32,322 nucleotides of DNA from Pelagibius marinus (GTDB taxonomy: Bacteria > Pseudomonadota > Alphaproteobacteria > Kiloniellales > Kiloniellaceae): contig NZ_JACSDK010000024.1 of the NCBI RefSeq assembly GCF_014925385.1, positions 1-32,322 of the forward strand. Reading direction: 5' to 3'. The notes beneath the pieces are model-generated. The model saw nothing but the letters and a program-made list of their open reading frames with translations, did not search any database and had not been told where the DNA came from. Below, in pieces: positions 1-32,322 of the stretch. A program made the translations under genes and the position numbers. Positions within the stretch are counted from its first letter, which is position 1; the number at the start of each line of letters is the position of its first letter.

Positions 1-60
1 GCCAAGGTGAAGAACCCGGCGGCGGCCACGGCGTTCATCGAGCGGCTGGGCGGCAAGTAA
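1..60 (+). CDS. C-terminal end of an unidentified protein (partial)
   Basis: Frame 1 is open from the first base and ends at TAA (58-60). It encodes 19 residues, AKVKNPAAATAFIERLGGK, and the start lies outside the window. The composition (Ala, Lys, a short amphipathic end) looks like a real alphaproteobacterial C-terminus, but it is too short to assign to a family. Only 13 bases separate the stop from the 90-bp direct repeat, so the gene marks the outer edge of that repeat. Confidence 0.45.
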   Translation, partial: AKVKNPAAATAFIERLGGK

Positions 61-73
61 GTCTCAGGAAAGA

Positions 74-163
74 ATGGTGCCCAGGGGCGGATCGCATAAA
101 TTTCGTAGAATCATATACTTATAGATCTGCAGGGTTTGAAAACGCCTACAGCACATCAATATC
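74..163. repeat. 90-bp direct repeat, left copy
   Basis: This segment matches 32233-32322 in the same orientation at about 76 of 90 positions by hand alignment. Both copies open with ATGGTGCCCAGGGGCGGA and close with TACAGCACATCAATATC; most mismatches lie in an A+T-rich middle. On the minus strand the opening reads like the last bases of a tRNA ending in GGGCACCA, but no tRNA body follows. It could be an attachment-site remnant or a dispersed repeat. Confidence 0.75.
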
Positions 164-388
164 TTAACCTCGCTTGTGTTGTACCGATCCCCAGGGCATT
201 CGAGCGCCCCGCCTGGCCCGTCTTGCCAGCCTCCCAGCACCTGTCCCGAGTAGACCGGCTTAAGCGGGGGCGCCCTCGGTGCCGCGGCGCTCGTGCCTCG
301 CCGCCGCTCCTACGGGGGCGCCTTCGAGCCCCGCTAGCGCCGGCCGCCGCATCCCGCCGGGCAAGGCCGTTACCAGGTGCCTGCCGCG

Positions 389-502
389 GAGGCGATCTAC
401 ACAGATTGCGACTTCCTGATCCCGGCGGCGCTCGAGAACGTCATCACTGTCGCTCGGCACCTGGCGGGAGACGGGTTACGTGCTCGCGGTTTCCTCGCTT
501 GA
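389..502 (+). pseudogene. Possible fragment of a Glu/Leu/Phe/Val dehydrogenase
   Basis: The plus-strand reading starting at 389 gives EAIYTDCDFLIPAALENVIT, then runs on to a TGA at 500-502. The string D-C-D-x-L-I-P-A-A-L-E-N is characteristic of the NAD-binding part of glutamate-dehydrogenase-family enzymes. Nothing before or after it continues the family: the expected GAN-P-T motif is missing and the downstream residues diverge. I read it as a decayed gene piece of about 20 recognisable residues. The family match is from memory of the motif, so chance similarity is possible. Confidence 0.3.
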
Positions 503-669
503 GGCTCGTCCGACGCCTGCCGACCGAGCTTGTCGCGCCGTCCTTCAGCTGCAGGCGTCCGGCAACCCTTCACCGGAGCGCCCGATTGGAGATTGCTGGA
601 GGATGTCCGCTGAGCGGGAAGCGCTGCCGTTGTCCAAGAAGGCGTGAATGTCAGATTTTGCCTGCACGA

Positions 670-951
670 TCAATAGTTCCAGCGAGCCGCGGGCGCTTCA
701 CGAGCAATTCTGGCGACTTCATCCAACGCAAATACCCACGTGTTGAGGTCGGACGCAGAATAGGCAATTCGTACGCCAGAGGGTGCGATTCCTGTGCCAA
801 CTGCAATAGCAGTTCCGGGCGCGACCGCAATTCCCAGCTTGACGCAGGCTCGCCCCGCCCGCAGGGCTTTCAGGAGCATGGCGAAGCCGACGGGAACATT
901 GAACGACAGGGTGCCGGTGACGAGCGCCAGGTCTGCCTGGATGGCCGACAT
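670..951 (-). pseudogene. C-terminal fragment of a MocR/GntR-type aminotransferase-fold regulator
   Basis: The minus-strand reading encodes 93 residues. The run KLGIAVAPGTA, then GVRIAYSASDL and the closing FALDEVARIARE resemble the C-terminal small domain of fold-type I PLP aminotransferases as found in MocR-type regulators, with a G-[IV]-A-V-x-P-G motif and an R-[IL] strand followed by a final helix. A complete MocR protein is roughly 450-500 residues, so the HTH domain and nearly all of the PLP domain are missing. No recognisable upstream part is visible beyond 951 on this strand, where the nosR-like promoter begins. I therefore call it a truncated remnant. An independent small protein is less likely. 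Confidence 0.4.
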
Positions 952-1002
952 GGTCCGCTTTATGCGGCATCCAGCGAAACCGGCCAGCGTTTTGTCGGAG
1001 TT

Positions 1003-1016
1003 GCGACCTAGGTCGT
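1003..1016. promoter_or_regulatory. Palindromic operator upstream of the nosR-like gene
   Basis: GCGACCTAGGTCGT contains the perfect 12-bp palindrome CGACCTAGGTCG, centred about 43 bp upstream of the nosR-like start. The same pattern recurs at 6323-6336 and three times at 8108-8155, always upstream of alcohol-oxidation genes. The most likely reader is a regulator of that pathway. The LuxR-type response regulator at 12519 is a candidate, but nothing in the sequence proves it. Confidence 0.5.
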
Positions 1017-1052
1017 ATACTCGGTCCGGCGGACGGCACCTAGACTTGCCGC

Positions 1053-3134
1053 ATGAAGTGGCCCCGCCAAAGCATTGGTCTTTATGCAGGTGCTATCGCG
1101 CTGATCGCTCTGGCGATGCTGCCGCTGCCCGGCGCCGGCGCGCCGCTCGGCAAAGAGCGCCTGGCAGAGCTTGTCCTGCCGCCCTACTCGCTGGGGGAGC
1201 CGGTCAACGACAAGGGGGTCTGGGGCCTGGTCAACTCCGGCGGCACCCCGGCCGGCTATGTCTTCGAGACCGAACCCCTGGCCCCGCTGCCGGGCTTCTC
1301 CGGCGCACCCATCAACGTCCTGGTGATGATCGACCTGGAAGGGCGCTTCCTCGACCTTCGCCTCATCCACCACAACGAGCCGATCTTCGTCTCCGGGCTC
1401 GGCGAGGCGCCCTTCCACAGATTCTTTGAGCAGTACCGGGGCCACTCGATCAACTCAACCCTGGTGGTCGGCGTGCCCTACGGGCATGCCGACACCGCCT
1501 CCTCCCTCGTCTACCTGGACGGCGTGACCAAGGCCACCGCCAGCGTGCGGATCGCTCATGAGAGCGTCCTCGCCGCTACCCTGGCGGTGGTGCGCGAGAA
1601 GATGCAGGGTGTGATCAGCGGCCCGCCCAGCGCCCCCAATCCGAACCACGACGAAGCGCTCAACTGGCAGGACCTCGTCGATCAGGGGCTGGCGAGACAT
1701 CGCCGCGTGAGCAATGCCGAGGTCCAAAAGGCCTTTGCCGGCACTCTCTGGGAAGGCGACGACCCGGAAGCGCTGGAAGACCCCGAAGGTGCCTACCTGG
1801 ACCTCTGGATCGTCGACCTCGGCCCGCCTTCCATCGCCCGAGCCGTGCTCAGCGACGACAGCCTCGCCGAACTGGCGGCGTTCCGCGCGGTCTCCCCGAA
1901 CGACGAGCCACTGCTGCTGCTCGACGCGGGCCGGCACGGCCTGGTGTCGCCGGACTTCGTGCGCAACACCAGCCCAGACTGGCTGTCCGCGACGCAGGAC
2001 GGCCTGCCGGTTACCCTGCGGGATGCCGATCTCCTGGTGAACCTTAAAGAAGACCTGCCCGATGGCACTGCCATGATCCTGCGCAGCGACCGGCGGCTCG
2101 GCTTCGATCCGACCCGGGAGTGGACCCTGAACGTCCTGGCCGTCCGCAAGCACGGCTCCTTCCAGCCGCAGGTCGGCACAGCGACGCTCTCGGCCCGTCA
2201 CAAGACAGCCGCGCGCTTCTATCTCGGCCCCGGCAGCGCCGAAGTAACCGACCCCTGGCGCCAGGCGCTGCGCAATCGGGCCGGCGACCTGACGCTGCTG
2301 TCCGTCTTCCTCTCCGGCCTGCTGGGGCTCCTGGCCCTGGGCATGAACCGCTTGGCGGCGTTGCACAGCTTTACGCCGGCGCGTCTGGCGATCCTCGCCG
2401 CGGTGACCGGCTTCGTCGGCTGGTGGGGCCAGGGACAGCTCTCCATCGTAACCCTCCTGGCCGTGCTGAGGGCCGCTGTCGACGGGGGCAGCCTCGCCTT
2501 CCTGCTGTTCGATCCCTTCTCCCTGCTCGTCTGGGCCGCCGCGATCCTCGGCCTTTTCCTATGGGGACGCGGTCTGTTTTGCGGCTGGCTCTGCCCCTTC
2601 GGGGCGCTGCAGGAGTTCGCCCACCACATCGGACTGCGTCTCGGCTTGCGGCAGATCGAGCCCCCGGCGCGCTGGGACCGGCGCCTGAAGGCGGTGAAAT
2701 ACGGGCTCCTGGCCGGCCTTGTGGCAGTGGTCTTCGCCACACCGGATAAGATCGAGATCTTCGCCGAGGTGGAGCCCTTCAAGACGGCGATCACCGTCGC
2801 TTTCCGGCGCGAGTGGATCTACGTGCTCTATGCCGCGAGTTGGCTCGCTCTCGGCCTCTTCCTGTTCAAGGGCTTTTGCCGCTACATCTGCCCGCTGGGC
2901 GCGGCGATGGCACTTGCCGGCCTGCTGCGCCGCCGCGACTGGATCGCGCGGCGCGCGGAATGCGGCGCTCCCTGCCAGCTCTGCCGGGTGCGCTGCAAGT
3001 ACGGCGCGATCGCCCCATCTGGCCGGGTCGACTACAGCGAATGCTTCCAGTGCCTGGACTGCATCAGGATCCATGACGACCCGGCGCTCTGCGTGCCGCA
3101 GGTTCTGGCGGAAAGGAGGCGCAGCGCCGCATGA
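1053..3134 (+). CDS. NosR/NirI-like membrane flavin/iron-sulfur electron-transfer protein
   Basis: This 693-residue protein has the NosR/NirI layout. An N-terminal signal/membrane segment is followed by a periplasmic FMN-binding domain, where the DGVTKAT motif puts the candidate flavinylated Thr at about residue 162. A long periplasmic linker leads to several membrane helices (about 415-620). These include the two cytoplasmic CxxxCP motifs, CGWLCP (Cys510) and CRYICP (Cys609). A cysteine-rich ferredoxin-like tail (about 637-683) carries C-x3-C-x2-C-x3-C and CFQCLDC. Family members move electrons between the quinol pool or cytoplasm and periplasmic redox enzymes; NosR itself serves N2O reductase. 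No nosZ, nosD or denitrification gene is in the window. The gene overlaps apbE by 4 bp and shares an operator-like palindrome with the alcohol-oxidation genes, so a role in that pathway is inferred. The ribosome-binding site is weak. Confidence 0.85.
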   Translation: MKWPRQSIGLYAGAIALIALAMLPLPGAGAPLGKERLAELVLPPYSLGEPVNDKGVWGLVNSGGTPAGYVFETEPLAPLPGFSGAPINVLVMIDLEGRFLDLRLIHHNEPIFVSGLGEAPFHRFFEQYRGHSINSTLVVGVPYGHADTASSLVYLDGVTKATASVRIAHESVLAATLAVVREKMQGVISGPPSAPNPNHDEALNWQDLVDQGLARHRRVSNAEVQKAFAGTLWEGDDPEALEDPEGAYLDLWIVDLGPPSIARAVLSDDSLAELAAFRAVSPNDEPLLLLDAGRHGLVSPDFVRNTSPDWLSATQDGLPVTLRDADLLVNLKEDLPDGTAMILRSDRRLGFDPTREWTLNVLAVRKHGSFQPQVGTATLSARHKTAARFYLGPGSAEVTDPWRQALRNRAGDLTLLSVFLSGLLGLLALGMNRLAALHSFTPARLAILAAVTGFVGWWGQGQLSIVTLLAVLRAAVDGGSLAFLLFDPFSLLVWAAAILGLFLWGRGLFCGWLCPFGALQEFAHHIGLRLGLRQIEPPARWDRRLKAVKYGLLAGLVAVVFATPDKIEIFAEVEPFKTAITVAFRREWIYVLYAASWLALGLFLFKGFCRYICPLGAAMALAGLLRRRDWIARRAECGAPCQLCRVRCKYGAIAPSGRVDYSECFQCLDCIRIHDDPALCVPQVLAERRRSAA

Positions 3135-4063
3135 GCAGGACAACCTTCTCCCGCCGCCGCTTCCTCGCCGTCGCCGCGGCAGCCCTGGCCGGCGGCCCCG
3201 CGGCGGCCCAGACCACCACCCGCTGGCAGGGCCGGGCGCTGGGTGCGGAAGCGACGATCACTCTGCGTGGCCCGCAGCGGGAGGCGGTCCGGGCCCTGGC
3301 GGCGGCGAAAGAGACGCTCCGGCAAATGGAGCGCCTCTTCAGCCTCTATGATCCGGGCTCGGCGCTCAGCCATTTGAACGCCACGGGCCGGCTCGAGCGG
3401 CCGGAAGAAGCGTTCCTGGCGCTGCTGCGGCTTGCCGACCGCATCCATCACGCGACCGGCGGTCTCTTCGATCCCAGTGTTCAACCGCTCTGGCGCGCCC
3501 TGGCTCGCAGCCAGGGCCGGCCGGACAGAGCCATGCTGGCACAAGCGGCCGCGCGCGTCGCTTGGCCGGGCGTCGCTTTCGACGAGGCCGAGGTCCGCTT
3601 TCTGCGGCCGGGCATGGCGCTGACGCTCAACGGCATTGCCCAGGGCTTTGCCACCGACCGGGTGGCGGAGGCGCTGAAGGCACAGGGCTTCGCCGCCACG
3701 CTGGTAAACATCGGTGAATTCCGCGCCGGCACGGGAAGCTGGCGCATCGGCCTGGCCGACCCGGCCTTCGGCCTTGTGCGCACGCGCAGCCTCTCCAACG
3801 CCGCCATTGCCACGTCGAGCCTCACAGCCCTGCCGTTCGGCAATGGGGGGCTCGGACACATCCTCAACCCGGCTGAACCCGGCCACCCGCCCCTGTGGTC
3901 GACGGTGAGCGTCGAGGCGGCGACGGCTGCCTATGCCGATGGCTATTCGACCGCCTTGTCTTTCTTCGCCACGGCGGCGGCCCGGTCCCTGCTGCACAGC
4001 CAGCCGGAGCTCCAGGCTATCCTTCTCGTCGACCATGACGGCGTGGTGATCGAGCTCACCTGA
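3131..4063 (+). CDS. apbE: FAD:protein FMN transferase (ApbE family), exported
   Basis: The 310-residue protein begins with SRRRFLAVAAAALAGG, a twin-arginine-type export signal ending near AAAQ. The family motifs follow in order: DPGSALSHLN, ATGGLFDPSV, the LNGIAQGFATDRV stretch, VNIGEFRA (usually VNIGG), and a C-terminal EAATAAYADGYSTALSF that supplies the metal-binding Asp/Thr region. ApbE enzymes use FAD and Mg2+ to attach FMN covalently to a Thr of partner proteins in the periplasm. The start overlaps the upstream stop codon (ATGA), implying translational coupling. The obvious substrate is the FMN domain of that NosR-like partner. Length and motifs are normal for the family. Confidence 0.9.
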   Translation: MSRTTFSRRRFLAVAAAALAGGPAAAQTTTRWQGRALGAEATITLRGPQREAVRALAAAKETLRQMERLFSLYDPGSALSHLNATGRLERPEEAFLALLRLADRIHHATGGLFDPSVQPLWRALARSQGRPDRAMLAQAAARVAWPGVAFDEAEVRFLRPGMALTLNGIAQGFATDRVAEALKAQGFAATLVNIGEFRAGTGSWRIGLADPAFGLVRTRSLSNAAIATSSLTALPFGNGGLGHILNPAEPGHPPLWSTVSVEAATAAYADGYSTALSFFATAAARSLLHSQPELQAILLVDHDGVVIELT

Positions 4064-4073
4064 GTTCCTGCAC

Positions 4074-4130
4074 GCCGCATGGGGGTGGAAAGTCGGGCAG
4101 CTACCTTCCACCCCCCCGTCCCCATGCGGC
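4074..4130. terminator. Bidirectional terminator hairpin between apbE and the DUF779 gene
   Basis: GCCGCATGGGG near 4074 pairs with CCCCATGCGGC ending at 4130, and an inner arm pairs GTGGAA with TTCCAC. The hairpin lies between convergent genes (apbE on plus, DUF779 on minus), where a shared terminator is expected. There is no long U tract. Confidence 0.65.
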
Positions 4131-4193
4131 CTTCTTACAAGGTCAGAACTCTGCGACCGCCCGGGAATCAGGAATTGACGTCAGTGCCGGCGC

Positions 4194-4574
4194 TCACGGC
4201 GCCGTGGAACCGGCCTGGTCTCGAGAGAGCTCGGCGCTTTCCGCATCGGTGAAGACCCGGCTGCGCGTCAGGAAGCGCAGGCCCTTGGGCGCCTCCAGGG
4301 AAAAGCCCGAGCCGCGGCCGGGCACCACGTCGATGATCAGCTGGGTGTGCTGCCAGTACTCGAACTGGGACTCGCTCATGTAGAAGGGGCAGCCGCCGAT
4401 CTCTCCCAGCTTCACGTCGCTGGCGCCGACCCGGAACTCGTCCCGCGGATAGCACATGGGCGCCGAGCCGTCGCAGCAGCCACCGGATTGATGGAACATC
4501 AAAGGCCCGTGCTGGGCCTCCAGCTCACCGATCAGCGCCAAGGCCGCATCGGTTGCAAGCACGCGTTCGACCAT
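4194..4574 (-). CDS. DUF779 family protein, aldehyde-dehydrogenase partner
   Basis: This 126-residue cytoplasmic protein has the conserved DUF779 cysteine motif SGGCCDGSAPMCYP, a later GGCPFYMS cysteine, and a WQHTQLIIDVVPGRGSGFSLE stretch typical of the family. DUF779 genes commonly sit beside NAD-dependent aldehyde dehydrogenases, and here the aldehyde dehydrogenase lies 64 bp upstream on the same strand. The function is not established; the cysteines suggest metal binding or redox protection of the partner, which is inference. A good ribosome-binding site (GGAGG) precedes the ATG. Confidence 0.8.
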   Translation of the reverse strand: MVERVLATDAALALIGELEAQHGPLMFHQSGGCCDGSAPMCYPRDEFRVGASDVKLGEIGGCPFYMSESQFEYWQHTQLIIDVVPGRGSGFSLEAPKGLRFLTRSRVFTDAESAELSRDQAGSTAP

Positions 4575-4638
4575 GGGGGTCCTCCAACACGAAGGGGCGC
4601 GGCCGAAACCGCGCCCGCTCCGCTCCTCAACATCGCGC

Positions 4639-6162
<1,524 letters not shown>

Positions 6163-6305
6163 TGGGATGTCCTCCTTGATTGATGCCGCCCCCCTTTCAG
6201 GCTCGGCTTACCGGGTTTGATTCTTGAGCGCTCTGTCGGAATGACGATGGCGACAATCCGAACGCTGTAACCTGTGGTTATCACGAATGGCCGGGCGCCT
6301 TCTTG

Positions 6306-6336
6306 ATAGACATTCGTCGCTATCGACTTTGGTCGC
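6306..6336. promoter_or_regulatory. Operator-like motif upstream of the aldehyde dehydrogenase
   Basis: TCGACTTTGGTCGC (6323-6336) matches the middle copy of the 8108-8155 array at 12 of 14 positions. A degenerate second copy, ATAGACATTCGTCG, sits exactly 17 bp away (6306-6319), the same phasing as in that array. The site lies about 165 bp upstream of the aldehyde dehydrogenase ATG on the minus strand. Confidence 0.45.
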
Positions 6337-6382
6337 ATAGGCGATACCTTGCGTCCTGCGGCGGTCGTGCGCCCGCCCGGCT

Positions 6383-7282
6383 TCACCACTGGGCCCTTGC
6401 GAAGCTCAGCCCGTAGTCTTCGAAGATCCGGCGCAGACGCCCGTCCTCCGCCAGGGCACGGATGGCATCGTCCACGGCATAAGCCAGCGGGCGGTAGTTG
6501 TGCCGTACAGCAACGCCGAGGGTCCATCGCCCGACAGCAAACCCCGGCAGCGGGGGTTGATGGAGGGCTAGCTTTGGCGTCAGCGCAAACTCCAGCTGCG
6601 AGCGCGCGCCCATTACGGCCTTCACCTCTCCTCCTGCCAGCGCGGCCATGGCCGCCGCCGGTGTTGGGTAGCGCCGGGTATTCTTCAACAACTGACCGTT
6701 GGCGAGTCCCGAAAGGTAGAAATCGGCAATCGAGTCGTTCTCGACCCCGACCGTGTCGAAGCGGAAGTACGCGGGCAGAGGCGCCGCGTCAGGGTAGCTC
6801 TCCCGGCTGTAGGCGATGGCAACGCTCTCGTTGAAGTACTGCCCCGTCAGCACGACCTGTTCTACGCGGCAGGCAAACTCGGAGCTGTAAGGCACGTGGA
6901 GCATCACGTTGCTCACCCGCCCTCCGACAACGGCCCCCTTCCACACGTAGTTGCGCAGGTCGTCTTCAACGGTTTCACCGGCCGCAACGAAGCGAAACCG
7001 GGGTAAGACGCCGAGCGCCGCCGCCACCAGGCGACCGACCTCCACATCAATCCCGCGGGGACGGCCGCCCTCCTCCCAGGAATAGGGCGGAAAGTCCTCG
7101 TAGACGGCGAACTCGATGAATCCGCGTTCACGGATCTGGTCGAGATCCTGACCGACGATGTCGCGGCCGGCGTTCTGCGGCCTTGCCCCGGGCACGTAAC
7201 TCTCGCAGCGGGACCAGGCAGTCCCGCCGGGAGCAAGCGCCATCACAAGGATGATGCAGAGAAAGAATGCCGCCCTGACCAT
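6383..7282 (-). CDS. PQQ-dehydrogenase-associated periplasmic substrate-binding-like protein (MoxJ/XoxJ type)
   Basis: A protein of about 299 residues with an N-terminal signal (MVRAAFFLCIILVMALAPGG) and a family-3 solute-binding fold. VYEDFPPYSWEEGGRPRGID is the first-lobe signature, and an HVPYSSEFACRVEQVVLTG region follows. Proteins of this group (MoxJ, XoxJ, quinoprotein-associated SBPs) accompany PQQ alcohol dehydrogenases and are thought to help activate or mature the enzyme rather than serve ABC import. No ABC permease or ATPase is nearby. The gene directly follows the cytochrome c on the minus strand. ATG at 7282 was chosen; a TTG at 7294, immediately after the cytochrome stop, is the alternative start. 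Confidence 0.8.
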   Translation of the reverse strand: MVRAAFFLCIILVMALAPGGTAWSRCESYVPGARPQNAGRDIVGQDLDQIRERGFIEFAVYEDFPPYSWEEGGRPRGIDVEVGRLVAAALGVLPRFRFVAAGETVEDDLRNYVWKGAVVGGRVSNVMLHVPYSSEFACRVEQVVLTGQYFNESVAIAYSRESYPDAAPLPAYFRFDTVGVENDSIADFYLSGLANGQLLKNTRRYPTPAAAMAALAGGEVKAVMGARSQLEFALTPKLALHQPPLPGFAVGRWTLGVAVRHNYRPLAYAVDDAIRALAEDGRLRRIFEDYGLSFARAQW

Positions 7283-7294
7283 CGGCCCGGCCAA

Positions 7295-8005
7295 CTACTC
7301 CGCGACCGACAGCCCGACGGTCAGCGCTTCGGCCGCCGACTTCCAGCTCTCCACTGATCCATCCAGGACCAGCGCCGCACGGTAGGCCACACTGTCCGCC
7401 AGCGGTGCGCCGGAACCCGTCACCACGTTGGCGGCGATCTCAAGCAGCTCCTGCTTTACAGATTCCGCTGCGGCGGCGTCACCGGGGGCCTCCTGCGACC
7501 ACTCGACAAGCTGGTCGCGGATTTCCTTCAGGCGCGCACTGAAGACGCCCAACGCTCCTTCGTCTGGCCGCGTCTCGATATAGGTGCGGATGGCCCAGCC
7601 GGCCTTTTGCCCCAACAGTTCGCCGAAGGCCGGCATCTTGGTCGTGCCATTCTGCGTATAGCCATGGCGAAACCGCTCCACGAACCACTCGTCGCCATAC
7701 TCTTCCGCTTCGAGATAGCGCAGATCCGGGGCAAGCCCGCCGGAGACGGCGCCCAGGCCATGACAGCGTGCGCAGTTCTGGTTGAAGCCTGAGGCACCGA
7801 TGTCGACGGCCTTCTGCCAGACTTCTTCCCCCATGTTGCGGTAAGGGTTCTCGGTCAGCCACTCCTCACCCACATCCGGCAAGGCATCCGTATTGACGGG
7901 CTGAGGCGCGACGTCACCGTGAGCATAGGCCAAGGTCGCGGCCACCAACGTCGCGAGACCGCAGAACGCGCCCCGGTACCAACCGACGGATGTCAGACCC
8001 AGCAT
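7295..8005 (-). CDS. Periplasmic cytochrome c-550 (PedF-like)
   Basis: This 236-residue protein has a Sec signal ending at LAYAHG. Its single haem-binding motif is NCARCHG, and a plausible Met ligand occurs in TKMPAFGELLG. The expected fold for a PQQ-ADH-associated cytochrome c-550 is followed by an additional helical C-terminal region of about 90 residues. It should accept electrons from the PQQ alcohol dehydrogenase and pass them to the terminal oxidase chain. The ATG at 8005 has a clear AAGGGAGG ribosome-binding site; an upstream extension lacking signal-peptide character was rejected. It is co-transcribed with the MoxJ-like gene and is divergent from the binding protein at 8211. Confidence 0.88.
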   Translation of the reverse strand: MLGLTSVGWYRGAFCGLATLVAATLAYAHGDVAPQPVNTDALPDVGEEWLTENPYRNMGEEVWQKAVDIGASGFNQNCARCHGLGAVSGGLAPDLRYLEAEEYGDEWFVERFRHGYTQNGTTKMPAFGELLGQKAGWAIRTYIETRPDEGALGVFSARLKEIRDQLVEWSQEAPGDAAAAESVKQELLEIAANVVTGSGAPLADSVAYRAALVLDGSVESWKSAAEALTVGLSVAE

Positions 8006-8107
8006 GGCATCCTCCCTTGAGTTCTTGTTCCTGGTCCACGCCACCCGGCGATACTGCCAGGTGACGGCAGCGCCGACTGTGCCTGCAAGGAAAGTGCGCG
8101 AGCCATC

Positions 8108-8155
8108 CCGACCTTGGTCGGATACCGACTTTGGTCGTACACCGACCTTGGTCGG
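8108..8155. promoter_or_regulatory. Three-copy palindromic operator array, 17-bp period
   Basis: Three 14-bp units, CCGACCTTGGTCGG (8108-8121), CCGACTTTGGTCGT (8125-8138) and CCGACCTTGGTCGG (8142-8155), are spaced exactly 17 bp apart. Each is an inverted repeat. The array lies in the divergent promoter region between the cytochrome c gene (minus) and the substrate-binding-protein gene (plus), so it may control both directions. Confidence 0.65.
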
Positions 8156-8210
8156 ATTCCGGACGCCACGGCCCGCAAGTACGATCGCCGCAACTAGGGA
8201 GGAACCGCGA

Positions 8211-9374
8211 ATGCGGACCATGATCTTGTCAGCGATCCTGGCTTTTGCCGCCTCTTCTGCTTCGGCCGAGGTGTCGGTGCGCATCGCCTATCTCGAACAT
8301 CAGGTCAAACACCCGCCGACGCTTTCCAATCTGGACCCCCTGCCCGAAGACCTCGGCCAAGCCGGCGCCGAGTTGGGCCTGGTGGAAAACCAGGCATCCG
8401 GAAGATTTCTCGGCCAGGCCTACACGCTCTCGGTCCGCAGCGTCCCGCCCGACGAAGATTTCCTGGCGGCCGGGCGTGAAGTGCTAAGCGAGACCAGGCT
8501 GCTCGTGGTCAAGGCGCCGGCCGAGGAGCTGTTGGCACTGGCCGACCTGCCGGAAGCCGCCGGCGCGCTGATCTTCAACAGCTCGGCGCAGGACACCCGC
8601 CTGCGCGATGCCGACTGCCGCGCCAACCTGCTGCACAGTATTCCCAGCTACGCCATGCGCGCCGACGCCCTGGCGCAGTTCATGAGCAAGAAGCGCTGGT
8701 CGGTCTGGGCCCTGGTCGTCGGCACGCACCCCGGCGACCTTGCTTTCGCCGAGGCCCTGCGCGCGGCGGCCCGCAAGTTCGGGCTGCGTATCAGCGACGA
8801 AAAGACCTGGGCCTTCGGCGCGGACATGCGCCGCAACGCAGCGCAGGAGGTGCCGCCCTTCACCCAGTCCCTCAAGGCGCATGACGTGCTGGTGGTGGCC
8901 GACGAGATCGGCGATTTCGGCCGCTACCTGCTCTACAACACCTGGCTGCCGCGGCCCGTCGCAGGCTCAGAGGGCGTGGCTCCCATGGCCTGGTCCGGCG
9001 CCGTGGAACAGTGGGGCGCCGCCCAGCTGCAGGGCCGTTTCTATGCCAGGACGGGACGGAAGATGCGGGCCGAGGACTATGCCGCCTGGGCCGCGGTGCG
9101 CAGCATCGGCGAAGCGGTAACCCGCAGCGGCGCGGACGAGCCTGATGCCCTGCGCGACTATATTCTCTCCGATGCCTTCGAGCTCGCCGGCTTCAAGGGG
9201 CGCCCCCTGAGCTACCGGCAATGGAACGGCCAGCTGCGCCAGCCCATTCCCCTCGTCCAACCCCGCGCCCTGGTCGCCCAGGCGCCGCTGGACGGCTTCC
9301 TGCACCAGCACACGGAGCTCGACACGCTCGGCCTCGATGCCCCTGAGTGCAACTGCCGCGCCTTCCTGGAGTAG
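8211..9374 (+). CDS. PQQ-dependent alcohol-oxidation-associated ABC-type substrate-binding protein
   Basis: A 387-residue protein with signal peptide MRTMILSAILAFAASSASA. The body resembles the periplasmic branched-chain-type binding proteins that are specific to PQQ-alcohol-dehydrogenase loci: VRIAYLEHQ, a PEDLGQAGAELG segment, SIPSYAMRADALAQFM and the RSIGEAVTRSG tail. These proteins are found with a PQQ-linked ABC system, but no ATPase or permease is in this window. ATG at 8211 follows a clean GGGAGGA site. The beta-propeller gene starts 7 bp after the stop, indicating an operon. Confidence 0.8.
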   Translation: MRTMILSAILAFAASSASAEVSVRIAYLEHQVKHPPTLSNLDPLPEDLGQAGAELGLVENQASGRFLGQAYTLSVRSVPPDEDFLAAGREVLSETRLLVVKAPAEELLALADLPEAAGALIFNSSAQDTRLRDADCRANLLHSIPSYAMRADALAQFMSKKRWSVWALVVGTHPGDLAFAEALRAAARKFGLRISDEKTWAFGADMRRNAAQEVPPFTQSLKAHDVLVVADEIGDFGRYLLYNTWLPRPVAGSEGVAPMAWSGAVEQWGAAQLQGRFYARTGRKMRAEDYAAWAAVRSIGEAVTRSGADEPDALRDYILSDAFELAGFKGRPLSYRQWNGQLRQPIPLVQPRALVAQAPLDGFLHQHTELDTLGLDAPECNCRAFLE

Positions 9375-9381
9375 CAGGCCC

Positions 9382-10344
9382 ATGTTGCGAATCACCATAC
9401 AGCTGCTGACTCTTGCCGCACTCGCCGGTCCGGCCGGCGCCGCCGAAGTCTGGATCACCAACGAGAAAGACAACACCATCAGCGTCATTGACAGCGAGAG
9501 CCTGGAGGTCGTCCGCACCCTGCCGACCGGGGAGCGTCCCCGCGGCATCACCTTCTCCAAGGATTACAGCCGGGTCTACATCTGCGCATCCGACAGCGAC
9601 ACCGTCCAGGTGATGGATCCGGAGACCGGCGAGATTCTGCACAACCTGCCCTCGGGCGAGGATCCGGAGCAGTTCGTGCTGCATCCCGACGATCGCCACC
9701 TGTACATCGCCAACGAAGACGACGCCGTCGCCACTGTCGTCGATACCGAGTCGCGCCGCGTGGTGGCCCAGATCGATGTCGGGATCGAGCCGGAGGGCAT
9801 GGCCGTTTCCCCCGACGGCAAGCTGATCATCACGACATCCGAAACCACGAACATGGCGCATTGGATCGACACACAGACCCATCGCGTCGTCGCCAACACG
9901 CTGGTGGATGCGCGCCCCCGCCATGCGGAGTTCACCAAGGATGGATCGAAGCTCTGGGTCAGCGCCGAGATCGGTGGCACCATTTCCGTATTCCGGGTTG
10001 CCGACCACAGCGAGATCACAAAGATCGGTTTTTCGATCAGGGGGATCCGCGACGACGCGATCCAGCCGGTCGGGTTCGAATTCAGCCCGGACGGGCGCCG
10101 GGCCTTCGTGGCCCTAGGCCCGGCCAATCACATCGCCGTCGTCGACACTGAAACCTACGAAGTCGAGAAATACATCCTGGTCGGCCGCCGCGTCTGGCAT
10201 ATGGAATTCTCGCCCGACAAGGCGCGCCTGTTTGTCACTAACGGTGTATCGGGCGACGTGACCGTGATCGATACCGCGCGGCTGACGCCGATCAAGACGG
10301 TCAAGGTCGGCCGCTTTCCCTGGGGCGCAGCGGCGCGTCCTTGA
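9382..10344 (+). CDS. PQQ-dependent catabolism-associated YVTN beta-propeller protein
   Basis: A 320-residue protein with a Sec signal (MLRITIQLLTLAALAGPAGA) and about seven YVTN-like blades. Examples are VWITNEKDNTISVID, VYICASDSDTVQVMD, LYIANEDDAVATVVD, LWVSAEIGGTISVF and LFVTNGVSGDVTVID. It is periplasmic. Family members sit with PQQ alcohol dehydrogenases; their molecular job is not established. It directly follows the substrate-binding protein in an apparent two-gene operon upstream of the dehydrogenase. Confidence 0.85.
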   Translation: MLRITIQLLTLAALAGPAGAAEVWITNEKDNTISVIDSESLEVVRTLPTGERPRGITFSKDYSRVYICASDSDTVQVMDPETGEILHNLPSGEDPEQFVLHPDDRHLYIANEDDAVATVVDTESRRVVAQIDVGIEPEGMAVSPDGKLIITTSETTNMAHWIDTQTHRVVANTLVDARPRHAEFTKDGSKLWVSAEIGGTISVFRVADHSEITKIGFSIRGIRDDAIQPVGFEFSPDGRRAFVALGPANHIAVVDTETYEVEKYILVGRRVWHMEFSPDKARLFVTNGVSGDVTVIDTARLTPIKTVKVGRFPWGAAARP

Positions 10345-10589
10345 GGCAAGGCGCCGAGGGCTACGCGTCAGCAAAGGCGCGCTCGGCAGCCATTCGCAAC
10401 ACCGTTCCATCTGGTCGGAGCGGCCTGTGGCTTAGTTGTGCTCAAACTCAAGGGCGTGCGCGCCAGGTCTTACGACCAATGTGTAAGTTCCAAAGCCTTC
10501 GGGCGGGACAGATACTCGAAACCTGATTGAAGTCTGCAGCCTTCGTGAGTGGAACGGCTGCCGCAAACAAGGAGAGGGAGGAATCAACT
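10345..10589 (+). promoter_or_regulatory. Upstream region of the PQQ alcohol dehydrogenase
   Basis: This 245-bp non-coding stretch must contain the dehydrogenase promoter. It holds a GGTC-N4-GACC inverted repeat (10466-10477), an overlapping CTTAC/GTAAG pair, and only a right half of the shared operator (TGGTCGG, 10412-10418). A good ribosome-binding site (AAGGAGAGGGAGG) precedes the ATG. No convincing sigma-70 or sigma-54 elements were identified. Confidence 0.4.
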
Positions 10590-12356
10590 ATGCGCCGGTT
10601 CTTGCTAGCTGCCGCCGCTGGAATCCTGGTGTCCGCTACGGCCCAGGCCCAGGTGACGGAAGATGACCTGAAAAACGATCAGACGATCACGACACAGATC
10701 GTCACCAACGGCATGGGGCGGCATCTTCAGCGCTACAGCCCGCTGAAGATCGTCAACAAAGAGAACGTGAAGAACCTGCTTCCGGTCTGGGCTTTCTCGC
10801 TTGGCGGGGAGAAGCAGAGGGGTCAGGAAAGCCAGCCCCTGGTGTATGACGGCGTGATGTACATCACCGCCTCCTATTCCCGGCTCTTTGCCATCGACGC
10901 CCGCACGGGTGAAGAAATCTGGCAGTACGACGCCCGCCTTCCGGAAGGTATCCTGCCCTGCTGCGACGTCATCAACCGCGGCGCCGCGATCTACGGTGAC
11001 AAGATCTACTTCGGCACGCTCGACGCGAGAATCGTCGCGCTTGACCGCAAGACGGGCGACGTGGTCTGGCGCAAGAAGATCGCGGACTACAAGGCCGGCT
11101 ACTCCTATACCGCCGCCCCCATTATCGTGAACGGCCTGGTCATCACCGGCAATTCGGGTGGTGAGTTCGGCATCGTCGGCGAAGTGCAGGCGCGCGACGC
11201 GGAGACCGGCGAAATGGTGTGGACCCGGCCGGTGATCGAGGGGCACATGGGCACCTACAAGGGCAAGCCCTCGACGATGACCGGCAAGCTGAACGCAACC
11301 TGGCCGGGCGACCTCTGGAAGACCGGCGGCGGCGCCACCTGGCTTGGCGGTTCCTACGATGCCGAGACCGATACCCTGGTCTTCGGCGCCGGCAACCCGG
11401 CCCCTTGGAACAGCCACCTCCGCAATGCCGGCGAACCCCGGCCCGACAATTCGGGAGACAATCTCTACGCCGCCTCGCGGATTGGCATCAATCCCGCAAA
11501 CGGCGAGATCAAGTGGCACTTCCAGACCACGCCGCGCGAAGGCTGGGACTTTGACGGCGTGAATGAGGTGGTCCCCTTCGTCGACGCGAAGGGCGACAAG
11601 CGCTTCGCCACGGCCGACCGCAATGGCTTCTTCTACGTGCTGAACCGGGAGGACGGCGCCTTCGTCGACGCCTTCCCCTTCGTGAAGAACATCACCTGGG
11701 CCAAGGGCATCGACAAGAACGGCCGGCCGATCTACGTCGAGGAAAACCGGCCGGGCAACCCTTCTGCCGCAGCCGACGGCGCCAAGGGCGAGACCATCTT
11801 CGCGGTGCCTTCCTTCCTGGGCGGCAAGAACTGGATGCCGATGGCCTACAGCCAGGATACGGGCCTGTTCTACGTGCCGTCCAACGAATGGGGCATGGAT
11901 ATCTGGAACGAGCCCATCTCCTACAAGAAGGGCGCGGCCTACCTGGGCGCCGGCTTCACGATCAAGCCGCTGTTCGAGGATCACATCGGCTCGCTGAAGG
12001 CGATCGATCCGCTGACCGGCGAGACTCAGTGGGAGTACAAGAACAACGCGCCGCTGTGGGGCGGCGTGATGACCACGGCCGGTGGCCTGGTCTTCACCGG
12101 GACGCCGGAAGGCCTTTTCAAGGCTTTCGACGACGAAACCGGCGAGGAGCTGTGGTCGTTCCAGACCGGTTCGGGCATCGTCGGCCAGCCAGTCACCTGG
12201 GAGATGGACGGCGAGCAGTATGTCGCCGTGATCTCCGGCTGGGGCGGCGCGGTCCCGCTGTGGGGCGGCGAGGTCGCGAAGAAGGTCAACTACCTGAACC
12301 AGGGCGGCCTGGTCTGGGTTTTCAAGGTGCCGAAGCAGCTGGTCTCGGCCAACTAG
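10590..12356 (+). CDS. PQQ-dependent alcohol dehydrogenase, predicted lanthanide type (PedH/ExaF-like)
   Basis: A 588-residue periplasmic quinoprotein with signal [20 protein letters not shown] and an eight-bladed propeller of W-motifs. The vicinal disulfide is Cys124-Cys125 ([10 protein letters not shown]). Metal/PQQ ligands are Glu192 (SGGEFG), Asn269 ([10 protein letters not shown]) and catalytic Asp320 in GWDFDG. Asp322, two residues after the catalytic Asp, is the residue that marks lanthanide-dependent XoxF/ExaF/PedH enzymes; calcium enzymes have Ala, Ser or Thr there. No C-terminal haem domain is present, so electrons must go to a separate cytochrome, probably the c-550 at 7295-8005. 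It oxidises primary alcohols to aldehydes; the exact substrate range is unknown. ATG at 10590 is preferred over upstream starts because the signal peptide and Shine-Dalgarno site fit. Confidence 0.93.
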
Positions 12357-12375
12357 GTAGCGTTCCCTGACCTAT

Positions 12376-12406
12376 GGGCGCCCCCTTCCGGGGGCGCCCC
12401 CTTTTT
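12376..12406 (+). terminator. Rho-independent terminator after the alcohol dehydrogenase
   Basis: GGGCGCCCCC (12376-12385), loop TTCC, GGGGGCGCCC (12390-12399), then CCTTTTT. It lies 20 bp after the stop codon and separates the dehydrogenase from the regulatory genes. Confidence 0.92.
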
Positions 12407-12518
12407 CCCAGTGCCCTAGCTTGGCCCCCCTACCTTGATCGAGTATCGAAGCGGGCCGTCTTCTGCTAGCATGAATTCTTGGTCGAAAGCGGTGCAAGCG
12501 GTGGAAAGCAGTAACCAA

Positions 12519-13232
12519 ATGACGGAGGCCTCGACAGATCCCGCGCCACAGCCGGAGAAAGTCAGCTTGGTCTGCGCACTTATCGTCGACGATCACCCGC
12601 TCTTCTGTGAAGCGCTCTCGATGACGCTGAAAACTGCCGTCAAAGTGGACAAGGTCCTGACCGCCGGGCGCCTCGAAGACGCGATTGCCCTGCTGGGCGA
12701 GGCGACCAAGCCGGACGTCATCCTGCTGGACCTCAACCTGCCTGGCGTCAACGGCCTGGACGGCCTGATCCGCCTGAAGAGGGCCGCGCCGCAGGTCCCC
12801 ATCATCGTCGTTTCCTCATTGTCGGAGAACCGCATCATCACCTCCGCCATCCGGGCCGGCGCTGCGGGTTTCGTGCCCAAGCACAGCCAGCGGGACGTCT
12901 TCACCCGCGCCTTTGCCGACATCTGGGCCGGAAAGGTACATCTTCCTAGCGACTATGTGGCCCCCGCCGAAGAGGACGGCGACGCCCCCTCGGCCAGCGA
13001 GGACGTGATCCAGCGCCTGGCACAGCTGACACCGCAGCAGGCCCGGATCCTGCAGTGCATCTGCGAGGGCAAGCTGAACAAGCAAATCGCCTACGACCTC
13101 TCCATCGCCGAGGCCACCGTTAAGGCCCATATCACCGCCATTATGCGCAAGCTTGGCGTCCACAACCGTACACAGGCCGTGGTGATGGCCCAGAACGCCC
13201 ACTTTTCAAAGCTCTTGCAAGACGACAACTAG
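12519..13232 (+). CDS. LuxR-family response regulator (ErbR/AgmR-like)
   Basis: A 237-residue two-domain regulator. The receiver domain (about 22-140) has acidic residues in IVDDHPLF, the phosphorylatable Asp71 in VILLDLNLPG, and a conserved Lys in FVPKHS. A LuxR-type HTH follows (about 170-230: LTPQQARILQCICEG, NKQIAYDLSIAEATVKAHI). In pseudomonads, regulators of this type (AgmR/ErbR) control PQQ ethanol oxidation, which fits the position right after the alcohol dehydrogenase. The ATG at 12519 was chosen for the conserved start of the receiver; an in-frame ATG at 12471 is possible but has no ribosome-binding site. Confidence 0.85.
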   Translation: MTEASTDPAPQPEKVSLVCALIVDDHPLFCEALSMTLKTAVKVDKVLTAGRLEDAIALLGEATKPDVILLDLNLPGVNGLDGLIRLKRAAPQVPIIVVSSLSENRIITSAIRAGAAGFVPKHSQRDVFTRAFADIWAGKVHLPSDYVAPAEEDGDAPSASEDVIQRLAQLTPQQARILQCICEGKLNKQIAYDLSIAEATVKAHITAIMRKLGVHNRTQAVVMAQNAHFSKLLQDDN

Positions 13233-13283
13233 CTCCCCTAACCTTCCCGCAATAAGAAACAAGAAGCAGTTGGGGAGCGTCCT

Positions 13284-14465
13284 ATGGGAGCAATGGCTCC
13301 GCCCTGTGCGGCGGACGTGGCTGGGGTGCCTGTTCTGCGGACAGCCCATGCCGCGGCCGACGATGCCCAAGCCGCGATTTCCCGGATTGCGGCCGAGATC
13401 GGGCCCACCGAGCTCAGCCTGGTAGTGCTCTTCATCTCACCCAACGCCGACCTGCCCGCCGTGGCCGGCGCCGCCCGGGAGGCCTTCGGCACCACGCCGG
13501 TGATCGGCTGCACAACTGCCGGCGAGATCTCATCGGAAGGCTATACGGAGAACGAGATCGTCGCCGCCGCCTTCCCCTCGTCGCACTTCGTCTCTCTGAT
13601 CCACCTGATCGACAATCTGGAGAAACTGGGCCGCCGCCACGTCGCCAGCGCCACGGTGCGGCTGCGCGGAGAGCTGGCGCGCATGGCGCCCGACTGGCAC
13701 TCCGAGTTCGCCTTCCTTATGGTCGACGGCATGTCGCTGCTGGAGGACCAACTGGTCTCGACGCTCGACCTGGCGCTGGGCCCGGTGCCGCTGTTCGGCG
13801 GCTCGGCCGGCGATGGCCTCGATTTCCGGCAGACTTTCATTCTTTGCAACGGCAGCATCTACCAGAACGCTGCCGTGCTGGCGCTGCTGCGCACCAGCTG
13901 CCAAATAAAGGTCTTCAACTTCGACCATCTGCAGCCCACGGACCGCAAGATGGTGGTCACCGAAGCGGATCCGGAGCGGCGGGTCGTGCACGAGATCAAT
14001 GCGGAGCCGGCTGCACGCGAATATGCACGGGTCGTCGGCCTGGACTCGGAGCAACTCTCCCCCTTCATCTTTGCGGCCCATCCGGTAGTGGTGAAGGTCG
14101 GTGGCAGGCATCACGTGCGCGCCATTCAGAAAGTCGAGCCGAACGGCGACCTGACGTTCTTTTCGGCCATCGACGAGGGCCTGGTCCTGACGCTCGCCGA
14201 GCCACGCGACATCGCCGCTCATCTCGACGAGGCCCTGCACGACCTTTCGAATTCGGCAGCACCGGAGGCCATCATCGCTTGCGACTGTATCCTGCGCCGC
14301 CTCGAGGCCGAGCAGAAGCAGGCGGTCGGCGCGGTCTCGCGCATCCTCTCCAAGAACAAGGTGATCGGATTCAGCACCTATGGCGAACAGATGAACGCCG
14401 TGCACGTGAACCAGACCATGACCGGCATCGCCATCTATCCGCCGTCACCACCAAGGGAGCCCTGA
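13284..14465 (+). CDS. FIST-domain sensor protein
   Basis: This 393-residue cytoplasmic protein contains FIST_N (about 35-240, with the hallmark VIGCTTAGEISS) and FIST_C (about 240-385, with VIGFSTYGEQ near the end). FIST proteins are proposed small-ligand sensors, possibly for amino acids, that work with signalling proteins. The next gene, a hybrid histidine kinase, starts 5 bp after the stop, so the two are surely co-translated. The likely role is to supply the input to that kinase. No transmembrane segment or catalytic domain is visible. Confidence 0.85.
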   Translation: MGAMAPPCAADVAGVPVLRTAHAAADDAQAAISRIAAEIGPTELSLVVLFISPNADLPAVAGAAREAFGTTPVIGCTTAGEISSEGYTENEIVAAAFPSSHFVSLIHLIDNLEKLGRRHVASATVRLRGELARMAPDWHSEFAFLMVDGMSLLEDQLVSTLDLALGPVPLFGGSAGDGLDFRQTFILCNGSIYQNAAVLALLRTSCQIKVFNFDHLQPTDRKMVVTEADPERRVVHEINAEPAAREYARVVGLDSEQLSPFIFAAHPVVVKVGGRHHVRAIQKVEPNGDLTFFSAIDEGLVLTLAEPRDIAAHLDEALHDLSNSAAPEAIIACDCILRRLEAEQKQAVGAVSRILSKNKVIGFSTYGEQMNAVHVNQTMTGIAIYPPSPPREP

Positions 14466-14470
14466 GGCCC

Positions 14471-16717
14471 TTGCTGGTAGACCCCAACGATTCCGTCGAG
14501 CTGCAGCAGAAGAAGCTGCTCAAGATCACCTCCGTGCTGATGCGGCGCGTGGAACAGGCGACAAACGAAAGCGGCGCCGCCTATGCCCACTTCCACCGCG
14601 CCCTCATGCTGGAAGAAGAGGTTCGCGCGCGCACGGCGGACCTGGAACAGACTCTCGAACTGCTGAACCAGTCGAACGCGGAGCTGTCGAGAGCGACGGC
14701 CGCCGCCGAGCGCGCGCGGGCGGACCTGTCCAATGCCCTGGAGGCTGTGCAGGAGGGTTTCGCTATTTTCAATGCCGACGACGTCATGGTCATGTGCAAC
14801 AGCCGCTTCGGCATGCACATGCCTGATGTCAGGCAGGCGCTGCAGCCCGGGCTGACCTTCCAGGAGTTCGTGCGCGTGGTCAGCCACAGCCCCTTCCTGG
14901 CCCTGCCGGACGGTGAAACGCCGGAAAGCTGGGCCCGCAAGCGCAAGCGCAAGCACCGGGAAAGCCACGTCAATTTCAATGTCAGGGTCGCCCAGGACCG
15001 CTGGATCCAGGTCAGCGAACACCGGACGCCGGATCAAGGGACGGCGATCCTGCAGACCGACGTGACCGACATGATCCGGCTGGAGCGGCGGGAAAGAGAC
15101 AAGCTGCTGGACGACCAGGCGCGGCTGATCCGGGCGACCCTGGACCACATCAACCAGGGGATCTGCATCTTCGACAGCGAGCACCGCCTTGCCGGCTCGA
15201 ACACGCGTTTCGGTGAGCTGCTGCATCTACCCATGAGCCTCCTGCGTGTCGGCCGGAGCTTCGAGCACCTCTTCGAGCACATCGGCGGAGACCTGGCCTT
15301 TCCTGACGGTCAGTCGCTTTCGACGCTGACCGATTGGGTGAACCATGGTGGCGGCCGGTTGCCGCTTTCCCTGGAGGCCAAGCATCAGGGCCGCACCTAT
15401 CTCGACGTCTCCGGCCAGGAGATGCCGGACGGTGGTTTCGTGATCAGCTTCACCGACGTCACCGCCGAGCGCGAGGCGATAGAAGCGCTCTCGGCGATCA
15501 ACGAGACCCTGGAACAGCGGGTGCTGGAGCGCACCCTGGCGCTGGAGGACGCGCTGCAGGAAGCGGAGCGCGCCAATGCCTCCAAGTCGCGCTTCGTCGC
15601 CGCCGCCAGCCATGACCTGCTGCAGCCGCTGTCGGCGGCCAAGCTGTTCATCTCCTCCCTGGAGGAGATGGCACTCGGCGAGGGGGCCCGCCTGACCGCC
15701 CAGAAGGCCAGCAGCGCCCTCGGCAGCGTGGAGGCGATCCTCGGCGCGCTGCTCGACATTTCAAAACTCGACTCGGGCCGCGCGGCCGTCGAGGTCACGG
15801 CCTTTCCGATAGACCAGATCCTGGGACCGCTGCGCGATGAGTTCGAGCCCCTGGCCCAGCAGAAGGGCCTCACCCTGACGGTCATGGACTGCAAGCTCAT
15901 GGTAGAGAGCGATCCGGCCTACCTGCGGCGAATTCTTCAGAACCTGATCGCCAACGCCATCCGCTATACCAAGTCGGGCAGAGTGCTGGTCGGCACCCGC
16001 CGGCAGGCATCGAGCCTGACGCTGCAGGTCTGGGACAGCGGTCCCGGTATTCCGGAAGACCAGCAAGACGTCATCTTCAAGGAGTTCCAGCGCCTCGACA
16101 CAACCGAGTGCGCGGGCGAGAGCGCAGGCGTCGGCCTGGGCCTCGCCATCGTCGAGCGTGCCTGCACCCTGCTCGGCCATGCGTTGTCCCTGCGCTCACA
16201 GCCGGGGCGCGGCACCGCCTTCTTCGTGACCGTTCCCAGAGCCGCCGGTGCGGCGCCGGCGAGAACCATCCAGCGCCGCATCGACCCGGCGGACGGCCAG
16301 GACGCGGCGGATCTCATCGCGCTGGTGATCGAGAACGACCGCGGCATGCGCGACGCCATGACGACACGACTCGAGAACTGGGGCATCAGTGTGTTCGACG
16401 TTGCCGGCCAGGCCGAAGCCGTGGCTTTGCTGCAGGACGTCGGAGTCGCACCGGATGTGCTGCTCGTCGACTACCAACTGGACGGCGGCGAGGATGGTAT
16501 TTCCGCAATTAAGGAGATCCGCAGGCTGTTCGGCGACATTCCGGCGGCCCTCGTGACCGCCAACAGGTCCAGCGAACTGCGCCACGCCTGCCAGTCCACA
16601 GAAATCCACTACCTGAACAAGCCGGTCGAGTCAGACGCCCTGCGCCAGTTTCTTGTTACGGTGCGTCCACGGGCTGCCTTGACCGACGGCCAGCCGGCAC
16701 TCCTCTCCGCGCCGTGA
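14471..16717 (+). CDS. PAS-domain hybrid sensor histidine kinase with C-terminal receiver
   Basis: Read from a TTG at 14471 (AAGGGAG upstream), this is a 748-residue soluble protein. An N-terminal coiled coil (about 15-85) is followed by PAS 1 (about 87-195, ALEAVQEGFAIFNADD) and PAS 2 (about 220-340, TLDHINQGICIFDSEH). A second coiled coil leads to HisKA with phospho-His381 in AASHDLLQPL. HATPase_c has an N box (NLIANAIRYTKSG), DSGPGIP and GVGLGLAIV. A receiver follows with Asp667 in VLLVDYQLDG. No membrane helices are seen, so the signal is cytoplasmic and probably arrives through the FIST protein. Related hybrid kinases are linked to ethanol-oxidation control in Pseudomonas. The start codon is uncertain; the frame is open far upstream inside the FIST gene. 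Confidence 0.85.
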   Translation: MLVDPNDSVELQQKKLLKITSVLMRRVEQATNESGAAYAHFHRALMLEEEVRARTADLEQTLELLNQSNAELSRATAAAERARADLSNALEAVQEGFAIFNADDVMVMCNSRFGMHMPDVRQALQPGLTFQEFVRVVSHSPFLALPDGETPESWARKRKRKHRESHVNFNVRVAQDRWIQVSEHRTPDQGTAILQTDVTDMIRLERRERDKLLDDQARLIRATLDHINQGICIFDSEHRLAGSNTRFGELLHLPMSLLRVGRSFEHLFEHIGGDLAFPDGQSLSTLTDWVNHGGGRLPLSLEAKHQGRTYLDVSGQEMPDGGFVISFTDVTAEREAIEALSAINETLEQRVLERTLALEDALQEAERANASKSRFVAAASHDLLQPLSAAKLFISSLEEMALGEGARLTAQKASSALGSVEAILGALLDISKLDSGRAAVEVTAFPIDQILGPLRDEFEPLAQQKGLTLTVMDCKLMVESDPAYLRRILQNLIANAIRYTKSGRVLVGTRRQASSLTLQVWDSGPGIPEDQQDVIFKEFQRLDTTECAGESAGVGLGLAIVERACTLLGHALSLRSQPGRGTAFFVTVPRAAGAAPARTIQRRIDPADGQDAADLIALVIENDRGMRDAMTTRLENWGISVFDVAGQAEAVALLQDVGVAPDVLLVDYQLDGGEDGISAIKEIRRLFGDIPAALVTANRSSELRHACQSTEIHYLNKPVESDALRQFLVTVRPRAALTDGQPALLSAP

Positions 16718-16768
16718 GGCAATGAACACAGAGGCCAGCGCCATACCATCCCGTTCCTGCGAATCAAA

Positions 16769-16798
16769 ACACCCCGCCGTTTGGCGGGGTGTCTTGTT
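16769..16798. terminator. Terminator hairpin after the kinase, also behind a tRNA-fMet 3' end
   Basis: ACACCCCGCC (16769-16778), loop GTTT, GGCGGGGTGT (16783-16792). It has T-rich tails on both strands: CTTGTT after it on plus, and TTTT on minus from the preceding AAAA. It can end the kinase operon. It also lies directly behind the tRNA-fMet 3' end on the minus strand. Confidence 0.85.
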
Positions 16799-16811
16799 GG
16801 TTGCGGGGGCA
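16798..16811 (-). repeat. 14-nt tRNA-fMet 3'-end copy (putative attachment core)
   Basis: TGGTTGCGGGGGCA is identical to 19956-19969 and on the minus strand is the last 14 nt of initiator tRNA (TGCCCCCGCAACCA). A terminator follows it on the minus strand, just as at 19918-19956. The rest of the tRNA is absent; instead GCAACCA follows and forms a small inverted repeat with the core. It may be the outer attachment core of an element spanning about 16.8-20.0 kb. Confidence 0.5.
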
Positions 16812-17287
16812 CGCAACCAACTGTGCCGAAACTCGTAACTTGGGCGCACCCAAAATCGCACATTCGCTTGCTGAAACAGCGAGCACGATACGCTTCGCAA
16901 ATTGCTCCTCAACTGCCCATGAAAGATCGTCCCGACATAGCGCCTCGTCGTTTGTGTGAGACCTGGAGCGAGAGGCGATATCGTCGGTCAATCCAGATTG
17001 TCGCTCTCTGACGCGTTGGGGTTGGAAACTGGAGTCTTAACGTCATTGATCTTGCGAGTATGGCAATTTGGGTAGCCAGCTCTTGGCCCGATATGGTGTC
17101 GCTGACACGGCGAACGTCGCCTCTGACTTTTCGACCAAGGCACAGACTTGGCGACACTGTCAGCATCTGAGATATTAAACTGTGCGTTGCATCTCCTGCG
17201 TCATCGGGAGTGCAACAGAAGTCAAGAGATCCATCTTGTCGCGCAGGTAATGGGGGGCTTTTGAAGAGCAAGCTTCGCTTCCCCGTA
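16812..17287. other. Non-coding stretch left of the unknown-gene cluster
   Basis: About 475 bp with no convincing coding frame on either strand; the open frames here overlap one another and have no family features. A short inverted repeat (GTGTC-GCT-GACAC) is seen near 17097-17109. No RNA gene was recognised. Confidence 0.5.
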
Positions 17288-17839
17288 ATGAACAGCGTAG
17301 AGCGCGGCATGGAATTGACTCGCGACTACCAGGCCCTTCGGTGGTGGGTGATGTTGCCCCTCTTTGCCTTTCTCTTTCTGATGAACCTCCCGATTTTCAT
17401 CGTCTTTGGTCTTGCCTGGGCAGCGCTACCGGCCCTGCCGGACCTCTCTATTCTCCTCCACATCCTCCCCGGCGTCCGACAGACTTACGAGAATTTTGCT
17501 GCTTGCGGCCGGGCTGATCTCGGATCTCTCTATGCCGGACTTCAGATTTTCAGCATGACGGGCGCCGTCGTCCTGGACGTGGCACTGATACGGGCATTGG
17601 CTTGGCTGCTCCCGATCTATCGGACCAAGAAACTGATCGGCAAGAAGATTGTCAGGCGAACTGCCGCATCCGCGTTTTGGTGCTTTCTCATCGCGGGCGG
17701 CATCATCTTCTTCGATTTCGAGGCCTTTGCCTGTGACCATGTCAGTGACCGAAATTCCGGCATAAGCGTCATGCTTTCTCTCTCGGCGGCACTGTTTTCC
17801 ATGCTTGCGTCGCGGGCTTTACGCAACCCTCAACTCTAG
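17288..17839 (+). CDS. Hypothetical four-helix membrane protein
   Basis: The 183-residue product from ATG 17288 has about four hydrophobic segments: a long paired one (WWVMLPLFAFLFLMNLPIFI, then VFGLAWAALP), one around LQIFSMTGAVVLDVALIRAL, one at FWCFLIAGGIIFF and a last one near ISVMLSLSAALFSML. A basic stretch (RTKKLIGKKIVRR) lies between helices, and a short soluble region contains two cysteines. I do not recognise a family. An ATG at 17309 is an alternative start. It is the first of three unknown genes between two tRNA-fMet 3'-end copies, which suggests cargo of a small integrated element. Confidence 0.55.
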   Translation: MNSVERGMELTRDYQALRWWVMLPLFAFLFLMNLPIFIVFGLAWAALPALPDLSILLHILPGVRQTYENFAACGRADLGSLYAGLQIFSMTGAVVLDVALIRALAWLLPIYRTKKLIGKKIVRRTAASAFWCFLIAGGIIFFDFEAFACDHVSDRNSGISVMLSLSAALFSMLASRALRNPQL

Positions 17840-18059
17840 CCGAGAACGAGGGTCCCCGCGCAAAGCCATATAGGCTTGGAAGGAGGGATTCTCACCGGGA
17901 GAGTTGCGGGGCCCCGCCCGTCTGCACCTCCCTACCACCCAGTAGTCTGGCGCCTTTTTCGGTTGAAATTCACCAAGGCGTGCCACTACTTACAGGTCAT
18001 CGCCAGTGGCTGCGTTGACGCAGTCGTTCGCGACTGCAGACTTGGCTCGGGAGCAATTT

Positions 18060-18485
18060 ATGGAAGTTTCGCCGTGGACAAAGGCCGTGTGGACCTTCTT
18101 CAGTATGCCCCGGATGTACTTCGGGTCGCTCACCACTTCGACAGACTTCTCGGTCCTTGCCTGGCCAGGCACCATCGGACTCGTCCTTGCCGCTTTCGCG
18201 GCAATCTGGTGGGGGCGATTTGGTCTCCTGTGGTTCCTGCCTCTCTTTCTGCTGAGCCAGGTCCTCGTCTCTGCTGCGCAGCTGTTCAACAGCGAGGTCT
18301 ATGGATATCCGCTGTTCGCGCTGCTGGGCGCCTTTCTGCTGTTCCAGTTCGGCATCGCCGGCTACCTGATCATCCACCTGAAGGGCTCCCGGATCGCCGC
18401 CGCGCTGCTGTCGCTCTTCACGGTCTCTTATGCGCTTGCTGTACTCATCCCGGCCGCCTTCGTGTTCAGTGACAGCTACCTCTGA
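18060..18485 (+). CDS. Hypothetical small membrane protein
   Basis: From ATG 18060, preceded by GGGAG, the product is 141 residues with about four hydrophobic segments: FSVLAWPGTIGLVLAAFAAI, FGLLWFLPLFLLSQVLV, LFALLGAFLLFQFGIAGYLI and LLSLFTVSYALAVLIPAA. A GTG at 18006 would add 18 residues. No family was recognised. It precedes the 377-residue gene by 41 bp on the same strand, so the two are probably co-transcribed. Confidence 0.6.
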   Translation: MEVSPWTKAVWTFFSMPRMYFGSLTTSTDFSVLAWPGTIGLVLAAFAAIWWGRFGLLWFLPLFLLSQVLVSAAQLFNSEVYGYPLFALLGAFLLFQFGIAGYLIIHLKGSRIAAALLSLFTVSYALAVLIPAAFVFSDSYL

Positions 18486-18526
18486 CGAACTGAGGCAAAG
18501 GTGGCGCCAGCTAGCGAGAGACGAAC

Positions 18527-19660
18527 GTGTCTGACCTGATCAGTGGAACATACCAGCTCGACAAAGTGACCGGATCGCTGCGTCACCTTTTCACCGGGCA
18601 GGGGATCGCTCGCAAGAGAGACGGCTCGGAAGCTGCGCAGTGGTTCGAGTACTCCGACGCCGACGTGACTGTCCCCTTCGCTGTCGACCTGACGAGCCAG
18701 GCTCGACCAAACGCGAAATTCTTTTCTGCCTGGGTGGATTTCAGTCGGCCGGAAAGCGCGGTTGTGTCCGAAAGCTACGGCCTCTGGCGCAGGATGGCTC
18801 TCTTCCTGCTCGAAAGCCTCAGCGTCTGGTATCTGAAGCGCAAGCCGGAGACCGACTTCCTCGGCGGCGTCAAAGTCATCGGCGGCTGGGAGAACGGCAT
18901 CTGGAATCCTGCTTCATTCATGGTAGCGACAATTCGCAACGCGGAAGATGCGGTTCCTTCGTCCCCCGCGCCGGACGGTATCGAGTACGCCTCACTGTGT
19001 CCGCTCGACAAGCAGCCGCTACCGTGGCGCTATGTCCCCTGTGATGCGCCGAAAGCGGAAGTGAATCTGAAGGCCGTGGTCGGCGCCAACGATATACCCG
19101 TTCTCGTCTCGGATCAGCCAATCGAGAAGCAGATAGGCGGAGGTCCGTACTTTGCGCGGCAGGACGGCAAGGCATTCCTGTTCCACCGATTCGTGAAGGC
19201 GAACTTCTCGCGCGGCGAGGATTACGCGCCGTTGCCGTACTATGGCTACGCCAATGGGGATTGCGCATTCACGCTGCGGGCCAGTAGAAACTACGGCGTG
19301 GACAGCGTGTCTGGTCCGATCCTGCTGCGGCCGGACGTTGCTTTCGAGAAGTGCTTTCGAACCAGGTCACGGTCCAGTGATCGGCCTGGATCGTGGCTGA
19401 TTGATCTCCAGCCTGGGCTCTGGAATGAACTGATTGTCGAGCTGATCGACGTCAAGGCGGCGGCTCGTTCGTTGGGGCCTTTCCCTGTGATCCGGGAGTA
19501 CGATCAGCACAACCTTCGCTGGTTCGCCGAAAGGTTCCCTGGAGAAGAGCACAGCTGGAAAGGCATCTCCTTCGGAAGCTATATCGATCACGTTTCCGTC
19601 TATGGTCATCGGCCCCGGGGCCTCTACTTCGGGATCATCGATATCCGGCTTCAGCCGTGA
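18527..19660 (+). CDS. Hypothetical 377-residue protein
   Basis: A GTG-start reading frame with even amino-acid composition and no frameshifts, so probably a real gene. It has no signal peptide and no clear membrane helix. It is rich in Trp, Tyr and Phe, with segments such as GGVKVIGGWENGIWNP, LPYYGYANGDCAFTLRASRN and LQPGLWNELIVELIDV suggesting a beta-rich globular protein. I do not recognise the family and infer no function. It follows two small membrane-protein genes, and downstream lies the truncated tRNA-fMet, so it is likely carried by a mobile element. Confidence 0.6.
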   Translation: MSDLISGTYQLDKVTGSLRHLFTGQGIARKRDGSEAAQWFEYSDADVTVPFAVDLTSQARPNAKFFSAWVDFSRPESAVVSESYGLWRRMALFLLESLSVWYLKRKPETDFLGGVKVIGGWENGIWNPASFMVATIRNAEDAVPSSPAPDGIEYASLCPLDKQPLPWRYVPCDAPKAEVNLKAVVGANDIPVLVSDQPIEKQIGGGPYFARQDGKAFLFHRFVKANFSRGEDYAPLPYYGYANGDCAFTLRASRNYGVDSVSGPILLRPDVAFEKCFRTRSRSSDRPGSWLIDLQPGLWNELIVELIDVKAAARSLGPFPVIREYDQHNLRWFAERFPGEEHSWKGISFGSYIDHVSVYGHRPRGLYFGIIDIRLQP

Positions 19661-19917
19661 GGCGATCAAGCGTTCGGTGAATGCCGCCTTGCCGATGCTG
19701 GCCCCAAACACTGATCTTGCCGGATAGCGTTAAACCCTCTGAATTGCGGCGAAGATGCTCACCGCACAGCGATAGCTGGTAAGGCCGCAGGCCTGGTCGT
19801 CACGGCGGCACAGGGTCTCGCGTTCATGCCTGGGCGGTTCCGGTAACCGTCCCGATCAGCGAGTAGATGGCCGCGGCCCGTGCGCCGCCCCTACCGCCCT
19901 GCTTCCGGGCACAGAAA
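19661..19917. other. Non-coding stretch before the tRNA remnant
   Basis: About 250 bp with no supported gene. I see no promoter, RNA or repeat beyond the terminator that follows it. Confidence 0.4.
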
Positions 19918-19947
19918 AACGGCTTAGCCTTTTGTGGCTAAGCCGTT
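19918..19947 (-). terminator. Terminator of the truncated tRNA-fMet gene
   Basis: AACGGCTTAGCC (19918-19929), loop TTTTGT, GGCTAAGCCGTT (19936-19947). On the minus strand the stem is followed by a T run (AAAAA on plus at 19915-19919) and lies about 8 bp past the tRNA 3' end, the usual place for a tRNA terminator. Confidence 0.85.
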
Positions 19948-19952
19948 GATTT

Positions 19953-20006
<54 letters not shown>

Positions 20007-20066
20007 GGCGGCAGTCCACTATGACATTGAGATTCAAAGATTTCCCTAAGACGGATGATAACCTTG

Positions 20067-20084
20067 TGCCACCCATATGCCACG
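20067..20084. repeat. Paired 7-bp direct repeat (possible integrase arm sites)
   Basis: TGCCACC-CATA-TGCCACG: two near-identical heptamers repeat with an 11-bp period, 61 bp from the tRNA-fMet remnant. The same design (TGCTACC-TATT-TGCTACC) occurs at 32148-32165, 67 bp from the right terminal repeat. Such helically phased direct repeats beside attachment sites resemble tyrosine-recombinase arm-binding sites; this is inference, as no integrase gene is present. Confidence 0.4.
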
Positions 20085-20488
20085 GCGCGCCACTGGACGC
20101 CCTCATCCATGAGGCGCACACGCAAACACCGAGACCGACATTCCCTTAGGCGTAAGCTTGAATACATTCGTAATCATCGAGGTCTGCTAGCCGGCGGAAG
20201 CCGGACCAACGCGGTCAGCCTGCTCACTTCCGCAAAGTGCCAATTCCCGACGTTCAGCATGTCTGACGTCAGTGCCAAAGGGAAGCTTTCCCCGGCTTTC
20301 GCTCGGGCTATGCGCCGCGGCAGGCCGGCAGCCTGAGGCCGAAAGCTATTTTCAACATTTCTATGAGCTTGCCCCCTCGGCGTAAAGCAGCCGCACGGCG
20401 CTACCGTACCCAGGATGCCCGTCCAAATACTTATGCCGCGCTTCCAGGGACCATACCATTCCGACTTCGACCCTCGGCAACTGCGCCG

Positions 20489-20502
20489 TTGACCTGCATC
20501 AA
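20489..20502. promoter_or_regulatory. FNR/FixK-type box without an obvious gene
   Basis: TTGACCTGCATCAA fits the Crp/Fnr-family pattern TTGAY-N4-RTCAA. No intact gene starts close by on either strand, so it may be the leftover promoter of a deleted gene or a chance match. Confidence 0.3.
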
Positions 20503-20798
20503 GGTGAGCAGCGGCCTGATTTGGTTAAGGGGGTAAAGTCACGACCGACGGAGATGGCCGGAGTTGCGCAGTCGGTCGCCCTGGGACCGCCCGCGTGCGT
20601 ACTTGGGGGTGAGGCCGCCGTCGGCCGAAGGCAGCTGCGCCTTGTCGTAGTCCTGGTGTTCTGTGACGGTAATCACCTGACAGTCGGCTAGCGCCGGACC
20701 GCCCCCCTAATGAGGTCGGCGGACCGGTGGTGGCCATGCCGTTCCTGATTGGAGTCAGGGTCGTTTTGCCAAACGTCCGACCCGATCAGGGGATCAAT

Positions 20799-20930
20799 AT
20801 GACCACCGACCAGAAGGTAGCACAGCGCAAGCTCTCCATGCTCGGGCTTGCCGCCGAGTTCAACTACGTCTCCAGGGCCTCCCGGATCATGGGCTACAGT
20901 CGCCAGCAGTTCTGCGAGATCCACCGCAAG
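20799..20930 (+). pseudogene. Truncated IS481-family transposase, N-terminal HTH only
   Basis: From ATG 20799 the product begins MTTDQKVAQRKLSMLGLAAE, then VSRASRIMGYSRQQFCEI. This is the helix-turn-helix start of IS481-type DDE transposases, with the typical A-[CS]-K/R-I-M-G-Y-S-R motif. After about 43 residues the similarity ends and the frame continues into unrelated sequence, so the DDE catalytic domain (about 250 residues) is lost. It is a dead insertion-sequence remnant and marks past rearrangement between the tRNA scar and the catabolic island. Confidence 0.7.
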
Positions 20931-21260
20931 CCCATCAGGAATCCGGCCACACTGCACCTGGCAGGCTCTTACCAAACCCGACCTCGCGCAGGCGCGAACA
21001 AATCTCTTTCCTGGTTGGATAGCGGATTGCTATACGTTGACCTTCAGATATAGCGTTTTACCCGAGCGGGCACTGGGCGAATTGATGCGCCGCTGGAAAC
21101 GAGATTGTCTTGTGAGATCGTAGGGGAATCGGAGATTGCAGCAGCGAGGCCATAATGGCTTCCTGCATCCAGCATTAGGAGGCAGTGCCGGCAGCGATGG
21201 TCCGCCGCCGTCTCGTTAAATGTTCATCATGGACAAGCTCCCGGACAACCGAAGAGAAGA

Positions 21261-22028
21261 ATGGCCAAATCTGCGGTAAGAACTCTTGAGATCCTCGAGG
21301 CTGTGGCCAAATCCGGCGTGGGAATGTCTCACGGAGAGATATCAAAGGCCCTGGGTATCCCGAAGAGCAGTATGACCGCTCTTCTCAAGGATCTTACACA
21401 ATCCCGCTATCTTGAGTTCGACGAGTCGACCGGCTTATTCCGACTCGGCCCACAAATCCTTGTTCTCTCAAATGCCTATCTGCGCAATTTCGACCCCATC
21501 CGACGTGTGGTGCCGGAGGTTGCGCAGCTGGCCCGCAGCCTTGGTGAGACCGCCCATATCGCCATTCTCGATGGCGACGACATTCTTGTCGTGCACCACG
21601 AGTTGGGACGGCATGTCCTTTCGGCAGTCATGCGTATCGGAGACCGCGCTCCGGCAATTCTCACCGCCGCGGGACGGGCGATGCTCGCCTTCTTTGATCC
21701 CCGCGAGCAGAGGCGGCACCTAAAGACGGCCAAAAAGTTAGGATACACGCTGGATCCCGACACTGTGACGGATTTGGCCGATATTGCCGCGGGCGCTGTC
21801 AGCGAAGTGCGGGACACCCTGTTCGATGGCCTGAGCGCCTGTGCGATACCGCTCTTCGGTCCTGCATCGGCGCTGCCTTTCGGATCGATCAGCGTTGCGC
21901 TTCCTTCTTCGCGCCTGAACGCTAAATCGCGGAAGCTGATCCACAATGCGCTGAAACCCTTGCAGGATCAGTACGCTCCCGAGTACTCCGACCATGAGGA
22001 ATCGGAGAGATCACGTATGAGAACTTAG
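21261..22028 (+). CDS. IclR-family transcriptional regulator
   Basis: A 255-residue protein with an N-terminal winged HTH (about 5-65: VRTLEILEAVAKSGVGMSHGE, then IPKSSMTALLKDL). An effector-binding IclR domain follows (about 75-245: VAQLARSLGETAHIAILDGD, RIGDRAPAILTAAGRAMLAF, a helical GLSACAIPLFG region). IclR regulators control catabolic operons in response to their substrates. It begins the catabolic island and is a candidate controller of the two dehydrogenases downstream and of the divergent hydro-lyase/TRAP promoter. ATG at 21261 is preceded by GAAGAGAAGA. Confidence 0.9.
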   Translation: MAKSAVRTLEILEAVAKSGVGMSHGEISKALGIPKSSMTALLKDLTQSRYLEFDESTGLFRLGPQILVLSNAYLRNFDPIRRVVPEVAQLARSLGETAHIAILDGDDILVVHHELGRHVLSAVMRIGDRAPAILTAAGRAMLAFFDPREQRRHLKTAKKLGYTLDPDTVTDLADIAAGAVSEVRDTLFDGLSACAIPLFGPASALPFGSISVALPSSRLNAKSRKLIHNALKPLQDQYAPEYSDHEESERSRMRT

Positions 22029-22132
22029 TTTCTATAGTTGAACTTTTCTCCCAATCACGCTATTGCGTTACTCGACATCAAACGCTGGGTGCGATCTACC
22101 GCGGCCGGCGCGCACTTCACGTCGAGAGCGAT

Positions 22133-22924
22133 ATGCTGGATGCATCAGAGGAGCGGATAGCTGATCTCACAGGAGGCGATCAGCTTTTACTTGGAAATCT
22201 CGCGCTCATAACCGGAGCCTCGAGCGGAATCGGAAGAGCAGTTGCGGTGCGGCTGGCTGGTCTTGGTGCCCGTATTGTCGCCCTTGGGCGGCGCGAGGAA
22301 GCGCTGAAAGGCCTTTGCGAGGAGATCGACGCAAGCGCCGGCGGACAACCGGAAAACTCCTCACGCTACTTCGTCGGCGACGTGCGTGATGGTCCTTTCC
22401 TCGACAGCGTTTTGCGAGCATTGGGGGCCATCGACATCTTGGTCACCACGGCCGGCGTCGTTGTACCCGCGCCGTTTCTTGAGGCCGATCCCAACGATTG
22501 GCGCGCGATGTTGGAGACCAACGTTCTGGCGGCTATGTCGGTATGTCAGAAGGTTTCCCGGCAACTGGTGGATAGCAAGCGCCGCGGCCAGATTATCCTG
22601 ATCGGTTCGGCGCTTTCATCGAGACCCACGGCCAACGCAGCTGCCTATTCTGCTTGTAAGGCGGCGGTAAGCATGTTCGGCCGATCATTGAGGCTGGAAC
22701 TTGCGCCCCACGGCATCCGAGTGACCGAGATTTCGCCGGGACTGGTGGGAGACACCGACTTCAAGCGCTACAACAACCATCCCGCTCTGGCGCGGCAGTT
22801 TGACGAACGACCTTATAAGCCGATCTCATCTCGAGACGTGGCGCGCTCTGTTGCGTACGCGTTGACCAGTCCGCCGGGAGTCGGCGTCGATTTCCTTGAA
22901 CTTATGCCGGAAGGGCAATTTTGA
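22133..22924 (+). CDS. Short-chain dehydrogenase/reductase (SDR), copy 1
   Basis: A 263-residue classical SDR. The cofactor motif is TGASSGIGRA (from about residue 29), and an R in ALGRREEALK suggests NADP preference. The usual NNAG is TTAG here. The catalytic Ser is in IGSALSS and the YxxxK motif is YSACK. The C-terminal part, GLVGDTDFKRY and RPYKPISSRDVARS, is nearly shared with the next gene. It carries about 23 extra N-terminal residues; the frame is also open upstream without an ATG, so the start is uncertain. It presumably oxidises a hydroxy-acid or similar intermediate; the substrate is unknown. Confidence 0.88.
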   Translation: MLDASEERIADLTGGDQLLLGNLALITGASSGIGRAVAVRLAGLGARIVALGRREEALKGLCEEIDASAGGQPENSSRYFVGDVRDGPFLDSVLRALGAIDILVTTAGVVVPAPFLEADPNDWRAMLETNVLAAMSVCQKVSRQLVDSKRRGQIILIGSALSSRPTANAAAYSACKAAVSMFGRSLRLELAPHGIRVTEISPGLVGDTDFKRYNNHPALARQFDERPYKPISSRDVARSVAYALTSPPGVGVDFLELMPEGQF

Positions 22925-22970
22925 AATTGCTGGCTACAGGCTCCGGCAGTTGCCGGATGGGGATTCATTG

Positions 22971-23705
22971 ATGTCAGAACATGCCAGATCACCGGTTGAG
23001 GGCAAAATCGTCCTGGTGACCGGCGCTACCAGTGGAATTGGCCGGGCGACGGCGCTCTTGCTAGCCAAAGAAGGAGCAGAGGTTGTCGCGACAGGCCGCC
23101 GCGAAGAGTTGCTACACTCGCTCCGATCAGAAGGCGGCCCGGGAATTCGCACCATCCGGGGGGATCTGAAGGACAAAGACCATATAAAGGATCTCGTTCG
23201 GCAAAGCGGGCCTATAGATGTCCTCATCAACAATGCCGGCATATCTCAAAACGCACCGTTTCTGGAAGGTGACATGGACTTCTGGGACAATGTGATCGAG
23301 ACCAATATTTCGGCCACCTTCCGGCTTACACAGGAGGTGCTGCGCGGCATGGTTGAGAGAGGAAGCGGCCATGTCGTCAATGTTTCGAGCGTCGTCGCCC
23401 GCCAGGTCTTTCCCAATGTCGCCGTTTATTCGGCAACCAAGCACGCCCTGGCTGCCTTCTCCGAAGCGCTGCGCCTTGAATTTCACAGCAAGGGCATTCG
23501 CGTTTCAGAGGTCGCTCCCGGGCTGGTTGGTGATACCGACTTTCTTCGATACACCGAGAACCCGACCTTCCTGAATGGCATCAAGTCGAGGCCTTACAAG
23601 CCGATTGCGTCCACGGATGTCGCCAGAACCATACTTTGCGCCCTGACGACGACGGGGGCCACAGATGTCAGCTTGTTGGAAGTACGCCCCATGGGGCAAC
23701 CTTGA
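22971..23705 (+). CDS. Short-chain dehydrogenase/reductase (SDR), copy 2
   Basis: A 244-residue classical SDR with TGATSGIGRA, GRREELL after beta-2, intact NNAG (INNAGIS), Ser in NVSSVVA and YSATK. It shares the unusual C-terminal block GLVGDTDF-x-RY, RPYKPI and a final ML/EVRPMGQ-like end with the upstream SDR, so the pair arose by tandem duplication. ATG at 22971 lies 47 bp after the previous stop; an in-frame earlier start at 22896 would overlap that gene. Both are probably in one operon behind the IclR regulator. Confidence 0.9.
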   Translation: MSEHARSPVEGKIVLVTGATSGIGRATALLLAKEGAEVVATGRREELLHSLRSEGGPGIRTIRGDLKDKDHIKDLVRQSGPIDVLINNAGISQNAPFLEGDMDFWDNVIETNISATFRLTQEVLRGMVERGSGHVVNVSSVVARQVFPNVAVYSATKHALAAFSEALRLEFHSKGIRVSEVAPGLVGDTDFLRYTENPTFLNGIKSRPYKPIASTDVARTILCALTTTGATDVSLLEVRPMGQP

Positions 23706-23930
23706 CAGGGAGCAGGGTGATTCCGGAGGCGTCTCATGACGCGCAGGCGGCGCCCGTCTCGACCACGGCGCAGCCGCTGCCGCATTGCCAGGTGGCACCC
23801 AAATGCTTTTCTCTTGCCGCAGGCCTGCAATACCACGCGGCGGATCCGGGACGCCGCGGGGGTCCGGGCAAGGGCCAATCAACAGAGTTTTCCCGTCGCA
23901 ACTGGCATGCCCGATCGCGCCCCTATGCGA

Positions 23931-24806
23931 TCAAACCTCGCGGAAAATCGCGATTACGGATTGAACCTCCGGTCGAACCTCACCTTTGTGCCATGCAATG
24001 GCGACCGGCAGTTCGGGAAGCTTCTCAGCAACGGGTATGAAGACCACATTTGCTGGGGCGGTCCGAACCATGCTTTGCGCAACCAAGCCGGCCCCTATGC
24101 CGGCCGATATCAGTCCCAACATGCTTGTCATAGGGGAGACTTCGCTGACGATTTTGGGGTCGACTCCCGCCCGGCGGAAGGCAGAAAGGATACCATCGTG
24201 AAGACTTGGCCCGATGGAACGAGGGGCAATCAGGAATGGCAGATCCTTGAGGTCTCCGAGCGTCAACTCCTGACGCGCGGCGATGGGCCAGCCGGATTGC
24301 ACCGCCAGCACCATTGGGATCGGCTCAAGGTCATGGAAAGCCAGGCTTGGCTCGCAAAGCGGCGGATGCAAAAAGCCGATATCCAGGCGTCCGTTAGCCA
24401 AAGCTCGTTCCTGGGTCGGTGAGGGAATCTCTTCGACCTCGACCCCGACCTGCGGCAGGCTAGACTGAATCCTGCGCAGAATCGCCGGCATATTGCTGTT
24501 CAAGACGACCTGGGTATAGCCGATGCGAACGCGCCTTTGTCGTCGGCGTACCGCATCCTTCGCTTCCGCAACGGCCGCTCGCGCCTGATTGACGATGTCT
24601 CGTGCCCGGCGCGCTAGGTCGCAGGCTATCGCAGTGGCACGAACCGCTCCCGATGTCCGGTCGAATAGCCGGGAGCCAAGCTCCGCTTCTGCCTTCGCGA
24701 TCCTTTGGCTAAGCGCCGACTGAGAAATACAGAGCCTTTCCGCGGCACGGCCGAAGTGCTCTTCTTCGACCAACATGATGATGCATTCGAATGTTCGTAA
24801 ATCCAT
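23931..24806 (-). CDS. LysR-family transcriptional regulator
   Basis: A 291-residue protein. The N-terminal HTH (about 1-60) reads MDLRTFECIIMLVEEEHFGR, then AAERLCISQSALSQRIAKAE. The substrate-binding domain (about 92-290) begins RVRIGYTQVV and includes RLDIGFLHPP and LISAGIGAGLV. It is transcribed divergently from the GlcG/HbpS-like gene, the classic LysR arrangement, and a palindromic T-N11-A site lies between them. GAGG precedes the ATG at 24806. Confidence 0.9.
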   Translation of the reverse strand: MDLRTFECIIMLVEEEHFGRAAERLCISQSALSQRIAKAEAELGSRLFDRTSGAVRATAIACDLARRARDIVNQARAAVAEAKDAVRRRQRRVRIGYTQVVLNSNMPAILRRIQSSLPQVGVEVEEIPSPTQERALANGRLDIGFLHPPLCEPSLAFHDLEPIPMVLAVQSGWPIAARQELTLGDLKDLPFLIAPRSIGPSLHDGILSAFRRAGVDPKIVSEVSPMTSMLGLISAGIGAGLVAQSMVRTAPANVVFIPVAEKLPELPVAIAWHKGEVRPEVQSVIAIFREV

Positions 24807-24832
24807 TTCTACCTCATCAGTTCCCCTTATCG

Positions 24833-24845
24833 TGAGTTCATCTCA
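24833..24845. promoter_or_regulatory. LysR-type T-N11-A operator candidate
   Basis: TGAGTTCATCTCA is a TGAG/CTCA palindrome with T-N11-A form, located between the divergent LysR gene and the GlcG-like gene, where autoregulation sites of LysR proteins usually lie. Confidence 0.45.
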
Positions 24846-24925
24846 TCGAATTGGACGGCGCTTCTCCCTGATGCAATCCTCTTCGCCACTCAAGTATTGC
24901 CCGCAATCAAGTGGAGACGTTCAGT

Positions 24926-25507
24926 ATGAAGGCAACAAAGGCCTGGCTTGGTGATATAGCCAAATTCGAAAGGCGGAGGTTCAAGGCTTCCTCGGTAGCC
25001 GCGGCGGGAATTGCCGCCCTTGGATTGCTTTTGGCTCCGATGGAGCTGCTGGCGGACACACCTGTTCCCAATACCTTTCCGCTTCCCTATGGGCCCGACA
25101 TCGGGCAATCCTGCGCGACGGCGGCGCTGAACGCGTCGCTCGATCATGCCAGGGCCAACAACTTGAACGTCACCGTGGCAGTGGTCGACACCTCCGGTCG
25201 TGTCGTGGTGTTGAGCCGCATGGACAACGCGCACAAGGCCGGCGTGGATTTCGCTATCGAAAAGGCGCTCTCGGCCGCGCTTTACAAGCGCTCGACTAAG
25301 ATCTTCTCTGATGCTCTCGCCGGCGGGCGCCAGGCAATCCTCGGATTTATGAACCTTCATGTTCATGCTGCCGAGGGCGGAGAGGTTCTGGTCATCAAGG
25401 ACGAGATCGTCGGTGGCATCGGCGCAGCCGGGGCTACTCAACAGCAGGACCGTGCGATCGCGAACGCAGGCGTTCAGGTTGCATCCAGCTGCGCCTCTGC
25501 GCGTTGA
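24926..25507 (+). CDS. Exported GlcG/HbpS-family (haem-degrading-like) protein
   Basis: A 193-residue protein. The N-terminus contains a basic region and a hydrophobic segment (VAAAGIAALGLLLAPMELLA), a likely signal peptide, followed by the GlcG/HbpS fold (about 65-185: AALNASLDHARANNLNVTVA, VVDTSGRVVVLSRMDNA, and the closing GGIGAAGATQQQDRAIA). Most GlcG relatives are cytoplasmic; HbpS of Streptomyces is secreted and binds haem. It lies divergent from the LysR gene. Its function in a carboxylate catabolic island is unknown. ATG at 24926 was preferred to a GTG at 24911 because of the GGAGA spacing. Confidence 0.8.
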   Translation: MKATKAWLGDIAKFERRRFKASSVAAAGIAALGLLLAPMELLADTPVPNTFPLPYGPDIGQSCATAALNASLDHARANNLNVTVAVVDTSGRVVVLSRMDNAHKAGVDFAIEKALSAALYKRSTKIFSDALAGGRQAILGFMNLHVHAAEGGEVLVIKDEIVGGIGAAGATQQQDRAIANAGVQVASSCASAR

Positions 25508-25671
25508 ATCGCGGTTGACTTCTTGGCGAACGCCAAGGGCCGCCGCATGGCCGAGCGGGCAGGAGCGCCCGGCTGTGCGTCTCCCGATCGGAAGCCGTAG
25601 GCGGCGGCCTAGTGTCCTTGCTGTTCGGCCAAGCTCCATTTCCTCCTATGACCCCTCGTCCCTGGTTGGCA

Positions 25672-25698
25672 GGCTGCCGGCTCGAAAGGCCGGCAGCC
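25672..25698. terminator. Hairpin between convergent genes
   Basis: GGCTGCCGGC (25672-25681), loop TCGAAAG, GCCGGCAGCC (25689-25698): a perfect 10-bp stem without a T run. It lies between the GlcG-like gene (plus) and the hydro-lyase small subunit (minus), so it is probably a shared terminator. Confidence 0.6.
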
Positions 25699-25741
25699 GT
25701 CGACTCCCTGCGCCAGCGTCTCCGGTAAGGCGGGCTGGTCA

Positions 25742-26305
25742 TCAGGGCGGCGGTGGCGCCGCTTCTGCCCACCCCCGGCGGAAAAGCAGTCTCCATCCGC
25801 CGCCCGCCACGATGGTCCGCAACGCTTCTGGAAGCGGAGAATAGTGGCTAGTCCAACCGGTTGAGAGATTCGACACCTCCCCGGTTTCAAAATTCACACG
25901 CAGCCTGTCTCCCTGCCCGACGTGCTTGCGCACCGCCGGGCAGTTGGGCAGGAACGCGAGCCCGGCGTTGACCGCGTTGCGAAAGCTGCCGCTGGAGATT
26001 GATTCGCAAATCAGCCCGAGTTCCAGTCCTTTCAGCCCCAACAGACCTTGGATGTGGGGGTTGCCTTGGGCGAACCGCCTCCCGGCGACGACGATGTCGC
26101 CGGGCGCCACCTTCTTGTGAAAGTCGGGATCGAGCTGCTCAAAGGTGTGTCGGGCGAGGACATCGAGGCGCGTCTCCCGCTTGAGCGCGAACTCCAGGGG
26201 CATCAGGTCCCCGTCCACGCCAACTTCGTCACCGAAGATCCAAGCACGTCCTTCGTAGGTCCAGCGAAACGCTGAATGTGGCCCGGCGCTCGTGGGCTCA
26301 GACAT
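25742..26305 (-). CDS. Aconitase/isopropylmalate-isomerase-type hydro-lyase, small subunit
   Basis: A 187-residue swivel-domain protein. RAWIFGDEVGVDGDLMPLEF is the small-subunit start (typically F-G-D-N-I-N-T-D), and DIVVAGRRFAQGN carries the conserved basic residue of the G-x-N-F-G-x-G-S loop. ESISSGSFRNAVNAGLAFLP is the substrate-loop region. It pairs with the large subunit immediately upstream, which it overlaps by 8 bp. The divergence from true LeuD (D-V-G-V-D-G-D instead of N-I-N-T-D) suggests a catabolic rather than leucine-biosynthetic enzyme, such as a dimethylmalate- or methylmalate-type dehydratase. The exact substrate is not determinable. Confidence 0.8.
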   Translation of the reverse strand: MSEPTSAGPHSAFRWTYEGRAWIFGDEVGVDGDLMPLEFALKRETRLDVLARHTFEQLDPDFHKKVAPGDIVVAGRRFAQGNPHIQGLLGLKGLELGLICESISSGSFRNAVNAGLAFLPNCPAVRKHVGQGDRLRVNFETGEVSNLSTGWTSHYSPLPEALRTIVAGGGWRLLFRRGWAEAAPPPP

Positions 26306-27572
26306 TCGCCACCTCCGTCAGAAACTCGCGCGGGTCGCTGATGGCCCCCGAGATGCAGGAAGCAGCAACGGTGGCGGAGCTGGCGATGTAAATCCGCGCA
26401 TCCGTCGAGCCGAGGCGGCCAAAATCATTGCGGGTGCCTGTATTGAGGGATACCTCTCCCTCCGCCGTGGGACCGATCCGGCCCCCGGCACAGGCGCCGC
26501 ACCCCGGCGCCGTGACAACCGCACCGGCTTCAGCAAAAATCTCCATCAGTCCTTCTCGCGCGGCTTGGACCGCAATTTGCTGGGTGGCCGGCGTGACGAA
26601 GAGCCGGACATCGGAATGCACCTGCCTTCCCTCAAGGATGCGCGCTGCAGTTCGCATATCCGACAGCATCCCTGCCGCACAGGACCCGATGAAGGCATGT
26701 TGGAACCGTGTTCCTTTCACGTCGGACAAGGGCACGGAAAGATCCGGTCTCGGCGGCTTCGCAACCTGCGGCTCTATGCCGCCGAGGTCCAACTCGATGA
26801 CCTCCGCCCAGTCCGCATCATCGTCGCTGCTTTGGGCGAGCGAGATGTCTATGCCTCTAAGGGCGCAGTGGGCAAGGCAGATGTCGTCCGGGGAGATAAA
26901 GCCCGTGCGTGCGCCAACCTCCATCGGGGTGTTCACCAGCACGAAGCGGTCGTCGATGCTGAACCGCTTCAGCGCCGGGCCCGAGAACTCGACAACGGCA
27001 TCGTCAAAAATTTCCGCGTCGTAGGCGCTGATGAGGTATTGGGCCACGTCCCTCGCGTAGACGCCTTTGGCCAGGTCTCCCGTCAGATCGATCCTGACGC
27101 TACGAGGCACTTCCAACCACACGGAGCCGCAGGCTGCCAACTCTGCCACTTCAGTTACAATTGCTGTGGCGAAGCAGCCGATGGCGCCATAGCTTGTGAC
27201 ATGCGTGTCATAACCAGAGGCGAACATGCCCGGACGCGCAAGGCCGATCTCCACGCCGAATATGTGCCCGTTGCCGCCACGGCCGACGTCGAAGAAATGC
27301 TCAACCTCGAATCGGCGCGCGATTTCCCGGGTGGCCTTCTGACGAAGTGCGGCCTGCGGAGATACCGCGATCGGTTCGTGATCAGTAAAGAATGCGATCC
27401 TTCGTGGATCGTAAAGGGACGTCACGCCGAATTCGGCTAGTGTCTGGCTCATGTTGCACACGTACCAGTCGTGCACCGTCACCAGTTCTGCCACGGGAAA
27501 GATTAGTTCTCCCCGTTTGACCGGCCGCCCTTCAATCCGTGACAGAATCTTTTCGACCGCAGTCTTGCCCAC
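26298..27572 (-). CDS. Aconitase/isopropylmalate-isomerase-type hydro-lyase, large subunit
   Basis: A 424-residue protein with the aconitase-family core. The 4Fe-4S ligands are Cys298 (FIGSCAAG), Cys358 and Cys361 (APGCGACAGG), and YDTHVTSYGAIGCFATAI carries a conserved active-site region. Length fits the LeuC/dimethylmalate-dehydratase group. The GTG start at 27572 has a strong GGAGG site. It forms an operon with the small subunit and is divergent from the TRAP transporter. The enzyme should isomerise or dehydrate a hydroxy-dicarboxylate or tricarboxylate imported by that transporter. Leucine biosynthesis is unlikely because leuB and leuA are absent and the setting is catabolic. Confidence 0.85.
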   Translation of the reverse strand: MGKTAVEKILSRIEGRPVKRGELIFPVAELVTVHDWYVCNMSQTLAEFGVTSLYDPRRIAFFTDHEPIAVSPQAALRQKATREIARRFEVEHFFDVGRGGNGHIFGVEIGLARPGMFASGYDTHVTSYGAIGCFATAIVTEVAELAACGSVWLEVPRSVRIDLTGDLAKGVYARDVAQYLISAYDAEIFDDAVVEFSGPALKRFSIDDRFVLVNTPMEVGARTGFISPDDICLAHCALRGIDISLAQSSDDDADWAEVIELDLGGIEPQVAKPPRPDLSVPLSDVKGTRFQHAFIGSCAAGMLSDMRTAARILEGRQVHSDVRLFVTPATQQIAVQAAREGLMEIFAEAGAVVTAPGCGACAGGRIGPTAEGEVSLNTGTRNDFGRLGSTDARIYIASSATVAASCISGAISDPREFLTEVANV

Positions 27573-27634
27573 TTCGTTCCTCCATCACCGTGAATGCCGC
27601 TTGACTCATCGGGGCAGGAAGGTATACATCATTC

Positions 27635-27650
27635 GTTCACTTATTTGAAC
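27635..27650. promoter_or_regulatory. Palindromic operator between the hydro-lyase and TRAP operons
   Basis: GTTCACTTATTTGAAC is an inverted repeat (GTTCA-N6-TGAAC) in the 114-bp divergent promoter region. It is of a size expected for an IclR- or GntR-type regulator and may coordinate both operons. The regulator at 21261 is the nearest candidate. Confidence 0.5.
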
Positions 27651-27686
27651 AATGTTTTTATATAAGAACAACGGGGAGGAAGAACA

Positions 27687-28700
27687 TTGATCAAGATTCG
27701 ACTTGCTGCGGCGGTGGCAGGCGCCCTCGCGCTGACGGGAGCAGCCTCGGCACAGGAACTGACGCTGAAATATGCGGTTCATACGCCGGAAGCGAACATC
27801 ATCTCCGAAGGCAACCAGTACTTCGCCGACAGGGTTGCTGAACTCTCGGACGGCCGGATCAAGGTCGAGGTCTATTGGAACCGCGCGCTCGGCAAGCAGC
27901 AGGAGATGCTCCCGTTGATATCGGCCGGCGCGGTCGACTTCACCACGTTGGAAACCGCTCAGTACGGCGAAACCCCGCTGATGGGGTTCATGAATACGAT
28001 ATTCCCCGTCCACAGGGACGCCGTGAAGCTCACCGAAATGTCCAATTGGCTTTACCAGCACAGTACGGGTATCAAAGCCGAGTTGGACCGTATCGGCGCC
28101 AAGCCGCTGTTTGTACAACACCTGCCTCACTACCAACTTCTATGCACCAAGCCATTCCGCAAGATCGCCGACTTCGACGGCGCGAAACTGCGGGCTTTCG
28201 GTGCCTATGTTCCAGTTATGTGGCAGTCGCTCGGGGCAAACGCCGTGAACGTGGTGACCAACGAAATGTACGACGGACTGGACAAAGGGGTGTTCGACTG
28301 CACCTTCCTGCCGCCGCCGTTCCTGAACAGCCTGAAGCTCTACGAAGTGGCCAAGTATCTGATCGACGTTCCCTTCGGCATGATCGAGTTTGCGCCCACG
28401 CTCGTCTCGACGACGAATTGGAACCAGTGGTCTGCGGAAGATCAGGCGATCATCATGCAGGCTGCCGCCGACGCCGAAATCTATAGCCTCAACAACACCA
28501 ACGCCAAGTCCGACCAAGCCGTGCAAAGCCTTGTAGCCAACGGCGCCGAGATCGTCCATTTTGAGGAAACGGAGCAACTTCTGGCCTCGGTCCCGGATCT
28601 GATGCAGGTATGGCTGAACCGACAGACTGAAGAGGGCCGCGGTGAAGCCGCAGAGCAGATCGTGACCTATGCCCGCAAGGCGCTAGCCGAATCTCAATAG
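27687..28700 (+). CDS. dctP: TRAP transporter solute-binding protein (DctP family)
   Basis: A 337-residue periplasmic binding protein with a Sec signal ending at GAASAQ. The DctP fold includes LKYAVHTPEANIISEGNQYF, KVEVYWNRALGKQQEMLPLI, KLRAFGAYVPVMWQSLGANA with the conserved carboxylate-binding Arg region, and VFDCTFLPPPF. It captures an organic acid for the DctQ/DctM proteins. The start is a TTG at 27687 with a GGGGAGG site, an uncommon start codon. It is the first gene of the dctPQM-rraA operon. Confidence 0.92.
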   Translation: MIKIRLAAAVAGALALTGAASAQELTLKYAVHTPEANIISEGNQYFADRVAELSDGRIKVEVYWNRALGKQQEMLPLISAGAVDFTTLETAQYGETPLMGFMNTIFPVHRDAVKLTEMSNWLYQHSTGIKAELDRIGAKPLFVQHLPHYQLLCTKPFRKIADFDGAKLRAFGAYVPVMWQSLGANAVNVVTNEMYDGLDKGVFDCTFLPPPFLNSLKLYEVAKYLIDVPFGMIEFAPTLVSTTNWNQWSAEDQAIIMQAAADAEIYSLNNTNAKSDQAVQSLVANGAEIVHFEETEQLLASVPDLMQVWLNRQTEEGRGEAAEQIVTYARKALAESQ

Positions 28701-28720
28701 CATAGCGAAGCAATCTGGCC

Positions 28721-29278
28721 ATGAAATCGCAGTCCGAAAACCCGTTTTCCCCTGCCGTTCGTTCCGCATGTCTGGTTTTCGGGCTACTCGACCTCATAGT
28801 GCGCGCCCTGACAAAGGGTGCGCTCTATGCCGCTGCTGCCCTCGCCGTTGCGCTGGCACTTCTCGGCACCGCTGAGGTACTCTTTTCCCAGCTGTTCAAC
28901 CGGGCCATCCCAAGCGCATTCGAATTCCAGGAGGCACTTATGGGTCTTACGGTGTTCGGTGCGCTCGCATCGGTGCAATACTACCGGGCGCACATTTCGG
29001 TAGATATCTTCACATCACGGCTGGCTGGCGGCGCAAAGTTCATCGCGGAGCTCATCACGCTCTTGGCCGGTACTCTGCTTTTCACGTTGTTCTCGTGGCA
29101 GAGCTATATCTTGGCCATGAGAAGCCTTGCCATTCGCGAGCTTTCCCCGGGGTTTGTGCCCTTTCCACTCTATTTGATTAAGGCCTGCGTTTTTATCTGC
29201 TGTCTGATCGGCCTGCTTGAATTCCTGCGACAACTGGTCCGCCATGCAATCGGCCGGGCCGATTCCACCAGTTCCTAG
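28721..29278 (+). CDS. dctQ: TRAP transporter small permease (DctQ family)
   Basis: A 185-residue inner-membrane protein with four hydrophobic helices: around LYAAAALAVALALLGTAEVL, FQEALMGLTVFGALASVQYY, ITLLAGTLLFTLFSWQSYIL and LIKACVFICCLIGLLEFL. The order and the sequence AHISVDIFTSRL after helix 2 are typical of DctQ. It starts 20 bp after dctP and is followed by dctM after 15 bp. Confidence 0.88.
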   Translation: MKSQSENPFSPAVRSACLVFGLLDLIVRALTKGALYAAAALAVALALLGTAEVLFSQLFNRAIPSAFEFQEALMGLTVFGALASVQYYRAHISVDIFTSRLAGGAKFIAELITLLAGTLLFTLFSWQSYILAMRSLAIRELSPGFVPFPLYLIKACVFICCLIGLLEFLRQLVRHAIGRADSTSS

Positions 29279-29293
29279 GTCCCCAGAGGGAAG

Positions 29294-30601
29294 ATGTCCG
29301 TTGTAGCCATCGGCGGTCTCGCCGCGTTCTCGATCATCGGCCTGTCGTTCATCGGCGTGCCGGTGGGAGTCGCCATCGCGCTTACGGCGGCCGCGGGGAT
29401 GTACCTCGTGTCCGGTCCCGATTTCATGTTGGTGATGTTTCAAACCATCCCGCTGGCCACGGCCGCTGAGTATTCCTTCGTTGTTGTCCCGACTTTCATA
29501 CTGATGGGCAACATCGCGAGCGTCTCCGGCATGATCGAAGCGATCTTCAAGTCCGCCGCCAAATGGCTCTCGACAACGCACGGCGGGCTCTTCTACGCAG
29601 TCACCGTCGCCTCTGCCGGTTTCGCCGCCGTATCGGGTTCGACAGTGGTCAATGCCGCCGCGTTTTCAAGAATGGCGCTGCCGCATATGAGGCAGCTCGG
29701 CTACGACAAGGGGCTCAGTGCAGGCTGCATTGCGGCCGCAGGCACATTCGCCGTCATGATCCCGCCTTCTCTGGGGTTTGTAATCTATGGCATCTTAACG
29801 GAAGAATCGGTTGGGCGTCTTTTCGTTGCCGGACTCATTCCGGGCATCGTCACCGTGCTCGGATATTTCCTGGCGCTCAAAGTTCTCCTGCGATTCAAGC
29901 CCGACTTGGCTCCGCAGGTCGACGAATTGATTTCTCGCCGGGAACGCCTGCTATCGCTTCGGCCCCTTTGGTCGTTCGGACTGCTTGTCATTGTCATTCT
30001 TGGGGGTATCTACGCGGGCCTTTTTTCGCCATCCGCGGCTGGATCGATCGGCGCCACCGGAGCAATCGTCATTGCCTTGTCCCAACGCCGGCTCACCTGG
30101 AAAAGCTTTGCCGAGAGCGCCGTGGAAACGGCAAAACTGACCGCTTCAATATTCTTCATTGTGATTGCCGGGTTCATCTTTGCGCGGTTCCTCATCACCT
30201 CCGGCTTCATTCCGGAACTGGTCGGCGTGCTCACAGACGTTGGCATCGGCAAGTACCAGTTCCTTGCCATCCTTGTCGTCCTGTACCTGGTGTTGGGTAT
30301 GTTCATCGATGGCGCCTCGATGGCGGTCATCACGCTTCCCTTCGTCTATCCCATCTCGCAACAACTCGGAATCGATGGCATTTGGCTGGGCGTGCTATTC
30401 GTGAAGATGGTGGAAATCGGTGCAATCACTCCGCCCATGGGCATCAACCTATATGCCGCATTGGCAGCGAGCCAAGGGCAACTGAAGCTCACGGAGATCA
30501 TCCAAGGCGTCGTCCCCTTTGTCATTCTCGAACTCGCCATTTTGCTGCTACTGATCCTCGTTCCGCAGCTCTCCCTTTACCTTCCGAGCACGATGGGCTG
30601 A
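29294..30601 (+). CDS. dctM: TRAP transporter large permease (DctM family)
   Basis: A 435-residue polytopic membrane protein with about 12 helices. It has DctM signatures: the FIGVPVGVAIALTAAAG start, VPTFILMGNIAS, and the GFAAVSGSTVVNAAAFSRMA segment. Another is AAAGTFAVMIPPSLGFVIYG, followed by GMFIDGASMAVITLPFVYPI and IGAITPPMGINLYA near the end. It couples sodium or proton gradients to uptake of the acid bound by DctP. Complete and in an operon. Confidence 0.93.
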   Translation: MSVVAIGGLAAFSIIGLSFIGVPVGVAIALTAAAGMYLVSGPDFMLVMFQTIPLATAAEYSFVVVPTFILMGNIASVSGMIEAIFKSAAKWLSTTHGGLFYAVTVASAGFAAVSGSTVVNAAAFSRMALPHMRQLGYDKGLSAGCIAAAGTFAVMIPPSLGFVIYGILTEESVGRLFVAGLIPGIVTVLGYFLALKVLLRFKPDLAPQVDELISRRERLLSLRPLWSFGLLVIVILGGIYAGLFSPSAAGSIGATGAIVIALSQRRLTWKSFAESAVETAKLTASIFFIVIAGFIFARFLITSGFIPELVGVLTDVGIGKYQFLAILVVLYLVLGMFIDGASMAVITLPFVYPISQQLGIDGIWLGVLFVKMVEIGAITPPMGINLYAALAASQGQLKLTEIIQGVVPFVILELAILLLLILVPQLSLYLPSTMG

Positions 30602-30617
30602 GCCGGAGAGACGCGCC

Positions 30618-31220
30618 ATGTCATTGGATTTTCTTTCCGGCGTTTCAGCGGCCTCGGCGTACGAGGCCAATGCCAAGCGGGGCGCTGCAGGCCCGGGCAT
30701 CCGCGCCATGGTGGAGAATCTGGAACCCGTTTGCGGCCGCGCCTACACTGTGCGCTGCTGGCCAGGTGATGCCAAAGGATTATGGCAAGCACTTGCCGTC
30801 GCGCCGACAGGATCGATTGTTGTTGCCGATATGGGCGGTGCAGCGGAGATTACCGCGCTGGGAAGCGGAACCGCAAAGGCGGCCCTGGCGAGAGGAATCG
30901 CAGGCCTTGTCGTCAATGCCGCCGTCCGGGACATTCGCGAACTCCGCCGATTGAAATTGCCGATATTTGCGATGGGCATCAGCGTTCGTGGCACTCACAA
31001 GTGCCACGATGGTCAGACGGAAGTCGCTATCTCGATCGGCTTGGCCCTGTGTGAAACCGGCAACATCGTTGTTGCAGATGATGATGGCGTAGTTGTCGTT
31101 TCTGCTGCCGAGGAAGCCGCATTCCGTCAGCGCTTACCCGGCCAGCTTGCCAAAGAAGCCGAAATCGACCGGCGCCTTGCCGAAGGCGAGTCTCCGGATT
31201 CCGTATTGGGTCTGAGATAG
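30618..31220 (+). CDS. RraA-like/4-hydroxy-4-methyl-2-oxoglutarate aldolase-type protein
   Basis: A 200-residue protein of the RraA/HMG-aldolase family. It has IVVADMGGAAEITALGSGTA (the G-G-[xx]-A-x-x-G core), GIAGLVVNAAVRDIRELRRL, where the family usually has D-G-x-x-R-D, and VVADDDGVVVV near the C-terminus. Catalytic relatives use a divalent metal to cleave 4-hydroxy-2-oxo acids, releasing pyruvate, or decarboxylate oxaloacetate. It is the last gene of the TRAP operon, a position that points to a catabolic aldolase or decarboxylase rather than an RNase E inhibitor. The R-D pair is kept, but the preceding D-G is N-A. Confidence 0.82.
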   Translation: MSLDFLSGVSAASAYEANAKRGAAGPGIRAMVENLEPVCGRAYTVRCWPGDAKGLWQALAVAPTGSIVVADMGGAAEITALGSGTAKAALARGIAGLVVNAAVRDIRELRRLKLPIFAMGISVRGTHKCHDGQTEVAISIGLALCETGNIVVADDDGVVVVSAAEEAAFRQRLPGQLAKEAEIDRRLAEGESPDSVLGLR

Positions 31221-31481
31221 CCAAAATGCCTGTATCGCCGTCCGCTGGGAACGACCGCTGGGGGAACAGGCTCACCGAAACCGTCTGCGCAACGACTCTG
31301 CAGCCGGCATCCGGACCGCAGAGCCATGCAGAGGAAAGCCGTCTCCTTTTTGCGTGAGAATGCGGGCTAACTCACTCCAAATGGCCGGGGTTAGCATGTA
31401 GTCATAAATCGCCAAGTCGGTTTGGTCGAGCCATCACGCTGATTGGGGCCACCGAGACGGCGCGGCGGCGAGTGAGACCGG
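31221..31481. other. Stretch without a convincing gene after the TRAP operon
   Basis: No intact gene is supported. A minus-strand frame (31272-31397) would encode 41 residues, beginning MLTPAIWSELARILTQKGDG. It is coherent-looking but unrecognised and may be a fragment of a lost gene. Confidence 0.35.
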
Positions 31482-31520
31482 CGCAAAGCCCCGCCCGGCA
31501 CAGCCGGACGGGGCTTTGCG
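31482..31520. terminator. Long nested hairpin
   Basis: CGCAAAGCCCCG (31482-31493) pairs perfectly with CGGGGCTTTGCG (31509-31520), and inside it CCGGC-ACA-GCCGG forms a second stem. The hairpin is very stable. It may be a terminator for the TRAP operon or for sequence beyond it, but there is no T run and it lies 260 bp from the last gene. Confidence 0.5.
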
Positions 31521-31792
31521 TGGCTGGTCTGAGCGGAAACCGCACCGCGACCCCACCCTTGCCAAGGACAGAGACTGCAGATTGTTCCTGGCCTTACCAG
31601 TGATCGTTAGATCGACCACCCAGTCATGAGCTTGGCGGCTTCCATCCCAACTTTCAGGGTTCCGGCCAGGAACCACACAGGAGTCCATAGGCGACAAAGT
31701 GTCGGCCTAGATTTTCAAATTTGCTGGGCAAGATCGGTGGGTGGTGAAGATGAGCCAGCGAACGCGCGCGGGACACCCCCCAGGGGTGGGGG

Positions 31793-32086
31793 GTGCGCCC
31801 AGGTGGCGCGGGCACCGTTGAGTCGCGCTGCGCCGGGGGCGAAGTGCAGAATGGTGTGGAGCAGCACGATGTGTCGCCGGCAGATCGCCCAAGCGCCCAG
31901 GGGGCAGAGACGCCGGACAAGGCACTGGAGAAACCAGACGAGTCCTCGACTCTATCCGACGCGACCCTGAAGGAGGCGTTTCAGATAGCGCGGGAGGAAG
32001 CGGCGGAAAACCACCGAAGGACGGAGATAGCGGATCGCAAGGAGGCTTTGGCGAAGGCGACCAAGCCGGACGGGCCGATTCACTGA
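31793..32086 (+). CDS. Possible small charged hypothetical protein
   Basis: A GTG-start frame of 97 residues. The second half is a charged helix-like stretch (ATLKEAFQIAREEAAENHRR, then TEIADRKEALAKATKPDG), while the first half is Gly/Pro-rich and may not be coding. No family was recognised and there is no clear ribosome-binding site. The real start could be further in. Confidence 0.3.
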   Translation: MRPGGAGTVESRCAGGEVQNGVEQHDVSPADRPSAQGAETPDKALEKPDESSTLSDATLKEAFQIAREEAAENHRRTEIADRKEALAKATKPDGPIH

Positions 32087-32147
32087 GAGCCCCGTCCCTC
32101 GGATCGGCCTCCCGGGTGGTTCCCGGCAGGGCCGAAATCGCACCTGC

Positions 32148-32165
32148 TGCTACCTATTTGCTACC
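32148..32165. repeat. Paired 7-bp direct repeat near the right terminal repeat
   Basis: TGCTACC-TATT-TGCTACC, two identical heptamers with an 11-bp period, 67 bp from the right 90-bp repeat. The layout matches 20067-20084 next to the tRNA-fMet remnant. They are candidate integrase arm-type sites. Confidence 0.45.
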
Positions 32166-32232
32166 TGGCCTCAGTGGCACCAAAAAGCAAGCGACTGGCA
32201 TCGCCATCAAGATATTGATTTATTGAGATAAA

Positions 32233-32322
32233 ATGGTGCCCAGGGGCGGAACGCATAAATTGTGCCAAATCAATAGTTTATATATCTGCGGGGTTTGAAA
32301 ACGCGTACAGCACATCAATATC
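32233..32322. repeat. 90-bp direct repeat, right copy
   Basis: The same-orientation partner of 74-163, running to the last base of the window, so its true length may be greater. It has the same tRNA-3'-end-like opening (minus strand ...GGGCACCA) and the same closing motif. Confidence 0.75.

What the first reader, a model, noticed from the sequence alone, without database searches (positions are those of the whole stretch)
1003..8155. A shared palindromic operator links a NosR-like/ApbE pair to an alcohol-oxidation regulon
CGAC(C/T)T(T/A)GGTCG occurs as a perfect palindrome upstream of the nosR-like gene (1003-1016), upstream of the aldehyde dehydrogenase (6323-6336) and three times between the cytochrome c and binding-protein genes (8108-8155). 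I noticed no full copy elsewhere in the window; half-sites occur at 10412 and near 31411. The simplest reading is one regulator controlling alcohol oxidation and a flavin/Fe-S electron-transfer module together.
Basis: partly seen in the sequence, partly recalled or inferred. Interest (0 to 1): 0.75.

Follow-up and report, generated by a model that had tools for sequence, protein, structure and literature searches.

The report
Shared operator for alcohol-oxidation genes
A short mirror-image DNA signal, placed at a fixed distance in front of several promoters, ties a membrane flavin/iron-sulphur electron carrier to the genes for oxidising alcohols, and it is conserved in many related bacteria, most likely as the landing site of the alcohol-response regulator encoded beside them.

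Summary
CGACYTWGGTCG occurs five times in the window, always between genes; the other three copies in the 5.44 Mb genome lie in coding DNA. At five promoters (nosR, SBP, dehydrogenase, regulator, pqqA) a -10-like hexamer starts 32-33 bases past the box centre, implying a class II activator position near -43.5; the exaC box and the pedF side lack it. A matrix with sites from the window's order only finds the box in Rhodobacteraceae before nosR (64 of 77), SBP (49 of 52) and dehydrogenase genes (38 of 39), but in 2 of 175 internal control regions. The nosR-like gene and this dehydrogenase co-occur in 76 of 394 genomes; 4 and 2 have one alone. The box resembles the ACTU box of CrbR/ErdR, and the cluster encodes a regulator of that subfamily beside NosP/NahK-like genes. 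Best reading: an AgmR-type operator; binding is inferred. NosR-like/ApbE with ExaA was already in print; I found no report of this operator.

The parts
1004..1015 (+). Operator box of nosR-apbE (CGACCTAGGTCG); -10-like TAGACT at 1041-1046
1053..3134 (+). NosR/NapH-like membrane protein with candidate flavinylation motif DGVTKAT and Fe-S motifs
   Evidence: NCBIfam NosR 428.9 bits (cut-off 1000, not met), Pfam Fer4_5; motif
3131..4063 (+). ApbE flavin transferase; its start overlaps the nosR-like stop
   Evidence: Pfam ApbE 160.5 bits
4194..4574 (-). DUF779 protein
   Evidence: Pfam DUF779
4639..6162 (-). ExaC acetaldehyde dehydrogenase; with DUF779 it lies between apbE and the SBP3 gene, which adjoin in close relatives
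   Evidence: 933.9 bits, cut-off 900
6324..6335 (-). Operator box upstream of exaC; no -10-like hexamer at the usual offset
6383..7282 (-). SBP_bac_3 periplasmic protein
7295..8005 (-). Cytochrome c-550 PedF
   Evidence: 195.9 bits, cut-off 122
8109..8120 (+). Operator box 1 of three between pedF and SBP
8126..8137 (+). Operator box 2 (17 bp spacing)
8143..8154 (+). Operator box 3; -10-like TACGAT at 8180-8185 for the SBP operon
8211..9374 (+). PQQ-dependent alcohol dehydrogenase system substrate-binding protein (TIGR03863)
   Evidence: 481.6 bits, cut-off 413.6
9382..10344 (+). PQQ-dependent catabolism-associated beta-propeller (TIGR03866)
   Evidence: 521.6 bits, cut-off 287.3
10473..10484 (+). 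Degenerate operator box of the PQQ dehydrogenase gene (CGACCAATGTGT); -10-like GATACT at 10511-10516
10590..12356 (+). PQQ methanol/ethanol-family dehydrogenase; WDFDGVN and vicinal Cys
   Evidence: 782 bits, cut-off 480
12430..12441 (+). Weak operator box before the regulator gene (CTACCTTGATCG); -10-like TAGCAT at 12467-12472
   Evidence: score 10.0
12519..13232 (+). LuxR/NarL-type response regulator, AgmR/ErdR subfamily; likely binder of the box (open frame from 12435)
   Evidence: best NCBIfam hit ErdR 173.1 bits (cut-off 390, not met)
13284..14465 (+). FIST protein, NosP-like
   Evidence: NosP 416.8 bits, cut-off 450; FIST
14462..16717 (+). Hybrid histidine kinase, NahK/ErcS-like
   Evidence: 384.1 bits, cut-off 400

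Best explanation
The palindrome CGAC-N4-GTCG (fuller consensus over 166 sites ATATTGGACCAAGGTCGTAT) is the operator of the AgmR/ErdR-type response regulator encoded at 12519-13232. A phosphorylated dimer would bind the box centred near -43.5 and recruit RNA polymerase (class II activation). This would switch on together the PQQ alcohol dehydrogenase gene, its SBP/beta-propeller and PedF genes, PQQ synthesis and the NosR-like/ApbE flavin-Fe-S membrane module, perhaps with weak autoregulation. The signal probably comes from the adjacent NosP/NahK-like pair or another kinase that responds to alcohol oxidation. Shown here: the box, its genomic specificity, its conservation, its fixed distance to a -10-like hexamer, and its co-distribution with the regulator. 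Inferred: the binding protein, phosphorylation, activation rather than repression, and the signal.
For: Specificity: the only strict copies between genes are the 5 of this cluster. Without a seed motif, the best of 69,088 dyads in 24 upstream regions of 6 clusters (window included) are parts of TATACGACCAAGGTCG, apart from one GGA-GGA dyad in the top 25 lines. Independent test in Rhodobacteraceae with a matrix seeded from published ACTU sites and built from order sites only: nosR 64 of 77, SBP 49 of 52, pedF 50 of 52 (same intergenic region as SBP), dehydrogenase 38 of 39; controls apbE 2 of 70, propeller 0 of 52, SBP3 0 of 53 (an earlier version gave 62 of 78, 45 and 46 of 53, 39 of 40 and 0 of 178). 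Best -10-like hexamer at offset 31-33: 16 of 19 promoters in the order, 91 of 153 in Rhodobacteraceae, with 3 of 45 offsets expected. ACTU likeness: column correlation 0.80, 0 of 2000 column shuffles as high; the published box sits at -52 to -36. The regulator's best family is ErdR, beside NosP- and NahK-like genes. In the order, all 6 clusters with the regulator ortholog have the box, and the clusters that keep dehydrogenase and NosR without it (G053-G055) have none at score 15.
Against: No binding or expression data. The regulator misses the ErdR cut-off. In Rhodobacteraceae, G460 and G577 have a strong nosR box (L210, L238), and G629 one only, but no regulator at E 1e-62 (only 7 candidates per genome were scored). 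13 of 77 nosR regions have no box over threshold, among them L176, L195 and L250, whose genomes have the regulator. Regulator-gene boxes are weak: 3 of 17 or 6 of 18. The window's exaC box and the pedF side lack a -10-like hexamer at the right offset, and in a Ruegeria plasmid only 4 of 7 boxes have their best hexamer there. G053-G055 are one genus, so that contrast is one event. Counts ignore shared ancestry; L084 and L085 are near-identical and both are.
Confidence: 0.8

Rival explanations
1. Another LuxR/NarL-type regulator, such as a CrbR/ErdR acetate regulator or an ExaE/PedR2-like one encoded elsewhere, binds the box, and the neighbouring regulator acts on other sites.
For: The box resembles the ACTU box of CrbR. 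Candidates are numerous: 74 first-look matches to the regulator in the own genome, 48 of them scored. G460 and G577 have the nosR box without a detected ortholog.
Against: The regulator is encoded beside the dehydrogenase gene in all 6 clusters of the order that have the box, and in L010. The clusters with NosR and dehydrogenase but without the regulator ortholog have no box.
Confidence: 0.12
2. The box is a repressor operator rather than an activator site.
For: Palindromes near promoters can be repressor sites. ErdR was reported to repress most of its tested new targets in P. aeruginosa (PMC9927353, passages).
Against: The box lies just upstream of the -35 position, not over the -10 or start. 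The ACTU box is needed for activation (PMC5715377, passages). PedR1/AgmR activates ped genes (PMC13390443, passages).
Confidence: 0.06
3. The motif is a by-product of common descent of a compact gene cluster, not a functional site.
For: Clusters are related, so counts are not independent.
Against: The box stays before nosR where the dehydrogenase gene is over 20 kb away (6 of 6) or on another contig (8 of 12). Internal gene starts mostly lack it (2 of 175). The offset to the -10-like hexamer is fixed.
Confidence: 0.02

Closest known systems
ACTU box of CrbR/ErdR (Pseudomonas, acetate utilisation; PMC5715377, passages)
   Same: Imperfect inverted repeat with the same CGAC-N4-GTCG architecture and A/T flanks (correlation 0.80 with 5 listed sites, some only predicted in the paper), just upstream of a sigma-70-type promoter (-52 to -36; here centred about -43.5 by inference); regulator of the same LuxR-type subfamily.
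   Different: Alphaproteobacteria; PQQ alcohol oxidation and NosR-like/ApbE genes instead of acs/actP; the linked kinase is NahK/ErcS-like, not an SLC5/STAC kinase; regulator below the ErdR cut-off.
AgmR/PedR1/ErbR regulon of Pseudomonas (PMC12997753 and PMC13390443, passages)
   Same: A LuxR-type regulator that activates PQQ dehydrogenase, pedF and pqq genes; neighbours PP_2663 (NosP) and PedS1 (NahK/ErcS').
   Different: No operator sequence in the passages I saw; the terms NosR and ApbE do not occur in the main text of PMC12997753.
NapH-like flavinylated systems with ExaA (PMC8238504, passages)
   Same: Already reports NapH-like flavinylation clusters with an ethanol oxidase in 172 genomes and proposes electron transfer from it.
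   Different: No regulatory link in the passages seen. There the module is proposed in the role that cytochrome c plays elsewhere; here PedF cytochrome c is encoded too.
RpuR box of the pyruvate symporter operon (Sinorhizobium; PMC9100948, passages)
   Same: A promoter element needed for a response regulator linked to an SLC5/STAC kinase in Alphaproteobacteria.
   Different: An imperfect direct repeat, not an inverted one.

Membership tests
CrbR/ErdR ACTU operator | 17 bp imperfect inverted repeat like TACTACCATCGTCGAAT | tested here: met
   Column correlation 0.80; 0 of 2000 column shuffles as high. A matrix from 4 published sites has the box among its top three in nosR 6 of 7, SBP 7 of 7 and dehydrogenase 7 of 7 upstream regions of regulator-bearing clusters.
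CrbR/ErdR ACTU operator | Position just upstream of the sigma-70 promoter (-52 to -36) | tested here: met
   Implied centre -43.5 from the -10-like offset, 16 of 19 promoters; start sites not mapped.
CrbR/ErdR ACTU operator | Regulates acs/actP via CrbS-CrbR | not tested
   acs promoters of this genome were not examined.
ErdR (NF041830) | Curated cut-off 390 bits | tested here: not met
   173.1 bits, still the best family.
AgmR/PedR1-type system | LuxR-type regulator beside NosP and NahK/ErcS-type kinase and the PQQ dehydrogenase | tested here: inconclusive
   Gene order fits, but NosP (416.8 of 450 bits) and the NahK/ErcS C-terminal model (384.1 of 400) are just under cut-off, and no Pseudomonas AgmR sequence was compared.
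AgmR/PedR1-type system | Regulator binds and activates these promoters | not testable with these tools
   Needs a binding or expression assay.
NosR (NF046105) | Curated cut-off 1000 bits | tested here: not met
   428.9 bits; NosR/NapH-like, so not filed as the N2O-respiration NosR.
Flavinylated NapH-like system | FMN attachment motif plus ApbE plus Fe-S motifs | tested here: met
   DxxTxAT or DxxSxAT in 82 of 89 ortholog sequences, two contigs counted twice; ApbE adjacent in the order. The motif rule is recalled; flavinylation not shown.
Lanthanide-type PQQ dehydrogenase | Second Asp (WDxD) | tested here: met
   WD[YF]D in 46 of 46 dehydrogenase sequences of the clade, two contigs counted twice; also seen in the 12 more distant dehydrogenases, so it does not set the clade apart. 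The metal rule is recalled; metal not tested.

The most novel reading that the evidence does not exclude
The box marks an AgmR-type regulon in Alphaproteobacteria in which the NosR-like/ApbE protein is a near-obligate partner of one clade of vicinal-cysteine, lanthanide-type PQQ alcohol dehydrogenases. It would carry electrons across the membrane for that enzyme alongside, not instead of, cytochrome c-550, for example to or from the quinone pool or to keep the dehydrogenase disulphide in its working state.
Probability: 0.35. Interest if true: 0.7.

Novelty: new variant of a known kind. Interest (0 to 1): 0.52.

Why it matters
It gives a concrete, testable operator for an AgmR-type regulator, for which I found none in the open-access library searched. 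It ties an uncharacterised flavin/Fe-S membrane protein to a defined periplasmic oxidation by regulation as well as by co-inheritance. The box can be used to find further regulon members, such as the xanthine-dehydrogenase-type operon on a Ruegeria plasmid.

Tried and rejected
Strict pattern in relatives: none of the loci of relatives scanned carries CGACYTWGGTCG exactly; conservation shows only with a matrix or dyads.

Quinoprotein relay genes (SoxYZ-like, zinc metallohydrolase) as a mutually exclusive alternative to NosR-like/ApbE: rejected as a rule, since 5 of 91 nosR-bearing loci also carry them in the stretch held.

The box as a feature of all PQQ clusters: 22 other TIGR03863 clusters of the order and L011 have no hit at score 15 (some stretches are short). 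In five further plasmid loci (top 8 hits each), two Azospirillum loci have drifted boxes (up to 16.5), Paracoccus one strong site (21.4), Sphingobium and Variovorax nothing convincing.

A first count of 'unlinked' nosR (19 of 25) used only the stretches held; with the dehydrogenase places, 4 of the 25 are within 20 kb and 3 have no dehydrogenase found, so I use instead.

The matrix was built from order sites but started from one that had included L010, whose contig (L181) was in the test; one search repeats the test without either. First offset histograms were centred on the matrix, not the 12-base core; redone, the only one used for counts.

exaC elsewhere: of 4 exaC loci fetched, 2 have a strong box (L265, L266), one a moderate hit (L268, 10.7), one none (L267).

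Rows dropped: L084 (near-identical to L085) and from training; L009 (same contig as L086) and L175 (45% NosR, one hit of score 16) from the counts; L181; upstream regions cut by contig ends; promoters under score 11.5 and under 12.
Full report
Setting. The window is a whole 32,322-base contig of a 5.44 Mb genome. The cluster reads: NosR-like, ApbE, DUF779 and ExaC, SBP_bac_3, PedF, PQQ-system SBP, beta-propeller, PQQ dehydrogenase, LuxR-type response regulator, FIST protein, hybrid kinase.

Observation. The five sites are real. Genome-wide the strict pattern has three further copies, inside frames I read by eye as thioredoxin and two GroEL genes. The reversed-pattern control gives 7 hits. An extended pattern with one mismatch finds only the five window sites and the two GroEL places. 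Five sites in 7.2 kb is far beyond chance.

Further copies. A matrix trained on relatives without the window ranks the sites at 1001, 8140, 10470, 8106, 6321 and 8123 as the six best places in the window, and 12427 as the eighth. The 10470 site precedes the dehydrogenase gene, the 12427 site the regulator gene. pqqA, on another contig, has CGACTTTAGTAT upstream (score 11.3).

Geometry. At nosR, SBP, the regulator gene and pqqA a -10-like hexamer starts at base 32 past the box centre, and at the dehydrogenase gene at base 33. In the window's order 16 of 19 promoters over score 11.5 have their best hexamer at 31-33, and in Rhodobacteraceae 91 of 153; 3 of 45 offsets would be expected. This implies a box centred near -43.5; start sites are not mapped. 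The exaC box and the pedF direction in the window do not show it. Of four exaC loci fetched from other genomes, two Rhodobacteraceae ones have a strong box, with the best hexamer at 32 (weak in L266).

Conservation in the order. The NosR-like ortholog (E 1e-100) occurs in 9 of 61 genomes. In all nine its gene lies with apbE beside a dehydrogenase gene of the same clade (80-88% identity to the window's, one partial). The regulator ortholog (63% identity or more) is in six of 59 genomes searched, and all six clusters have the box at score 15. Three genomes of one genus keep the dehydrogenase and NosR, have no regulator match at E 1e-45 (48 candidates scored in each), and have no box. An unbiased dyad count over 24 upstream regions of six clusters gives parts of TATACGACCAAGGTCG, apart from a GGA-GGA dyad that looks like the ribosome site.

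Independent test. In Rhodobacteraceae, 80 of 394 genomes have the NosR-like ortholog (E 1e-150). I fetched stretches for all 80. A matrix seeded with published ACTU sites and built from five loci of the window's order gives, over the 99th percentile of dinucleotide shuffles: nosR 64 of 77, SBP 49 of 52, pedF 50 of 52, dehydrogenase 38 of 39, regulator 3 of 17, against apbE 2 of 70, propeller 0 of 52, SBP3 0 of 53. SBP and pedF share one intergenic region, so they are mostly the same sites. The earlier version agrees: 62 of 78, 45 and 46 of 53, 39 of 40, 6 of 18, controls 0 of 178. Where the dehydrogenase gene is over 20 kb from nosR on the same contig, 6 of 6 nosR regions have the box; where it is on another contig, 8 of 12 (some of those nosR genes are near contig ends). 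The genomes are related, so these are not independent events.

Co-occurrence. NosR-like and dehydrogenase: 76 genomes with both, 4 and 2 with one alone, 312 with neither. The regulator is in 76 of the 80 NosR genomes and in 52 without NosR, so its role is wider. Against the model: G460 and G577 have a strong nosR box but no regulator found (one search scored 7 candidates per genome), and L176, L195 and L250 have no nosR box although their genomes have the regulator. Assembly gaps or the scoring cap could explain the former; I did not test that.

Named example. On a Ruegeria plasmid (L273) pqqA and nosR diverge from one intergenic region with two boxes. Further boxes precede pedF/SBP, the dehydrogenase gene, the regulator gene and a xanthine-dehydrogenase-type operon. 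Four of these seven boxes have their best -10-like hexamer at 32-33.

What it is. The box correlates at 0.80 with ACTU sites of CrbR/ErdR; 0 of 2000 column shuffles reach that. The ACTU box lies at -52 to -36 and is needed for activation (PMC5715377, passages). The window's regulator has ErdR as best family, but under its cut-off, and sits beside NosP- and NahK/ErcS-like genes just under their cut-offs, as agmR does in Pseudomonas (PMC12997753, passages). I therefore call it AgmR-type; no AgmR sequence was compared. PedR1/AgmR activates pedE, pedF and pedI (PMC13390443, passages).

Function of the NosR-like protein. DxxTxAT or DxxSxAT is in 82 of 89 sequences and Fe-S motifs are common, so a flavinylated electron carrier is likely (inferred). 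NapH-like/ApbE clusters with ExaA in 172 genomes were reported in PMC8238504 (passages), so that part is not new. The dehydrogenases of the clade have WD[YF]D and vicinal Cys in 46 of 46 sequences, but more distant ones in the set have WDxD and a CC pair too; WDxD as a lanthanide signature is recalled.

Print check. Search listings, and the passages read, gave no operator for AgmR and no regulatory link between NosR-like/ApbE and PQQ dehydrogenases. Subscription papers on AgmR were not available.

Verdict. It is a new variant of a known kind of operator with a clear, testable regulator.

Noticed in passing
L273:23332-23351: A Ruegeria operon of xanthine/CO-dehydrogenase-type genes inside the cluster has its own box (score 19) with a weak -10-like hexamer at offset 32, so it may belong to the regulon.
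   Followed up: partly
G017, G019, G020: Three close relatives have the PQQ dehydrogenase cluster but no PqqB over the family cut-off.
   Followed up: no
Rhodobacteraceae genomes; L271: 52 genomes have the regulator without NosR-like; in G700 (L271) boxes precede the regulator gene and no dehydrogenase of this clade is within the 11 kb held. Its targets there are unknown.
   Followed up: no
1009-1053: With the -10-like TAGACT, the nosR-like transcript would start at or near its ATG (leaderless).
   Followed up: no
4194-6162: DUF779-exaC sits between apbE and the SBP3 gene, which adjoin in close relatives; no exaC hit at E 1e-200 in the 8 relatives searched.
   Followed up: partly
L094 (own genome C20): A second TIGR03863 cluster in the same genome has no box at score 15.
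   Followed up: no
L275, L277: Azospirillum PQQ clusters carry drifted boxes such as CTACCATAGTNCAAT near pedF/SBP, pqqA and the aldehyde dehydrogenase gene.
   Followed up: partly
19980-19999: Isolated moderate matrix hit (11.5) outside the cluster, not examined further.
   Followed up: no
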